Assembly (NCBI RefSeq): GCF_007988905.1
Contig: NZ_BJVA01000017.1
Location: 1-60,281, forward strand
DNA from: Gluconobacter kanchanaburiensis NBRC 103587
GTDB taxonomy: Bacteria > Pseudomonadota > Alphaproteobacteria > Acetobacterales > Acetobacteraceae
Length of the DNA: 60,281 nucleotides
Reading direction: 5' to 3'
The notes beneath the pieces are model-generated. The model had not been told where the DNA came from, did no database searches, and saw nothing but the letters and a program-made list of their open reading frames with translations. The translations under genes were made by a program, and so were the position numbers. The stretch's first letter is position 1, and every line of letters begins with the position of its first letter. Shown here in pieces: positions 1 through 60,281 of this stretch.

Positions 1-205
1 GGTCAAATCGTCCTTCGCGGTAATCAGCGCATGAATACACGGGTCAGGAAGCAGTACTGCCGGTTGCGGCAGCAAGGACAAACCAACGCACTGCACTCGC
101 CTGACTGACACCAGACCGTTCAGTCGCCTGACATCGCGACAGACCATTCGATACAGCCGCAACAACACGTTCACGAAGATCCAGAGACAATGTACGTGAT
201 GACAT
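1..205 (-). mobile_element. IS630-family transposase remnant (N-terminal helix-turn-helix part)
   Basis: Reading the minus strand from an ATG at 205 gives 53 codons to a TGA at 46-44. The product begins with SLDLRERVVAAV and continues through LSRCQATERSGVSQ and AVRW, which is the N-terminal helix-turn-helix signature of IS630-type transposases. After the stop, homology appears to continue in another frame (IHALITAKDDLT, matching the family's ALI..KPDLT segment) until the window ends. The gene is therefore frameshifted or eroded and cannot give a full transposase from this copy. The rest of the element lies outside the window. The family call is from motif recognition; a specific IS name is not given. 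Confidence 0.72.
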
Positions 206-618
206 CCGCAACTGACCCCCATCCCGACTCAGATCGCAACCAATTCGGGAATCCCAACTTTTTCATTCAGCGCAGCAAACGCTCTAATACTCGTGCCGAA
301 AATGAGGCCATACTGATATCAAAACGTTTCGGGGGAACGATCTAACAACGGAAGAGCGGGTATCCCAACTAAGTCACGCCAAGACGAAAATACATAACAT
401 CAAAAGGCTCGGCCGTTGCCTCATGGCACGAAATTTTTGATGTCAAATTTCCGAATTCCACATCTGCTGGCCCCTACTCAATCGCTTCATCGCGCTCGGT
501 ATCCCGATCACACAAACCGCTCTGGAAAATAAGAGCACACCAAAGAATTTTCCCCGGCCAATTCCTATTTTTTGCGCCAGAATATAGAAAAAATTATAAA
601 ATTCGGATATAATTTCTA
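206..618. other. gene-free spacer between IS remnant and flhA
   Basis: No open frame of useful length is seen on either strand. The right half is very AT-rich. It contains a 14-base motif twice in the same orientation, at 246-259 (CGGGAATCCCAACT) and 357-370 (CGGGTATCCCAACT), with one mismatch. These may be ends of IS elements (the first lies just upstream of the transposase remnant), but matching inverted partners are not visible here. No clear terminator for flhA was found. Confidence 0.5.
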
Positions 619-2766
619 CTATATGAGGCTAAGAGTACGAATTTTTGAGCGTGAAAAAATTTCTTCTTGAGAAACAACAGGAATTGATGATTGAACACGC
701 TCAATTATTTTTCTTATTGGCAATCTAATACTACCACTTACCACAATAACAGGGGTCTCGCCCTGTTTCAGGGAATTATCAATACACACTCTCATACGGG
801 ACACAAACTCATTCATCTTAGATGGCGGAAGATTTATTTGTTTATTTTCACCAGATCCCACCAAGTGATCAGAAACTATACTTTCCCATTCCGCACTTAA
901 CGAAATAACAGCAATATACCCCTGCGCTCCCGTGACAGATGCGCTTATCTGACGAGCCAAACGACACCTAACATGTGAAACCAAGTTCACTACAGTCTTA
1001 TATCCTAGACTACACCCCTCTTGCAGAGCTTCTAAAATACTTACTAGATCCCGAATGGAAATACGTTCATCTAAAAGACATTGAAGTACACGCTGAATCA
1101 TACTTACAGATATTTGCGAAGGAACTAAGTCGACGATTAATTTTTGTTGTTCTCGTGGAAGTTCGTCCAGCAGTTTCTGAGTTTCAGCATAAGTGAGAAA
1201 ATCCGCAATATTATCTTTCACCAACTCAGTGAGGTGAGTAACAATTACACTCGTAGGATCCACAACAGTATATCCGCGAATAATGGCATCTTCCCGTTGA
1301 TTTTGATCAATCCAGAGTGCGGGCAAACCAAATGCCGGCTCGTTAGTCATGTCTCCATCAATATGGATCTCACCTCCTTTCGGATTCATTACGAGGAGTT
1401 TGTTAAGTCTTACATCGCCGCGCCCGACTTCTATCTCTTTTACATGAATTGAATAAGCGTCTGGGGGAAGACTCAGGTTATCTTGAATACGAACAGGCGG
1501 AAGTACAATTCCCATATCACCAGCAATAGTTCTTCGTAATATTTTTATTTTTTCCGTCAATCGAGCTCCCTCTCCACTTGCTATAGCGAGAAGGTTGAAT
1601 CCCAATTCCAATCTAAGAAGATCAATTTTTAGACTTTCTGAAATAGATACTTCTGCGGGAGTATTATTTTCAGGTATCGAAATAGTTTCGCTGTCATCAC
1701 CATAACTGACAGGTGCGTTATAACGAGCCCAAGCTGCAACTCCGGACAATAATCCCAAAAATAAAAACGGTAATGTAGGCAACCCTGGTATCAGGGCTAA
1801 TACAAGCGCACTGCCCGAAGCCAGCGCCAAGGGTTTTGGATTTCCACCTAACTGACGAACTAACGCTTCGTCCGTCCCCCCTTCCGTTCCGCCCTTAGTA
1901 ACTACAATACCGGAAGCTGTAGAAACCAAAAGCGCTGGGATTTGTGAAACAAGGCCATCACCGATGGTCAATGTCGTAAAAGCTGTCACTGCATCAGAAA
2001 GAGACATACCATGGCGCATAACACCTATTATTAAACCGCCAACAATATTAATTGCTGTAATTACCAAACTTGCAATTGCATCACCTCGAACAAATTTAGC
2101 AGCTCCGTCCATAGCGCCGTAAAATCCACTTTCCTCCTCAAGCTCTTTACGCTTCTTACGAGCGATCACATCGTTAATAGTCCCAGATGATAGTTCGGCA
2201 TCAATTGCCATTTGCTTTCCCGGCATCGAATCCAAAGAAAATCTTGCCGCCACTTCAGCAATACGACCTGAACCTTTGGTAATAACCATAAAATTAACCA
2301 CAAGGAGAATAGAGAATAGTATGCCGCCGATAACGACGTCTCCCCCCATAAGAAAACCGCCAAAAGCGGCCACTACATGCCCAGCTGCGTATATTCCCTC
2401 AAATCCACGACTTAGAATCAAGCGCGTAGTGGCAACTTCAAGTGACAGCCTCAAAAGAGTAGTCAAAAGCAAAAGGGTGGGAAAAGATGTAAAATCCAAA
2501 GGTCTATTTAAAAAAAGAGCCACCATCAAAACAAGTATAGATGATGTAACAGATATAGAAAGACCGATATCCAATATAAAAGTCGGCAGAGGTAGAACCA
2601 ATATAGATAAAAGCGCAGCTATGGCCAGTGCAAGTCCTATATCTGATCCGGGAATCCATTTGTTTATGAAGCTGAATCTTTTCGACAAACCAAAGACCTG
2701 GGATAAGGAATTTAATTTTTTAGAGATTTTTTCCATTTTTGCCATATCGATCATCATATTATACAT
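619..2766 (-). CDS. flhA: flagellar export apparatus protein FlhA
   Basis: FlhA is the large membrane subunit of the flagellar type III secretion gate; its cytoplasmic domain forms the ring that docks chaperone-substrate complexes. The 715-residue product has family length. The N-terminal half (about residues 40-330) holds hydrophobic segments and the conserved FHIPEP-type loop region (RLALNVATTR-like RLSLEVATTRLIL, then GGFLMGGDVVIGG and the VNFMVITKGSGRIAEVAARFSLDSMPGKQMAID block). The C-terminal half is soluble. It is the last gene of the fliF-fliG-fliH-fliN-flhA run, 15 bases after fliN. Start is uncertain: ATG at 2766 or one of the nearby Met codons, none with a strong ribosome site. GC content is clearly below that of the rest of the window. 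Confidence 0.95.
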   Translation of the reverse strand: MYNMMIDMAKMEKISKKLNSLSQVFGLSKRFSFINKWIPGSDIGLALAIAALLSILVLPLPTFILDIGLSISVTSSILVLMVALFLNRPLDFTSFPTLLLLTTLLRLSLEVATTRLILSRGFEGIYAAGHVVAAFGGFLMGGDVVIGGILFSILLVVNFMVITKGSGRIAEVAARFSLDSMPGKQMAIDAELSSGTINDVIARKKRKELEEESGFYGAMDGAAKFVRGDAIASLVITAINIVGGLIIGVMRHGMSLSDAVTAFTTLTIGDGLVSQIPALLVSTASGIVVTKGGTEGGTDEALVRQLGGNPKPLALASGSALVLALIPGLPTLPFLFLGLLSGVAAWARYNAPVSYGDDSETISIPENNTPAEVSISESLKIDLLRLELGFNLLAIASGEGARLTEKIKILRRTIAGDMGIVLPPVRIQDNLSLPPDAYSIHVKEIEVGRGDVRLNKLLVMNPKGGEIHIDGDMTNEPAFGLPALWIDQNQREDAIIRGYTVVDPTSVIVTHLTELVKDNIADFLTYAETQKLLDELPREQQKLIVDLVPSQISVSMIQRVLQCLLDERISIRDLVSILEALQEGCSLGYKTVVNLVSHVRCRLARQISASVTGAQGYIAVISLSAEWESIVSDHLVGSGENKQINLPPSKMNEFVSRMRVCIDNSLKQGETPVIVVSGSIRLPIRKIIERVQSSIPVVSQEEIFSRSKIRTLSLI

Positions 2767-2781
2767 AAGAAATATTTTATA

Positions 2782-3099
2782 TTATTTATCTGACTTTATT
2801 ATTTCTGTCATAGTTACACCAAGACGTGTTTCATCAACCATAACGACTTCACCTCTTGCTATCAGTCTATTATTTACCAAAATATCTATTGGGTCTCCAA
2901 TCTTCCTATCCAATTCTACTACGGCGCCTCGCCCCAATCGCAATAATTGACTAATCGGCATTGCAGACCTTCCAAGGACAGCACTAACTGTTACAGGTAT
3001 ATTATAAATGGCACCCAAATCATGAGGACTCTTATATTCTTCTGAATTTTGTGAAAAATCATTATTTTCTGCATTGAAATCTTCTTTTTCTCGGTCCAT
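2782..3099 (-). CDS. fliN: flagellar motor switch protein FliN
   Basis: FliN is a C-ring component that, with FliM and FliG, sets rotor direction and helps export. The 105-residue product has an acidic, Asn-rich leader of about 30 residues, then a single SpoA/FliMN domain (IYNIPVTVSAVLGRS, LLRLGRGAVVELDR, DPIDILVNNRLIARGEVVMVDE, GVTMTEII). Length is typical for a short alphaproteobacterial FliN. A strong ribosome site, AAGGAG, precedes the ATG at 3099. The gene lies 13 bases downstream of fliH and shares its AT-rich composition. Identification is firm because the SpoA motifs and the operon position agree. Confidence 0.93.
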   Translation of the reverse strand: MDREKEDFNAENNDFSQNSEEYKSPHDLGAIYNIPVTVSAVLGRSAMPISQLLRLGRGAVVELDRKIGDPIDILVNNRLIARGEVVMVDETRLGVTMTEIIKSDK

Positions 3100-3112
3100 G
3101 GTATTATTCTCC

Positions 3113-3757
3113 TTATTTTTCTACATTAGAGTTATTTAGTTTTTTTTCTATGTCTTCCATGATTATTCTTACATCATGCGTTAAAATGCCATTATCCCAA
3201 AAAATCTTAAAATCTCCTTTTTGTAAATTTTCATCTAATACTGTTGTAGTTATTGCATCTGATCTATTTATTATGTATTCATGTATGTTTTTATAAAGAT
3301 TTTCACAGCAAGTGATTTTTATTTTATCTCTTGTTTTCAATAACGGAATTACGTTTTTTATATATTCTTTAGATTCCTTTTCTCCGTATTGTCTCATTAA
3401 GTTTAAAAACATTGAAAACGCTATTTGATATATTTTTTCCCCTGCTTCCATGAAAATAATATCAAATCTATTTCTAATTTTATTATTTATATCTTTTTCT
3501 ATATCAAGTATTTTTTCTTCAATTAACTTAATAATATTATATTTTTCTTTATCCATATTATTTTTTGATAATATTTTCCCTTCCTCGAAACCTTTGCGGT
3601 AGCTTTCTTCGCATAAAGATACCTCTTTCACATCTGTTTCATTTATTGTATTATCTTTGTCTTCATAAAAAGTTTTCTCTGGAGATGGCATAATATCGAA
3701 ATCCTCAAGATATAATGAATTTCTTGGCTCATTATCCTTTATGAATTTATTATCCAT
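3113..3757 (-). CDS. fliH: FliH-like flagellar export regulator
   Basis: FliH binds the export ATPase FliI and helps deliver it to the export gate. The assignment rests mainly on position (between fliG and fliN, the place of fliH/flbE in alphaproteobacteria) and on architecture: acidic N-terminus, a predicted helical middle rich in Glu, Lys and Ile (SYRKGFEEG is the family's typical YxxGxxxG-like segment), and a mixed C-terminal domain. The sequence is unusually rich in Lys, Asn and Ile and the DNA is the most AT-rich in the window. I place the start at the ATG at 3757, whose A overlaps the fliG stop (TGATG); a TTG one codon upstream is possible. Confidence 0.75.
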   Translation of the reverse strand: MDNKFIKDNEPRNSLYLEDFDIMPSPEKTFYEDKDNTINETDVKEVSLCEESYRKGFEEGKILSKNNMDKEKYNIIKLIEEKILDIEKDINNKIRNRFDIIFMEAGEKIYQIAFSMFLNLMRQYGEKESKEYIKNVIPLLKTRDKIKITCCENLYKNIHEYIINRSDAITTTVLDENLQKGDFKIFWDNGILTHDVRIIMEDIEKKLNNSNVEK

Positions 3758-4767
3758 CAAACTATCATTTCATTTCCAGGCTGCTCATGATCAATTATAT
3801 CAATTTCACCTCGCTCTATAAGATCTTTTGCAATAATGAGAATTTCATTCTGGGCCGTATCGACATCTTTGACACGAACAGGTCCCAAATCTCCTATTTC
3901 ATCCAAAAGAATACGACCTGCTCTTTCGGACATAGAAGCAAAGAAAGCCTGTCTCAACTTATCACTGGCGCCTTTAAGAGCTAATGGTAGACTCTCCCTA
4001 GATATTTGATTCAAAAGAATTATTAAGCTTTCCGCCGATAGATTAACAAGTTCTTCAAATGTGAACATAAGACTCTTAATTTGTTCCGCATCCTCATGGC
4101 TACGCTCATCAAGAGCATTCATGAACCTACCTTCAAGACGCCGATCGAAGTTATTAAATATTTCTGCGAGGACTTCGTGGCTATTACGATTTATGCCCCT
4201 GGGAATATTAGAAACAAATTCAGATCTTAACGTTTTTTCAATATTTTGAAGAATATTTTTATGTATATTTTCCGTTTTTAACATTCTCATCATGATATCG
4301 AGAGAAAAATCTTCAGTAAATAGTGCCAATACCTTTGCTGCATGGGCAGGCTTCACTCTACTCAAGACTACTGCTACAGTTTGAGGATATTCATTTTTTA
4401 GATAATTAGCTAAAACTGTTTCAGATACATTTCCCAGCTTATCCCACATTGTTCGACCAGCTGGCCCGCGAATTTCCTCCATAATCGCGGCAGCTCGATT
4501 AGCGGGCAAAGCGTTTTTCAGCAGTTTTTCGGTGCTCTCTAAATCACCTATAAGCCCCTCTGCTGAGCCAAGTCCTTGACTAAATTCATGGCAAACTCTT
4601 TCAACAAGTGTTGCCGAAATCATTCCAAGCTGTGCCATTGCTGAAGAAATTTCTCTTATTTCTTCTTCATGCATCTGCTCGAAGAGACGAGAGCAATTGT
4701 CTTCACCCAAAGCCATCATGAGAATGGCAGCCTTCTGAACACCAGAAATGTTTTTTTCGATGTTCAT
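3757..4767 (-). CDS. fliG: flagellar motor switch protein FliG
   Basis: FliG is the rotor protein that contacts the stator and transmits torque. The 336-residue product has normal length, with N-terminal domain (KAAILMMALGED), middle domain containing the EHPQ-like motif as NEYPQTVAVVLSR (around residue 130), and C-terminal torque domain with charged residues (SDKLRQAFFASMSERAGRILLDEI). The start ATG overlaps the fliF stop by one base (TAATG), so translation is probably coupled to FliF, its physical partner in the MS ring. The stop overlaps the start of fliH. GC is lower than in fliF and higher than in fliH. Confidence 0.97.
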   Translation of the reverse strand: MNIEKNISGVQKAAILMMALGEDNCSRLFEQMHEEEIREISSAMAQLGMISATLVERVCHEFSQGLGSAEGLIGDLESTEKLLKNALPANRAAAIMEEIRGPAGRTMWDKLGNVSETVLANYLKNEYPQTVAVVLSRVKPAHAAKVLALFTEDFSLDIMMRMLKTENIHKNILQNIEKTLRSEFVSNIPRGINRNSHEVLAEIFNNFDRRLEGRFMNALDERSHEDAEQIKSLMFTFEELVNLSAESLIILLNQISRESLPLALKGASDKLRQAFFASMSERAGRILLDEIGDLGPVRVKDVDTAQNEILIIAKDLIERGEIDIIDHEQPGNEMIV

Positions 4768-6446
4768 TATCGCGCCAATCCTCCCTCAGGAGGCATTAAC
4801 CAACCTCGTACCAGTGAAATACTTTCTGATGGATGCGTCTCCACAAGATCTATAACTTTTTGTACAGAGGACGCTCTAATCCGTCCTTGAACTCCATTTA
4901 CCGACACCGTCTTTTCTTCCAGAGGCTCCGCGTTAACATAAGATGGTCCCGTCGAAGCGGGCAGTTGGTCCGAAGTCATAATTACAGAACTATCTAGATT
5001 TTCTTGCTGTGATGAAATTCCAGATTCCGCACCGACACTAGAGCCGGGTGGTGAAAGCAGAGCAGAGTTATTCTGTTTGCCCACAGGGCGCAGCAATGGC
5101 CGGACCACGAAGAACAAGACCATGCCAAGACAGATTACAAACAATCCAAACCTTACGGCCTCCATTTGATTGGATCGACTTAAGAATTTTTCCCAGGCCG
5201 AAGCCGATGGTTTCATGTCTGTCTCGACATCATTGAACTTCATAGACATCACTGTCACGATGTCTCCACGGTTTTGATCAAAGCCAATTGCACTTTTCGT
5301 TAAAGCGGTTAGACGCCCCAGTTCTTCAGAACTTCGGGGCTGCCAGACTGTATGTCCCTTGACGTCAGCTTGGCTAATCCCGTCGACCATTACCGCCATA
5401 CTAATCCGCGAAATTCGTGGCTGATCCTGGATCAAAGTCCGAACTGTTTTACCAATCTCATAGTTATTAGTCTGCTCTTGCCTACTACTCTGACTACCGC
5501 TCTGTTGTTGTCCTGCATTAGCATTAGGAAGGTTGTTTGATACCGTAGTATTTGTATTTCCTTGCGTATTGATATTTTTTTCACTTTTTGTTTGCTGCGA
5601 ACGAAGAACTTGCTGATCGGGATCATAGCTTTCTTGTGTCTCACGCACCTTATCGTTATTCATCGAAATGTTCGTCTCAACACGGACATGCCCCGGGCCT
5701 AATGAAGCTCCAAGCAAATCTTCAACTTCCCGAGCCACACGTTGTTCTATTGATCTTCGCTGCTCTTCCGGAGATTGACCACCGCCCAACGCCCCTTGTC
5801 CCTCTTTCAGTAGAACATGCCCCCTATTGTCTATAAGGGAAATATTTCGGGCATCGAGACCAGGTACCGCGGCGGAAACAAGATTTACAACTGCAGAGAT
5901 ATTCTCTTCATCCAAACGACGACCACCGTCCATGGAAAGAAGAACACTCGCCTGAGCACTCTGTTCGTCAGTTGAAAATAGTTCCCTGTGACGCAGAACA
6001 AGGTGAACACGCGCATTCCGTACACCGTGTATAAGACGAATTGATCGCTCTAATTCTCCCTCAAGTGCACGCGTTTCATTAATGGTTTGCTCGAACTGTG
6101 TGGCTGTAAAACCATTACCTTTGTCGAAAATTTCGTATCCAACCGAACCGCCCGAAGGCAACCCGTTTTCGGCGAGCATAAGCCGAGCGCGGGCTACGTC
6201 ATCTTCGGCCACCATGATTGTACTACCTTGGTCTTCAAGACGATATTTGATATGTGCCTTTGCAAGCTGATCTACTATTTCGCCAGCTTCGTGAGCTTCG
6301 AGATCGCGGTAGAGCAGTCCGGTCGTAGTATTCATGCCATGCATGACCAAGACACCGAGCAGGATCAACATCGCTGTACCGACGCCACCTAGAGCAGCCA
6401 GGCGGGGCAAGCCCAGTTGTTTGAGATTCGTCAGAAGCGCTTTCAC
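4767..6446 (-). CDS. fliF: flagellar MS-ring protein FliF
   Basis: FliF forms the membrane MS ring on which the flagellar rotor is built. The 559-residue product has a first membrane helix near residue 20-40, a YscJ/FliF periplasmic domain (LYRDLEAHEAGEIVDQL, ENGLPSGGSVGYEIFDKGNGF, QRTINETRALEGELERSI-like segment), an Asn/Gln/Ser-rich central linker, a second membrane helix near 430-450 (FGLFVICLGMVLFFVVRPLL) and a C-terminal FliG-binding tail. Translation starts at GTG (6446), which overlaps the stop of a 27-codon upstream ORF as GTGA, so initiation may be coupled. It heads the fliF-G-H-N-flhA run. Confidence 0.96.
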   Translation of the reverse strand: MKALLTNLKQLGLPRLAALGGVGTAMLILLGVLVMHGMNTTTGLLYRDLEAHEAGEIVDQLAKAHIKYRLEDQGSTIMVAEDDVARARLMLAENGLPSGGSVGYEIFDKGNGFTATQFEQTINETRALEGELERSIRLIHGVRNARVHLVLRHRELFSTDEQSAQASVLLSMDGGRRLDEENISAVVNLVSAAVPGLDARNISLIDNRGHVLLKEGQGALGGGQSPEEQRRSIEQRVAREVEDLLGASLGPGHVRVETNISMNNDKVRETQESYDPDQQVLRSQQTKSEKNINTQGNTNTTVSNNLPNANAGQQQSGSQSSRQEQTNNYEIGKTVRTLIQDQPRISRISMAVMVDGISQADVKGHTVWQPRSSEELGRLTALTKSAIGFDQNRGDIVTVMSMKFNDVETDMKPSASAWEKFLSRSNQMEAVRFGLFVICLGMVLFFVVRPLLRPVGKQNNSALLSPPGSSVGAESGISSQQENLDSSVIMTSDQLPASTGPSYVNAEPLEEKTVSVNGVQGRIRASSVQKVIDLVETHPSESISLVRGWLMPPEGGLAR

Positions 6447-6526
6447 CGTTTGCTCTCTTTTCCCATGACCGGTGAGGCGTGGCCTTTACAAGCTGCTTCA
6501 GGAAACTCTTTCCGTTTTTGCCGCAT
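6443..6526 (-). CDS. short leader ORF (27 codons) upstream of fliF
   Basis: On the minus strand an ATG at 6526 opens 27 codons beginning MRQKRKEFPEAACK and ending at a TGA at 6445-6443. It is preceded by GGAGGG about 8-9 bases upstream, the strongest ribosome site near fliF. Its stop overlaps the fliF GTG start as GTGA. The peptide is basic and has no recognised domain. It could be a leader that couples translation of fliF, or an alternative N-terminal exon-like misread; the frame differs from fliF, so it is not an extension. This ORF is inferred from sequence signals only. Confidence 0.45.
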   Translation of the reverse strand: MRQKRKEFPEAACKGHASPVMGKESKR

Positions 6527-6621
6527 GTACAAACCCTCCTCATAAACGGACTATCAATGAGGCTTATTGTGGAATAAAAAGGTTAACACGCGCCTAACAA
6601 GCTTTTTGGCTTTCCCTTAAA

Positions 6622-7353
6622 TCACGCTCCCGAAAAGCCTGTTAGAGCGGTCATATCGATCTTGACCCCCCCCATATCGACATCAACACCTGTCGAAGTT
6701 TTTGAAACACCCGTGACCAAGCCAGTTACCGTTGTCGGAAGTGCAACGCTGCTGCCATCCGTAGAGCTTCCCTCAACAGCGACGTTATAGGCGCCATCTG
6801 TTAGCTGAGTTCCACTGTTGGTAGTACCGTCCCATTTCCACGTGTTGATCCCTGTTGTCGCGCTGACTGTCTCTGACTTGACAACGGTGCCCGAACTATC
6901 GGTCACCGCAATCGCCACGTCTCCTGCCTGAGGCGCAGTGAACGAAAGAGATGCTGCGCCACTCTGCAAGGGTAGACTCGAACTACTCGCCGTTGTCGTC
7001 TTGCCAATAAGACTCACCGCGGATGCCATTTGATTGTCCTGTGTCGCTGAAATGAGACTCGTAAGATTTGTATTGGTCTCAACTTGCTGCTGAACGCCCG
7101 CAAACTGGGCCAGCTCGGCTGTGAACGAATCTGTACTTGTTGGATTGCTAGGATCCTGATGCTGCAACTGCGTTGTCAGCAAAGTAAGGAACTGATTGAA
7201 ATTCCCTCCTAGCGACGATAGGGAACTGCTTGAGCTACTTGCAGATGTCGACGCACTAGAAGCTGAATTTGTTACAGCATTACTTTGTGCAGCTGAAATA
7301 GCGTAGCTCAAAAGAGACGCACTTACTGACGTACCGCTAACGGAAGAAACCAT
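6622..7353 (-). CDS. flgD: flagellar hook capping protein FlgD
   Basis: FlgD is the scaffold at the hook tip that is needed for hook subunit assembly. The 243-residue product has a Ser/Ala-rich N-terminus, then the conserved N-terminal motif FLTLLTTQLQHQDPSNPTSTD-type (starting near residue 55), followed by QFAGVQQQVETN. The C-terminal half has the FlgD Ig-like/Tudor fold pattern (VAIAVTDSSGTVVKS, INTWKWDGTTNSGTQLTDGAYNVAV). It lies 14 bases downstream of fliK and about 95 bases before the leader ORF of fliF. The order fliK-flgD is common in flagellar operons. Start ATG at 7353 has an AGGAA site upstream. Confidence 0.94.
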   Translation of the reverse strand: MVSSVSGTSVSASLLSYAISAAQSNAVTNSASSASTSASSSSSSLSSLGGNFNQFLTLLTTQLQHQDPSNPTSTDSFTAELAQFAGVQQQVETNTNLTSLISATQDNQMASAVSLIGKTTTASSSSLPLQSGAASLSFTAPQAGDVAIAVTDSSGTVVKSETVSATTGINTWKWDGTTNSGTQLTDGAYNVAVEGSSTDGSSVALPTTVTGLVTGVSKTSTGVDVDMGGVKIDMTALTGFSGA

Positions 7354-7367
7354 GATTTATTCCTATT

Positions 7368-8666
7368 CTAAACAGTAAAATCTACAACACTGCGTAATGT
7401 ACGACGCTCGTGTCTAGACATTGAATTTTGGGAGGTTTTACTATGAGAGACGCTTGCTGAATGATTATCGTCGCCAAATCGATTCTCATCAGAGGCAAAT
7501 TCTAGAAACGCCCCTTTTGAGAGATTGATCTGAATATTTGACGGAACCATCGAATTTAGGTCAGGAATAGATACTGAATTCTCGCTTAACGCTGCAATTA
7601 AAGTACCCTGATTATCTTTGAGTGACTGATAGATTTCCGGATTATCCGTATCGATGTGGATACGGTTTTCTTTATTGGAATTTCCGCTGATCTGAACATG
7701 GACCTTTTCGTGTGATCCCACATTCATCTCAATATGAGTTGTTGTAACACCATTATCAGTTTTTTGATAAAGAAGTGGTTGCTGCACAGATTTATGAGAT
7801 AACTGCGTTTCCGAGAGACCTGTTTCGTCCGTATTTTGATCTGGAAAAGCCGAAAACTTTTCACTCGACGGTTCAGTGCCGTGAGTCTCGTCAGCAGTAT
7901 TTTCTGTTTGGGGCGACGAAACATTTTCCGTGAGTACTGATATTTCAGAATGCTCATTCGTTGCCGATACGACTGTTGCATCAGATCCAACCGCAAACTC
8001 TCTATTTTCTGGAGTAAGCGAATTATCACCCTCTTTTCCGGCACATGAAAGAGTGGCATCCGTTATAGTATCCTCAGAGAGAACAGGTTGTTCTTCCGAA
8101 GTTTCAGGCCCCGATATTTCCGGCGTAACGGGGCCTGAGTTGGATGTCGCTGGTGCTGGCAAAGCAGACTCATGCTGCGCCGAGGTCGAAATCAGCTTTC
8201 CTGCAGAACCTGATTGTTTGATTTCAAGCCCCTTTTGTAAAGATACAGGCTGTGAATTGTCCGGACTTTGATCCGGCTCCTGCACGTTGATAGAATCCTG
8301 GCCCTCTTGCTGGCTACCTTCAGAAGAAGTCGATTCGGTTACAGAATGAAATTCATCTGCAAGACCGTTTCCACTTGAAGCACGGGCAAAATCGTTTTTA
8401 CCGGCGTCCTTTATCTCCTGTTGTACTCTCGGAAATTTTTCCGACGGCGTCGTCGGATCGTTATCCAAGTATTGCTGCTTGGAAGGAGACAGTCTGCCGG
8501 TCTGCTCTTCCTGATCAAGGAGCGCATGCGCCGGCGCCTTTGAGTACACGTAACTTTCGAGTAGGTCATGGAAACGTTCATTGGACGCAAGCTGCACCTC
8601 GGGCGCAATTGCACTGCGCGCCACTCCGACCGTCTGTAGCGTTACGGGTGTCGTGACCTGTGACAA
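7368..8666 (-). CDS. fliK: FliK-like flagellar hook-length control protein
   Basis: FliK measures hook length and triggers the switch of export substrate. The call rests on the position directly upstream of flgD and on overall design: a long low-complexity Ser/Glu/Gln/Thr-rich region (about residues 80-300) followed by a C-terminal part that resembles the Flg_hook domain (KVHVQISGNSNKENRIHID, LIAALSENSVSIPDL, IQINLSKG). The core motif is divergent, so identity is inferred. Start is TTG at 8666, supported by GGAGG eight bases upstream and by the lack of a better Met. No signal peptide, as expected for a type III export substrate. Confidence 0.72.
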   Translation of the reverse strand: MSQVTTPVTLQTVGVARSAIAPEVQLASNERFHDLLESYVYSKAPAHALLDQEEQTGRLSPSKQQYLDNDPTTPSEKFPRVQQEIKDAGKNDFARASSGNGLADEFHSVTESTSSEGSQQEGQDSINVQEPDQSPDNSQPVSLQKGLEIKQSGSAGKLISTSAQHESALPAPATSNSGPVTPEISGPETSEEQPVLSEDTITDATLSCAGKEGDNSLTPENREFAVGSDATVVSATNEHSEISVLTENVSSPQTENTADETHGTEPSSEKFSAFPDQNTDETGLSETQLSHKSVQQPLLYQKTDNGVTTTHIEMNVGSHEKVHVQISGNSNKENRIHIDTDNPEIYQSLKDNQGTLIAALSENSVSIPDLNSMVPSNIQINLSKGAFLEFASDENRFGDDNHSASVSHSKTSQNSMSRHERRTLRSVVDFTV

Positions 8667-8874
8667 TAGGTGTGCCTCCGGATCCGCTGAAGATTGGAAA
8701 TCCGCGAATTTGATGGCACAAAAAATGTAAAGAAAGCGTTTAGCTTACAGAAGAACGCATGATGCAACTCGCCCACTATGGGCACTTCCCTCTGCGGGCT
8801 GCGCCACCTTTCCGGACGGCCTATTGAAAGCTACATGGCTTCCCGAGAGAGTTAAATCAAAAAACCGGCGACGT

Positions 8875-9225
8875 TCATGGACGAATGGCATCATACGCAG
8901 GCGAGCCTGCAAACGGGCCGCGTGGAATTGCTGGAACGCTTGGACAGACAGGCGGCATCCCGTCCAGAGCCAGGGCCTGGACTGTATGTGTGGCCGTTGA
9001 AACTAGCCCTCTCACAGCCAACTTCTGGTTTAATCGGACGCTTGCCAGAAACTCATCGGGCAGGATGACTGTCGTGCCGTCACGAAGTTTGACACCCTTG
9101 GGGGTAATCCCCGAAACAATTCCCTGCGTCACTGGCAGAGGCGTCATATCATAAACGCAGGGCGCGGCCTTAGCCACGCAGAAAGAAGATGCCAGCAGCA
9201 GACTGACGAGAACGAACTGTTTCAA
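8875..9225 (-). CDS. small secreted protein of unknown function
   Basis: The 116-residue product begins with a clear signal peptide ([20 protein letters not shown], cleavage expected after AKA), so the mature form is periplasmic or secreted. The mature part has a pattern of short beta strands ([37 protein letters not shown]) and two Cys residues, one right after the cleavage site and one near position 93. No family is recognised. The start is TTG at 9225 and overlaps the purH stop as TTGA, which suggests co-translation with purH. A link to purine synthesis is not implied by the sequence itself. Confidence 0.75.
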
Positions 9226-10799
9226 TGTCTGAAATGCCTCATGCCAGTGAATACCATGGCGATGCCCGCTGCATCTGCCGCGTCGATCACTTCCTGATCA
9301 CGAATGGAACCGCCCGGCTGAATAACTGCCACGGCTCCGGCTGCAACGACGCTCTCCAGACCGTCTGCGAACGGAAAGAAAGCATCCGAAGCGGCAACTG
9401 AACCCTGTGTCAGCGGCGTATGTTCGCCCGCTTCCTTTGCCGCATCCTCACTCTTGCGAGCAGCAATCCGCGCACTGTCAACACGGGACATCTGCCCTGC
9501 ACCAATTCCGACTGTCGCGCCGTTTCGGGCGTAAATGACAGCATTGGATTTCACATGCTTGGCGACCCTGAACGCGAATAGCAGGTCCTTCATTTCCTGT
9601 GGGGTCGGGGCCCGTTTCGTCACGACCCTGAGATCTGCTTCAGTCACACGACCTGCGTCACGCGTCTGGGCCAGAAATCCCCCCGCCACAGAACGGAACG
9701 CCAGACCTTCAGCTTCAGGATCAGGCATCCCGTTCGTCAAAAGCAGACGCAGATTTTTCTTACGTTCCAGAATTTCGACAGCTTCTGCGTCAGCATCAGG
9801 TGCTACGATCACTTCCGTAAAAATCTTGCTGATGCGCTGGGCTGTTGCCGCGTCCAAGGGGCGGTTAACCGCCACGATGCCACCAAACGCCGAAACGGGA
9901 TCACAGCGCAGAGCTGCAATCCAGGCCTGCTCCAGAGTCGTGGCGGAAGCGACACCACACGGATTCGCATGCTTGACGACCACAACTGTTGGCTCATCAA
10001 ACTCGGCAACGGCTTCAAAAGCGGCGTCTGTATCATTGATGTTGTTATAACTCAGGGCCTTGCCCTGAAGCTGACGCGCACTCGCAACCCCGTAACGCTG
10101 GCTGCCGTCACGATAGAATGCTGCTTTCTGATGCGGGTTTTCACCGTAACGCAGAAGGTCGTCTCGTGTCCCGCTGAGTGTCAGCACGGGGGGAAGGATT
10201 TCACCCGCCTGCTTTGCGAACCAGCGGGAGATCATGCTGTCGTAAGCAGCCGTATGAGCGTAGGCAGACGCCGCATAGGCCCGACGTTCGGCCAGAACGG
10301 TTCCCCCCTGCCCGACAGATGCGATAACTGCAGCATACTGCTTCGGGTTCGTCAGGATTGTGACATGATCGAAGTTCTTTGCTGCGGCGCGGATCATGGC
10401 GGGACCACCAATATCGATATTCTCGATACAGTCTTCGTCCCCGGCACCAGACGCTACGGTCGCGGCAAAGGGATAGAGATTCACACAGACCAGATCGATC
10501 GGCGCAATGCCATGTTCCGCCATTTGGTCGACATGGGCCGGAAGATCACGACGCCCGAGAATGCCACCATGCACCTGCGGGACGAGGGTCTTGACCCTGC
10601 CATCAAGAATCTCGGGAAAACCCGTGTGATCGGACACATCCTTAACTGTCAGGCCCGCATCCCGAAGAGCCTTTGCTGACCCTCCCGTCGAGAGCAGTTC
10701 CGCACCGTGGGCGGCGAGTGCACACCCCAGTTCGATCAGTCCCGTCTTGTCAGAAACGGAAAGAAGGGCGCGACGGACGGGGAGTCGGGTCTCAGTCAT
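9222..10799 (-). CDS. purH: bifunctional AICAR formyltransferase / IMP cyclohydrolase PurH
   Basis: PurH performs the last two steps of IMP synthesis: formyl transfer to AICAR and ring closure. The 525-residue product has family length. The N-terminal IMP cyclohydrolase (MGS-like) domain shows [24 protein letters not shown] and [16 protein letters not shown]. The C-terminal formyltransferase domain shows [74 protein letters not shown] and the ending GMRHFRH. The start overlaps the stop of the upstream membrane hydrolase gene by four bases, and the stop overlaps the start of the small secreted protein, so three genes form a tight transcription unit. Confidence 0.98.
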
Positions 10800-11359
10800 G
10801 ATGAGAATGAAATATCCTTCAAAACATGTCCACGCAACCGCGAGTGATGCGCGAAAGGAGAAACATGACCCTTAACAGGTCTGTTTCCAGAAAATCCTGC
10901 CCAACCCAGAAGGCAGAGAATGGGCACAAGAAGCATGATTTCCCCGATTCCGCCAGTCCGGACATAGGGCCAGAGCGAAACCCGTGACCGGCTGAGCGGG
11001 GCAAGAAACTGGCACCCTCCCGTCGGCAGGTCCGCAGCAATATGGGTTGCCACTCCAAGCAGAAGCGCACCCCACGGGCCACGCAGCCCCTCAGATCCTG
11101 CAAAAGCGTCCACCGCGGCCATCCCAAGCAGCAGCATCAGACCCGAATGTGTCAGACCCCGATGCCCGAAAGTCTTCGCGAGAAAGCGGGAAAGAAACTT
11201 CAGACGGCTTCCCAGCATGGAGCGCTCGGTGTCGAGATCCGGAAGAAGGCTGCCCAAAAGCCCCGTACAAACGGAAAACGGCTCAGGCGATAACATATGC
11301 CAACGCATGGCACACAGGACGGCAAAGCCGCCAATCAGCAGGTGGGAACGTCCAGTCAC
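10796..11359 (-). CDS. YdjM-type inner-membrane metal-dependent hydrolase
   Basis: The 187-residue product matches the YdjM/YfhO-like family of membrane-bound putative metal hydrolases. Visible family signatures are [11 protein letters not shown] at the N-terminus, [16 protein letters not shown] (the PDxDxxxS motif near residue 40), HRGLTHS (near 67) and [17 protein letters not shown]. Several hydrophobic segments indicate an integral membrane protein. The substrate is unknown; the His/Asp clusters suggest a bound metal. It overlaps the purH start by four bases and is presumably transcribed with it. Family knowledge gives membrane location, not a defined reaction. Confidence 0.85.
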
Positions 11360-11496
11360 ATGCCCTTATGATCAGCTTCCGTCTACGCCGCAAACCTTTT
11401 GTTCATAAAATGTTCTGCCCGAAATCTTAACAACAGACTGTCACGGGCGCAGGCTAGTCCACACGCACCCGTGACGCAGAGATCTGGCCCAGTCGA

Positions 11497-12120
11497 TCAG
11501 ACTTTTAGTAGTGCCGCTGCCGTTGCTCTCTGCCGGACTGTATCCGCATCGAATGTTCCAGCCGTCACCCATGACCCCCCGACGCATCCCACGAACGGCA
11601 GAGCAAGCCACTCCGGCGCACTGTCTTCCGTAATGCCACCTGTAGGGCAGAAACGAACACTGCTGCCGAATACGCTAGCCAGACTCTTGAGTGCCGGAAT
11701 TCCGCCGTTTGTCACAGCCGGGAAGAACTTGAAACGCGACAGCCCCAGATCAAGCCCACGCATGATGTCGCCGGCATTGGCCACCCCCGGCAGGAACGGG
11801 ACATCATGGGCAACGGACGCCTTCGCAAGAGCCTCGGTCAGACCGGGACTGACGATAAAGCGTGCCCCTGCCTGCACGGCACGATCCATATCTGATGGAT
11901 TGAGCACGGTTCCAGCGCCAACAAGCGCGCCCGGCACTTTCGACATTTCCTGAATGGCCTCAAGAGCGCAGGGCGTCCGCAGCGTAACTTCAAGTGTCGA
12001 CAGCCCGCCGGCGACCAACGCTTCAGCCATCGGGCGGGCCTGGGCCACATCATGGACAACCAGCACCGGCATGACCGGACAACGGCTCATGACGGCGTCA
12101 AGTTTGGCAGTATCGATCAT
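11497..12120 (-). CDS. eda: KDPG aldolase (Entner-Doudoroff)
   Basis: This 207-residue enzyme splits 2-keto-3-deoxy-6-phosphogluconate into pyruvate and glyceraldehyde 3-phosphate. Family motifs are clear: VLVVHDVAQARPMAEAL, GLSTLEVTLRT, GAGTVLNPSD, ARFIVSPGLT, FLPGVANAGDI and RFKFFPAV with the Schiff-base Lys. It follows edd by 12 bases and is presumably expressed from the same promoter. In acetic acid bacteria the Entner-Doudoroff route and the pentose phosphate route carry cytoplasmic sugar catabolism. The name is firm; the product could also accept related keto-deoxy phosphates, as in the bifunctional members of the family. Confidence 0.96.
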   Translation of the reverse strand: MIDTAKLDAVMSRCPVMPVLVVHDVAQARPMAEALVAGGLSTLEVTLRTPCALEAIQEMSKVPGALVGAGTVLNPSDMDRAVQAGARFIVSPGLTEALAKASVAHDVPFLPGVANAGDIMRGLDLGLSRFKFFPAVTNGGIPALKSLASVFGSSVRFCPTGGITEDSAPEWLALPFVGCVGGSWVTAGTFDADTVRQRATAAALLKV

Positions 12121-12132
12121 GGGAAATCTTCC

Positions 12133-13980
12133 TTAGTGAATATCGTCGCCGACGGCTTCGATCACGCGATCCATCTGGGCCAGCATCGCAGAACCGCCCG
12201 CTTCAGCCGGATCATGCACTGAACGCATCAGTGCGAACAACTCACGCCCTGTTCCCAGAGCCGGGAGCGGCGGGGCGACAGGCTTGCGGCTGTTCCATTC
12301 CGCCGCATCCACCAGAACCTCGATCTGTCCCGTCACGGCGCAAACCCGGATCATGTCCCCGTCCTTCACGCGGGCGATCGGGCCACCAACCTGCGCTTCC
12401 GGCCCAACATGAATGGCCGCCGGCACCTTGCCGCTTGCACCGGACATGCGTCCATCCGTCAGCAGAGCCACCTTGAAGCCGCGATCCTGAAGCACACCCA
12501 GAGTCGGGGTCAGCTTGTGCAGTTCCGGCATGCCATTGGCTTCCGGCCCCTGGAACCGGACGACAACGACGACATCACGTTCGAGCTCGCCGCTCTGATA
12601 GGCCGTGATGACATCGTGCTGGTCCTGAAAAACCCGCGCAGGCGCTTCAACTGTCAAATGCTCAGCCGCAATAGCGCTGCTCTTATAGATTGCGCGCCCC
12701 AGATTTCCCGTCATCAGACGCATACCACCATCCGGGCGGAACGGCGAAGACACGTCCCGCAGGATATCCGTATCCGTTGAGGGCTTCGCATGACTGTAAA
12801 CAAGTTCCTCGCCCTCAAGAGAGGCACGGCACGCGTAGTCGGAGAACCCGCCGCGGGAAACTGTCAGAATGTCCTTGTGCAACATTCCAGCGCGCGTGAG
12901 CTCGGCGATGACGGTCGGCATGCCCCCAACGCGATTGAACGCATTCACGTCTTCAGACCCGCTCGGATAGACACGGGTGATCAAGGGGACGACAGACGAC
13001 AGGCGACTGATATCCTCCCAGTCAATCTGAATTCCCGCTGCGCGGGCGATGGCGGGCAGGTGGATCGAATGGTTAGTCGAACCGCCCGTGGCGAGAAGGC
13101 CAACCGCAGCATTCACAATGGCCTTTTCATCCACGCAATGTGCCAGCGGACGTACGTCCTCACCATTCAGGCCGATTTCAGCCAGACGATGGATTCCCGA
13201 GCGCGTCATGGCCTGACGCAGCTTCGTATTGGGATTGATGAACGCCGAATCCGGCATCATCAGCCCCATGATCTCGACCATCATCTGGTTCGTATTGGCA
13301 GTGCCGTAGAACGTGCAGGTACCCGGGCTGTGATAAGATGCGTTTTCCGCCTCCATCAGTTCGTCCTGGCCAACCTTACCCTGAACATAAAGCTGCCGGA
13401 TGCGCTGCTTTTCCTTGTTCGGCAATCCAGAAGGCATCGGACCAGCGGGGATCAGCATGGTTGGCAGATGACCGAAGCGCAGCGCCCCCATCAGCAGGCC
13501 CGGAACGATCTTGTCACAGATCCCCAGAAGAGCCACGCTTTCAAACATGCCATGGCTCAGCCCGACCGCTGTGGACATCGCAATCACATCCCGGGAAAAC
13601 AGCGAAAGCTCCATACCTTCCTGCCCTTGGGTGACACCATCGCACATCGCCGGGGCACCCCCGGCCACCTGGGCCGTCGCCCCAACCTCGCGGGCGAACA
13701 GCTTGATCTGCTCCGGATAACGGCCGTAAGGCTGGTGCGCCGAAAGCATGTCATTGTAAGTCGTGATCACACCGATATTGGTCCCGGTGGGACGCATCAG
13801 TTCAGGTTTGTCCGGACTAGACGCTGCAATGGCATGGGCCAGATTGCCACAGGCGAGTTTGGGCCGTAGCACGCCTTTGGCCCGGTTGCGCTCCATGAGG
13901 GCAAGATACCGGCGCCGAGAGACTTTCGAACGCTCGATGATACGGGCAGTCACACTCTCGACGACGGAATTCAGGGACAT
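12133..13980 (-). CDS. edd: 6-phosphogluconate dehydratase
   Basis: Edd dehydrates 6-phosphogluconate to KDPG, the entry step of the Entner-Doudoroff pathway. The 615-residue product belongs to the IlvD/Edd Fe-S dehydratase family: [87 protein letters not shown] and [18 protein letters not shown]. The Cys residues in MCDG, GICD and [10 protein letters not shown] are the expected iron-sulfur ligands. It is directly followed by eda. The ATG at 13980 faces a roughly 400-base intergenic region shared with divergent yfdX. Confidence 0.98.
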
Positions 13981-14381
13981 CTGGAAATACTCGCTGCTCG
14001 GCTATGCCTGCGATGCACTTGGGAAAGGCCGACTTTCCCCGTGCATGCACGGTATCGTGATTGAGGCCCCGTACATACGGAATGCCTCTGACCAGAGCAA
14101 GCCATCGACCAAACGAAAGTGCCGATATCTCCTTTTTTATTTCAAAAAAATCAGCATATAAGTTTGTAAGTTGCAAAAATAACACCGCATGAGAAATAAA
14201 ACGAATTACATATGTTACGAGCCGTTTTCTGAACTCCAAAGACTTTTTCCAATGAATACACCTCCGTCTTCACGAGAGATCAGGAGAGCGACCCCAATCA
14301 CTAAATGATCGGTAATTTGCCCAATCAGGGCCTATGAAATAACTCTGACAATCAGAAACAAATATTCATGGAGACGTTATA
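13981..14381. promoter_or_regulatory. divergent intergenic region between edd and yfdX
   Basis: About 400 bases with no supported gene. It must carry the promoters for edd (minus) and yfdX (plus). The stretch around 14125-14230 is AT-rich and is the likely promoter zone. A GGAGA ribosome site sits about 9 bases before the yfdX start. No regulator binding site was recognised with confidence. Confidence 0.5.
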
Positions 14382-15056
14382 ATGAAATTTATTCCGGCCC
14401 TCGCTGCGATTTCAGCCCTGATTTGTACATCGCCGGTTGCAAAAGCCGATTCACTTCATACCCATTGGGAAAAATTCAAAGCTCATCGCGCCTTTCATCA
14501 TCTTTCCGCCGATGGACAGCGCGCCTTCCAAGATATTCTCAAAGCCCGGGATATCCTTCAGACCACCGGCAAGACCGAAGCCGCCATTCCGGCTCTCTAT
14601 GATGCGCAGAAGCGTCTTACTGCCGCCGTGAAAGCCGACAGGACTTTCCAAGCCGCCGAAAACGACCTGCACCCCGCCCCACAACATCCCCTGTCAGCCA
14701 ATCATCAGCCTGTCACAGGTCAGACCGACTGGCTCCCTGTCGGCGGTGAGTTCATCGTCAGCGAGACACTAGCTCCAGAGAAAAAGACTGCCATCGCCTC
14801 TGCAAATGCGCAGCTCAAATCAGGCAACACGGATCAGGCGGCAGAAACGATGAAAGTTGTTGGCGAAGATGCCGATTTCATTCTGGCTCTCGCCCCGATC
14901 ACTCCAGTTCAGGGTGCTCTCTATCGGGCCACAGTCTTTACCGAGGGCCATCACCCGAATGACGCTGTGGAGGCCTTAAATCAAGCTCTCGATTCCGTCA
15001 TCTTTGTTTCGGAAAATACCCTCGCATCACAACAGCCGGCTGCTCCGGCTCAATAA
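14382..15056 (+). CDS. YfdX family periplasmic protein
   Basis: The 224-residue product starts with a signal peptide (KFIPALAAISALICTSPVAKA), so it is exported. The mature part is alanine-rich and helical and has the YfdX repeats LLSADGQRAF-like FHHLSADGQRAFQDI, DILQTTGKTEAAIPALYDAQKRL and a second copy at SANAQLKSGNTDQAAETMKVVGEDADF. In enterobacteria YfdX is induced by acid through EvgAS; that role is family knowledge and has not been shown here, although acid exposure is natural for acetic acid bacteria. The gene stands alone and ends in a strong terminator, so it is a single-gene transcript. Confidence 0.85.
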   Translation: MKFIPALAAISALICTSPVAKADSLHTHWEKFKAHRAFHHLSADGQRAFQDILKARDILQTTGKTEAAIPALYDAQKRLTAAVKADRTFQAAENDLHPAPQHPLSANHQPVTGQTDWLPVGGEFIVSETLAPEKKTAIASANAQLKSGNTDQAAETMKVVGEDADFILALAPITPVQGALYRATVFTEGHHPNDAVEALNQALDSVIFVSENTLASQQPAAPAQ

Positions 15057-15075
15057 TTTTCCGGCATAAAGCAAA

Positions 15076-15112
15076 AAAAGAGCGGTGCAGACCTGATCTG
15101 CACCGCTCTTTT
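15076..15112 (+). terminator. intrinsic terminator after yfdX
   Basis: Perfect 16-base arms (15076-15091 and 15097-15112) enclose the loop CCTGA. The right arm ends in TTTT and the left begins with AAAA, so it can end transcription from either side, serving both yfdX and the minus-strand genes ending at 15147. Confidence 0.9.
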
Positions 15113-15146
15113 CGTAACGGCGACATGAGCACCGAACTCTCGTACC

Positions 15147-15716
15147 TCAGCGCCAAGCCGAACCTGAAGCCGGGATCAGAACCGCATTTTCCATGGCCAC
15201 CAGCCCTTTTCCGATCTTGGGAGGCCAGACCCCACTGGCGACCGCCTGAGCACGAACATCAAAACGGGCGTTCATATCCGCGTAAGGCCAGATATGGACC
15301 AGGCGCGGTCTGCCCTCGATCGAAATCATGCCGCATAGCAGCGGAGAAAGCTCCAGACGATGCGGGACAGCGGCCGCGAAAGCCTCTTCCACATCCCCTA
15401 CCTGCCCAACCTTCAATTCATAGCAGCGCCATTCATAGATGCTGCCATGCTGTCCGGCCGGAAGTAGCGGAGATATGACGCGCCAGGCAGTCACATCAAT
15501 GCTTAGAAGCGCATCTTCGGGCAGAACCGACAAAAGATCAGGGCGCCCGTCGAGGAGCTCGGCATAGCTGTCAGCCGTACGGAACAACACGACACGGTTC
15601 AACACACCGATTTCACTCACCCAGACCGCAACCCCGGGCCGACCGGTTACGACAGAAACCACCTGCGGCACCTGAGCGATGCGGACATCAAGAACAATCG
15701 TTTCTGCGTAACCCAT
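15147..15716 (-). CDS. NIPSNAP-family protein
   Basis: The 189-residue product has the NIPSNAP (dimeric alpha/beta barrel) pattern in its second half: YEWRCYELKVGQVGDVEEAF, PHRLELSPLLCGM, RPRLVHIWPYADMNAR, WPPKIGKGLVAMENAVLIP. The first half resembles a weaker copy (GVAVWVSEIGVLNRVVLFRTADSYAEL), giving the tandem arrangement usual in this family. The function is unknown. It lies 14 bases downstream of accC, so it is probably the last gene of the aroQ-accB-accC transcription unit, bounded by the terminator at 15076-15112. Family membership is inferred from the spacing of aromatic and Leu-Ser-Pro residues. Confidence 0.7.
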   Translation of the reverse strand: MGYAETIVLDVRIAQVPQVVSVVTGRPGVAVWVSEIGVLNRVVLFRTADSYAELLDGRPDLLSVLPEDALLSIDVTAWRVISPLLPAGQHGSIYEWRCYELKVGQVGDVEEAFAAAVPHRLELSPLLCGMISIEGRPRLVHIWPYADMNARFDVRAQAVASGVWPPKIGKGLVAMENAVLIPASGSAWR

Positions 15717-15730
15717 AACGTACCTGCGCC

Positions 15731-17083
15731 TTACTTACCGCCCTGCCGGGCCGCCACAAAGTTTTCCAGCCAGTGGATCGTATAATCCCCCTTCTGGAAC
15801 GATGGATCTGCAAGGATCTTCTGATGCAGCGGAATGACCGTCTTCACACCGTCGACCACACATTCGTCCAATGCACGCCGCATGCGGGCAATGGCCTCTG
15901 CGCGGGTCGGAGCATGCACAATCAACTTGGCGATCATGCTGTCGTAATACGGCGGGATGCGGTAGCCAGCGTAAATGGCGCTGTCCATACGAACACCCAG
16001 CCCACCCGGAGCATGGAACACCTTGATCGTGCCAGGGCTCGGCATAAAGGTTTCCGGATCTTCCGCGTTGATACGGCACTCGATCGCATGACCGGACATT
16101 TTGACGTCGGCCTGCGTATAACCAAGCGGCTCACCGGATGCGATGCGGATCTGCTCACGCACGAGATCGACGTTACAGACCATCTCCGTCACCGGGTGCT
16201 CGACCTGAAGACGCGTATTCATCTCGATGAAGCAGAACTGCCCGTCCTGATACAGGAATTCGAGCGTCCCAGCATTGCGATAGCCCATCCGCGACAGAGC
16301 CTCAGTCGCCGTACGGCCGATTTCCTCACGCTCGGCATCCGTCAGGGCCGGTGAACCGGCTTCTTCCAGAAGCTTCTGGTGACGACGCTGGAGCGAACAG
16401 TCACGCTCGCCGAAATGCACAACATTGCCATGCGCATCACCGAGAACCTGAAGCTCGATGTGGCGCGGGCGATTGAGGTACTTCTCGAGATAGACCTCGT
16501 CATTCCCGAAGGCCGCACGGGCTTCGGCACGGGCCACCGACCAGGCTTCCTCGATGTCGGCAGCGGTCATCGCGACCTTCATCCCGCGTCCGCCGCCACC
16601 GGCGGCAGCCTTGATCAGGACGGGATAACCAACCTTCTCGGCGACGTCGCGGGCCGCCTGAAGATCCAGCAGAGCGCCGTCGGAGCCCGGGACCAGAGGC
16701 ACGCCAAGCGCACGCATGGTCGTCTTGGCCGTGATCTTGTCGCCCATCGTGCGGATATGCTCCGCCGTCGGTCCGATGAACGCCAGACCATGCTCTTCCA
16801 CGGTCTCGGCGAATTCAGCATTTTCCGACAGGAAGCCATAGCCTGGGTGAATGGCATCCGCCCCCGTGATCGTGGCAGCCGAGAGAATGGCGGCAACATT
16901 CAAATAGGAGTCGCGTGCGCTCGGCGGACCGATGCAGACGGCTTCATCGGCCAGACGCACATGCATTGCATCCGCGTCGGCCGTCGAATGTACGGCAACG
17001 GTTTTGATGCCCATCTCGCGGCAGGCGCGCTGGATCCGCAGCGCGATCTCACCACGATTGGCAATGAGGACCTTGGAAATCAT
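15731..17083 (-). CDS. accC: acetyl-CoA carboxylase, biotin carboxylase subunit
   Basis: AccC uses ATP and bicarbonate to carboxylate the biotin on AccB, the first half-reaction of fatty acid synthesis. The 450-residue product has family length with [13 protein letters not shown] at the start, [29 protein letters not shown], the ATP loop [48 protein letters not shown] and [13 protein letters not shown]. The start abuts the accB stop (shared base at 17083), so the two subunits are co-translated. The downstream gene is NIPSNAP-like. Confidence 0.98.
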
Positions 17084-17532
17084 TACTCGATGATCGCCAG
17101 CGCTTCGCCGAACTCGACCGGCTGACCGGATTCGACAAGGAACTTCGTCAACGTACCGGCGCGCGGTGCCTTGATCTGGTTGAAGGTCTTCATGGCTTCA
17201 ATCAGCATAATCGTCTGACCAGCGGCCACCGGCTGGCCTTCAACGGCGAACGGAGGCGATGCCGGATCGGGGGTCAGATAAGCCACACCAACCATCGGGC
17301 TCGGAACCATGCCAGGATGCTTGGCCGGATCTGCAGGCGCCACGACGGGAGCTGCCGTAACCACGGGAACCGGGGCAGCAACGGCCGGAGCAGCCCCCTG
17401 AACCACGTTCACGGTGCGAGCCACGCGGATCCGGCTGTCAGCTTCGGAAATCTCGATTTCGGTCAGGCCAGTTTCCGTCAGAATATCGGCCAATGCCCGA
17501 ATGGCATCCTTGTCCACGAGCATACGGCTCAT
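17083..17532 (-). CDS. accB: acetyl-CoA carboxylase biotin carboxyl carrier protein
   Basis: AccB carries biotin between the carboxylase and transferase sites. The 149-residue product has an N-terminal helical region ([18 protein letters not shown]), a Pro/Ala/Val-rich flexible linker (about residues 45-75) and the C-terminal biotinyl domain with the EAMK target motif ([12 protein letters not shown], Lys near position 115). The start overlaps the stop of aroQ by four bases and the stop touches accC, giving the common aroQ-accB-accC operon. Confidence 0.97.
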
Positions 17533-18011
17533 CCTTCGTCTTCGATCATGTCGGTGATTGCCTGAAGCGCGTGCGCGTATCCCCTGACGCCGAGGCCGCA
17601 GATCACGCCGATGGCGGCCTGCGAGACGTAGGTGTGATGCCGGAACGGCTCCCTGCGATGGATATTGGAAATATGCACCTCGACCACTGGCAGCTCGACG
17701 GCCAGAAGCGCGTCGAGCAGGGCAATCGAGGTATGCCCATAAGCAGCAGGATTAATCACGATTCCGTCTGCACGGCCGCGACATTCCTGCACCCAGGACA
17801 CAAGCTCACCCTCTCCGTTCGTCTGGCGGAAATCAATGGCGACATCAAGCCGTTCGGCAGCCTGAATACACACCTGCTCGACATCGTCGAGTGTGGCATG
17901 GCCATAGATTCCGGGCTGGCGGAGACCCAGCATGTTGAGGTTCGGACCGTTCAGAACGGTGATCAGAGGGCGTTTCATCTGGCCGCGCGATAGCACTTTC
18001 GGAGCCGTCAT
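17529..18011 (-). CDS. aroQ: type II 3-dehydroquinate dehydratase
   Basis: AroQ dehydrates 3-dehydroquinate in the shikimate pathway. The 160-residue product has family length and motifs: VLNGPNLNMLGLRQPGIYG with the catalytic Tyr loop, RQTNGEGELVSWVQ, IVINPAAYGHTSIALLDAL, VVEVHISNIHRREPFRHHTYVS and GVICGLGVRGY. The ORF may start a few codons inside, at the Met of MKRPLITVL (about 17978), since the family usually begins just before LNGPNLN. The gene is divergent from rlpA. Confidence 0.95.
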   Translation of the reverse strand: MTAPKVLSRGQMKRPLITVLNGPNLNMLGLRQPGIYGHATLDDVEQVCIQAAERLDVAIDFRQTNGEGELVSWVQECRGRADGIVINPAAYGHTSIALLDALLAVELPVVEVHISNIHRREPFRHHTYVSQAAIGVICGLGVRGYAHALQAITDMIEDEG

Positions 18012-18131
18012 GAAAGCGTCATTGCCCTATTGCTGCCGTGTTCGGGGTGTCAAAAACGGGACAGGGCCGCATTTTTGTGCTATCCGGCAGGAATCAAGCC
18101 CGTCCCGTTCACTGGAGAAGAACCTGATATA

Positions 18132-18782
18132 GTGCGCTTTGAGCTACCTGCCCTTCGCAAACCCTTCCGTTTCATCCCGCTGCGTAGCATGACGTTCGCC
18201 CTCGCCCTCGCGGGGCTCGCCAGCCACCACCCGGCACAGGCCAACGACGAGTCTGCTCTTGATGGAACCCCAAGGACAAGCTGGGCGGACTCGGTCCGGG
18301 CCGCACTCGCCAAGCGGGCACATCTGGCCGCACACACATGGTCACAGCACGGGGTCGCCAGCTGGTACGGACGGCATTTTCATGGACGGCACACGGCCAG
18401 TGGCTCGATTTTCAACACCAATGACCTGACGGCGGCGCATCCCTCCCTGCCAATCGGTACAAAACTTCTCGTGACGTCACAGGATACGGGCCGCTCCGTG
18501 GTTGTGACGGTAAACGATCGCGGCCCTTTCAACAGCCGCATCATCGACCTGTCCCACGCCGCCGCAGCCCGGATCGGTATGCTCGGTGCGGGAACGGCCC
18601 ACGTCACGATTGCAAAAATGGCGGATGTCTCCCCCGCCATACACCCCGCAACGGAGACGGAAGTCGCAGAAGCGCCCCCCGAAGATACGAGTGCGCAAGC
18701 CATTCAGGCCGCAGATCCCGCTGCAACGGCTGTGCCCCGCTCTCCGGCTTCAACGCGTCAGGTTCCACATCATCATCGTTAA
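18132..18782 (+). CDS. rlpA: RlpA-type septal-ring lytic transglycosylase / rare lipoprotein A-like
   Basis: RlpA proteins cleave peptidoglycan strands that lack peptide stems, at the septum. I choose the GTG at 18132 (GGAGAAG about 11 bases upstream), which gives a signal peptide ending near SHHPAQA and a 216-residue protein. The double-psi beta-barrel domain is clear: HGVASWYGRHFHGRHTASG, TAAHPSLPIGTKLLVTS, VVVTVNDRGPF, RIIDLSHAAAARIGM. There is no lipobox Cys in the signal, so it may be soluble rather than a lipoprotein, and no SPOR domain follows; the C-terminal tail is Ala/Pro-rich and ends in a His run. A start at 18189 is possible. Confidence 0.85.
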   Translation: MRFELPALRKPFRFIPLRSMTFALALAGLASHHPAQANDESALDGTPRTSWADSVRAALAKRAHLAAHTWSQHGVASWYGRHFHGRHTASGSIFNTNDLTAAHPSLPIGTKLLVTSQDTGRSVVVTVNDRGPFNSRIIDLSHAAAARIGMLGAGTAHVTIAKMADVSPAIHPATETEVAEAPPEDTSAQAIQAADPAATAVPRSPASTRQVPHHHR

Positions 18783-18803
18783 AAGCTGATGCCAAAGCAG
18801 ACA

Positions 18804-18827
18804 TCAGGGCGAATTCAACCGCCCTGA
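18804..18827. terminator. hairpin between convergent rlpA and yihY-like gene
   Basis: Eight-base arms TCAGGGCG (18804-18811) and CGCCCTGA (18820-18827) enclose an eight-base loop. There is no T-run, so termination is weak or shared by both strands. It lies between the two convergent gene ends. Confidence 0.45.
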
Positions 18828-18843
18828 CGCCGCTATATCGAAT

Positions 18844-19884
18844 TCAGACAGAAGCCGCCTGCGGCGATATCGCCTGACTCTGACCGGCGCGGGCCTCAAG
18901 ACTGGCATTCAGCTCTGCACCAAACAGCACGACATAGGCGCTGACGAAAAGCCACATCATGATGGCCGCAACCGCACCAAGAGGCCCATACGTCGCGCCA
19001 TAGCTCGCGAAATGCGCCACATACCAGGAAAATCCGAGCGACGTTGCTACCCATAGAACCGTCGCCAGTGCCGATCCCGGAAAAATCCACCGCCACTTCG
19101 TATGAACCCGGCACGGTGCGAAGCGGTAAAGCAGCGTCACGGCTATGAAGACGAATAGCAGCATGAGAAGGGGCGCCAGCGTATGCACCACCATCGGTGC
19201 CCCGTAGGACAGCAACAGATCAATCGGAAACGGCGGATCGCTCAGAAAGCTGACATGCCGTGGCAGGTAATCCACGAGAGCAGGCGCGGCTACCATCAGG
19301 GCGAGGGTCAAGGCAGCCCCCAAAATAGCCATCAGCGTCGTGGAGAATGCCAGCGCTTGAAATTTGAAAAAGCTGCGCGTTTCCTGCGCGTTATACGCCA
19401 TATTCAGGGCCGACAGGATTGACTTCGTGCTGGCGGATGCCGACCACAGTGCAACGGAAAGCGAAAAAATCAGTCCAATCGTAAGAGAGGAATGAGGCTG
19501 GGAGATCAGTTGATGGATCCTGTCTCCGATAAGCTCATAAGCCGAGGGCGGCAAAAGATGACGTAGAACCTCAAGTTGAGGCTCGACGGTCTGAAGATCA
19601 AACGCCAGGCCATACAGGGAAATCAGGCTGGAGATCGCCGGAAAGAGAGACAGCGTAGCATAGAATGCACACCCTGCTGCTGACAGTGATGTCTGGCTGG
19701 AGCCAACTTCCGCGAAAAGGTGTCTAGCGACGACGCGCCAGGCGGCATGATGAAGTCGATCGGGTGACAGGGGAACTGCCGGGTCATCCGCGGCCGTCAC
19801 AGCGCCGGATTTTCTAGGCTCGGTCGATCCCATCGGTTCCGGATCGGAACCGGAAAGGGTCGCGGACTCGGTTGTCAAACTCAC
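18844..19884 (-). CDS. YihY/BrkB family inner-membrane protein
   Basis: The product is an integral membrane protein with about six hydrophobic segments and the YihY/BrkB motifs AAGCAFYATLSLFPAISSLISLYG, LSVALWSASASTKSILSALNMAYN, FFKFQALAFSTTLMAI and the ending SAYVVLFGAELNASLEAR. The family was once called ribonuclease BN by error; the real function is unknown. Starts are uncertain: GTG at 19884 has GAGGA upstream and is my choice; TTG at 19932 and ATG at 19833 are alternatives. The Ser/Pro-rich N-terminal 50 residues are not conserved in the family. It is convergent with rlpA. Confidence 0.85.
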   Translation of the reverse strand: MSLTTESATLSGSDPEPMGSTEPRKSGAVTAADDPAVPLSPDRLHHAAWRVVARHLFAEVGSSQTSLSAAGCAFYATLSLFPAISSLISLYGLAFDLQTVEPQLEVLRHLLPPSAYELIGDRIHQLISQPHSSLTIGLIFSLSVALWSASASTKSILSALNMAYNAQETRSFFKFQALAFSTTLMAILGAALTLALMVAAPALVDYLPRHVSFLSDPPFPIDLLLSYGAPMVVHTLAPLLMLLFVFIAVTLLYRFAPCRVHTKWRWIFPGSALATVLWVATSLGFSWYVAHFASYGATYGPLGAVAAIMMWLFVSAYVVLFGAELNASLEARAGQSQAISPQAASV

Positions 19885-20295
19885 GCAGGGTGTCCTCGGC
19901 AGTTTCCTGTTGGGGCAGCGGGTGGCGTCCAATCCGAAAAACGGATGCTTTCCGGACTGGTCCGACCAGTTTGGTACGATACGAGCCAGTACCTACGCGA
20001 AAGTCCCCTCCCGCGTTCCGAATTTGCCCTGATTCACCTCTCCAATATTGCCAAAAGCATCACAATGCAAAATTATCAGTTGCACGACAGGGGATTTGGT
20101 CCCATATGCCGCCCTCACGCAGCAACGCACGTGCCACTGGCCCTCTAGAGGTTACGCAACGACGTCAAGCGTTCTGGCCTTCAGGAATCCACCCGTTACG
20201 GATTCCCGCTATTCGCCGGTCCGTTCGACCGTTTCGCAACACACTCGCAGGGCGATGTCGTTCCCTGACGAGTCTGGTTCTGGGAATTGAGTGTC
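19885..20295. promoter_or_regulatory. long leader / promoter region of the decarboxylase gene
   Basis: About 400 bases without a gene of normal size. It contains a small inverted repeat ACTGGT-CCG-ACCAGT (19956-19970), a possible 27-codon ORF (20065-20148) and a hairpin with seven-base arms at 20184-20190 and 20200-20206, all upstream of the decarboxylase start at 20296. Some alphaproteobacterial ornithine decarboxylase genes carry a structured leader (the speF motif); whether this is one cannot be decided by eye. Confidence 0.5.
20065..20148 (+). CDS. possible 27-codon leader ORF of the decarboxylase gene
   Basis: An ATG at 20065 opens 27 codons, beginning MQNYQLHDRGFGPICRPH, to a TAG at 20146-20148. 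It lies about 150 bases upstream of the decarboxylase start and is followed by a hairpin (20184-20206). The peptide carries Arg, His and Pro residues, a composition seen in some polyamine-arrest leaders such as SpeFL. No convincing ribosome site is visible, so this is a weak candidate. Confidence 0.25.
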   Translation: MQNYQLHDRGFGPICRPHAATHVPLAL

Positions 20296-21435
20296 ATGAC
20301 TCCCAAAATCACCCGTTTCCTTGCCGAGCAGCAGCCGGCAACCCCTTGCCTCGTCGTCGATCTCGACGTGGTGGAAACGCATTTTCACGCCCTTCATCAT
20401 TCCATGCCGGAAGCAAAAATTTATTATGCCATCAAGGCGAACCCAGCACCGGCGATCCTGAACCGCCTGGTTGCTCTCGGCTCCTGCTTCGATGCCGCTT
20501 CCATCGCGGAAATCCGGATGTGCCTCGATGCAGGCGCCACACCGGACCGCATTTCTTACGGCAACACGCTCAAAAAGCCCGAATGGATCTGTGAAGCCTA
20601 CGATCTGGGAATCCGGCTGTTCGTCTTCGACAGCATCGAAGAGCTCGAAAAGCTGGGCCAGCATGCCCCCGGCGCGCGTGTCTTCTGCCGTCTTGCCGTC
20701 GAAAATGAAGGTGCCGACTGGCCCCTGTCACGCAAATTCGGGACCACGCTGAAACACGCACGCGCACTCATGCTGCACGCACGGGATCTGGGACTGAAGC
20801 CTTACGGGCTCTCCTTCCATGTCGGCAGCCAGCAGACCGGTGTCGCGGCCTATGACCATGCCATCACCAAGGCGGCAGCCCTGTATCACGACCTGCGCGC
20901 ACAGGGCGTGGATCTCGGAATGCTCAATCTGGGCGGGGGCTTTCCGACGCATTATCGCGAGAACGTGCCATCCGTTCAGGACTTCGCCGATACGATCCAC
21001 GCTTCCCTGACAACGAACTTTCCCGACGACGCACCCGAAATTTTACTGGAACCCGGTCGCTACATGGTAGGACAGTCAGGCGTGGTGTCCAGCGAGGTCA
21101 TTCTCGTCAGCCGCCGAGGCGGTGCTGCGAGTGATCCGCGATGGGTCTATCTGGATATCGGCCGCTTCGGTGGTCTGGCGGAGACCGAAGGTGAAGCCAT
21201 CCGCTACACGTTTCGGACATCACGCGACGCAGAGGAAGGCACCCGCTCCCCATGTGTCGTCGCCGGCCCGAGCTGCGATGGCGTGGACATCATGTACGAA
21301 AAGAACCGCATCACGATGCCGGATTCACTCACATGCGGCGACCGGATCGAAATCCTCGCTACCGGAGCATATGTCTCCACCTATTGCTCAGTCGGGTTCA
21401 ACGGTTTCCCGCCACTGACCGAATATTACATCTGA
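20296..21435 (+). CDS. type III PLP-dependent ornithine/lysine decarboxylase
   Basis: The 379-residue product belongs to the alanine-racemase-fold decarboxylases (ornithine, diaminopimelate, carboxynorspermidine). Motifs are PCLVVDLDVVE, PEAKIYYAIKANPAP with the PLP Lys (near residue 48), SIAEI, YGNTLKKP, LSFHVGSQQTG, LNLGGGFPTHY, LEPGRYMVG and AGPSCDGVDIMYE with the active-site Cys, and FNGFPPLTEYYI at the end. Length and the CDG motif fit bacterial/eukaryotic-type ornithine decarboxylase, the first step to putrescine. Lysine use cannot be excluded. I use the ATG at 20296; a TTG three codons earlier is possible. Confidence 0.9.
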   Translation: MTPKITRFLAEQQPATPCLVVDLDVVETHFHALHHSMPEAKIYYAIKANPAPAILNRLVALGSCFDAASIAEIRMCLDAGATPDRISYGNTLKKPEWICEAYDLGIRLFVFDSIEELEKLGQHAPGARVFCRLAVENEGADWPLSRKFGTTLKHARALMLHARDLGLKPYGLSFHVGSQQTGVAAYDHAITKAAALYHDLRAQGVDLGMLNLGGGFPTHYRENVPSVQDFADTIHASLTTNFPDDAPEILLEPGRYMVGQSGVVSSEVILVSRRGGAASDPRWVYLDIGRFGGLAETEGEAIRYTFRTSRDAEEGTRSPCVVAGPSCDGVDIMYEKNRITMPDSLTCGDRIEILATGAYVSTYCSVGFNGFPPLTEYYI

Positions 21436-21443
21436 AAATGCGT

Positions 21444-21467
21444 CTCCGGCTCTTTCGGGAGCCGGAG
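21444..21467 (+). terminator. hairpin after the decarboxylase gene
   Basis: Nine-base perfect arms CTCCGGCTC (21444-21452) and GAGCCGGAG (21459-21467) with loop TTTCGG directly follow the stop codon. There is no T-run, so it may act as a weak terminator or a 3-prime stabiliser. Confidence 0.55.
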
Positions 21468-21582
21468 GAAACACGCTTTACCCAATCTGTTTCCGTACAT
21501 CCTGGTCTGGACGCAGCGCAGCGGCCTTCCGATATGAAAAGAACAGGCACGTTCGCCTGTCATCCAGATTGAGGACGTTTTC

Positions 21583-21789
21583 ATGAAGCTCAGCGCACGC
21601 AATCAGCTTCGCGGCCGTATCACGTCGATCACCAAAGGCGCGACCACATCTCACATCACAATTGACATCAACGGTGTCATCATTACGAGCGCCATTACCA
21701 ACGAAGCGGTCACAGATCTCGGCCTCGAAATCGGCAAAGACGCCTATGCCGTGATCAAGGCCTCCAGTGTCATGGTCGGCGTGGACTGA
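21583..21789 (+). CDS. molbindin (single TOBE domain molybdate-binding protein)
   Basis: The 68-residue product is one TOBE/Mop domain: SARNQLRGRITSITKGATTSHITIDING, ITSAITNEAVTDLGLEIGKDAYAVIKASSVMVGVD. Such molbindins form hexamers that bind molybdate or tungstate and buffer oxyanion in the cytoplasm. The length is exactly that of stand-alone molbindins. A GAGGA ribosome site precedes the ATG. It is followed on the opposite strand by the molybdopterin gene block, which fits its role. Confidence 0.95.
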   Translation: MKLSARNQLRGRITSITKGATTSHITIDINGVIITSAITNEAVTDLGLEIGKDAYAVIKASSVMVGVD

Positions 21790-21830
21790 TCATCCGGCCG
21801 ACCTGTCAGCAACATTACTGGAGACAGCGA

Positions 21831-22028
21831 CTACAGGCCGCCCTGATATCCTAGGGCAGCGAGAAGGTCGTCAGCCGAGATTTCCAAATTCAGACATGCC
21901 AACCAGCAGAAGCCGCCAACCCCAACAGCCAGCAAAAGCAGACAGACCGTCATATGTTCCAGCTCTTCAAGGCGTGGGCGGCGCATGACAGCCGCGCCGT
22001 GCAGACGGCGCACCCGCAGCGGCGACAT
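21831..22028 (-). CDS. small membrane protein of unknown function
   Basis: The 65-residue product has one hydrophobic segment (MTVCLLLLAVGVGGFCWLACLN-like, about residues 26-45) after an Arg-rich N-terminus (RRPRLEELEH), suggesting a single-pass protein with its N-terminus inside. No family is recognised. Its ATG overlaps the TGA of the upstream gene (TGATG), so it is translationally coupled to that gene and lies in the same putative iron-regulated unit. Small size lowers the confidence, but the coupling and a clean membrane segment support it. Confidence 0.5.
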   Translation of the reverse strand: MSPLRVRRLHGAAVMRRPRLEELEHMTVCLLLLAVGVGGFCWLACLNLEISADDLLAALGYQGGL

Positions 22029-22618
22029 CAGTGCATCACCCGATCTGTTTCCGGCATCATGCTTTTCCCAAGCGGACCATTGTCCTGAGGCCAGAGGACG
22101 CGCATCCGTGACGGGCTGACCGACCGCCAGCGACTAATAGATGACAGCGCCCCTCCTCCGGAAATGGTTTTCTCGTCGTGCACCAGCGCCCTGGGCAACC
22201 AGTGCCCGGCGCCCGCCAGGCAATCCGCCAGCAGGGTCAGTGCCATAGCCAGGCATCCCTGCACGAAACGGTCCGGAAACGCTTCGGCAAGAATGACGAA
22301 GACTTCCCGCTGCCCCTCATTCTGGGCAGCAACAATTCCTTTCAGAAACCGCTCTTCAAGCGGCGTGAGAGACTGCATGCCAGGTGCATTCACCGTCAGC
22401 AAAGGCCGCTCCGCAAGTCTCAGATGATAGGTAGCATCCGCGAAGGCCCCCTCGGCTGCATCAAGAGCAGGGCGGAAACAGGCCGGAAACAGGCCGTCCG
22501 TCGTTTTTGTCTCGGGGCAGTTCGGAAGCCGGTAATGACTGACGAGGCAGCGGATGCTCCACAGTGCGAGGCGTTCGCAGCAGCATAGATCGGACAGAGA
22601 AAGCGACAGCCGTGTCAT
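22028..22618 (-). CDS. protein of unknown function behind a Fur-box-like site
   Basis: I start at the ATG at 22618, which gives a 196-residue product beginning MTRLSLSLSDLCCCERLALW. The region SLTPLEERFLKGIVAAQNEGQREVFVILAEAFPDRF looks folded and conserved in style; the C-terminal 45 residues (Ser/Arg-rich) look less so. A cluster of three Cys near residue 12 (LCCCER) and further Cys at about 23, 33 and 47 are notable. The function is unknown. A Fur-box-like site lies 37-58 bases upstream of the start, and a small membrane protein gene is coupled downstream. An upstream in-frame extension reaching moaE is possible but would place the box inside the gene. Confidence 0.6.
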   Translation of the reverse strand: MTRLSLSLSDLCCCERLALWSIRCLVSHYRLPNCPETKTTDGLFPACFRPALDAAEGAFADATYHLRLAERPLLTVNAPGMQSLTPLEERFLKGIVAAQNEGQREVFVILAEAFPDRFVQGCLAMALTLLADCLAGAGHWLPRALVHDEKTISGGGALSSISRWRSVSPSRMRVLWPQDNGPLGKSMMPETDRVMH

Positions 22619-22654
22619 GGGAAAACTCCGAATCAGCAGAACCGGAGTCACCCT

Positions 22655-22676
22655 AATTGAGAATGATTTGCAATTA
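22655..22676 (-). promoter_or_regulatory. Fur-box-like operator
   Basis: The plus strand reads GAGAATGATTTGCAATTA within 22659-22676 (minus strand TTGCAAATCATTCTC). It matches the half-site pattern GATAAT/ATTCTC with flanking TTGCAAAT seen in many Fur boxes (the ferric uptake regulator). It is placed just upstream of the ATG at 22618, where a bound repressor would block transcription. The match is by eye, without scoring. Confidence 0.6.
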
Positions 22677-22731
22677 CAACCTAAAAAGCATCCTGCGGGA
22701 CACGAAGCCGCTCTCCCGCAGAAACCTTTCG

Positions 22732-23226
22732 TCAGTGATGATGATGCCCACAATGGCCGTGATCATGGTCATGACCACCGGACTCTGAAGCACGCGGCGC
22801 GGTCTGGCAGTGATGGCACGCCACCCATTCCGCATCCCCGTCCAGATAATGTTCCTTTTTCCAGACGGGCACGCGATGCTTGATCTCGTCGATGATGTAA
22901 CGGCAGGCGCGAAACGCGGCATCCCTGTGAGGTGCGGAGACCCCGATCCAGACCGCCACGTCCCCGACCTTCAGACTTCCCGTCCGGTGCATGGCCACTG
23001 CCTGGCTGATTTCGAAACGTTCCAGAGCCTCAGCGACGATGCGCTCGCCCTCAAGCTGCGCCAGTGCCTCATAGGATTCATACTCAAGACCATCCACTGG
23101 ACGGCCCTCATTCCTGTTGCGGACCCAACCTTCAAAGGTGCAGAAGCCTCCCGCTTCGGCCAAATGCAGATCTTCACGCAGCATGTTCAGATCCACGGGC
23201 GCAGACGCCATCCGAAAGCGGCTCAT
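22732..23226 (-). CDS. moaE: molybdopterin synthase catalytic subunit MoaE
   Basis: MoaE, with MoaD, inserts the dithiolene sulfurs into precursor Z to make molybdopterin. The 164-residue product shows AGGFCTFEGWVRNRNEGRPVDGLEYESYEALA, AVAMHRTGSLKVGDVAVWIGVSAPHRDAAF, YIIDEIKHRVPVWKKEHYLDG with the catalytic Lys pair. After the family fold the protein ends in an unusual histidine-rich tail (GGHDHDHGHCGHHHH). The ATG at 23226 overlaps the stop of the mobA-moaD fusion gene, so the two synthase subunits are made together. Confidence 0.95.
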   Translation of the reverse strand: MSRFRMASAPVDLNMLREDLHLAEAGGFCTFEGWVRNRNEGRPVDGLEYESYEALAQLEGERIVAEALERFEISQAVAMHRTGSLKVGDVAVWIGVSAPHRDAAFRACRYIIDEIKHRVPVWKKEHYLDGDAEWVACHHCQTAPRASESGGHDHDHGHCGHHHH

Positions 23227-24062
23227 CCTCCCGTCACCGGCGGGATGAACACGATATGGTCCCCATCCTTCAAAGCCTGCGTCCAAGGTGCGAAATCCCC
23301 GTTGATCGCCACGCGCAGCCTGGAGGCCTCGAACGGGAACGCATATGTCCGGCGCAACTCCTCATAGAGCGGCCCTGCGGTTGCGGACTCCGTCTCGATT
23401 ACCTGCTCCCGCATTCCGGCCAGCTCGCGAAGCTGCGCGAAGTATTCCAGTCTCACGCTAATCATGGTCCCTCCCGTCTGATCGTCGAGACGCCGGACCG
23501 CGTCCTCACGATCCTGCGGCGTATTGATGTTGTCGAGCGCACCCCGGACATGCGGCTCCAGAAGTTTGGTGGGGCTGTTGATTAGAAGACTGCGGGGACA
23601 GAGCCGCCCCGTCTCGACCTGATGGGCGAGGCGGTCCAGCGCTTCAGGCTCCCAGATCGCACAGAGTGGTTCCGGCAGACCATCATGTTCACTGCGATAC
23701 GCCACTGCGACGGATTGCCCGTCCCGTTCCACAATCAGGTTTTTCAGTGTTCCGCGGTCCAGCAGCGGCAGATCACAGGCGAGCACCAGCCAGGCGACGC
23801 CCGGAAAAGCCCGATGAGCCGAAAGCAGCCCCGCAGCGGGACCATCGATCTCGACGGCATCCACAATCTGCGGAAAACCTGCACGGAGCGGCTCAGCCGC
23901 CTGATCCGGGCGCACGGAGACGAAGCATTTTTCAACCAGCGGCACCATCTCATCGAACGCCGCCTGAAGCTGCGGCAGACCGTGATAGTCGAGCGCCGCC
24001 TTGTCCGTTCCCATACGCCGGCTGACGCCGCCCGCCAGAACCAGACCGTACAGGGGCATCAT
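23223..24062 (-). CDS. MobA-MoaD fusion: guanylyltransferase plus molybdopterin synthase sulfur carrier
   Basis: The 279-residue product joins two enzymes of cofactor synthesis. Residues 1-190 are MobA-like (GTP:molybdopterin guanylyltransferase): LVLAGGVSRRMGTDKAAL, VEIDGPAAGLLSAH, WLVLACDLPLLD, DNINTPQD. Residues about 200-279 are MoaD-like: ISVRLEYFAQLRELAG, LRVAINGDFAPW, LKDGDHIVFIPPVTGG with the essential C-terminal Gly-Gly free at the end, so thiocarboxylate formation is possible. A Met at residue about 199 (TMISVRL) could also allow independent MoaD synthesis. The gene overlaps moaC upstream by four bases and moaE downstream. Both domains keep their key motifs. Confidence 0.92.
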   Translation of the reverse strand: MMPLYGLVLAGGVSRRMGTDKAALDYHGLPQLQAAFDEMVPLVEKCFVSVRPDQAAEPLRAGFPQIVDAVEIDGPAAGLLSAHRAFPGVAWLVLACDLPLLDRGTLKNLIVERDGQSVAVAYRSEHDGLPEPLCAIWEPEALDRLAHQVETGRLCPRSLLINSPTKLLEPHVRGALDNINTPQDREDAVRRLDDQTGGTMISVRLEYFAQLRELAGMREQVIETESATAGPLYEELRRTYAFPFEASRLRVAINGDFAPWTQALKDGDHIVFIPPVTGG

Positions 24063-24541
24063 CCCTCGATCCTCTGGAAATCCCGCTTGCCACCTGCCTT
24101 GCCCATCAGCCGCACGTCGCGAATGATCATGTCATGGGACATCGCCTTGCACATGTCATAAATGGTCAGCGCGGCCACGGAAGCGCCAGTCAGAGCTTCC
24201 ATTTCCACGCCCGTCCGCCCCTTGCAGGACACGCGACAGTCAATCACGGCTTCGTCGCCCTCGATCGTGATGTCCACGCGACAGCCACTGAGGGACAGCG
24301 GATGACAGAGCGGGATAAGCTGCGATGTGGATTTCACACCCATGACGCCCGCAATCTGCGCCACCGTCAGAACCGCGCCCTTGGCCGTCATGAACCCGGC
24401 CTCAGACAGGGTACGCGCCATCTCCGACGGGAAAACCAGACGCGCCTGGGCATGCGCGCTCCGCTCTGTCACGTCCTTGCCGCTGATATCCACCATGCGC
24501 GGATCCTCGCCGCGCTCGTTGACATGGGTCAGCGTTTTCAT
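24059..24541 (-). CDS. moaC: cyclic pyranopterin monophosphate synthase MoaC
   Basis: MoaC converts the MoaA product to cyclic pyranopterin monophosphate (precursor Z). The 160-residue product has family length and motifs: LTHVNERGEDPRMVDISGKDVTER, KGAVLTVAQIAGVMGVKSTSQLIPLCHPLSLSG-type blocks (SQLIPLCHPL), TGVEMEALTGASVAALTIYDMCKA. It is 31 bases downstream of moaA and overlaps the next gene by four bases. All catalytic residues expected in the Cys-His-Pro-Leu and Glu-Met-Glu-Ala segments are present. Confidence 0.97.
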   Translation of the reverse strand: MKTLTHVNERGEDPRMVDISGKDVTERSAHAQARLVFPSEMARTLSEAGFMTAKGAVLTVAQIAGVMGVKSTSQLIPLCHPLSLSGCRVDITIEGDEAVIDCRVSCKGRTGVEMEALTGASVAALTIYDMCKAMSHDMIIRDVRLMGKAGGKRDFQRIEG

Positions 24542-24572
24542 CGTGTTCGATCTCCCGGTCCGACTGCCGTTT

Positions 24573-25607
24573 CTAACCGCCGATATAATTCATCTCGATG
24601 CGGCGGCGTGCTGGCGCATCCGAAGACGCGGCCCGCTCCTCACTATACCGGTCCGTCCGCTGGCGCCACACCTCGGCCAACAGCGCACGAAGAGCGGCAT
24701 CATCATCGCTGCTGCGCAGCAGCGTCCGCAAATCGGTCCCTTCCGAAGCGAACAGACATGTATAAAGCTGCCCTTCCGACGACAGGCGCGCCCGTGAACA
24801 GTCTCCACAAAACGGGGCAGTCACCGAGGAAATGAACCCGACCTCTCCGCCCCCATCGCAGTAGCGGTAGCGACGGGCAACTTCCCCGCGATACTGGGCA
24901 TCGACAGGTTCAAGGGGCCACAGGGTCTCAAGACGCTCAAGCAGCTCACGCGACGGAACCACCTCAGCCCGCTCCCAGTGATTGCGCGTTCCGACATCCA
25001 TATATTCGATAAACCGCAGAACCACGCCACTATGACGGAAACGCTCCGCCAGAGACTCCACGCCTTCATCGTTCAGCCCGCGCTGGATAACGGTATTGAG
25101 TTTCACCCCGCCGGAAAACCCTTCGGCTGCGGCACTGTCGATCGCCTCCAGAACAGGGTCAAGCTGCGCACGGCCACCGCTCATCCGCGCGAAAACCGCG
25201 GGATCCAGACTGTCGAGGCTGACCGTCACGCGATTCAGTCCTGCTGCCTTCAGCTCCGCGACATGACGTTCCAACAGAACACCGTTCGTCGTCAGCGCGA
25301 TGTCTTCCACCCCATCAATGGAGGCCAGCCGTGCGACAAGCTCCGGGAGTTTCGGACGCAGCAGAGGCTCCCCGCCAGTCAGGCGCAACTTGCGGACCCC
25401 GAGCGAAACCGCCACGCGCGCCACGCGCTCGATTTCGTCGAAGCTCAGGCGCTCCTTCGGTTCCAGAAAACGGAAATGCTCGTGATAGGTCGCTTCCGGC
25501 ATGCAGTACGGGCAGCGGAAATTGCACCGGTCCATGACGGAAATCCGCAGATCATGCAGCGGACGGCCATGAACGTCGGTCAGAGCGGAAACATCCTTAC
25601 CAGCCAT
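24573..25607 (-). CDS. moaA: GTP 3',8-cyclase MoaA
   Basis: MoaA is the radical SAM enzyme that starts molybdenum cofactor synthesis from GTP. The start at 25607 (MAGKDVSALTDVHGRPLHDLR) gives 344 residues, the family size. The radical SAM cluster motif CNFRCPYC (near residue 24), LTGGEPLLRP, the second 4Fe-4S Cys motif CGDCSRARLSSEGQLYTCLF and the C-terminal end NYIGG (the usual GG tail) are all visible. Its start overlaps the end of moeA by 11 bases, placing it in one operon. Confidence 0.97.
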   Translation of the reverse strand: MAGKDVSALTDVHGRPLHDLRISVMDRCNFRCPYCMPEATYHEHFRFLEPKERLSFDEIERVARVAVSLGVRKLRLTGGEPLLRPKLPELVARLASIDGVEDIALTTNGVLLERHVAELKAAGLNRVTVSLDSLDPAVFARMSGGRAQLDPVLEAIDSAAAEGFSGGVKLNTVIQRGLNDEGVESLAERFRHSGVVLRFIEYMDVGTRNHWERAEVVPSRELLERLETLWPLEPVDAQYRGEVARRYRYCDGGGEVGFISSVTAPFCGDCSRARLSSEGQLYTCLFASEGTDLRTLLRSSDDDAALRALLAEVWRQRTDRYSEERAASSDAPARRRIEMNYIGG

Positions 25608-26793
25608 GAAACAACGCGACTGTTCCACGCGGCGCCATACCCTCTCCGCGCGGCAGCTCCACAAATCCATCCGTCGCCGCAAGGAAACTGAAATCGCCCG
25701 ACGTCGGCATTGGATAGGGTATCGCGACGGCCTGACCCGTCTCATCATGCCCGACCCTAACCGGCAAAAAACGCGTCAGTGTCGGGATCAATTCGGCCTC
25801 AGCCTTAAGTCTGACAGCATGGGTTTTGCCCCGGCACAGCCCCTGCCCCGCCAGAAGCATGGGCATGACGTACCGCACTCCACAGGTCGTGGCGGAAACA
25901 GGATTGCCCGGCAGACCGAACACACGTTGCCCCTCTGGCCCGACACCGAACCAGAGCGGCTTGCCCGGACGCTGCGCCACCTTATGAAAAACCCGCTCGA
26001 CACCGAGTTTGGACAGCGCTCTGGGAACATGGTCGAACGCCCCCATCGAAACACCGCCGCTGAGGATCAGCACGTCGTGTCGCGAAAGCTGTTCCCTTAA
26101 GGCGGCCATCATCAGCGGGAGGTCATCCGGCACGACCGAACGCTCGATGCAGTTGAATCCCCGCGAAAGAAGCGCGCCGGTCAGGGCATATTCGTTGGAA
26201 CGCCGGATTTCCCAGTCGCGCACCGGACCACCCACGTCCACGAGTTCATCGCCGGTCGCCACGATGCCGATGGAGGGAATTCGTGAGACCGAAACCTGCG
26301 CATGTCCATTGCCTGCCAGAACCGCAAGCGCTGGCCCGTCCAGCCGGCGGCCGCCCGACAGCAGTTCCGTTCCCGCCGCGCAGTCAGAACCGCGACGATG
26401 GATGAACTGACCCTGACGCGGCTCATACCCGTCTTCAAAGCGCACCATGCGCCCGTCGCGGACTAGACGCTCAACCGGGACGACCGTATCGGCCCCTTCA
26501 GGCAGGACCGCGCCCGTCATTACGTCGAGACAGGCGGCCCCTTCAGGCAGCGCCTGCCCCGGCGCACCCGCACGCTGTGTGCCATGAGAGAGCAACGGCA
26601 GATCACTTCCGTAGCGGAATGCGATGCCGTCCATCATGACGCGGTCGTAAGGCGGCTGCGCCCGTTCGGCCCGGATCGTCTGCTGGAGAACGCGTCCGGC
26701 CGCCATCTCCAGATCAACCGTCTCCGTCCCGAAGGTGCCGGCATAACCCAGCACCAGTTCCATGGCCCGTGTGACGCTCAGGAGATCGCTCAT
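25597..26793 (-). CDS. moeA: molybdopterin molybdenumtransferase MoeA
   Basis: MoeA inserts molybdenum into adenylated molybdopterin. The 398-residue product starts at the ATG at 26793 (GGAGCG upstream), which removes about 67 codons of unlikely N-terminus. Motifs: PPYDRVMMDGIAFR, MTGAVLPEGADTVVPVE, GNGHAQVSVSRIPSIGIVATGDELV, SNEYALTGALL, LILSGGVSMGAFDHVP, VAQRPGKPLWFGV, FGLPGNPVSATTCGVRYVMP. It heads the moeA-moaA-moaC-mobA/moaD-moaE operon and is divergent from xdhC. Confidence 0.97.
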   Translation of the reverse strand: MSDLLSVTRAMELVLGYAGTFGTETVDLEMAAGRVLQQTIRAERAQPPYDRVMMDGIAFRYGSDLPLLSHGTQRAGAPGQALPEGAACLDVMTGAVLPEGADTVVPVERLVRDGRMVRFEDGYEPRQGQFIHRRGSDCAAGTELLSGGRRLDGPALAVLAGNGHAQVSVSRIPSIGIVATGDELVDVGGPVRDWEIRRSNEYALTGALLSRGFNCIERSVVPDDLPLMMAALREQLSRHDVLILSGGVSMGAFDHVPRALSKLGVERVFHKVAQRPGKPLWFGVGPEGQRVFGLPGNPVSATTCGVRYVMPMLLAGQGLCRGKTHAVRLKAEAELIPTLTRFLPVRVGHDETGQAVAIPYPMPTSGDFSFLAATDGFVELPRGEGMAPRGTVALFHGW

Positions 26794-26958
26794 TACCGCT
26801 CCGGTCGTGGTCTCTGTCCGCTGGCTGGAATGCCGAAGCGACGTTCCCTGCCGATATAGACCCGATGGCCCATGGATCAACAGCCCGTAACGGACAGGGT
26901 ATGTCATAATCGTCTTTGACGTTACCCTTAAGTCCTCAAAGAGTATCAGGACCCCTCC

Positions 26959-27930
26959 ATGACGGCCGCCGTACAGTTCTCTCCTCTTCCCCAATGGCCG
27001 GATTACGGCCTGACTGACGATCTGCTTCCGGCGCTGGAGCGCTGGGCTTCAGCAGGAAAACGCGCAGCCCTCGCGACGCTCGTCCAGATCGACGGGTCGT
27101 CGCCCCGACCGCTCGGCAGTGAGATGGCAATCTGCGAGGACGGCGACGTACAGGGCTATGTGTCAGGGGGGTGCGTTGAAGCTGCCGTCCGCACCGAAGC
27201 TCTCGACTCCCTGCGCGACGGACAGCCTCGTATGCTCGATTACGGTGCGGGCAGCCCGGTTCTGGACATCCAGTTGACCTGTGGCGGCCGGATCGGGATT
27301 TTCGTACGTCCCCTGCCGGATCTGGCCGCTCATGTGACCACACTCCAAACTGCGAGAACACGCCGTCACGCCATAACGCTCATAACGGATCTGCAAACGG
27401 GCGACATGAAATTCCAGAACGGCGCAATCCCCACGCCATCAGACCCTTCCGTTTTCTGCCGCCACTACCTGCCACCCATCAGGCTCATTCTCTGTGGCGG
27501 AGATCCCGTGACGCTCGCTACGCTGTCGCTTGCGACATCCATGGGACTCGAAACTTTTCTGCTCCGCCCCGGCGGCCCACATGATCCACCGTCCGGCCTG
27601 CCCCCGGAACGCTATATCCGCGGCAATCTGGACACAGCGCTAACAAAGCTCAGGCTCGATCGCTGGACAGCCGTCTACAGCCTGACACATGACGCTGCCC
27701 AGGATCTGGCACTAGCAGCACACGCCCTACACTCCGAAGCCTTCTGCGTCAGTATCCTCGGAAGCCGACGAAAAATTCCTGACCGGATCGAAGCGCTTCA
27801 AGCCGGAGGGATCTCCACGGAAGAGCTGACACGCCTGCATCTGCCCGCCGGGCTCGACATCAATGCCCGAAGCCCGATGGAGATCGCCCTGTCCATACTC
27901 GCCCAGATCACGGCGACGCGTCCCCGATGA
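26959..27930 (+). CDS. xdhC: XdhC-family molybdoenzyme maturation factor
   Basis: XdhC proteins bind the molybdenum cofactor, help with its sulfuration and hand it to xanthine dehydrogenase-type enzymes. The 323-residue product has the family's N-terminal domain (ALATLVQIDGSSPRPLGSEMAI, GYVSGGCVEAAV, LDIQLTCGGRIGIFVRPL) and the C-terminal Rossmann-like domain (LILCGGDPVTLATLSLATSMG, CVSILGSRRKIPDRIEAL, GLDINARSPMEIALSILAQITA). The stop overlaps the start of the mocA-like gene. No xanthine or aldehyde dehydrogenase subunits are encoded nearby. Confidence 0.93.
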   Translation: MTAAVQFSPLPQWPDYGLTDDLLPALERWASAGKRAALATLVQIDGSSPRPLGSEMAICEDGDVQGYVSGGCVEAAVRTEALDSLRDGQPRMLDYGAGSPVLDIQLTCGGRIGIFVRPLPDLAAHVTTLQTARTRRHAITLITDLQTGDMKFQNGAIPTPSDPSVFCRHYLPPIRLILCGGDPVTLATLSLATSMGLETFLLRPGGPHDPPSGLPPERYIRGNLDTALTKLRLDRWTAVYSLTHDAAQDLALAAHALHSEAFCVSILGSRRKIPDRIEALQAGGISTEELTRLHLPAGLDINARSPMEIALSILAQITATRPR

Positions 27931-28523
27931 TGAAACACTCTGCCCTGCTTCTGGCCGCAGGGGGCAGTACACGGCTCGGGCGACCCAAACAGCTTCTGAC
28001 AATCGACGACATCCCTCTGGTACGATACGTCGCACAACTTCTTCTGGCGACAGATCCGGAGCAGTTGGTCATCGTGACAGGCGGCGCGCAGGAGGGTGTC
28101 AGCAAGGCGCTTGAAGGTCTGGACATCATCATGACCCATAATGCTCACTGGGAAACCGGCATGGCATCCTCGCTCGGATGCGGTCTTCAGTCACTGAAGA
28201 AGGATGGAGCCGCCCTTCTCATTGCGGGGACAGACCAGCCCTGCCTGCGGGAAGCGCATTTATTCGCTCTTCTGGATCAGGGCAAAACCGGAAAAGACGC
28301 CATAACGGCTTACGGGGCGGAAGGACGGGGCATCCCCGTCCTGCTCACCGCTGCCACGCAGCGCCATATCGGGGATCTGCGGGGCGATACCGGGCTTCGC
28401 CAGATCTGGAAAAATGCAGGGAGCGCCCCTGCGATAGTGAGCGCTCCGGAACTCGCCTTCGATATCGATACGCCCGAACAGCTTGAGACAGCCGTTCGGA
28501 ACGGATGGATCGACGAAAGCTGA
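27927..28523 (+). CDS. mocA: MocA-like molybdenum cofactor cytidylyltransferase
   Basis: The 198-residue product is a MobA/MocA-type nucleotidyltransferase: LLLAAGGSTRLGRPKQLL, NAHWETGMASSLGCGLQSL, LLIAGTDQPCLREAHL, GRGIPVLL, LRGDTGLRQIW, ELAFDIDTPEQLET. The GxxxRLGxxK loop and the position next to xdhC fit the MocA group, which makes the CMP form of the cofactor used by xanthine-dehydrogenase-type enzymes. Nucleotide specificity is inferred. It is co-translated with xdhC (four-base overlap) and converges on ilvE, 10 bases away. Confidence 0.88.
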   Translation: MMKHSALLLAAGGSTRLGRPKQLLTIDDIPLVRYVAQLLLATDPEQLVIVTGGAQEGVSKALEGLDIIMTHNAHWETGMASSLGCGLQSLKKDGAALLIAGTDQPCLREAHLFALLDQGKTGKDAITAYGAEGRGIPVLLTAATQRHIGDLRGDTGLRQIWKNAGSAPAIVSAPELAFDIDTPEQLETAVRNGWIDES

Positions 28524-28533
28524 AAACCCAGGC

Positions 28534-29613
28534 TCAGGAAACCCGATGAATCCAGCCATGGACGTCATTGCTCCGGCCACCCTGCACATCCGTCAGGGTC
28601 TTCTTCAGCATCTGCGACACCGGTCCCGGCGTCACACCATCACCAAACACCGCTTCTCCCGAGGGGCGGACAAATTTTCCGATCGGAGAGAGCACGGCCG
28701 CCGTTCCACACGCAAAGGCCTCGGTATATTTGCCCGCATTCGCGCCGGCGAAGAGTTCGTCGATCTCAATCGGCTCCTCGACAACCTCGATCCCCTGATC
28801 CGCAGCAAGCTGGATGAGGCTGTTACGGGTAATGCCACGCAGGATCGTACCTCCAAGCGGCGGGGTAACGATCTTGCCGTCCTTGCGGACGAACATCACG
28901 TTCATGCCCCCCATTTCCTCAACGAAGCGACGTTCGCGCGCATCAAGGAACAAGACCTGATCACAACCCTTCTCCTTGGCTTCAGCCTGCGCGACCAGAC
29001 TGCCAGCATAATTACCGCCGCACTTGGCCTCACCCGTACCACCAATGGCAGCGCGCGTGTATGTCTCGGAAACCCAGACGGAAACGCAGCCCGAACCGAA
29101 ATAGGCGCCAACAGGACAGGCGATGACAATGAAAAGATATTCCGTGGCGGGCTTCACGCCGAGGAACACTTCATTGGAAATCATGAACGGACGCAGATAG
29201 AGGCTCTGCCCGTCTCCGGACGGCACCCAATCCTGATCCACACGAACCAGTTCGTCTACCGCCTGAACGAACAGATCTTCCGGCAACTCGGCCATGCCCA
29301 TACGACGGGCGGACGCAGCAAAACGCGCGGCATTGGCTTCGGGACGGAACGTGGCGACATGGCCGTCCTTTTCACAATAGGCCTTCATGCCCTCAAAGAT
29401 TTCCTGCCCGTAGTGCAGAACCGTGGACGCAGGATCGATGCTGAGCGGTCGGCGGGCGGTAATCTTCGCATCGTGCCATCCCTTTTCCACCGTATAGCGA
29501 ATGATGGCCATGTGATCGGTGAACACCCGCCCGAAGGACGGGCTGGCCAGAAGTTCCGTCCGCTTCACGGGATCGGTCGGGGTTGCGGTCTTTTCAATGA
29601 GGAAAGGCGTCAT
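28534..29613 (-). CDS. ilvE: branched-chain amino acid aminotransferase
   Basis: IlvE transfers the amino group to and from leucine, isoleucine and valine. I start at ATG 29613 (MTPFLIEKT), giving 359 residues, the size of the class IV long-form enzymes. Motifs: ASTVLHYGQEIFEGMKAY, FRPEANAARF, SLYLRPFMISNE, KCGGNYAGSLVAQAEAKEKGCDQVLFLDA with the PLP Lys, EEMGGMNVMFV, GTILRGITRNSLIQLA, EAFACGTAAVLSPIG. It stands alone. Confidence 0.97.
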   Translation of the reverse strand: MTPFLIEKTATPTDPVKRTELLASPSFGRVFTDHMAIIRYTVEKGWHDAKITARRPLSIDPASTVLHYGQEIFEGMKAYCEKDGHVATFRPEANAARFAASARRMGMAELPEDLFVQAVDELVRVDQDWVPSGDGQSLYLRPFMISNEVFLGVKPATEYLFIVIACPVGAYFGSGCVSVWVSETYTRAAIGGTGEAKCGGNYAGSLVAQAEAKEKGCDQVLFLDARERRFVEEMGGMNVMFVRKDGKIVTPPLGGTILRGITRNSLIQLAADQGIEVVEEPIEIDELFAGANAGKYTEAFACGTAAVLSPIGKFVRPSGEAVFGDGVTPGPVSQMLKKTLTDVQGGRSNDVHGWIHRVS

Positions 29614-29832
29614 GAGGTCACAGCTTCCGGTAAGATCATGGTCTCGAAAAAATGGCGAGCGCAATGTGGCACAGGATGCACGCTCTGGCGATATCGGAAT
29701 AAGATGATTATTAAAACATATTGATTATAATTTTATTATTTTTATAGGTAATTTTTAGCAATTTATCTGTTCTAATTCACTATGCACGCCGCCCCTAAAA
29801 ACCGGACCAGATTTTAGAAGCCTAAATTATTA

Positions 29833-29860
29833 TTGCTTTTCGATATTATCGTTTTACAAT
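29833..29860 (+). promoter_or_regulatory. candidate sigma-70 promoter of the membrane protein gene at 29893
   Basis: TTGCTT (29833-29838) and TACAAT (29855-29860) are separated by 16 bases, in an AT-rich region, 33 bases before the start codon. By eye only. Confidence 0.45.
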
Positions 29861-29892
29861 AAATAAAGAGACTATCGCCGTATGGAGAATCC

Positions 29893-30438
29893 ATGATCCG
29901 CTCCGACCCCGCCCTCCCGACGACCCGCACTACAGCGGAAAGCATCTCCGTCCTGTTTCACATCCCGGCGGGCATCTCCGTCCTTGTGGCGGCTGGACAT
30001 GTCTGCGCTGCCCTGCAGAATAGTCTGCCCTCATTCCTGACGCACTGGATCGGATGGCAGTTTCTGATGAGACCGTGGCAGGATCTGTCGACGATGACGC
30101 ATCTGGGACGCGCCTTCCAGGATATCTGCCAGGCTGTCATTCTCTACCGGATCGCAGCCCTCGTGTTCGAGTGCCTTCAGGAAAAGATTTTCACGGCCAC
30201 CAATGTCCGTTCCCTTCGCCTCATCGGCTTTGCGGGTCTTGCAAGTCTCGGGGTACCTTTCCTGTCGGGTTTTGTGCAGGGGGTCATGGGTTTCCCAGCC
30301 AACACGCCTTCCACCCATGCACCATTTTATGACGTCGAGACTTTTTCGGATCTCGGGCTGGTCGCACTGCCTTTTGTCATGGCGTGGATTTTCAGCAAGG
30401 GGCTGGAACTGCGTCGTGAACTGGACGACGTGGTCTGA
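29893..30438 (+). CDS. DUF2975-like four-helix membrane protein
   Basis: The 181-residue product has about four hydrophobic segments (near 20-50, 80-100, 110-135, 150-170). The stretch EKIFTATNVRSLRLIGFAGLA and the ending LPFVMAWIFSKGLELRRELDDVV match the layout of DUF2975 proteins, which are small membrane proteins often paired with a short XRE-type regulator. No such regulator gene follows here; the next feature is a terminator. The function is unknown. Confidence 0.6.
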   Translation: MIRSDPALPTTRTTAESISVLFHIPAGISVLVAAGHVCAALQNSLPSFLTHWIGWQFLMRPWQDLSTMTHLGRAFQDICQAVILYRIAALVFECLQEKIFTATNVRSLRLIGFAGLASLGVPFLSGFVQGVMGFPANTPSTHAPFYDVETFSDLGLVALPFVMAWIFSKGLELRRELDDVV

Positions 30439-30468
30439 CCTACGGACGGTTTTCAGCAACCGGACATA

Positions 30469-30498
30469 AAAAACCCCGGCCATCTGGCCGGGGTTTTT
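30469..30498. terminator. bidirectional intrinsic terminator
   Basis: Arms AAAAACCCCGGCCA and TGGCCGGGGTTTTT (14 bases each, 30469-30482 and 30485-30498) with A- and T-runs on both sides. It lies between the convergent membrane protein gene and rpsI, and can end both transcripts. Confidence 0.92.
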
Positions 30499-30519
30499 CT
30501 GTTCGCAAAGTCTGACGAA

Positions 30520-31011
30520 TCAGCGCTTGGAGAACTGGAAGGAACGACGTGCCTTCGCACGGCCGTACTTCTTACGCTCGACAATACGGCTGTCACGCGT
30601 CAGGAAGCCGGCAGCCTTCAGAATACCGCGCAGGCTCGGCTCGTAATACGTCAGCGCACGGGAGATACCGTGACGGACGGCGCCAGCCTGACCGGACAGA
30701 CCGCCACCAGCGACCGTGCAGTACACGTCGAACTGGTTGTAACGATCAGAAATCAGGAACGGCTGCGTGAGGAGCATACGCAGAACCGGACGGGCGAAAT
30801 ACGTCGTGACCGGACGGCCATTGACGATGATGTCACCCTTGCCAGGCTTGATCCATACGCGGGCCACGGCGTCCTTACGACGGCCGGTTGCGTAGGAACG
30901 GCCCTGGGCGTCACGCTTGACTTCGTGAACCGGGGCAGCGTTGGAGGTAACGGCAGGAGCAACGCTCGCAAGGTCCTGCAGCGTGCCGGTGCGCTCTTGG
31001 GTCTCGGACAT
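30520..31011 (-). CDS. rpsI: 30S ribosomal protein S9
   Basis: The 163-residue product has an extra N-terminal 30-residue segment followed by the S9 core: [85 protein letters not shown]. The C-terminal SKR tail reaches the ribosomal P site. It follows rplM by 10 bases, the standard order. Confidence 0.98.
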
Positions 31012-31021
31012 GATACAGGCC

Positions 31022-31495
31022 TTACGACTCGTGGGTTACGGTGTTCTTGCGGTTCATCGCAGCAACGTCCAGCTTGACGGGCTTCTGTCCGTCATGCGGA
31101 TGCTCGGAACCGGCATAGACATACAGGTGCTTCATCTGGGCGCGCTGCAGAGGACCACGGGTGATCATGCGCTCGACGGCCTTCTCGACAACTTCACCCG
31201 GGTTCTTGCCCGTGAGACGCTGCGTGATGGTACGCTCCTTGATACCGCCCGGGTGCCCCGTGTGGTAGTGGAACAGCTTCTGGCCGACTTTGTTGCCCGT
31301 GAGGACAACCTTTTCCGCGTTGATGACGACGATGTTGTCGCCGCAATCAACATGCGGAGTGAACTGCGGCTTGTGCTTTCCGCGCAGGCGGGTGGCGATG
31401 ATGGTGGCGAGACGGCCGAGAACGAGCCCTTCGGCGTCGATCAGCACCCAGTTCTTCGTCACCTCCGCTGGCTTCAGCGAACGTGTGGTCTTCAT
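31022..31495 (-). CDS. rplM: 50S ribosomal protein L13
   Basis: The 157-residue product starts at the ATG at 31495 ([20 protein letters not shown]). Family motifs: [89 protein letters not shown]. The gene heads the rplM-rpsI operon; a good promoter candidate and a leader hairpin lie upstream. Confidence 0.98.
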
Positions 31496-31514
31496 TGATG
31501 ACATTCCAGCTTGG

Positions 31515-31535
31515 GGCGCGGAATAAAGCCGCGCC
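31515..31535 (-). promoter_or_regulatory. hairpin in the rplM leader
   Basis: Seven-base GC-only arms (GGCGCGG and CCGCGCC) close a seven-base loop, ending 20 bases before the rplM start. It lies in the transcribed leader and could be a site for ribosomal-protein feedback. The role is inferred from position alone. Confidence 0.35.
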
Positions 31536-31606
31536 GTGGATGGCGCCCGTCGCAAAAGCAATGTCGAAAAGACACCGCCCCCGCGGCAAAGCGGATCAGG
31601 TGGCGC

Positions 31607-31635
31607 CTTATTGCCGTCTCCAGCGTCCGCGTCAA
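31607..31635 (-). promoter_or_regulatory. candidate sigma-70 promoter of rplM-rpsI
   Basis: On the minus strand TTGACG (31635-31630) and AATAAG (31612-31607) are separated by 17 bases. The first box is close to consensus. It would give a leader of about 100 bases. Confidence 0.55.
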
Positions 31636-31822
31636 GCCCCGTTTACATATTGAATTATGTGATTCGCAGCAGTTTTCCGCCATTTTCCGCTATGCGGTAT
31701 CATTTTACCGCAACAAATTCGACGTCCGCATTGCCCCATGTCAGGACAATGATATTCTGACGCGGCTCAAAGACCGTTTACGCCCGACACCGTGCGGGAC
31801 CGTTTCAGACAGGAATATCAAC

Positions 31823-33271
31823 GTGAAAAGACCCTGGCTCACGACGAGCCTGATCTCGGTGATCGCCGTCATCGGCGTCGCCGGCGTTCGTCACGAAGCT
31901 CACATGGAGGTTATCCGCGGCCTGTCGAGCTTCCGGGCCGCCCTTCCTCCCGGCACGACTTTCACCTACAGCAGCGCGACGCCGGCAATCCTGTCGCTGG
32001 GCGCTACCCTGACCGACATCACCCTGCGCGAGGGCACCACAACCTTCCGCGCCACCCGGATGCGGCTCGGTCATCCCCGTCCTACGCCGGATGGTGGAAT
32101 TTCAATCCGGACAGTTGAAGTGCGTGAGCCTTTCCTCCAGACGCCGGGCCAGATCATCCACGGCACATCCCTGAGCCTGCGACAGCTCATTCTGCCTCCC
32201 TCCCTCCCGGCGCCTTCCCAGGCGTCCTCGTCAGGATCCGCACCGCATTCCCGCATCGATCTTGGCCACGTCGCTCTCGCCCACGGACAGATCAACCAGC
32301 TCTCGATCCAGAACCTGACCGCGTCCTCTTCTCCCGGCCCAGTCAATATCCACAGTATTTTCGCAAGCAATATTGTCGTGGACAATTATGGTCCGGCACT
32401 CGTGACCTCGGTTCACATGGCCGGCGGGACACTCGCTTACGAACGGACCGTAAAGTCACACGTCCCCTTTCCCGGCCAACTGCCCGGACCGCAGATCATA
32501 AGCGGCCAGGCCAGCCTCGAGCGAGGCGACCTGCGACAGAAGGATCTCGCCGCGCAGGTTGCCGCGATGTGGGAGGGGCAGCGCATGCCTTCCCAGACCC
32601 TTCCACCAGAAAGCCTCAGCCTGCATAATTTCAGGCTGAACATGCCATCAGGAACGGCGCGTCTCGATGATCTGCGCGGAACCGGCAATCTCGACAAACA
32701 GATCGCAACCCTGACGCTGGACCTGAAAGGCCTCCACTTCAGAAGTGATCGAAAACTTCCTTTCCCTGTCAACGGGACGGCTTCGACCGCGCATTACACT
32801 CAGGTGACGGATCTGGGCGTCCACACATCACACACGACGACAACCCTGACGATCCCGGATTTTGCGGCCATGAAGCTCGATCTTGTGATCAGCCGACCTT
32901 CGGCTCTGGGCAGCCCGTCCACCCCACAGGAAGTCCTTCAGGCCACAACACTGAAGTCGGCAACGTTCTCCATTCAGGGCGACAGGTTTATCGACACCGG
33001 CTTTACGCTGTCCGCTCGTCAGTCGGGCAGAGGCACCACTGCCGAGCAGATCCGTGCGCGGACGGCACAGGCACTCCAGGCCGTTCTGTCTGTCAATCCG
33101 GCGCTGACAGCCATCCCGGACTATGTGACACGCCCCGCCAACCGCACCCTGACACTGACCTATGTCCCCGTTAACCCCACACCGCTCACGGTCCTGAACG
33201 ATATCGGGGCCTCTCCTCCCAGCCTGATGGCGCTGGTGGCCTCACCCGACCTGAAGGCATCCGTACAATGA
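31823..33271 (+). CDS. exported protein of unknown function
   Basis: I start at the GTG at 31823 (AGGAA site 8 bases upstream), which gives 482 residues beginning MKRPWLTTSLISVIAVIGVAGV, a signal anchor or signal peptide. The rest is soluble, with Ser/Thr/Pro-rich stretches and many beta-type repeats (ILSLGATLTDITLREGTTTFRA, LRQLILPPS, GQINQLSIQNLTA, TLTLDLKGLHF). The pattern of LDLKGLHF, MKLDLVISRPS and LRLGHPRP resembles AsmA-like or DUF945-like periplasmic proteins but I cannot name a family. It overlaps the following NmrA-like gene by four bases, so the two are co-translated. Confidence 0.8.
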   Translation: MKRPWLTTSLISVIAVIGVAGVRHEAHMEVIRGLSSFRAALPPGTTFTYSSATPAILSLGATLTDITLREGTTTFRATRMRLGHPRPTPDGGISIRTVEVREPFLQTPGQIIHGTSLSLRQLILPPSLPAPSQASSSGSAPHSRIDLGHVALAHGQINQLSIQNLTASSSPGPVNIHSIFASNIVVDNYGPALVTSVHMAGGTLAYERTVKSHVPFPGQLPGPQIISGQASLERGDLRQKDLAAQVAAMWEGQRMPSQTLPPESLSLHNFRLNMPSGTARLDDLRGTGNLDKQIATLTLDLKGLHFRSDRKLPFPVNGTASTAHYTQVTDLGVHTSHTTTTLTIPDFAAMKLDLVISRPSALGSPSTPQEVLQATTLKSATFSIQGDRFIDTGFTLSARQSGRGTTAEQIRARTAQALQAVLSVNPALTAIPDYVTRPANRTLTLTYVPVNPTPLTVLNDIGASPPSLMALVASPDLKASVQ

Positions 33272-34191
33272 CCGACGACGCCAGAGTACGTCCCCCGTCG
33301 CTCTCAGACGGCCCTGTCTGCATCATTGGGGCAAATGGTCGGTCGGGCTCAGCCCTGTGCCGCGCCCTTCTTGCTGAGGGACAGCCGATCATCGCGGTGG
33401 TGCGGAGTCAGGGTACGCTCGCACCAGACATCGCGCAGGCCTGTCAGGCCGTGCGCATTGCCGACCTCACGCAGACCGATACCCTTCCACTGGCCTTCGA
33501 AAATGCGGCCATCGTGGTCAACACGGCCCACGCCCGACATCTGCCTGCCATCCTTGCCGCCACCACGGCCCCCGTCGTCGCCCTGGGCAGCACACGTAAA
33601 TTCACGCGCTGGCCCGACGATCACGGACGCGGGGTCCTCGCCGGGGAGTCTGCCCTGAAACAGGACGGAAGGCCTTCCATCATTCTGCACCCGACCATGA
33701 TCTATGGCGCACAGGGCGAAGACAATGTGCAGCGCCTTGCCAAACTTCTGGAGCGACTGCCAATCGTGCCGCTTCCTGGGGGCGGCAGAGCACTCGTGCA
33801 GCCCATTGACCAGCGGGATGTGACACGCTCCGTTGTCGCCGCCATCCATCTTCTCCGGAACGGAGAAGTTACCGGACCTGAAAGCATCGTGATCGCTGGT
33901 CCGACGGCCGTCGCATACCGGACTTTCGTCCGCATGGTGCTTTATTTTTCGGGACTTGGCGGGCGGCCGGTCATCTCTCTGCCAGGCTGGCTGCTCAGAG
34001 CACTGTCTCCCGTAACACGCCACATTCCCGGCCTGCCGAAAATCGCGCCTGAAGAAATCAGGCGTCTTCTGGAAGACAAGAATTTCGACATCGGTCCGAT
34101 GGAAAAGCGCCTAGGAATTACTCCCGTGCCCCTCGCCAACGGGCTGCATACCCTGTTCGGGGCCCGCTCCCATGTGAAGCAGGACACCTGA
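33268..34191 (+). CDS. NmrA/NAD-dependent epimerase-like protein
   Basis: The 307-residue product is a Rossmann protein of the atypical SDR type: VCIIGANGRSGSALCRALLAEG (N-terminal NAD(P) loop of the GxxGxxG kind), VVNTAHARHL, VVALGSTRKFTRW, SIILHPTMIYGAQGEDNVQRLAKLLERLPIVPLPGGG, VQPIDQRDVTRSVVAAI. The middle and end resemble complex I assembly-type NDUFA9/epimerase relatives. Substrate unknown. The start overlaps the preceding exported protein gene, and the gene converges on manC. Confidence 0.85.
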   Translation: MTDDARVRPPSLSDGPVCIIGANGRSGSALCRALLAEGQPIIAVVRSQGTLAPDIAQACQAVRIADLTQTDTLPLAFENAAIVVNTAHARHLPAILAATTAPVVALGSTRKFTRWPDDHGRGVLAGESALKQDGRPSIILHPTMIYGAQGEDNVQRLAKLLERLPIVPLPGGGRALVQPIDQRDVTRSVVAAIHLLRNGEVTGPESIVIAGPTAVAYRTFVRMVLYFSGLGGRPVISLPGWLLRALSPVTRHIPGLPKIAPEEIRRLLEDKNFDIGPMEKRLGITPVPLANGLHTLFGARSHVKQDT

Positions 34192-34201
34192 ACCACGGTC
34201 T

Positions 34202-35623
34202 TCAGTTACGGGAGTAAACGTCCTCAATTCGGACGATATCATCCTCGCCAAGATAAGGGCCGGACTGAACTTCAATGAGGGTCAGAGGAATCCGGCCCGG
34301 ATTTTCCAGCCGGTGCACACAGCCAAGCGGCAGATAAACGCTTTCATTTTCACGCACCATGATCTGGTCGGCGTCACGCGTTACAAGCGCGGTGCCGCCA
34401 ACGACCACCCAGTGCTCGGCGCGATGGAAATGCTTCTGCAGGGAGAGTTTCTGGCCCGGCTCCACCACGATCCGCTTGACCTGGAAGCGATCCGCCTGGA
34501 TCAGGCTCTCATAAAATCCCCAAGGCCTATACATACGATTATGGGCCGCCGCTTCCTTGCGTCCCGCCTTCTTGAGGCGGCTGACCATATGTTTGACGTC
34601 CTGCGCACGGTCGCGATGCGACACCATGACCGCATCCTGCGTCACGACCACCACGAGGTCCTCGACACCGGCAACTGTCGCGACGATCCCGTCAGAGCGG
34701 ACATAACAGTTGCGCGTGCCGTCAAGAAACACATCTCCGAACGTGGCATTGCCTTCCGCATCCTTGGGCGACAGATCCCACAGAGCATCCCAGCTTCCGA
34801 TATCTGACCAGCCGAATGTCCCCGGCACAACGGCCGCACGCTTCGTACGCTCAGCCACCGCATAGTCCACCGAAATATCCGGTGACTGCCGGAAACTGGC
34901 ATCGTCCAGCCGGTCGAAGTCGAGATCACTTTTACGGTTCAGCACCGCCTGCCCGACATGCGAGTGGATAGACGGCTCGAAAGCCTCGATCTCGGACAGG
35001 AACACATCCGCACGGGTGACGAACATACCGGAGTTCCAGAGATAACGGCCATCACGGAAGAACGTCTCCGCAGTTGCCAGATCCGGCTTCTCAACAAAAC
35101 GCGAAACTTCGAAAACGCCGTCAATCCCTGACAGTAACGCGCCACTCTCGATATACCCATAACCCGTTTCAACGCGTGTCGGCGTCATTCCGAAGGTCAC
35201 GATGCGTCCGTCCGCAGCGGCGGTCACAGCCTGTTCAAGCGCGGAATACAGGGCAGCCTCGTCGGTAATCGCTGCATCCGCAGCCATGATCCACAAAACG
35301 GCATCTGGATCCGTTTCGGCCACCAGAAACGCAGCGGCAGTAATGGCAGGAGCGGAATTACGCCCGACAGGCTCCAGAACGATCCGGGCATCATCAACGC
35401 CGACATCACGCAGCTGCTCAGCCACGATAAAGCGATGCTCCGCGTTACAGATGACGATCGGCGCCGCCAGCCCCGCACGGGCGCCCCGCAGAGCGGTCTC
35501 CTGAATGAGGCTCCGTTCCGTCAGGAGAGGCCAGAACTGCTTTGGATAGCTGCTGCGTGAAACGGGCCACAGGCGGCTGCCTGATCCACCGGAGAGAATA
35601 ACTGGGACGATCTTCTGGGACAT
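34202..35623 (-). CDS. manC: mannose-1-phosphate guanylyltransferase / mannose-6-phosphate isomerase
   Basis: The 473-residue bifunctional protein makes GDP-mannose for exopolysaccharide and sugar-nucleotide paths. The N-terminal nucleotidyltransferase part shows LSGGSGSRLWPVSRSSYPKQFW and EPVGRNSAPAI; FVEKPD and the middle segment AVVPGTFGWSDIGSWDALWDL are also typical. The C-terminal cupin (type II isomerase) shows YRPWGFYESLIQADRFQVKRI, KLSLQKHFHRAEHWVVVGGTA and VYLPLGCVHRLENPG. Acetic acid bacteria use this step for acetan-type polysaccharides, but no such cluster is visible here. Confidence 0.97.
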   Translation of the reverse strand: MSQKIVPVILSGGSGSRLWPVSRSSYPKQFWPLLTERSLIQETALRGARAGLAAPIVICNAEHRFIVAEQLRDVGVDDARIVLEPVGRNSAPAITAAAFLVAETDPDAVLWIMAADAAITDEAALYSALEQAVTAAADGRIVTFGMTPTRVETGYGYIESGALLSGIDGVFEVSRFVEKPDLATAETFFRDGRYLWNSGMFVTRADVFLSEIEAFEPSIHSHVGQAVLNRKSDLDFDRLDDASFRQSPDISVDYAVAERTKRAAVVPGTFGWSDIGSWDALWDLSPKDAEGNATFGDVFLDGTRNCYVRSDGIVATVAGVEDLVVVVTQDAVMVSHRDRAQDVKHMVSRLKKAGRKEAAAHNRMYRPWGFYESLIQADRFQVKRIVVEPGQKLSLQKHFHRAEHWVVVGGTALVTRDADQIMVRENESVYLPLGCVHRLENPGRIPLTLIEVQSGPYLGEDDIVRIEDVYSRN

Positions 35624-35876
35624 GAGAGGCTTACGCTTTTATCCACGAGACGGGGGCCATGCGGCCTGCCCAAAGGACCGGCACCATACATCAGGGGCGC
35701 AGCCTTTCCAATTCACGCGCAGTCGGCCTGTCGGGATCCGACCCTTCCCAGACAAAACACGCAACCTTTCATAACGTACAGAAGCACAGACAGAGCATGT
35801 TGACTGCATACGCGCGCGAAGGTTTTTCTGTGTCCCCAGACGCAGGGTATCCGCCGCCGATGGAGCAAGCACATTC

Positions 35877-36806
35877 ATGAAACAGACCCTATTCTCCTCA
35901 GGCATCCTTCTGGCGCTTCTCGGTTACGCGGCCTTTTCGATCAGCGACGCATGTTCAAAAGGCCTTGCCGGGCACCTTGATCCGTTCGAGGTCGCGTTCT
36001 CAGGCGGCATATTCGGATTCCTCCTGCTGCCGTTTATCCGGCGCCCGGACGAGCCCTATTCCGATATCTTTGCAACGACACGACCGGGCATGTGGATCCT
36101 CCGAGCGGTATCCACTTTTGTCTCCACGGCCGCCAGCGTCATGGCTTTCATGCTGCTGCCCATGCCGGAAGCCCTGTCCCTGATGTTCCTGATGCCCTTC
36201 TTCGTCACCATCATTTCGGTGACGTTCCTGAAGGAAAAAGTGTCATTCTGGACATGGCTGTCCGTCGCCGTAGGTTTTCTGGGCGTCCTGATCGTTCTGC
36301 GCCCCGGAGCGAGGACTTTCCACCTCGGACATGTCTGCGCCATCCTCGCCGCTCTTGCCAATGCCGCAAGCGTCGTGGCCTACCGGCTGGCAGGAAACGG
36401 CAGCGCCCGCCTGTCCCTGTTCGGGTCGAGCCTGTTCGGCCCCCTGATCGGCGATGGACTCCTTATGATCGCCCATGCCTCATGGCCGCATGGGGCCAAA
36501 GCCTGGATCATCCTGTTCGGTTATGGATTTCTCGCAGCCCTGGGGCAGCTTTTCATGATGATGGCCACAGCCGTCGCTCCGGCAAACCGGGTCGCACTGC
36601 CCCAGTACAGCCAGATGGTCTGGGCGGTGGCATTCAGCTACCTGCTGTTTCACCAGCCTCTGGATAACTGGACGTTCGTCGGGATCGTGATCGTCACATT
36701 GTCCGGAATGCTGAACTGGATCCGGCAGAAACTGCGCTTTGAACGCATGGCCCTGGAAGAGCGCTGGGAACACCGGCACGATCATGCCAAAGCCGCAAAG
36801 CCTTAG
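35877..36806 (+). CDS. EamA/DMT-family transporter
   Basis: The 309-residue product has about ten membrane segments and the drug/metabolite transporter (EamA) pattern of two repeats: N-terminal half (GILLALLGYAAFSISDACSKGLAG, YPDEPYSD-like loop) with LPMPEALSLMFLMPFFVTIISVTFLKEKVSFWTWLSVAVGFLGVLIVLRPG ending repeat one, and a second copy (ALANAASVVAYRLAG, FLAALGQLFMMMATAVAPANRVALPQYSQMVWAVAFSYLLFHQPLDNWTFVGIVIVTLSGM). The substrate cannot be read from sequence. Confidence 0.9.
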   Translation: MKQTLFSSGILLALLGYAAFSISDACSKGLAGHLDPFEVAFSGGIFGFLLLPFIRRPDEPYSDIFATTRPGMWILRAVSTFVSTAASVMAFMLLPMPEALSLMFLMPFFVTIISVTFLKEKVSFWTWLSVAVGFLGVLIVLRPGARTFHLGHVCAILAALANAASVVAYRLAGNGSARLSLFGSSLFGPLIGDGLLMIAHASWPHGAKAWIILFGYGFLAALGQLFMMMATAVAPANRVALPQYSQMVWAVAFSYLLFHQPLDNWTFVGIVIVTLSGMLNWIRQKLRFERMALEERWEHRHDHAKAAKP

Positions 36807-36843
36807 GATCGACAGACAGCGTTTTAAATCTGGAAAGGATTGC

Positions 36844-36920
36844 TGGGGCGAATGACGGGGATCGAACCCGCGACAACCGGTACCACAAACCGGCGCTCTA
36901 CCAACTGAGCTACATCCGCC
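36844..36920 (-). tRNA. tRNA-His (GTG anticodon)
   Basis: On the minus strand a full cloverleaf is read with acceptor GCGGATG / CATTCGC, D-arm AGCTCAGTTGGTAGAGC, anticodon stem CCGGT-loop-ACCGG holding GTG, and T-arm GCGGGTTCGATCCCCGT. The encoded 3-prime CCA is present, and an extra 5-prime G (position -1) faces C73, as required for histidyl-tRNA identity. Having G-1 and C73 encoded is the usual bacterial form but is absent in part of the alphaproteobacteria. Confidence 0.97.
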
Positions 36921-37011
36921 ACACAGCGACGCACTCTCTAGAGGATTGTCGGGGCTGTCGTCCAGTCCCCTGATGTATTTTTTTTCATTACCCTCGCACC
37001 ATCCGCCCGAA

Positions 37012-37430
37012 TCAGATGACCGGGATACCTCCTGTGATGGCGATCATCGTGCCCGAAACACAACTCACCTCAGTCACCTGCAAGAAAAACGCAGACTCCC
37101 GACAGCTCGGCAGGCTGGCCCAGACACTTCATCGGCGTATCGGCGCCAAACCGTTCCACATGCTCCGGCTCCATTATCGGCGGACTCAGCAGCGCGGCCA
37201 GCAGCCAGGCGCGCCATGCGGAACGTGGCTCACGCATTGATATCAAATGTCCTGCCCCATTCCTCATCACTGACACCTGCAAGCGACGGACGTTCGATCA
37301 GGAATGCAGCGTTGTTCACGAAAATATCGATCCGTACGAACTCCGTGACGGCATATCCGATTCCGGAGTCTTCGCCAGTAATGATGGCGATCCTCCTGTG
37401 CAGCAGATCATGACGACATAGCTCTGCTCC
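37012..37430 (-). pseudogene. decayed short-chain dehydrogenase/reductase gene
   Basis: In the minus strand a frame from about 37430 reads RRIAIITGEDSGIGYAV, the NAD(P)-binding start of an SDR, then jumps by internal deletion to RIDIFVNNAAFLIERPSLAGVSDEEWGRTFDINA and a stop at 37230. Further on, another frame reads ERFGADTPMKCLGQPAELSGVCVFLAGD and stops, and a third frame gives the final EVSCVSGTMIAITGGIPVI. These are the N-, middle and C-terminal pieces of one YdaD/YghA-like SDR; about half the family length, including the catalytic Tyr-Lys region, is missing and there are at least one frameshift and two stops. Not functional. Confidence 0.8.
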
Positions 37431-37730
37431 CCACGATCAGGACGCGGCGTTGCCCGGGATGCCTACCCCGGAATCCGATCCCGAGGCGACATCCTGAACG
37501 CCAGAAACGGATAGTTGGGCAGAGATTATACTCCGGAAACAGTGAGGGACAGCCGACGTGCAACTCACCGGAACCTCGGGATATTCAAGCCGCAGCAATG
37601 ACGTCGTGTTTCGGCCCGGCCGCTATCCGCACCTTCAATCCTGAGGTCAACCGAGCTAGACTGTAGGTCTCATTGCCGCGCCGGGCCTGAATACGTCGCA
37701 CCCCGTCACGCCCTGCTTTCAAGGATTTTT
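37431..37730. other. intergenic region before the SulP gene
   Basis: About 300 bases between the SDR relic and the transporter. No gene is supported on either strand. It should hold the promoter of the SulP gene; nothing matching a clear consensus was found. Confidence 0.4.
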
Positions 37731-39185
37731 ATGACTCCCGCTCTCTACCGACGCCAGTGGGCACAGAACCCGCTGCGCGAAGTGCTGGCCGGAATGGTCG
37801 GCACCTTTGCGCTCATCCCGGAAGTCATCGCCTTTTCCTATATCGCCGGGGTGTCTCCGGCCGTCTCACTGTTCGCGTCTTTCGTCATTTCCGTCTCCAT
37901 CGCCATATTTGGTGGCCGTCCCGGCATGATTTCCGGCGCGGCGGGATCGGTAGCGCTGGTGGCCGCTCCCCTGGTCCACGCCCACGGCGTTCAGGCCATG
38001 CTCCTCGCCACCCTGGTGGCTGGCGCATTGCAAGTCCTTTTTGGCGTGCTGCGTCTTCAGGCGGTCATGCGGTTCGTATCCGCCGAAGTCCGCACGGGTT
38101 TCGTCAACGCGCTGGCCATCATGATCTTCGCCGCGCAGGTTCCGCAGATACTTGGCGTCACCTGGCATACCTATGCGTTGATCGTTCTGGGTCTCGTCAT
38201 CATCTATCTGCTGCCCCGACTATCAGACGCCATCCCGTCGCCCCTGATCTGCATCGTCGTGCTCACCGCCATCACGATGCTCCATCCGATGCCCGTCCAC
38301 ACTGTCGCGGACCTCGGAGACCTTCCCACTGGCCTGCCCAGCCTCACCTTCCCGCATATTCCCCTGACCTGGACTACATGGTCCGTGGTGCTGCCGTATG
38401 CCTTGGCCATGGCGGCGGTCGGGCTGCTGGAATCGATGATGACGGCCTCCGTTGTCGATGACATCACCGACACACATGGCGACCAGCGTATGGAATGCAC
38501 CGGTCTCGGCATTTCCAACATTCTTGTCGGCGCTTTCGGTGGTATCGCCGGCTGCGGCATGATCGGCCAGACCGTCGGCAACCTGCGCTATGGCGGACGC
38601 GGACGCCTGTCCACTTTCACCGCTGGCGCATTTCTGCTGGCCCTCATGGTTCTGCTGCACCGCTGGGTTGGTCAGGTCCCGATGGCCGCTCTCGTCGCCA
38701 TCATGATTATGGTATCCGCCAGTACCTTCTCGTGGAGCAGCCTGCGGGATCTGGCACGTCATCCACGCCTGTCCAGCCTGACCATGATCATCACCGTCGC
38801 TGTCGTAGTCGTGACACACGATCTTGCCGCAGGTGTCGCGGTCGGCGTCATGCTGTCTGGCGTGTTCTTCGCCTGGCAGGCGTCAAAGCTGCTGCATGTG
38901 ACTGAACAACCGGCAGGCGACACCCTGACCTACACTGTCACCGGGCAGGTCCTTTTCGCCTCTGCCAGCAATCTTTCAGACGCCATCGACTATCACACCC
39001 AGGCCGAAACGGTTGTCCTTGATCTCTCTCACGCCCGTTTCTGGGACATCACTGCAGTCCAGGAACTCGAAAAGATTATCGGAAAACTGCGATCACATGG
39101 GCATGACGTGAAGGTCACAGGCCTTCGCAGCGACCTCCACGACATCATTAACCGCCAGTCGGACGAGACGCTTCTGGCGCTTTGA
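37731..39185 (+). CDS. SulP-family anion transporter with STAS domain
   Basis: The 484-residue product is a SulP permease: EVLAGMVGTFALIPEVIAFSYIAGVSP, GRPGMISGAAGSVALVAAPLV, VMRFVSAEVRTGFVNALAIMIF, NILVGAFGGIAGCGMIGQTVGNLRYGGRGRLST and about ten membrane segments, followed from residue about 400 by a STAS domain (VLDLSHARFWDITAVQELEKIIGKLR). The short N-terminus and GRGRLST motif fit the bacterial bicarbonate/sulfate-type SulP group. Substrate (sulfate, bicarbonate, dicarboxylate or molybdate) cannot be fixed by reading. Confidence 0.94.
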   Translation: MTPALYRRQWAQNPLREVLAGMVGTFALIPEVIAFSYIAGVSPAVSLFASFVISVSIAIFGGRPGMISGAAGSVALVAAPLVHAHGVQAMLLATLVAGALQVLFGVLRLQAVMRFVSAEVRTGFVNALAIMIFAAQVPQILGVTWHTYALIVLGLVIIYLLPRLSDAIPSPLICIVVLTAITMLHPMPVHTVADLGDLPTGLPSLTFPHIPLTWTTWSVVLPYALAMAAVGLLESMMTASVVDDITDTHGDQRMECTGLGISNILVGAFGGIAGCGMIGQTVGNLRYGGRGRLSTFTAGAFLLALMVLLHRWVGQVPMAALVAIMIMVSASTFSWSSLRDLARHPRLSSLTMIITVAVVVVTHDLAAGVAVGVMLSGVFFAWQASKLLHVTEQPAGDTLTYTVTGQVLFASASNLSDAIDYHTQAETVVLDLSHARFWDITAVQELEKIIGKLRSHGHDVKVTGLRSDLHDIINRQSDETLLAL

Positions 39186-39220
39186 AAAAGGCTTCCGGCA
39201 AAGCCGCGAGCCATTTCAGG

Positions 39221-39247
39221 CGGTCCGTATCCAACAGATACGGACCG
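39221..39247 (+). terminator. hairpin after the SulP gene
   Basis: Eleven-base arms CGGTCCGTATC and GATACGGACCG with loop CAACA. No T-run follows, so it is a likely but atypical terminator or mRNA stabiliser. Confidence 0.6.
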
Positions 39248-39334
39248 TCACATCCAGTAATTCCGTCCAATCTTTAATCTGATCGTAATCAGTCACCCAT
39301 ACCCCTCCCCCTTTTGCGACGTTAAGAAGAAGTC

Positions 39335-40495
39335 ATGGAGCCGCCCGTCACACATTCCGCATCTTTAGCGCGAAAGACCCCACGCGATCATCGCGTGGAC
39401 GCTCTGCGGGGTATCGCCCTGCTGATGATGCTGGTGGACCATGTGCCTGACGATCTCCTCAACCGGATCACTATCCGAAACTTCGGATTTGCAGATGCCG
39501 CCGAAATCTTCGTCATGCTCGCGGGTTATGCGTCCTATCTGGCCTATGGACGACTGATCGACCGAGAAGGCTGGAAGACCGGCATCCACCGCATCCTTGC
39601 TCGCTGCGTCAGACTTTATCTGTACCAGACCGGCATGACCCTGATCTTCGTCTGGACCGTTCGCCAGTGGCGGCATTACCAGCCGCTTCCCGAATATACG
39701 ATCGAACCCCAGCTTGCCCACGGCTATGGCTGGCTCTGGCGTATCCTGACTTTTGATGCGCTGCCAAGCTATCTCAATATCCTGCCGCTCTACGTCGTGC
39801 TTCTGGCACTGTTTCCGCTGATCTACTGGGTTCTCAAACGCAGCCTGTGGCTTCTGCTCGCACTGAGCGTGGCCATCTGGGCGATCGCCAACCTAGACCC
39901 GCACATAACCATACCCAACTGGCTCGATCCCAATGGATGGTATCTCAACCCATTCGGATGGCAGTTTCTCTATATTCTCGGGATTCTGGGAGCGGTGTGG
40001 GCCTCGAAGCACAAGGGCGATCTGCCGTACCGTCGCTGGGCCAAGGTTCTTTGCCTGACCTATCTGGCCGGCGCGTTCATTCTGTGCTTTCCCTACGAAT
40101 ACTGGCACGTCCCTTCCCTGAGGATCTTCCCCGCACCACCGAACACAGGAAAGTCGACGCTAGCCATCTGGCGCCTGCTGGACATCATGGCGATTTTCTA
40201 TCTGGTCCAGTCTTCTACGGCTCTGCGTCGCCTTTCGGCGGACCGGATCGGACAAAGCCTCGCACTCCTCGGGCGCAATTCTCTGGAAGTCTTCGCCTTC
40301 AGCACCGTGCTGGATCTGCTCGGGCGCCTGATGTTCGCCAGCTTTGGCATCAACCTGTGGGATCAGGTCGTGATGAACGCCGTAGGCCTCGGCTTGACTT
40401 ACGCACTGGCCATCCCTCTGGACCGGGCGCGACAGCGCGCCAAGGCGGCGCGGAGTCCAGCAGTGCCCCTGAAGCCTGCCCCTGCGTCAGAATAG
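39335..40495 (+). CDS. opgC: OpgC-family membrane protein
   Basis: The 386-residue product is an OpgC/acyltransferase-like membrane protein with about ten hydrophobic segments: RVDALRGIALLMMLVDHVPDDLLNRITIRNFGFADAAEIFVMLAGYASYLAYGR, RCVRLYLYQTGM, NILPLYVVLLALFPLIYW, FGWQFLYILGILG, FAFSTVLDLLGR. OpgC proteins add succinyl groups to osmoregulated periplasmic glucans; this role is family knowledge. No opgG or opgH gene is near, so the substrate here is not shown. The gene converges on hflX. Confidence 0.88.
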   Translation: MEPPVTHSASLARKTPRDHRVDALRGIALLMMLVDHVPDDLLNRITIRNFGFADAAEIFVMLAGYASYLAYGRLIDREGWKTGIHRILARCVRLYLYQTGMTLIFVWTVRQWRHYQPLPEYTIEPQLAHGYGWLWRILTFDALPSYLNILPLYVVLLALFPLIYWVLKRSLWLLLALSVAIWAIANLDPHITIPNWLDPNGWYLNPFGWQFLYILGILGAVWASKHKGDLPYRRWAKVLCLTYLAGAFILCFPYEYWHVPSLRIFPAPPNTGKSTLAIWRLLDIMAIFYLVQSSTALRRLSADRIGQSLALLGRNSLEVFAFSTVLDLLGRLMFASFGINLWDQVVMNAVGLGLTYALAIPLDRARQRAKAARSPAVPLKPAPASE

Positions 40496-40504
40496 GACAA
40501 CCCG

Positions 40505-41818
40505 TCAGCTTTCGTAAGGCAGGAGACGGTCTGGATATAGCAGTTCGAACCGCTCAAGATCTGCCGAGAACAGACGGACCTGAACATCCATCCCATCCTC
40601 GAGATCCGTCCGTCCGGTCACTTCACCATGCTGATAGAGCCAGGCCAGAGCCGCACCGTCCGTGATCGCCAGACGCACATCGACGGATTTCATCGAACGC
40701 GTCAGGTACTGATCCAGAATTTCGAAAAGATCCGGCAGCCCTTCGCCCGTAATCGCAGAAATCGCAATCGCGTTCTCTCGCCGCGGCACCGCTTCGACGC
40801 CCCCGACCAGATCGGCCTTGTTCAGCACTTCAACGGTCCGGTCGGACCAGTGTGAATCGAGCATCCCGTCCCGCACCATACCGTCGAGCACGTTCAGAAC
40901 ATCGGCCCGCTGGGCCGCACTGTCAGGATGCGAAATATCCCGAACATGCAAGATCACGTCCGCCTGCGCCACTTCTTCAAGCGTCGCCCGGAAAGCCGCA
41001 ATCAGTTCGGTCGGCAGTTCACTGATAAATCCAACCGTGTCGGACAGAATCACATTGCGCCCCGACGGCAGGCGCAGACCACGCATTGTCGGGTCCAGCG
41101 TAGCGAAAAGCTGATCCTGTGCATGGACAGACGCCCCCGTCAGGGCATTGAACAGCGTGGATTTTCCTGCATTGGTATATCCCACAAGCGCCACGACCGG
41201 GAACGGTACGCGCTTACGGGATTCACGATGCAATCCTCGCGTCCGGCGTACCTGTTCCAGCTCTTTTTTGATCTTGCCGATCCGCTCGGCCAGCATCCGG
41301 CGATCCGCCTCCATCTGCGTCTCGCCCGGACCGCCAAGAAAGCCGAAGCCGCCGCGCTGACGCTCAAGATGGGTCCACAGCCGCACGAGCCGCGAGCGCT
41401 GATACTCCAGATGCGCCAGCTCAACCTGGAGCACACCTTCACGGGTTGCAGCACGCGCGCCGAAAATATCAAGGATCAGGCCGGTCCGGTCTACGACCTT
41501 GCAGCCCAGAGCTTTTTCGAGATTACGCTGCTGACCGGGCGAGAGGCGGGCATCGATAACGACCACGTCCACGTTATCCAGCTTGACCGCCTCGGCAAGC
41601 TGCTCGACCTGACCACTCCCCAGAAGGGTCGAGGGGCGCCGTGCCCGCAGCAGGATCGCCGCCTGACGCACCACCACGAGCCCGATCGAAGCGGTCAGAC
41701 CGACCGCTTCCTCAAGCCGCGCATCGGCTGCGCGAATTTCTTCCTGCGGTCCCGACTTCTCCCATGGCAGGATGACTGCTGCCCTGGTTGCAGGCTTTTT
41801 GGTCTCGAAACCGCTCAA
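40505..41818 (-). CDS. hflX: ribosome-associated GTPase HflX
   Basis: HflX is a GTPase that splits stalled or heat-stressed ribosomes. The 437-residue product has the N-terminal HflX domain ([95 protein letters not shown]), then the G domain with [14 protein letters not shown] (G1), [14 protein letters not shown] (G3) and NKADLV (G4). The start overlaps the stop of hfq by four bases, the usual hfq-hflX pair. Confidence 0.97.
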
Positions 41819-42069
41819 AGTTCTTCTTCCATAAAATGGGACATTGGCGCAGCAGGCATGATGGTGCTGACGGCGTGTTTATAAACAAGCTGCACATGAC
41901 CGTCACGACGCAGCAAAAGAGTGTGCGCATCGGACTGCGCCACAATGCCCTGAAGCTTCACGCCATTGACGAGAAAGACGGTGACGGATGCTTCCGTCCT
42001 GCGCAGATAATCGAGAAAGACATCCTGCACGGCCCGGTGTCCGACGGAAGACAAGGATTCTGAAGTCAC
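41815..42069 (-). CDS. hfq: RNA chaperone Hfq
   Basis: The 84-residue product is Hfq, the hexameric RNA chaperone for small RNA regulation. Motifs: [41 protein letters not shown] (Sm1) and [11 protein letters not shown] (Sm2, with the YKHA segment). The C-terminal tail is short and acidic, as in alphaproteobacteria. It follows ntrX and overlaps hflX. Confidence 0.98.
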
Positions 42070-42116
42070 GCTGTTATCAGTCGACTGAAGGAAATGAAAA
42101 AAAACGGCGCATGAAC

Positions 42117-43529
42117 TCAGCCACTGACCGGCGTGGAAGGCCCACCCGCACGCTCGTCATTCGTGGTGACCCCAAGCTGCTTGAGCTTGCGATGCAGCGC
42201 GCTGCGTTCCATGCAGACGAAGCTGGCCGTCCGGCTGATATTGCCGCCAAACCGCATGAGCTGCACCTGAAGATACTGCGTTTCGAACAGGTCCCGTGCC
42301 TCACGCAGCGGCAGACTCATGACATCCGCTCCAGAAGAGAGGCGCGTCATCGAGGGCGCCCCCTGGCTGATCGTGGCGGGCAGCATGTCCGCCCGGATTG
42401 GATCGTTCCCCGTCCCCGGCATCATGATCAGCAGCCGTTCCATCAGATTGCGCAGTTCGCGCACGTTGCCTGGCCACTCATAGGATTGCAGCGCCGCAAG
42501 CGCATCCACGGAGAGCTCCCGGACCGGAAGGCCGGAAGACTGGGCACAACGTTCGAGGAAATGCCGCGCCAGACCCGGAATGTCTTCCCGCCGCTCCCGC
42601 AGGGACGGGATCCGCAGGGGCACAACCGCGAGACGGTAATACAGATCCTCACGGAACCGCTGTGCCGCAATTTCGGACTGAAGATCGCGGTTGGTGGTGG
42701 CGATAACGCGGATATCCACCTTCACCCGCGTATTGCCTCCCAGACGCTCGAATGTCTGGTCCTGAAGCGCACGCACGATCTTGCCCTGCGTTTCAGGTGG
42801 CATGTCGGCGACCTCGTCTAGCAGAAGCGTGCCGCGGTGCGCTCTTTCCAGCACACCCCGACGCATCGGCTGGCCGTCTTCACCCTCAAGGCCAAAAAGC
42901 TCTTCCTCGAAACGGTTGGGGGCCAGTGTTGCACAGTTCAGCGCAATGAACGGCCCCTCTGCCCGGCGCGAGCGCGCATGGATCATGCGGGCCGCCACTT
43001 CCTTGCCCGATCCGGCAGGCCCACTGATCAGCACACGCGAATTGGTGGGGGCGACACGCTCGATCTGGGCGCGAACCGCCGAAATGGCAGCCCCTTCTCC
43101 GGACAGCGTCGTCTCCGGTCCCGCCCGCAGACGAAGTTCCGCATTCTCCCGACGCAGACGCGCGGCTTCAAGCGCACGTCGCACGACGACCAGAAGCCGG
43201 TCCGACTGGAACGGCTTCTCGATGAAGTCGTATGCACCGAGTTTCAGGCTGGACACCGCCGTCTCGATCGTTCCGTGACCGGAAATCATGAGTGTCGGCA
43301 GCCCAGGCTCTTCCATCTGGAAAATCTTAAGCAGTTCGATACCGTCAAGGCGCGAGCCCTGAAGCCAGATATCCAGAATCGCCAGCGACGGACGGTGCGA
43401 GCGAAAAAGCTCGAGCGCCTGATCCGAATTGGCGGCGGTCCGCGTACGATAGCCTTCGTCGTTCAGAATGCCCTCGATGAGAAACCGGATGTCCGGCTCG
43501 TCATCGACGATTAGGATCTCATGTTCCAT
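42117..43529 (-). CDS. ntrX: NtrX-type response regulator
   Basis: NtrX is the response regulator of NtrY. The 470-residue product starts at ATG 43529 ([17 protein letters not shown]), with a receiver domain (phosphorylated Asp in AILDIWLQG, Lys in [11 protein letters not shown]), an AAA+ domain with intact Walker A ([17 protein letters not shown]) and Walker B ([17 protein letters not shown]), and a C-terminal Fis-type helix-turn-helix ([26 protein letters not shown]). The sigma-54 contact loop GAFTGA is missing; the site reads [19 protein letters not shown]. The start overlaps the end of ntrY by 11 bases. Confidence 0.95.
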
Positions 43530-45918
43530 CTGCTGCCCTCGTGGTCTGGAGATCGGTGCCGCCGGGCCCATGGCTCTCCTGCTCCCATAACGGCAGGGAC
43601 AGGGTGACACGCGTTCCCTTCTGCCCGGTCAGCAGGCCTGGGGACTGGTCTGGTACCCGATCAGTGAGCTGAAGCATCCCGGAATGGTCCTCCATGATCT
43701 TCTTGACAATCGCAAGGCCGAGGCCGGTGCCCTTCGCCTTGTGGGTTACATAAGGCTCGGTCAGCCGGTGGCGTTCCACCGTCGGCAGGCCGATCCCGTC
43801 ATCTTCTATGTCTAGCAGGACATGCCCGCCATGAATGTGCAAGCCCACCACAATGTGTCCGATTGGCTGCACTACCTGTCCCACGGGTTGCCCTGACGGG
43901 TTTTCCCCCGGTTTTCCGCGGCCCGTCATACTGATCGCATCGGCTGCATTCTGTAGCAGATTTGTGAGGGCCTGGCCGATGAGTCGCCTGTCGCACCGCA
44001 CCAGCGGCCCTGACGGCGGCAGACCGGAGGTATCGAACACGATTTCGGGATGAGCATTGCGCTGCAACACAAGCGCCTCCCGGCACAGCCGCGAAAAATC
44101 TTCCGGCTGCATGACAGGCTGGGGCATCCGCGCGAAGGCGGAGAACTCGTCAACCATCCGTCCGATATCGCCAACCTGTCGCACGATCGTATCAACAAGC
44201 TGCGTATAGGTCTCGGGATCGGACTGGATTTCCTTGAGAAAGCGCCGCTTCAGTCGCTCTGCCGCAAGCTGGATAGGCGTCAGCGGATTCTTGATTTCAT
44301 GAGCCACGCGCCGCGCTACATCCGCCCAGGCCGCCTTGCGCTGCGCGGATTGGAGATCCGTGATGTCATCGAAAGTTACGACGTAACCCGCGACATCCTG
44401 TCCGCGCAGTTCCGCCACGACCCGCACGAGAAGCGTGCGCCCCGCTCCTGCCCCCGCCCCCTCGCCTGGACCGCCGGGACGCTGCGCGCCATCGGTATCG
44501 ACCTGGATTTCAGCCGTATGAACGCGCTCGGGCGCAAGACGCGCCTCATCCAGAATAGATGAGAACTCCGGCACCCGATCCGTCATTTTTCTGCCGATCG
44601 AGGGCTGGAGATCGCGCTGGAGCACAATGGACGCCGCCCGGTTCGGCAGTTCGATGACCTGCGCCCTGTCCAGCCCGATCACACCTGCAGACACACCCGC
44701 GAGAACAGTTTCGGTGAAGCGACGACGCTCGTTGATCTGGTCATAAGCCTGCATCAGCTCGGAACGCTGGCTTTCAAGCTGATCGGTCATACTGTTGAAC
44801 GCCCGGGACAGACCCGTCACTTCGTCATCCTTGTCCTGACCGGTGTCGTCCGGCACCGGAACACGAACGCCAAGATCCCCGCGCGAAATGCGCTGCGCGG
44901 CAAGAATGAGCAAACCCAGCGGATTGGCAATGCGATTGGCCAGCGCCAGTCCCGTCAGCATCCCGACAGCCAGCACCAGCAGACCCATCAGCGCGAAAAT
45001 GACCGCGAACAGAACCTGCGTCTTGCCGCGATTGGTGATCAGCCGCTGGTAGTCCGCCACCAGCGCATCGGTCCGGCGCATGTGTTCAACCACATCGGGA
45101 TCGACAGGACGGGTGATGACGAGCATGAGCCCGGAATTCCCGCCCAGTGCCACCACGGCGCGCACCTTGCGCTGATCGGGACGGTCGAGGATCACCGCCT
45201 CACCATGCCGGGCCAGTTCCACAACGGATTTGGGCGGCAACGGTGGCGCCGTCGACATATCCGCATCACTACCCAGAAGGCCGCCAACCGCCAGCACCTT
45301 GTAGGTCAGCGGATCGAAGACCTCCGCATCCGTCAGACCGCGCTCGGTAACTTCATCGTCCAGAAATTCCTGAAGACGCGCCGGATCATGAAACAGATCC
45401 GTCCCGCGGGAAAACAGCTCGTCGTTCTGAACGGTAATCAGGGTATTCGCGAGCGCGAACGCCTCTGTCCGGGCGTTATCGTTATGCTCCTGCAGGTACC
45501 CGACCGCGACTGATCGCGCCTCAGTCAGAGCATCGTTCACCCGGTTGGAGAACCAGATCTCCACGCCATAATGGAAAAACAGCGTCGCCACCGCGCCGAC
45601 AACAATGGTCGGCGCGACCGCCACGATGCCGAAGAGGGTGATCAGCCGGACATGCAGCCGCGCGCCCGCCAGACCAAGCCGGCGTTCGGCCACCATGCGC
45701 CCGATCTGCACCACTGCCGCCGCCGCAATCAGCATGAGCATGATGAAGTCGAGCAGGAACACGATCGCCTGGACTTGCGGACGGTGCGCCAGAGACATGC
45801 CGCCCGACAGCACAACGAAGGTGGCGAAGGCGAGCACAAGGGCCAGAACCGTCAGAAGAACCGCCCCGTTGGTGCTCGTCAGCCTTGCGAACAGGCGCCT
45901 CAGGGACGGAATTCTCAC
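43519..45918 (-). CDS. ntrY: NtrY-type membrane histidine kinase
   Basis: The 799-residue product is a membrane sensor with three or four N-terminal hydrophobic segments, a periplasmic sensing region (about residues 120-300), a HAMP domain (LANRIANPLGLLILAAQRISRGDLGVRVPVP), a PAS-like segment (AGVSAGVIGLDRAQVIELPNRAASIV), a HisKA domain with phosphorylated His (RRVAHEIKNPLTPIQLAAERLKRRF) and a HATPase domain (NLLQNAADAI, IEDDGIGLP, HKAKGTGLGLAIVKKI). It partners NtrX in redox or nitrogen control. It overlaps the ntrC stub by four bases. Confidence 0.96.
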   Translation of the reverse strand: MRIPSLRRLFARLTSTNGAVLLTVLALVLAFATFVVLSGGMSLAHRPQVQAIVFLLDFIMLMLIAAAAVVQIGRMVAERRLGLAGARLHVRLITLFGIVAVAPTIVVGAVATLFFHYGVEIWFSNRVNDALTEARSVAVGYLQEHNDNARTEAFALANTLITVQNDELFSRGTDLFHDPARLQEFLDDEVTERGLTDAEVFDPLTYKVLAVGGLLGSDADMSTAPPLPPKSVVELARHGEAVILDRPDQRKVRAVVALGGNSGLMLVITRPVDPDVVEHMRRTDALVADYQRLITNRGKTQVLFAVIFALMGLLVLAVGMLTGLALANRIANPLGLLILAAQRISRGDLGVRVPVPDDTGQDKDDEVTGLSRAFNSMTDQLESQRSELMQAYDQINERRRFTETVLAGVSAGVIGLDRAQVIELPNRAASIVLQRDLQPSIGRKMTDRVPEFSSILDEARLAPERVHTAEIQVDTDGAQRPGGPGEGAGAGAGRTLLVRVVAELRGQDVAGYVVTFDDITDLQSAQRKAAWADVARRVAHEIKNPLTPIQLAAERLKRRFLKEIQSDPETYTQLVDTIVRQVGDIGRMVDEFSAFARMPQPVMQPEDFSRLCREALVLQRNAHPEIVFDTSGLPPSGPLVRCDRRLIGQALTNLLQNAADAISMTGRGKPGENPSGQPVGQVVQPIGHIVVGLHIHGGHVLLDIEDDGIGLPTVERHRLTEPYVTHKAKGTGLGLAIVKKIMEDHSGMLQLTDRVPDQSPGLLTGQKGTRVTLSLPLWEQESHGPGGTDLQTTRAADGT

Positions 45919-46658
45919 TCGTCGATGCCTTTTGGGATCGTGATATCCAGTTCGCGGATGCGTTTGCGCAGGGTGTTACGATTCACCCCGAGAATGGCTG
46001 CCGCACGCAACTGGTTGCCGCAGGTCCGGCGCAGGACCATCGTAATCAGCGGCCGCTCGACTTCGCCCACCACACAGGCATGAAGATCACCGGCCGTATT
46101 CTCCAGATCACCCTCAAGATATTCGGACAAAGGCCGCTCCAGCGCCCGCTCCAGTCCCCTGGGACGCGTATTCCCCGTGCCGGCGACCAGACGACAGACC
46201 GCACTGATCCGCTCCGGCCCCAGACGCTGTCCGGCCGGCAGGGCCGCCAGCCACTGATGCAGCCCTTGCATCAACCCGCCCTGCCGCAGGAGCAGCGCCG
46301 GATCATGGCGACTCCCAGCAATCACGCGCAGATCTGTACTCTCCTGTCCCAGCCAGTCCGTAAAACGGTCCTGCATCTGCGGGCACAGACAGTCGATCTC
46401 ATCCAGCAGCAGGGTTCCGCCCTGAGCCTGCTGGACCCAGCCTGCCTCACCGTTTCCAAACAAGGCGGCCTCGCGAAGGGCGCGGGGCGTGGCGGTCAAC
46501 GCGGCAATCACAAACGGCTGCTTCGCGCGCGGACTGTGACTGTGCAGCCGCCGGGCCACGTCCTGCCTGTCGAGACGCGAAGCCCCGTACAGAAACACCG
46601 AATGACAGCCATGCCCGGCCAAGTCTGTCGCAGCATCAGTTGCAGGCTGCTCCGTCAT
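45915..46658 (-). CDS. truncated NtrC-like protein
   Basis: The 247-residue product ends in a Fis-type helix-turn-helix with the NtrC signature (LRRTCGNQLRAAAILGVNRNTLRKRIRELDI). Upstream of it is a remnant of an AAA+ domain: Walker B is kept (GGTLLLDEIDCL), but Walker A has lost its Lys (LYGASRLDRQ where GxxGxGK is expected) and the GAFTGA loop is gone (LFGNGEAGWVQ). The N-terminal receiver domain is absent; full NtrC is about 480 residues. It keeps the place of ntrC in front of ntrY. It can probably bind DNA but not hydrolyse ATP or activate sigma-54. Confidence 0.82.
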   Translation of the reverse strand: MTEQPATDAATDLAGHGCHSVFLYGASRLDRQDVARRLHSHSPRAKQPFVIAALTATPRALREAALFGNGEAGWVQQAQGGTLLLDEIDCLCPQMQDRFTDWLGQESTDLRVIAGSRHDPALLLRQGGLMQGLHQWLAALPAGQRLGPERISAVCRLVAGTGNTRPRGLERALERPLSEYLEGDLENTAGDLHACVVGEVERPLITMVLRRTCGNQLRAAAILGVNRNTLRKRIRELDITIPKGIDE

Positions 46659-46715
46659 GAGCCATGCCGGAAAAAGACATCACAGACCTTCAGAACAACG
46701 GTTCCCCGCACGGCC

Positions 46716-47822
46716 TCAGGCTGCTTCACGGGTGCCGTCGCGACTCAGGCTGCCCGCCGGCCCGGCTTCCCGGTTACGGACGACACCTGCATCGATATGC
46801 CGGTCATAAAACGCTTCAAGCAGACCCGTCGCTTCGGCCGCACTTTCCACTCCATTGATCGTGGAGCGGAACGTCGCCGACCCCGGAAGCCCGGCGGAAT
46901 ACCAGGACACATGCTTACGCGCGAGACGCAGCCCCGGCCGTTCGCCAAAATGATCGAGCATCATCCGGTAATGCCGCAGCGCGATTTCCTTTTCGGTCGC
47001 CAGATCCGGGTCCGGCACATCCTCGCCCGTCCGCAGGGACTGTGCGACCTGAGCCGTAAACCAGGGCCGCCCATAACAGCCGCGCCCGATCATGACACCG
47101 TCGGCCTGGGACTGATGCAGGGCTTCACGCGCGTCCCGGATGGTATTGATGTCCCCGTTGACGATAACCGGTAGCGACACCGCATCCTTCACCGTCTTCA
47201 CGAAACGCCAGTCCGCCGTCCCATTATAGAACATCTGCCGGGTGCGGCCATGAACGGTTACGAGCCGGATGCCACTCTCTTCCGCGATCTTCGCCAGACG
47301 CGGCGCATTCAGCGAGTTATGGTCCCAGCCCATACGCATCTTGAGCGTCACCGGCACATTCACAGCGCGGACGGTAGCTTCCAACAGCTTTCCAGCCAGA
47401 ACCTCGTCCCGCATCAGCGCGGAACCCGCCATCTGCCCGATCGCCACCTTCTTCACCGGACAGCCGAAATTGATATCGATGAGGTTCGCCCCCCCATCCG
47501 CCGAAATCTTCGCCGCCTGCGCCATCGCCTCAGGATCGCACCCGGCAAGCTGGACCGCGTTCGGCCCACGCTCGGCCATCCGGGCCATGCGCATGGTGTT
47601 TTCGTTCTCACGGATCATCGCCCACGACGCGATCATTTCCGACACGACCAGCCCTGCCCCCAGATCGCGGGCGAGCTGACGGAACGGCAGATCCGTGACA
47701 CCCGACAGGGGCGCCAGGATCACCGGATCCTCGATCACGACGCCCTGCCCCAAATCAATGGGTCGCAGAACACGGTTCGGAGGCGCGGTTTCGGAAACGT
47801 CAGAAGGAGAGGGAGCTGTCAT
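46716..47822 (-). CDS. dusB: tRNA-dihydrouridine synthase (DusB/NifR3 type)
   Basis: The enzyme reduces uridine to dihydrouridine in tRNA D-loops. The 368-residue product has [57 protein letters not shown] with the catalytic Cys, [35 protein letters not shown] and [13 protein letters not shown]. This gene is historically called nifR3 and normally sits directly before ntrB-ntrC. Here it is followed, 57 bases later, by the ntrC stub. Confidence 0.96.
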
Positions 47823-47935
47823 GGCCCGCCCAATTTAACCGTCACGTCCCGCAAGCGCAAACGCTCCTTTGCACGCAACTCCGCCCCCGGTCCGTACGCT
47901 ATTTTTCCATCTCTTCAGGCCATCCCGCCAGGAAG

Positions 47936-48184
47936 ATGAGCATACCCCACATCACGCCCAGCGACGGAACCCGCATTCACTACGAAAAACCGCGGCACAG
48001 CTACCTGATCGCACGCAAGGGTAGTCTTCTGTTGCCGGAAGGACCGTCCCGGGAGGCACAGCACATGTCCAACTGCACCGACGTCGAGTTCGAGGACAAC
48101 GCCCATATGGTGTTTCTCGACGAACCTGACGTCAATCCGTCGCGCCGATTTCCGAGCGATGCCGCTTCAGACCGTCCTGCGTGA
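47936..48184 (+). CDS. small protein of unknown function
   Basis: The 82-residue product begins MSIPHITPSDGTRIHYEKPRH and has no recognised domain. A good ribosome site (AGGAAG) precedes the ATG. Its last 53 bases overlap the end of the convergent gene at 48132-48512. The charged, non-hydrophobic sequence suggests a cytoplasmic protein. Whether it is expressed is not certain. Confidence 0.5.
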   Translation: MSIPHITPSDGTRIHYEKPRHSYLIARKGSLLLPEGPSREAQHMSNCTDVEFEDNAHMVFLDEPDVNPSRRFPSDAASDRPA

Positions 48185-48512
48185 TGACGAAACGTCCGTC
48201 CTCACGCAGTTCGGAAAGCCCCAGTCGCTCCAACCGTTCCAGACAAGGCTGGTCCTTCAGACCCGTCGGACGCCCCGCGGACGCACACAGCAAAAGCCGG
48301 TGCAGCGTGGAGCGGCAGCATGTCTCGAGATAGGGCTCGTCATAAAATTCACTGCCAGCCTGAAGGCCGGATTGCGGAACGAACTCAGGAACGGATTCAA
48401 CTGCGGGGGCGTTGGGCATGTCTTCGCGTCTATCGCGTCCCCGTCCGCCCGCCAAGACAAAACCCCGTTCATCCTCACTCAGGCACGCCAAGCCATCCCC
48501 CACCTGATGCAT
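48132..48512 (-). CDS. small winged-helix-like protein of unknown function
   Basis: With the start at 48512 the product has 126 residues, beginning MHQVGDGLACLSEDERGFVLAG. The C-terminal part (CLERLERLGLSELREDGRFVITQDGLKRHRSEI) has the shape of a winged-helix segment with a strand pair and the pattern common in alphaproteobacterial transcription-related proteins. A longer start at 48545 would overlap pyrD by two bases. The gene faces pyrD divergently. The function is unknown. Confidence 0.6.
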   Translation of the reverse strand: MHQVGDGLACLSEDERGFVLAGGRGRDRREDMPNAPAVESVPEFVPQSGLQAGSEFYDEPYLETCCRSTLHRLLLCASAGRPTGLKDQPCLERLERLGLSELREDGRFVITQDGLKRHRSEIGATD

Positions 48513-48543
48513 AGCCCTCCAGTTTAGGGTAAGGAAACGAGTC

Positions 48544-49617
48544 ATGATCGATCTCGGAACGCTCGTCACCCCGCTTCTGCACCGCTTCGATACCGAAACG
48601 GCGCATGAACTCGCCATTCACTCCCTTGCCCTCGGTCTCGGCGGTCAAGCCGCCAAGGACGTCCCGGCCCTGTCGACACGCACGCTCGGCCTGCGCTTTC
48701 CCAACCCGATCGGCCTTGCCGCCGGGTTCGACAAGGACGCACGGGCCATTCGTCCGCTGGCAAAGCTGGGCTTCGGACATATCGAGGCCGGGACCGTCAC
48801 CCCCCGCCCGCAGCCCGGCAATCCCGGCCCCCGCCTGTTCCGGCTGGTCGAGGATGGCGCGATCATTAACCGCATGGGTTTCAATGGCTGTGGCGTCGAC
48901 CGCTTCTGCCGTCGCCTTGGCCGCCTGCATCGTCCAATGCCCAACGGCCGGATGCGGGGCGCAACCGTACCGCTCGGGGTAAATATCGGAATCAACAAAA
49001 CCGGCTCTGACCCGCTGCGGGACTATCCGGACCTTGTGGCCCGAGTCCGGCCCTATACCGATTACATCACCATGAACCTGTCTTCGCCCAACACACCGGG
49101 GCTGCGGGATCTCCAGTCGGCCGACATGCTGAAAGAACTGCTGGCCGCGATCAACGCGCGCAATCCCGAGCGTCCTCCGCTCCTGGTGAAGCTCGCCCCG
49201 GATCTGGACGACAGCTCCTACGAACCAATCCTCGAAGCCGCCATTGAAGGCGGTGCGCAGGGTCTTATCCTGACCAACACCACCATCGCCCGTCCCGGCA
49301 GCCTGCGCGATCCCGCGGCCCGTGAGATCGGTGGCCTGTCGGGCCGACCGCTCGCCCCGCGGTCACGCGATGTCCTGCGGATTGTCTCCGGTCTGAACAG
49401 GGGGCGTCTGGCGCTGATTTCCTGTGGCGGCATCGAAACCGGCGAGGACATTCTCGCCCGCATCCGTCTGGGTGCGGACATGGTGCAGATCTATTCGTCC
49501 TTCATTCTTCAGGGACCCGGCATTCTCACACGGATGAAAACGGAACTTCTGGATGCCATGCGCCGGGACGGGTTCGAATCCGTGGCCGATGCCCATGGCG
49601 TCGATCGCCCGCACTGA
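48544..49617 (+). CDS. pyrD: quinone-dependent dihydroorotate dehydrogenase
   Basis: PyrD (class 2) oxidises dihydroorotate to orotate in the membrane, passing electrons to quinone. The 357-residue product shows the N-terminal membrane-contact helices (LLHRFDTETAHELAIHSLALGL), FPNPIGLAAGFDKDA, GFGHIEAGTVTPRPQPGNPGPRLFRL, NRMGFNG, GVNIGINK, DYITMNLSSPNTPGLRDLQ with catalytic Ser, LVKLAPDL, LTNTTIARPG and the C-terminal ISCGGIETGEDILARIRLGADMVQIYSSFI. The ATG at 48544 has AAGGAAA upstream. A terminator follows at 49672-49709. Confidence 0.97.
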   Translation: MIDLGTLVTPLLHRFDTETAHELAIHSLALGLGGQAAKDVPALSTRTLGLRFPNPIGLAAGFDKDARAIRPLAKLGFGHIEAGTVTPRPQPGNPGPRLFRLVEDGAIINRMGFNGCGVDRFCRRLGRLHRPMPNGRMRGATVPLGVNIGINKTGSDPLRDYPDLVARVRPYTDYITMNLSSPNTPGLRDLQSADMLKELLAAINARNPERPPLLVKLAPDLDDSSYEPILEAAIEGGAQGLILTNTTIARPGSLRDPAAREIGGLSGRPLAPRSRDVLRIVSGLNRGRLALISCGGIETGEDILARIRLGADMVQIYSSFILQGPGILTRMKTELLDAMRRDGFESVADAHGVDRPH

Positions 49618-49671
49618 TCCCTCCCGCCCTTTCATCTCCAAAGGTTTCTTTTTGCGGGGCGTCTTTATCTC

Positions 49672-49709
49672 AGGGCATCTTTCCCGCCGAGGGACAGATG
49701 CCCTTTTTT
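49672..49709 (+). terminator. intrinsic terminator after pyrD
   Basis: Nine-base arms AGGGCATCT (49672-49680) and AGATGCCCT (49696-49704) enclose a loop with its own small hairpin (TCCC/GGGA). The right arm runs into TTTTTT (49704-49709), a normal rho-independent layout. Confidence 0.85.
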
Positions 49710-49827
49710 CCAGGCGCCCTTTTTCCGGCAGCCCCGGAAACCCCGACGCAATCGAACCTCTCCGCTCCGGGCTCGTTGAATCCCCTATCAAGCCCCCTTA
49801 CCAAGCCACTGAACGGAATAAATTCGC

Positions 49828-52254
49828 ATGACCACACGGCCTGCCGCGCGCGCTTTTCCATACCCCAACAAACCGCGCTCCGAGACTGTCCGTGGACCAC
49901 TGCCGGGTTTTCTGTTTCTTGTTCTGACGCTGCTCGGTGCCGGCCTCTCCAGTATCGGTACACCCGCTCTGGCCGCTGCCCAGACGTCTACCGCTCCCGC
50001 CAAAGAGGCCCCGAAAGACGCGTCGAAAGGCGCACCTGCCGATCAGGCCACCTCAGGGTTGGGCTGGAGCGCGGTATCCGCATCCATAAGCCGCCAGCTT
50101 GACGATAATGCCACAGTCCTGCGCCAAGTCTTCGCGATCCTGAACCGCAAGGATGCGACCACCGGCAACAGTGAGCTCGACGCCCTGTCGTCACAGGTCC
50201 AGAAGGTCCAGCAGAACACGCAGGATGCCGTCACACAGATCCAGTCCTATGACAGCATCATCGAATCCTTCCTGAAGATTCTCGGCCCCAAGGCCGCAGA
50301 CAACGAGGATGTCTCCGTCACCTCCCAGCGTCAGCGGATGCAGCAGAACTCCCAGTCCGTGAAGTCGGCGCTGATGAGAGCCAAGCTGTATAATCTTCAG
50401 GCCCAGCAGCTTGGCACCGCCATCAACGCCCGCCGCACCCGACTCCAGCACGCCGCCCTGTCCGAGCACACCGTCTCGCCGCTGGCGCCGCGTTTCTGGC
50501 GAACCCTTCTGACGGAACGCGCCGAGAACCGTTATTCCCTGCACGCAGGCGGCGTCCTGTCAGACTGGCTTTACCTCCTGATCGGATGTGCCATCACCTT
50601 CGCCGCCATCGGCGTGAGTTCGCCGTTGATCCTTCGCCTTCTCAAACGCTGTGGCGCCCATTTCCGCACGGCAACGGAAGACAGCGTGCGTGAAGCCCTC
50701 TCCGGCAGCATTATCGCCATCACGCTGAATGGCGCACTCGAAGCCCTGATCGCCACTCTGGCCTGGTTCATCTGGGCCGCCGCAGCCCTTCCCGAAGATG
50801 GAGGCCCGATCGCGGCCGTAATCGGCGAAACCGTACCGGTCTGCGGCTTCATCATTGGCGCGGGGCTGCCGATCTTCGGACGCAGGGGCGTTCTCGCACA
50901 GGGCAATCCCGGCGAGCGCAAAGCCCTGCACGGCGTGGACTGGATCCTCGCGATCAGCATCCTTCTCCTCGACCTCCTGCGCACCTTTCAGGCTCAGGAT
51001 GCTTTCGGCCAAACACTTCAGATCCTGCTTGAAATCGCTTTCTCGATCGGCGTCGCCGCCTGCGCGGTGGATACGTTCCGCAGACTCGGCAACCAGAACG
51101 ATACCCGCGGCTTCGCCCCTTCCGCCCTAGGCGTCTCCAGCCTTCTGCTCGTGGTAACGGTCATCTCGATCCTTCTGGGTTACGTGGCCTTCGCGTTCAC
51201 CCTCAACGGCTGGCTGCTCTCCCTCGGTACGGGCGTCGCCATCGTTACATTGCTGGGACTGTGCTGGCGCGATGTGCTGGAGCGCCTGTTCTCCGAGGGC
51301 GGATTTTTCAGCCGCCGCCTCGTTCAGCTCGGCCTGACCCAACGCCGCCTGTCCCAGATCGGGGTCATTCTCTCGGGCGCGGGAAACGTCCTTCTCCTGC
51401 TGCTGCTGTTTTCCATCGCCCAGACGGATGGCAGCTTCAGCGTCGCCGACATCACCAACCGTCTCTGGCTTCTGTTCGTCGGCAACACGATCCACGGTGT
51501 GAAGATCTCACTGGACACAGTGGTCCTCGCCATCGTCCTGCTCGTCGTCGCCTATTACGCGATCCGTCAGACACGCTCGTGGATCCGGGACCGGTTCTTC
51601 CCTACCACCCGTCTGGATATCGGCAGCCGGACCTCCATCCTGAGCATCTTTACCTACTGCTCCTGGATCATCGTTGGACTGGGCATTCTGTCGATTGCCG
51701 GTGTGTCCGTGCAGAACCTGACCTGGGTAGTCAGCGCACTCTCGGTCGGTATCGGCTTTGGCCTTCAATCCATCGTACAGAATTTTGTCTCCGGCGTGAT
51801 CCTGATGGCGGAGCGTCCCGTCCGGGTCGGAGACATGGTCGAGATCGCGGGCACGCGCGGAGACGTCAAGCGCATCAGCATCCGCGCCACCGATATCGGG
51901 TTGAGTGACGGCTCGACCATGATCGTTCCGAACTCCCAATTCATCACGACCAGCATCAAGAACGCCACGCTCAGTGGTGCGACCGGCGCCCTGACCCTGA
52001 CGTTCCAGGTCCCGCTGACGACTGATCCGGAAAAAGCGAAAGCCATGCTGCTGGAAGTTGCGGCCCATCGGGACGAGGTACTCGCCACGCCGTCTCCCAA
52101 GGTCCGGGTCAGCGCCATCGCCGGAGACAGCCTGACGATGACCCTGAGCGTCGCACTTGCTTCAGCACGCGATGGCGGCAGCGTTCAGGATGCCATTCTT
52201 TTCGATGTGTTCCGCCGCTTCCACGCCGAGGATATCGCTATTACGACAGCCTGA
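49828..52254 (+). CDS. large mechanosensitive channel (MscS family, DUF3772)
   Basis: The 808-residue protein has a signal peptide (ending ASIGTPALAAAQ region), an extended N-terminal periplasmic helical domain (VSASISRQLDDNATVLRQVFAIL, ALSSQVQKVQQNTQDAVTQIQSYDSII; the DUF3772 part), several membrane segments from about residue 245 to 590, and the MscS core at the C-terminus: IVGLGILSIAGVSVQNLTWVVSALSVGIGFGLQSIVQNFVSGVILMAERPVRVGDMVEI, then the beta domain (GLSDGSTMIVPNSQFI). These channels release solutes on osmotic downshock. Confidence 0.95.
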   Translation: MTTRPAARAFPYPNKPRSETVRGPLPGFLFLVLTLLGAGLSSIGTPALAAAQTSTAPAKEAPKDASKGAPADQATSGLGWSAVSASISRQLDDNATVLRQVFAILNRKDATTGNSELDALSSQVQKVQQNTQDAVTQIQSYDSIIESFLKILGPKAADNEDVSVTSQRQRMQQNSQSVKSALMRAKLYNLQAQQLGTAINARRTRLQHAALSEHTVSPLAPRFWRTLLTERAENRYSLHAGGVLSDWLYLLIGCAITFAAIGVSSPLILRLLKRCGAHFRTATEDSVREALSGSIIAITLNGALEALIATLAWFIWAAAALPEDGGPIAAVIGETVPVCGFIIGAGLPIFGRRGVLAQGNPGERKALHGVDWILAISILLLDLLRTFQAQDAFGQTLQILLEIAFSIGVAACAVDTFRRLGNQNDTRGFAPSALGVSSLLLVVTVISILLGYVAFAFTLNGWLLSLGTGVAIVTLLGLCWRDVLERLFSEGGFFSRRLVQLGLTQRRLSQIGVILSGAGNVLLLLLLFSIAQTDGSFSVADITNRLWLLFVGNTIHGVKISLDTVVLAIVLLVVAYYAIRQTRSWIRDRFFPTTRLDIGSRTSILSIFTYCSWIIVGLGILSIAGVSVQNLTWVVSALSVGIGFGLQSIVQNFVSGVILMAERPVRVGDMVEIAGTRGDVKRISIRATDIGLSDGSTMIVPNSQFITTSIKNATLSGATGALTLTFQVPLTTDPEKAKAMLLEVAAHRDEVLATPSPKVRVSAIAGDSLTMTLSVALASARDGGSVQDAILFDVFRRFHAEDIAITTA

Positions 52255-52265
52255 TCACAATTCCG

Positions 52266-52308
52266 GGACAGGACGCCGGGAAATGCTCGATTTCCGGCCG
52301 TCCTGTCC
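52266..52308 (+). terminator. long hairpin after the mscS-type gene
   Basis: Ten-base arms GGACAGGACG (52266-52275) and CGTCCTGTCC (52299-52308), extended inward by CGGGAAAT/ATTTCCGG pairs, lie between the mscS stop and the next gene. No strong T-run. Likely terminator. Confidence 0.65.
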
Positions 52309-52347
52309 TTAAGGTCAAACTGTTCAGAGAGGCCAGAATCCCGACCG

Positions 52348-52833
52348 ATGCCATCCCCGACACAGTTTCCTGATGAAAAGATAGCCGGACAGGTCTTTCA
52401 CCTGCCGGTGCGCTCAAGGACGCTCTCCATGGCGGAAGCAGCGGTTTATCTGGGGCTGCCGGAGCGGCGGATGAAACTGCTGACGGTTCTTGGGACAGGC
52501 CCGGCACGGACCCAGACCCCGGATGGCAAAATCGCCTATCGCCGCGAGGATCTCGAACTCTATCTCACGGCGATGCATGAAAAAGCGGATATTTCCGGAA
52601 CGGAAATGGTCCGCCGACGCTCACAGGCTGCCGCGAGCCGCCAGCGCGCACTCGAACTGGTTCAGATCGGGAGCCGGACCGGTTTTCCCGATCCGGACCC
52701 GTTCATGATGCTGGCCACCGGTGCGGAGGCCCGTCAGCACGCCTGTTTTTTCGTTATCAAAGTCATGGCGCTGTTCGGACTGATCATGCTCTGCATTTCG
52801 TCCACCCCGCTGCTGAGAGCCCATTTCAACTGA
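52348..52833 (+). CDS. helix-turn-helix protein with C-terminal membrane segment
   Basis: The 161-residue product carries, at about residues 25-70, a MerR/excisionase-like helix-turn-helix (TLSMAEAAVYLGLPERRMKLLTVLG, DGKIAYRREDLELYL) and, at about 132-155, a hydrophobic segment (ACFFVIKVMALFGLIMLCISS). The rest is Ala/Arg-rich. A DNA-binding domain tied to a C-terminal membrane anchor suggests a membrane-bound regulator. No family was recognised. It follows the mscS gene and converges on the oxidoreductase gene. Confidence 0.7.
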   Translation: MPSPTQFPDEKIAGQVFHLPVRSRTLSMAEAAVYLGLPERRMKLLTVLGTGPARTQTPDGKIAYRREDLELYLTAMHEKADISGTEMVRRRSQAAASRQRALELVQIGSRTGFPDPDPFMMLATGAEARQHACFFVIKVMALFGLIMLCISSTPLLRAHFN

Positions 52834-52840
52834 CAGGCCG

Positions 52841-53854
52841 TCATTCAAAACCGCAGAGCACGGCCTTTCCAATGCCACGGCCGCTTTCAAGCAGTTCATG
52901 CGCCCTGCGCAGGTTGGCGATCGTGATTGGGCCCAGCATGTCATGCAGGGTGGTCTTCAGCAGCCCGGCCTCAACCAGAGACGCCACCTGCCCCAAAATT
53001 CTGCCCTGAACCTGCATGTCCGGCGTCTCGAACATCGGACGGGCGAACATATACTCCCAGTGCACGGAGAGCGATTTACGCTTGAACGGCATGATATCGA
53101 ACTCACCGGGATCGTCGATCAGCGCCAGCGCACCCTGCGGCGCCAGAGAGCGGACGATCGCATCCCGATGTTCGCCCGATGCTGTCAGGCCTGCCACATA
53201 ACGCACCTGCGGAAGTCCGATCCGCGCCAGTTCCTGATCCAGCGGGCGGCGATGGTCAATGATATGGTGGGCACCCATTTCGAGGCACCACGCTATCGTT
53301 TCGGGACGGGACGCGGTGGCGATAACGGTCAGCCCCGTCAGACGACGGGCAATCTGGGTCAGGATCGAGCCTACGCCTCCTGCCCCGCCGACAATCAGGA
53401 TCGCATCCGGATTTTCCATCTGGCCCAGCGTAACCCCCAGCCGGTCGAACAGCAGTTCCCAAGCGGTCAGGGACGTCAGGGGCAACGCGGCGGCTTCTGC
53501 ATCCGAAAGCGTCTTCGGAGCTAATGCGATCAGGCGCTCATCAACGGCCTGAAACCGCGCATCGCTGCCCTGACGCTGGGCACTGCCTGCATAGAAGACC
53601 CGATCCCCGGCGCGGAAGCCCCGCACCTGTCCTCCCGTTGCAACGACGGTCCCGACGGCATCATATCCCAGAACACGAGGCTCGTTGTCCGGCGGGTCCA
53701 TCGACCGTAGTTTCGTATCGACCGGATTGACCGAAACAGCCCGGATTTCAACAACGACATCGCGCGGTCCGGGCACAGGCGTCGGAATATCCAGTTCCAC
53801 CAGAGCGTCCGCCTCGTCCATCCGCGTGGCACGCCTGTGTCCGAAAGCTTTCAT
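52841..53854 (-). CDS. zinc-type alcohol dehydrogenase / quinone oxidoreductase-like protein
   Basis: The 337-residue protein is a medium-chain dehydrogenase without the zinc-binding residues of true alcohol dehydrogenase, as in the zinc-binding alcohol dehydrogenase family (YhdH/ZtnA-like): KAFGHRRATRMDEADALVELDIPTP, SVNPVDTKLRSMDPP, LGYDAVGTVVATGGQVRGFRAGDRVFYAGS, LPLTSLTAWELLFDRLGV, ILIVGGAGGVGSILTQIARRLTGL, HHIIDHRRPLDQEL. NADPH-dependent reduction of an unknown quinone or aldehyde is likely. It is 41 bases upstream of the next gene in the same direction. Confidence 0.9.
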   Translation of the reverse strand: MKAFGHRRATRMDEADALVELDIPTPVPGPRDVVVEIRAVSVNPVDTKLRSMDPPDNEPRVLGYDAVGTVVATGGQVRGFRAGDRVFYAGSAQRQGSDARFQAVDERLIALAPKTLSDAEAAALPLTSLTAWELLFDRLGVTLGQMENPDAILIVGGAGGVGSILTQIARRLTGLTVIATASRPETIAWCLEMGAHHIIDHRRPLDQELARIGLPQVRYVAGLTASGEHRDAIVRSLAPQGALALIDDPGEFDIMPFKRKSLSVHWEYMFARPMFETPDMQVQGRILGQVASLVEAGLLKTTLHDMLGPITIANLRRAHELLESGRGIGKAVLCGFE

Positions 53855-53894
53855 AAGAATGATCCTTCAGTCCGGAATGTCGCAGCAGAGTGGC

Positions 53895-55079
53895 TCAGCC
53901 GTGACGATCCATCAGCATGTTCGTCACCGCTGCCTTGAAGGGCAGAAGCCGGTTGGCCAGTGCCAGACCCGCCCGGCGCGCCATCAGGAATGGCGTCTCG
54001 TCGCGGGTATAAACGGTTGCGATTGCATTGGTGGCCGCAAAGAGCGGCGCTGTCGCCAGGCGGTGCGTCCTCTCGAAACGCGACAGGACCGACGGGTCTC
54101 CCGCGTCTCCCGGGCCGTCAGCAATGGCACGCGCCAGAACCTCCTGCCCCTTGAGCCCGAGATTGAATCCGTGAGCCGTGATGGGATGCATCCCCACGGC
54201 CGCATCGCCGATCAGCGCCAGACGCTGCGCCTGGAACCTGTGGGCATAGACAGCCTTGAGCGGATAGACGCAGCGGGCACTTTCCAGGGTCATCTGTCCC
54301 ATTCGCCCCTGCGTCCGGGCCGTGATGTCTTCACTGAAAGCCCGCCCGTCCAGCGCCTGAAGACGTGCGATTTCTTCGGGTTCGAGCGTCAGGACCAGCG
54401 ATGAACACGAGCCCGGGCGGTCGTCAGGAGCGACGGGAAGAAGAGCGATCGTCTGCCCTTCGTCGAACCACTGGAGCGCGGTATTGGCATGAGGCTCAGG
54501 ATGGCGCATCCGGCAGACCATGATGTTCCGCTGAAAGTCATGAACAATCGCCCCAATTCCGGCTTCTTTGCGCAGGCGCGAGAAACGCCCGTCCGCCGCG
54601 ACCAGCAGGTCCGCTTCCAGACGCTCCCCGTTCGCCAGCACAACCCCTGCCGACCGGGCATCATGCCACGAACTGGCAATGCCTTCGCCGGCCCGGATCT
54701 CCACGCCTGGCGTCCGCTGCGCCACCCGATAAAGGGCGCGACGGATCAGATGGTTCGCGACCATATGACCGAGAGCATCCGGGCCGTCCGCAGGCGCATC
54801 GAAAAGAAGGGGGGGATTCCCGGCCTTGCCGGTCTCGATCCGGGCGGTATGCATCGGACAGATGCTGCCCGCCGGGATTTCCTCCCATGCCCCGATCGAC
54901 CGGAGCCACTCGGATGCATGGTGCGCCAGTGCGATCTCACGCCCGTCAAAAGGCGCGTCGGCCAGTACGGCTGCGGGAGAGCGCTCGACAATACAGACCT
55001 TCCGGCCGGCCCGTCCAAGAGAAATGGCGCAGGCCAGACCGACCGGGCCACCTCCGGCAACAATAACGTCGTAACGCAT
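53895..55079 (-). CDS. UbiH/UbiF/VisC-type FAD-dependent hydroxylase
   Basis: The protein is a flavin monooxygenase of the ubiquinone biosynthesis family. Motifs: YDVIVAGGGPVGLACAISLGRAGRKVCIVER (N-terminal Rossmann, FAD), ALAHHASEWLRSIG, LVAADGRFSRLRKEAG (the DG motif), and ALIGDAAVGMHPITAHGFNLGLKG (second FAD motif). Which position on the quinone ring is hydroxylated is not fixed by sequence. I start at ATG 55079 (coupled to the nitroreductase stop, four bases upstream); ATG at 55094 is an alternative. Confidence 0.93.
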   Translation of the reverse strand: MRYDVIVAGGGPVGLACAISLGRAGRKVCIVERSPAAVLADAPFDGREIALAHHASEWLRSIGAWEEIPAGSICPMHTARIETGKAGNPPLLFDAPADGPDALGHMVANHLIRRALYRVAQRTPGVEIRAGEGIASSWHDARSAGVVLANGERLEADLLVAADGRFSRLRKEAGIGAIVHDFQRNIMVCRMRHPEPHANTALQWFDEGQTIALLPVAPDDRPGSCSSLVLTLEPEEIARLQALDGRAFSEDITARTQGRMGQMTLESARCVYPLKAVYAHRFQAQRLALIGDAAVGMHPITAHGFNLGLKGQEVLARAIADGPGDAGDPSVLSRFERTHRLATAPLFAATNAIATVYTRDETPFLMARRAGLALANRLLPFKAAVTNMLMDRHG

Positions 55080-55083
55080 CCGA

Positions 55084-55686
55084 TCAGCCGGCATCTGCGG
55101 GAAATTTTACGGGCTCTCCCTTCCACACCGCCATATAGTCATCGATTTCGGGACGCTTGCGTTCGTCAGAATGTTTGGCAGGCGTTCCCACAAACAAGAA
55201 CCCCGCAAGACGATGGGGCTCGGGCAGACCCAGAGCCTCAAGCAGGGCACGATCCTCGCAGAAGGGACCAGTCACCCACATTCCGCCAAATCCAGCAGCA
55301 TGAAGGGCATTGAGAACATTCATCGCTCCCGCGGCAACTGCCATTTCCTGTTCGATAACAGGGATCTTGCCTTCCGGACGCAGATGCATGCCCAGCGCGA
55401 CAATCATCGGCATACTGGAGAAACGCTGGTGTCGCTTGGTCTTCTTGGCAGCAGGCGCATCCGGCTCCTGCCGTCCCATCGCCTCCACGACGAGATCGGC
55501 AAAGGCCTCCCGGTGCTTGCCCTTGATGACGGTATAGCGCCAGGGGCGCATCTTTCCATGATCGGGGGCCCGCAGGCCGGCCGACAGAATGGTCCGGAGT
55601 TCATCCCCCTTAGGCGGCGGCTCGACGAGATGGTCCGTCGAGGCGCGGGAGAGAAGGACGTCGAGGGGGGAATGATGATGTGCCAT
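55084..55686 (-). CDS. nitroreductase family protein (YdjA-like)
   Basis: The 200-residue product starts at ATG 55686 (MAHHHSPLDVLLSRAS). It has the YdjA-like nitroreductase pattern: LVEPPPKGDELRTILSAGLRAPDHGKMRPWRYTVIKG, LVVEAMGR, GAMNVLNALHAAGFGGMWVTGPFCED, PHRLAGFLFVGTP. These enzymes bind FMN and use NAD(P)H; physiological substrate unknown. It is transcribed with the UbiH-like gene and is divergent from hisB. Confidence 0.9.
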   Translation of the reverse strand: MAHHHSPLDVLLSRASTDHLVEPPPKGDELRTILSAGLRAPDHGKMRPWRYTVIKGKHREAFADLVVEAMGRQEPDAPAAKKTKRHQRFSSMPMIVALGMHLRPEGKIPVIEQEMAVAAGAMNVLNALHAAGFGGMWVTGPFCEDRALLEALGLPEPHRLAGFLFVGTPAKHSDERKRPEIDDYMAVWKGEPVKFPADAG

Positions 55687-55896
55687 AGTCCGGAAATATG
55701 GCCCCTTCTCCCCGCCCCGCCAAGGGCAATTTCCCGTCCCGGCACATCTCAAGAAATAGTGAGGACAATTCAGGACGGTCGATACGCTTCGGCATCTTCC
55801 CAGGCATGGCTTTTCCTGCGGGCCAACTCAGGTTTTTACAGCCATGTTCGCCGCGGAGCGTGGAAATCCGCACCACTGTAGTGTAGCAGGAAGTTC

Positions 55897-56493
55897 ATGA
55901 ACGAAATCCGTCACGCCCGCCTGCATCGCGCAACCAGCGAAACCGATATCACGCTTGCCCTCACGCTTGACGGCCACGGCCGCTCGGACGTGGACAGCGG
56001 CATCGGTTTTTTCGACCATATGCTGACAGCGCTGGCCAAACATGGCGGCTTCGATCTGGAGCTGAAAGCGGTAGGGGACCTGCATATCGACGGTCACCAT
56101 ACTGTCGAGGATGTGGGAATCGTCTTCGGACAGGCCTTCCGCCAGGCCATTGGCGACAAGCGCGGCATCGAGCGTTTCGGTCATGCTCTCGTCCCGCTGG
56201 ATGAAGCTCTGTGCGAGGCGGTGGTGGATATTTCCGGTCGTCCCTACCTGGCCTGGAACGTCGTCTTTCCCCGCGAAAAGATCGGCACGATGGATACGGA
56301 ACTGTTCGAGGAGTTCTTCCGGGCCTTCGCCATGTCTGCCCATATTGCCCTGCATCTGACCTGCAAGGCCGGAACCAACGCGCATCACATTGCCGAAAGT
56401 GGTTTCAAGGCCGTCGCCCGCGCGCTGAAGGTTGCCGTCTCTCACGATCCCCGTCTTGCAGGGGTCATTCCCTCTACCAAAGGCGTCCTGTGA
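55897..56493 (+). CDS. hisB: imidazoleglycerol-phosphate dehydratase
   Basis: HisB dehydrates imidazoleglycerol phosphate, step 6 of histidine synthesis. The 198-residue monofunctional protein has the family motifs: SDVDSGIGFFDHMLTALAKHGGFDL, GDLHIDGHHTVEDVGIVFGQAF, GHALVPLDEALCEAVVDISGRPYL, FFRAFAMSAHIALHLTCKAGTNAHHIAESGFKAVARAL. The His and Glu pairs that bind Mn are present. It is the first gene of the operon in the window; hisH follows after about 55 bases. Confidence 0.97.
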   Translation: MNEIRHARLHRATSETDITLALTLDGHGRSDVDSGIGFFDHMLTALAKHGGFDLELKAVGDLHIDGHHTVEDVGIVFGQAFRQAIGDKRGIERFGHALVPLDEALCEAVVDISGRPYLAWNVVFPREKIGTMDTELFEEFFRAFAMSAHIALHLTCKAGTNAHHIAESGFKAVARALKVAVSHDPRLAGVIPSTKGVL

Positions 56494-56548
56494 GCGCCCG
56501 CAGTTTCAGCCAGCCAGATTCGGGCTGTTACAGCATTCCGGAGGTCCC

Positions 56549-57187
56549 ATGCGTATTGTCGTAATCGACTACAATGGAGGCAATCTTGCTTCGGCCGCGC
56601 AGGCAGCACGCAAGGCTGCGATCCGCAAGGGGATCGAGGCCGAGGTCGTCATTTCCCGTGACGCCAATGACATCCGGACGGCCGACCGCCTGATCCTGCC
56701 CGGACAGGGGGCCTTTGCGGACTGCGCTCAGGGCCTCGGGCCCGAACTGCGCGGCATGCTCGACACAGCAACCGCGAGCGGCACGCCGTTCCTCGGGATC
56801 TGCGTCGGAATGCAGCTTATGTGTGACTATGGCCTCGAACATGGCCGCACCGAGGGGCTGGGCTGGATTTCGGGCAATATTCGCCGCATGAACGAGGCGG
56901 CGGATGCGGGTCTGCGTCTGCCTCATATGGGCTGGAACACGCTGGATTTCGTTCCCGGTGCGCATCTCCTGACGGATGGCCTGACACCTGGCAATCACGG
57001 CTATTTCGTTCATTCCTATGCGCTTCACGATGGCGCGGAAAGCGATCTGGTAGCGACTGCACATTATGGGACGCGGGTTCCGGCCATCGTGGCCAGGGGC
57101 AATCGCTGCGGAACACAGTTCCATGTCGAAAAAAGCCAGGATGTCGGCCTAACGATCCTCGGCAATTTCCTGCGATGGACCTCATGA
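56549..57187 (+). CDS. hisH: imidazole glycerol phosphate synthase glutaminase subunit HisH
   Basis: HisH supplies ammonia from glutamine to HisF. The 212-residue product starts at the ATG at 56549, preceded by GGAGGT. Motifs: IVVIDYNGGNLASAA, RLILPGQGAFADC, FLGICVGMQLMCDYG with nucleophilic Cys, LPHMGWNTLDF, NHGYFVHSYALHDG, GTQFHVEKSQDVGLTIL with the catalytic His and Glu. The stop overlaps the start of the next gene as ATGA. Confidence 0.97.
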   Translation: MRIVVIDYNGGNLASAAQAARKAAIRKGIEAEVVISRDANDIRTADRLILPGQGAFADCAQGLGPELRGMLDTATASGTPFLGICVGMQLMCDYGLEHGRTEGLGWISGNIRRMNEAADAGLRLPHMGWNTLDFVPGAHLLTDGLTPGNHGYFVHSYALHDGAESDLVATAHYGTRVPAIVARGNRCGTQFHVEKSQDVGLTILGNFLRWTS

Positions 57188-58539
57188 CCATCACCTGCGA
57201 ACGGGTTGTCTCATCCCTCTCGCCCGAGGATATGGATGCGCTGATCGAGGCTACCTCGGCCGGAATTCTGGACGGAGGGGGCTTCGGATGGGTTCAACCT
57301 CCCGGTCATCAGGCGCTGGAACGCTATTTTGAAGGCCTCCTGCTGGTCCCTGAACGCAGCCTCTATATCGTGCGCGACAATGGCGTCATCTGTGGGGCCG
57401 GGCAGCTCGTCCGACCGCCCGCCAGTTATGAAGCACATGCAGCAACCGCCAACCTGACCGGCTTTTTCGTAGCACCCTACGCGCGGGGCCGCGGTCTGGG
57501 ACGCGCGCTTCTCGAAGCGATGCTCAGAGGCGCGAAGGCCATCGGCTGCAAGGTCGTCAACTGTGACATCCGCGAAACGCATGTGGCCGCTATCGGGCTT
57601 TTCCGGTCGTTCGGGTTCGGACACTGGGGAACCCATCCTTATTATGCACGGATCGGAGGGCAGACGGTGCGCGGAATTTTTCTCTCGAAACTTCTGGCAA
57701 ATGACGATGAGGCCGCACGTTGGCAGTCCAGCGTTGCGATGCCCGATGCTAGCGGTCCTTCGTCTGCCTCATCGCATGATACTGCCTCCTCCTCTGCCCA
57801 TGGTCTGACGCTTTATCCAGCTATCGATCTCAAGGACGGAGCCTGCGTTCGCCTGCGTCGTGGGGAAATGGAGGATGCAACCCATTACTCCGACGATCCT
57901 GCCGCACAGGCCCGTCTGTTTGCGGAAGCCGGATGCCGTCACCTTCACGTCGTGGATCTGAATGGAGCGTTTGCAGGCCGCTCCACGAATATTCCGGCCA
58001 TTGAATCCATTGTGAAAGCCACAAGCCTTCCCGTACAACTCGGCGGCGGCATCCGCGATATGGCTGCCATCGAACGCTGGCTTGAAGCAGGTGTCTCACG
58101 CGTCATTCTGGGCTCCGTCGCGGTCAAGGACCCTGAATTGGTCCGTCAGGCCGCGCGTGCGTTCCCCAGCAGAATTGTTGCAGGCATCGATGCGCGTCAG
58201 GGCCGTGTAGCGACCGAAGGCTGGGCCGAAGTCTCGGAGCTTGAAGCCAATGATCTGGCTCTGCGCATGGAAGATGCCGGCGTAGCCGCTGTGATCTTCA
58301 CAGAAATCACCCGTGACGGTATGCTGGCCGGGCTGGATCTGGAACAGACGGCTGACATGGCGCGCCGTTTGTCCATTCCTGTCATTGCAAGCGGCGGCGT
58401 CGGCAGCCTGGATCATCTGAAGGCCCTGCGCGACGTGGCGCGCAAGGTTCCGGGCATTTCGGGCGCCATTGTCGGCCGCGCGCTTTATGATGGTCGCATC
58501 GCGCTCAAAGACGCTCTGGACGTTCTCGGATCATGCTGA
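57184..58539 (+). CDS. hisA: GNAT acetyltransferase - HisA fusion protein
   Basis: The 451-residue product joins two domains in one frame. Residues 1-175 are a GNAT N-acetyltransferase: [32 protein letters not shown] with the acetyl-CoA Q/RxxGxG/A loop, and [15 protein letters not shown]. After a Ser/Ala-rich linker (about 180-205, [15 protein letters not shown]) comes a complete HisA (ProFAR isomerase): [129 protein letters not shown]. The ATG at 57184 overlaps the hisH stop. Usual HisA is about 245 residues. No stop or frameshift separates the domains. Confidence 0.93.
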
Positions 58540-59294
58540 AACTCCGCGTCATCCCCTGCCTGGACGTCAAGGATGGTCGCGTCGTCAAAGGCGTAAACTT
58601 CGTCTCCCTGCGCGATGCGGGCGATCCTGTCGAACAGGCCAAACTCTACGACGCTGCCGGGGCTGACGAACTCACCTTCCTCGACATCACAGCAAGCGTG
58701 GAGAACCGGGATACCATCCTCGACGTGGTCCGCCGCACGGCCGAAGCCATCTGCCTGCCCCTGACTGTTGGAGGTGGCGTCCGCACCTGCGAGGATATGC
58801 GCCGTCTGCTTCTTGCAGGGGCCGATAAATGCGCCGTCAACTCCGCGGCGATCAGGAACCCGGATCTGATCCGCGAAGCCTCCGAGCGCTTTGGCAGCCA
58901 GTGCGTCGTCGTGGCTATCGACGCCCGTTCAAACAATCAGGGCGGATGGGAAGTCTATGCCAAAGGGGGGCGCGAGCCCACAGGTCTGGACGCCGTGGAG
59001 TGGGTGCGAAAAATGCAGGACCTGGGAGCGGGCGAAATTCTGCTCACCAGCATGGATCGCGACGGGACCCGCGCCGGCTTTGATCTGGACCTCCTGCGCG
59101 CGGTCTGCGCCGCAGTGACTGTTCCCGTCGTGGCCTCAGGCGGCGTTGGCGAATTGCACCATTTCGTGGAGGGCGCTGAAGTCGGCGCAAGTGGTCTTCT
59201 GGCGGCAAGTGTGTTCCACTTCGGCCAGTTTCGTATCGATGAAGTCAAGAACGCGCTGAACAAGGCCGGCCTGCCGGTCAGGCTGGGAGAATAA
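58533..59294 (+). CDS. hisF: imidazole glycerol phosphate synthase cyclase subunit HisF
   Basis: HisF forms imidazole glycerol phosphate and AICAR. The 253-residue TIM barrel has [114 protein letters not shown] and [32 protein letters not shown]. Both phosphate-binding loops are present. The start overlaps the end of hisA by seven bases, and AICAR made here feeds PurH, encoded at 9222-10799. Confidence 0.98.
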
Positions 59295-59298
59295 GAGC

Positions 59299-59700
59299 AT
59301 GGGAAAACCCGCGACCAAACCGGCGCCAAAGCCTTCGAAGCAGCAGGACGACAAAAAATCCGATCTTCTGCAGGAACACGTTCTTCAGCGCCTTTACGAT
59401 ACGGTCCTGTCGCGCCGTGGAACCGACCCCGCACTCAGCCACTCGGCACGCCTGATGTCCCGGGGGCGCAACAAGATTGCCCAGAAATTCGGCGAAGAAG
59501 CCGTCGAATGCCTGATCGAAGCCGTCAACGGCAACCGCAAGGAACTGATCGGCGAAAGTGCGGACGTGCTTTATCATCTGATCGTCATGTGGGTAGATGC
59601 AGGCGTATCGCCGGAGGATGTCTGGGCGGAGCTTAAGCGCCGCGAAGGCACGAGCGGCATCGTCGAAAAAGCCTCCCGCCCCAAAGAAAAGCTCGGTTAA
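59299..59700 (+). CDS. hisE: phosphoribosyl-ATP pyrophosphatase HisE
   Basis: HisE hydrolyses phosphoribosyl-ATP, the second step of histidine synthesis. The 133-residue product has a Lys/Pro-rich N-terminus ([20 protein letters not shown], about 25 residues extra) followed by the family domain: [81 protein letters not shown]. The Glu-Glu and Glu-Ser-Ala-Asp metal sites are present. It lies four bases after hisF. HisI is not in the window. Confidence 0.95.
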
Positions 59701-59714
59701 ACAGGAAGCTGTCC

Positions 59715-60083
59715 ATGGTCTACGATCCAGGCAATATTTTCGCACGCATTCTGCGCAGGGAAATTCCTGCACGCACGATCTATGAAGACGATTACGCCCT
59801 CGCCTTCCACGACATCGCTCCCCAGGCTCCGATCCACGTTCTGGTCATCCCCAAAGGCCCTTACGTCTCCATCGCGGATTTCGGTGCCATTGCCTCCCCC
59901 GAAGAAATTACAGGCTTCTGGCGCGCCGTCTCAAAAATCGCCGAAGCACAGGGCCTGACACAGGAAGGCTTTCGCCTCATCAGCAACTCCGGTCCCAATT
60001 CCGGCCAGGAAGTCCCTCATTTTCATGTCCATCTGTTCGGCGGTAGAACTCTCGGCTCCCTGCTGACACAAAAAACTTCCTAA
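59715..60083 (+). CDS. HIT-family hydrolase (HinT type)
   Basis: The 122-residue product is a HIT-family nucleotide hydrolase: IFARILRREIPARTIYEDDYALAFHDIAPQAPIHVLVIPKGPYVSI, FRLISNSGPNSGQEVPHFHVHLFGGR, with the HxHxH motif as HFHVH near the C-terminus. It probably removes groups linked to AMP by phosphoramidate bonds. It follows hisE by 14 bases, as is common in alphaproteobacteria. Confidence 0.95.
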   Translation: MVYDPGNIFARILRREIPARTIYEDDYALAFHDIAPQAPIHVLVIPKGPYVSIADFGAIASPEEITGFWRAVSKIAEAQGLTQEGFRLISNSGPNSGQEVPHFHVHLFGGRTLGSLLTQKTS

Positions 60084-60090
60084 ATACTAC

Positions 60091-60118
60091 TTGCCAAGAC
60101 CTTAGGGGCCGACTATCA
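60091..60118 (+). promoter_or_regulatory. candidate promoter of tRNA-Glu
   Basis: TTGCCA (60091-60096) and CTATCA (60113-60118) are spaced by 16 bases and end 13 bases before the tRNA. The first box is one change from consensus; the second is weaker. Confidence 0.4.
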
Positions 60119-60131
60119 AGCCCCTCGCCTC

Positions 60132-60207
60132 GTCCCATTCGTCTAGAGGCCTAGGACACCGCCCTCTCACGGCGGCAACAGGGGTTCGAATCCCCTATGG
60201 GACGCCA
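60132..60207 (+). tRNA. tRNA-Glu (CTC anticodon)
   Basis: Full cloverleaf: acceptor GTCCCAT / ATGGGAC with discriminator G and encoded CCA, D-arm TCGTCTAGAGGCCTAGGA, anticodon stem CCGCC/GGCGG with loop CTCTCAC giving anticodon CTC, and T-arm AGGGGTTCGAATCCCCT. It follows the HIT-family gene. Confidence 0.97.
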
Positions 60208-60281
60208 ATTTTATTTGGCAATGTTATCAGTGGCTTACTGGCAAATTGCCCGATTCCATCCAAAAATTAAGTAGCGATTTT

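Follow-up and report, generated by a model that had tools for sequence, protein, structure and literature searches.

An in-frame fusion of a GNAT acetyltransferase to HisA in the histidine gene block of Gluconobacter and its relatives

Described histidine gene fusions and related acetyltransferases

Five fusions of histidine biosynthesis genes are known from the available part of PMC1963479, namely hisNB, hisIE, hisHF/HIS7, hisIED/HIS4 and the hisA/hisF elongation, and for hisIE both fused and split forms are described there among close Bacillus relatives. The gene characterized here lies in a stretch of 60,281 nucleotides from Gluconobacter kanchanaburiensis NBRC 103587, which was analysed as a whole and is called the window, and joins HisA to an N-acetyltransferase of the GNAT family. 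The GNAT-HisA gene is like the fusions in the available part of PMC1963479 in that the joining is in frame and that close relatives carry fused and split forms. However, those five join histidine genes only, and an acetyltransferase is absent from them; the available text of PMC1963479 does not contain the word stem "acetyl", no word starting with "acetyl" occurs in the available part of PMC10138114, and the word acetyltransferase is absent from the main text of PMC5764234 as far as it was available. A literature search on titles and the start of abstracts, with partial coverage and few subscription journals, returned no GNAT-HisA fusion and no GNAT of a his operon among the matches listed. 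Within that partial coverage, the GNAT family of the window is apparently without a published description. The joining of GNAT to HisA belongs to a known kind of event and is already visible in annotations; some copies already carry the NCBI name "fusion protein".

GNAT enzymes bind acetyl-CoA with a P-loop of the consensus Gln/Arg-x-x-Gly-x-Gly/Ala, and among them the tabtoxin resistance protein TTR confers toxin self-immunity (both from the available part of PMC4964394). TTR (1GHE) is similar to the GNAT of the fusion in fold (best Z score, 21.6), P-loop and size, and phosphinothricin/ArsN N-acetyltransferases are named structural matches at Z scores of 17.8-19.7. However, TTR and the phosphinothricin/arsinothricin N-acetyltransferases share only 16-24% identity with it and, unlike TTR, it is encoded on the chromosome, within the his block. 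Note that the GNAT folded for this comparison was an unfused orthologue (Pelagibius, L085) and not the window's own domain alone, because Foldseek with the whole fusion gave only HisA/HisF/PriA-type matches among the best 50 of 1943, HisA and PriA being the top solved structures. None of the resistance-type models, which in the list for the GNAT included none specific to tabtoxin, scored above its cut-off (the closest listed, NF040503 for ArsN1, gave 27.5 bits versus 170), and a search of plasmids for relatives matched none. On structural resemblance only, acetylation of a glutamine-synthetase-inhibiting amino acid analogue, as by the tabtoxin/phosphinothricin-type acetyltransferases, may be proposed. 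RimI, the ribosomal S18 N-acetyltransferase, is also a GNAT, and several close unfused orthologues carry the JGI label "RimI-like"; we rejected this identity, since TIGR01575 gave 35.6 bits versus a cut-off of 86.4. Another gene of the genome, C9, is a better RimI candidate at 83.1 bits, although this too is just below 86.4.

With regard to the other half, the HisA domain scores above the cut-off for the ProFAR isomerase HisA (TIGR00007), but it carries 205 extra N-terminal residues. PriA, a bifunctional HisA relative, is among the best solved matches, yet the hisA-trpF model TIGR01919 gave 153.2 bits versus a cut-off of 306.45, and a PriA-like HisA-TrpF bifunctionality was rejected on this basis.

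The fusion gene and its neighbours

The features of the locus are as follows.

55897..56493, + strand: hisB (PF00475, 225.1 bits)
56549..57187, + strand: hisH (TIGR01855, 184.9 bits, cut-off 105.4; match given from 56558)
57184..57187, + strand: ATGA overlap of the hisH stop and the fusion start, seen in the sequence
57184..57708, + strand: GNAT N-acetyltransferase domain, residues 1-175 (PF00583; strand/helix order in the model)
57424..57438, + strand: SYEAH, residues 81-85, the family's NNEAQ motif, located between strands 3 and 4, in altered form, Glu83 kept
57484..57501, + strand: acetyl-CoA P-loop RGRGLG, residues 101-106 (consensus in PMC4964394)
57643..57645, + strand: Tyr154, near-invariant across the GNAT family by alignment position
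57655..57669, + strand: GGAGG and GTG (codon 162), possible internal start for a free HisA, seen in the sequence
57709..57798, + strand: linker, residues 176-205, Ser/Ala-rich and partly disordered
57799..58539, + strand: HisA barrel and stop, residues 206-451 (PF00977, TIGR00007; solved matches HisA/PriA)
57826..57828, + strand: HisA Asp215 (IDLKD), likely catalytic by motif
58315..58317, + strand: HisA Asp378 (TRDG), likely catalytic by motif
58533..59294, + strand: hisF (TIGR00735, 353.4 bits, cut-off 294.55)
59299..59700, + strand: hisE (PF01503, 72.3 bits)
59715..60083, + strand: hinT-like HIT-domain gene, the right edge of the block (PF01230, 86 bits)

As the initial annotation had described, a GNAT domain, a Ser-rich linker and a complete HisA lie in one frame, which runs on the + strand (57184-58539) from the ATG at 57184 to the stop at 58537-58539 and has 451 codons, with a computed mass of 47.6 kDa for 451 aa. 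Residues 1-175 form the GNAT, residues 176-205 a disordered linker with 10 Ser and 7 Ala among its 30 residues, and residues 206-451 the complete HisA. In Pfam and NCBIfam models the GNAT spans about residues 43-145 and HisA spans 210-443, both above curated cut-offs (PF00583, 54.2 bits versus 20.7; PF00977, 274.9 versus 23.6; the HisA equivalog TIGR00007, 262.3 versus 228.95). The predicted structure (mean pLDDT 88.2, pTM 0.56) consists of a barrel and a domain with the GNAT order of strands and helices, and residues 185-203 have a pLDDT below 50, so that the relative orientation of GNAT and HisA is left unfixed by the model. Both domains retain their key residues, as had also been claimed: R101-G-R-G-L-G106 agrees with the P-loop consensus, and the HisA aspartates 215, 336 and 378 are all present, 215 and 378 being the likely catalytic pair by motif. 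We take these two to correspond to D7 and D176 of S. enterica, respectively, judging by motif and not by a printed alignment. The fusion is the sole HisA of the genome, the other PF00977 match being HisF.

The 3' end of the gene shares 7 bases with hisF (ATG at 58533), and a further in-frame ATG lies at 57175, ahead of the fusion start. The hisH-hisA overlap that the initial annotation reported as preserved does exist as ATGA, but it is the overlap of hisH with the GNAT; the boundary lost in the fusion is that between GNAT and hisA, where seven split relatives of the genus g31 have ATGA. Inside the gene, the GTG of codon 162 has GGAGG 7 bases upstream in the window and in all named Gluconobacter loci, and ATG at codon 186 is a second in-frame start codon. 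The GGAGG-GTG at 57655-57669 is possibly an internal HisA start, or simply the codons for Gly-Gly-Gln-Thr-Val. With these in-frame starts remaining inside the gene, a single 48 kDa product is predicted as likely.

Distribution and interchange of fused and split forms

A full-length, stop-free fused frame was found in 25 of 26 genomes of the window's genus. The exception, the small genome G760 (L368), lacks the GNAT and has a HisA with about 40 extra N-terminal residues, perhaps a linker remnant. The GNAT-HisA architecture, for which the initial annotation had proposed a search across the family, occurs in one frame in 28 of 150 sampled family genomes. Among 80 loci of named public records, 44 are fused, and the genera with the one-frame form are Gluconobacter, Neokomagataea, Saccharibacter, Asaia and Bombella; in the named record of Acetobacter thailandicus, GNAT and hisA are split. 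A fusion unique to the window's genome was thus rejected. Frameshifts break the frame in the drafts of Asaia platycodi (L078) and Asaia astilbis (L084), which were scored as split; these breaks may be sequencing errors.

The 135 loci inspected out of the 150 family genomes comprise the 28 fused ones, 98 with adjacent but separate GNAT and hisA, 2 with the GNAT 568 and 1234 bases away, and 7 without a GNAT in the stretch. Four of these seven genomes (G066, G089, G104 and G014) carry a GNAT elsewhere; G098 and G128 have a contig edge at the locus and no GNAT match in the genome, and no GNAT match was found in the HisA-keeping genome G046. Among the 15 genomes beyond these loci, GNAT and HisA are adjacent in different frames in G003, G005, G063, G075 and G138, as judged by match coordinates; G126 has a partial HisA and no GNAT. 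No GNAT match was found in G009, nor in G029, G064, G069, G091, G113, G116, G119 and G139; no HisA match better than 1e-23 occurs in these nine except in G009 (4e-56), and the latter eight, three of them less than 90% complete, are the family genomes with neither a true HisA match nor a GNAT. With the GNAT part as the query, 137 of 150 family genomes gave a strong match (E up to 1e-15); here and in the class, a genome nearly always has a single such match.

In the class, a strong GNAT match (E up to 1e-12) was found in 104 of 289 genomes, including the window's genome and three more of its family. Outside the family there are 101 loci from 100 genomes (G325 twice); G316 is counted in the 104 and L214 in the 101, where orthology is improbable (L214 has 15 of 47 conserved residues). 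A separate GNAT gene before hisA, a further check that had been proposed for relatives, is thus present at 98 of 135 loci in the family and, directly before hisA on the same strand, at 87 of 101 loci in the class, none of which is fused; L187 and L213 are counted as non-adjacent though hisA follows, their HisA being too divergent for the first query. At 83 of these 87 loci the ORF immediately upstream of the GNAT has the HisH motif, and tblastn found hisH at 86 and hisB at 80. Where hisA has moved, the GNAT can stay with hisH (L179, L182, L215, L219 and L220). In the phylum sample, searched with 34 unfused rows out of 295 GNAT sequences, 8 of 299 genomes matched (E up to 1e-18). Each of the 8 belongs to this class; the 271 unmatched genomes are listed without kinship, and the output does not give the number from other classes. 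Since the separate order prevails throughout the rest of the class, the fusion is the derived state.

Fused and split forms interchange, and the fusion is real but reversible. The genus g31 is probably Acetobacter, because Acetobacter thailandicus nests within it on the HisA tree; its 41 genomes comprise 27 fused ones (one of them cut by a contig edge and visible only partly), 12 split ones and 2 small genomes without the GNAT. The 12 split junctions consist of 7 ATGA overlaps, 3 cases of an in-frame TGA followed by ACCATG, and 2 others. Many fused linkers retain a Met a few codons ahead of HisA, which is plausibly the former hisA start. The HisA tree requires 8 switches between the fused and the unfused state (7 without the GNAT-less rows), of which at least 4 are forced by starred branches, and a wider tree with fewer g31 rows (90 rows: 40 random from the family, 8 random from the class, the rest chosen) requires 4; both are quick trees with many open forks, and such counts alone cannot separate gain from loss. 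The GNAT is absent from L368 (G760), L369 (G720) and L370 (G724), small genomes in clades with fused members. These three keep HisA, and a requirement of the GNAT for keeping HisA was rejected for this reason.

Constraint, persistence and proposed function of the GNAT half

The fused GNAT is under purifying selection. In Gluconobacter (21 loci), 210 pairs gave a median dN/dS of 0.089 for GNAT and of 0.029 for HisA, and the 160 pairs usable for the linker gave 0.349; pairs with tiny or saturated dS were excluded. The values for GNAT, linker and HisA were, respectively, 0.041, 0.583 and 0.035 in Asaia, 0.091, 0.314 and 0.038 in Bombella, 0.208, 0.289 and 0.166 in L018-L025, and 0.280, 0.729 and 0.155 in L022-L027-L028-L073. 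Thus, GNAT was below the linker and above HisA in all five fused groups, indicating constraint on the GNAT; in five unfused pairs it was above HisA in 2 and below in 3. At equal HisA distance, the GNAT had diverged more in fused than in unfused loci in all seven bins with both (for instance 0.420 versus 0.246 at a HisA distance of 0.20-0.25). At 47 positions, at least 90% of unfused orthologues agree; of these positions, 40 are retained in the window (7 changed), 36-37 in three Asaia-like copies, 40-43 in L006 and L008-L010, 41 in two g31 copies, and 29 and 28 in the Bombella-like L014 and L015 (18 and 19 changed). Nine fused copies from two other lineages (L018-L022, L024, L025, L027 and L028) keep 44-47, in contrast to the changed Gluconobacter and Bombella-like ones, indicating that relaxation is lineage-specific and no automatic consequence of fusion. 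In all 20 named Gluconobacter loci, NNEAQ is replaced by SYEAH, and Glu83, Arg101, Gly104, Asp128, Arg130, Trp148 and Tyr154 are retained; position 140 is Phe in these 20 versus Tyr in 133 of 185 unfused rows. The P-loop glycines are lost in L218 (G013), which is still fused to HisA via an 89-residue linker.

Eight class genomes keep the GNAT with hisH and hisA absent from the fetched 1.5-2 kb on each side: L115 (G249), L140 (G310), L145 (G256), L167 (G407), L188 (G369), L191 (G265), L199 (G182) and L200 (G360). The GNAT lies beside both hslV and hinT in L140, L188 and L191 (L140 also with a hisE match), beside hslV only in L145, L167 and L199, and beside hinT only in L115 and L200; the neighbour examples tested matched the proteasome-type PF00227, taken as HslV, and the HIT family PF01230 in Pfam. 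L146, without his genes, hslV or hinT nearby, was excluded from the eight. Between hslV and GNAT, L140 and L199 have a short membrane-like ORF, which may resemble DUF2628. The GNATs of the eight loci retain 40-44 of the 47 conserved residues, and in six a HisA/HisF pair exists elsewhere in the genome. The other two, G249 (93% complete) and G256 (100% complete), gave no match to PF00977 (HisA/HisF) or PF00815 (HisD), and their GNATs keep 44 and 42 of 47. Note that G310 lacks a HisD match despite having a HisA/HisF pair, so that a single missing match is no proof of auxotrophy. Most simply, the GNAT would be selected for a job of its own and be transcribed together with the his genes; this job is probably separate from histidine synthesis, because the GNAT stays in some genomes where the his genes have gone.

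Taken as a whole, the explanation that we favour, with modest confidence, is a fusion of neighbouring genes in which the GNAT functions outside histidine synthesis. This was the last option of the initial annotation, a GNAT riding along by fusion, and it fits best. An alphaproteobacterial gene block comprises hslV, hisB, hisH, GNAT, hisA, hisF, hisE and hinT, and in the lineage of acetic acid bacteria the boundary of GNAT stop and hisA start would have been lost to give one frame, the former spacer becoming a loosely constrained linker. The HisA half would, by homology, carry out the normal ProFAR isomerisation. For the GNAT half we infer a separate acetyl-CoA-dependent N-acetyltransferase activity, co-produced with the histidine enzymes, and a substrate that is most likely small and amino-acid-like, for example an antimetabolite of the glutamate/glutamine type or a stray metabolite, and most likely outside the steps of histidine synthesis. 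The joint would give little benefit, since it can break or form again and some small genomes have dropped the GNAT half. On the other hand, the initial annotation had also offered an action on a histidine intermediate or a pathway protein. A GNAT serving histidine synthesis, which acetylates a pathway metabolite or HisH, HisA or HisF for control or repair and is brought to its target by the fusion, would agree with the class-wide association of the GNAT with hisH and hisA, with its place after hisH in G066, G089 and G104 (L215, L219 and L220), where hisA is elsewhere, and with its absence from the eight family genomes without a true HisA match. We consider this possible but on the unlikely side: the claim is weakened by the eight genomes that keep the GNAT without adjacent his genes, among which G249 and G256 have well-conserved GNATs and no hisA/hisF or hisD match, by the HisA keepers G760, G720, G724 and G046, which are without the GNAT, and by the interchange of fused and split forms.

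A further reading, unlikely in our view, sees the GNAT of Gluconobacter and of its relatives associated with bees and flowers as a passenger in decay, kept mainly as the leader of the HisA frame. The conserved residues changed in the window and in L014 and L015, the P-loop of L218, the faster divergence in all seven bins, Phe at position 140, a GNAT dN/dS above that of HisA in every fused group and the outright loss in G760 are consistent with decay; however, dN/dS of the GNAT is low in Gluconobacter, Asaia and Bombella and below the linker in every group, Arg101 and Gly104 of the P-loop are retained in all 20 named Gluconobacter loci, and the nine copies of the two other lineages are nearly unchanged. 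Retuning of the Gluconobacter GNAT after the fusion (NNEAQ to SYEAH, Gln133 to His), by which the tethered domain would acetylate an amine close to the active sites of HisA/HisF or by-products of the AICAR type as part of a new bifunctional enzyme, is very doubtful; if true, the fusion would join two once-independent functions. An assembly artefact, or internal initiation that yields two free proteins and makes the fusion protein unimportant, is extremely improbable. All 73 fused loci tested, with some genomes represented twice, keep some start codon in frame within the stretch from GNAT residue 160 to HisA residue 5, and GGAGG precedes GTG 162 in the window, but this GGAGG arises from Gly-Gly codons of a conserved stretch, and the HisA-proximal starts vary among Gluconobacter loci. 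Given the stop-free frame in 25 of 26 genus genomes and the 44 of 80 fused loci in named records, we rejected the artefact; an assembly error or a stop in the linker, which the initial annotation had named as what would overturn it, is excluded, and its claim of a genuine in-frame fusion inside the operon is supported.

These results place a strongly conserved acetyltransferase in the middle of the operon of a textbook pathway, histidine synthesis, across a large part of the class, and this class-wide orphan GNAT, which outlives its operon, is a more interesting object than the fusion. The genus g31, in which fused, split and GNAT-less species all occur, offers a natural experiment on the effect of the fusion. 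That the GNAT persists beyond the his genes suggests that neither a place in the operon nor even fusion with a pathway enzyme has to imply a role in the pathway, so that "Rosetta stone" inference from fusions calls for caution.
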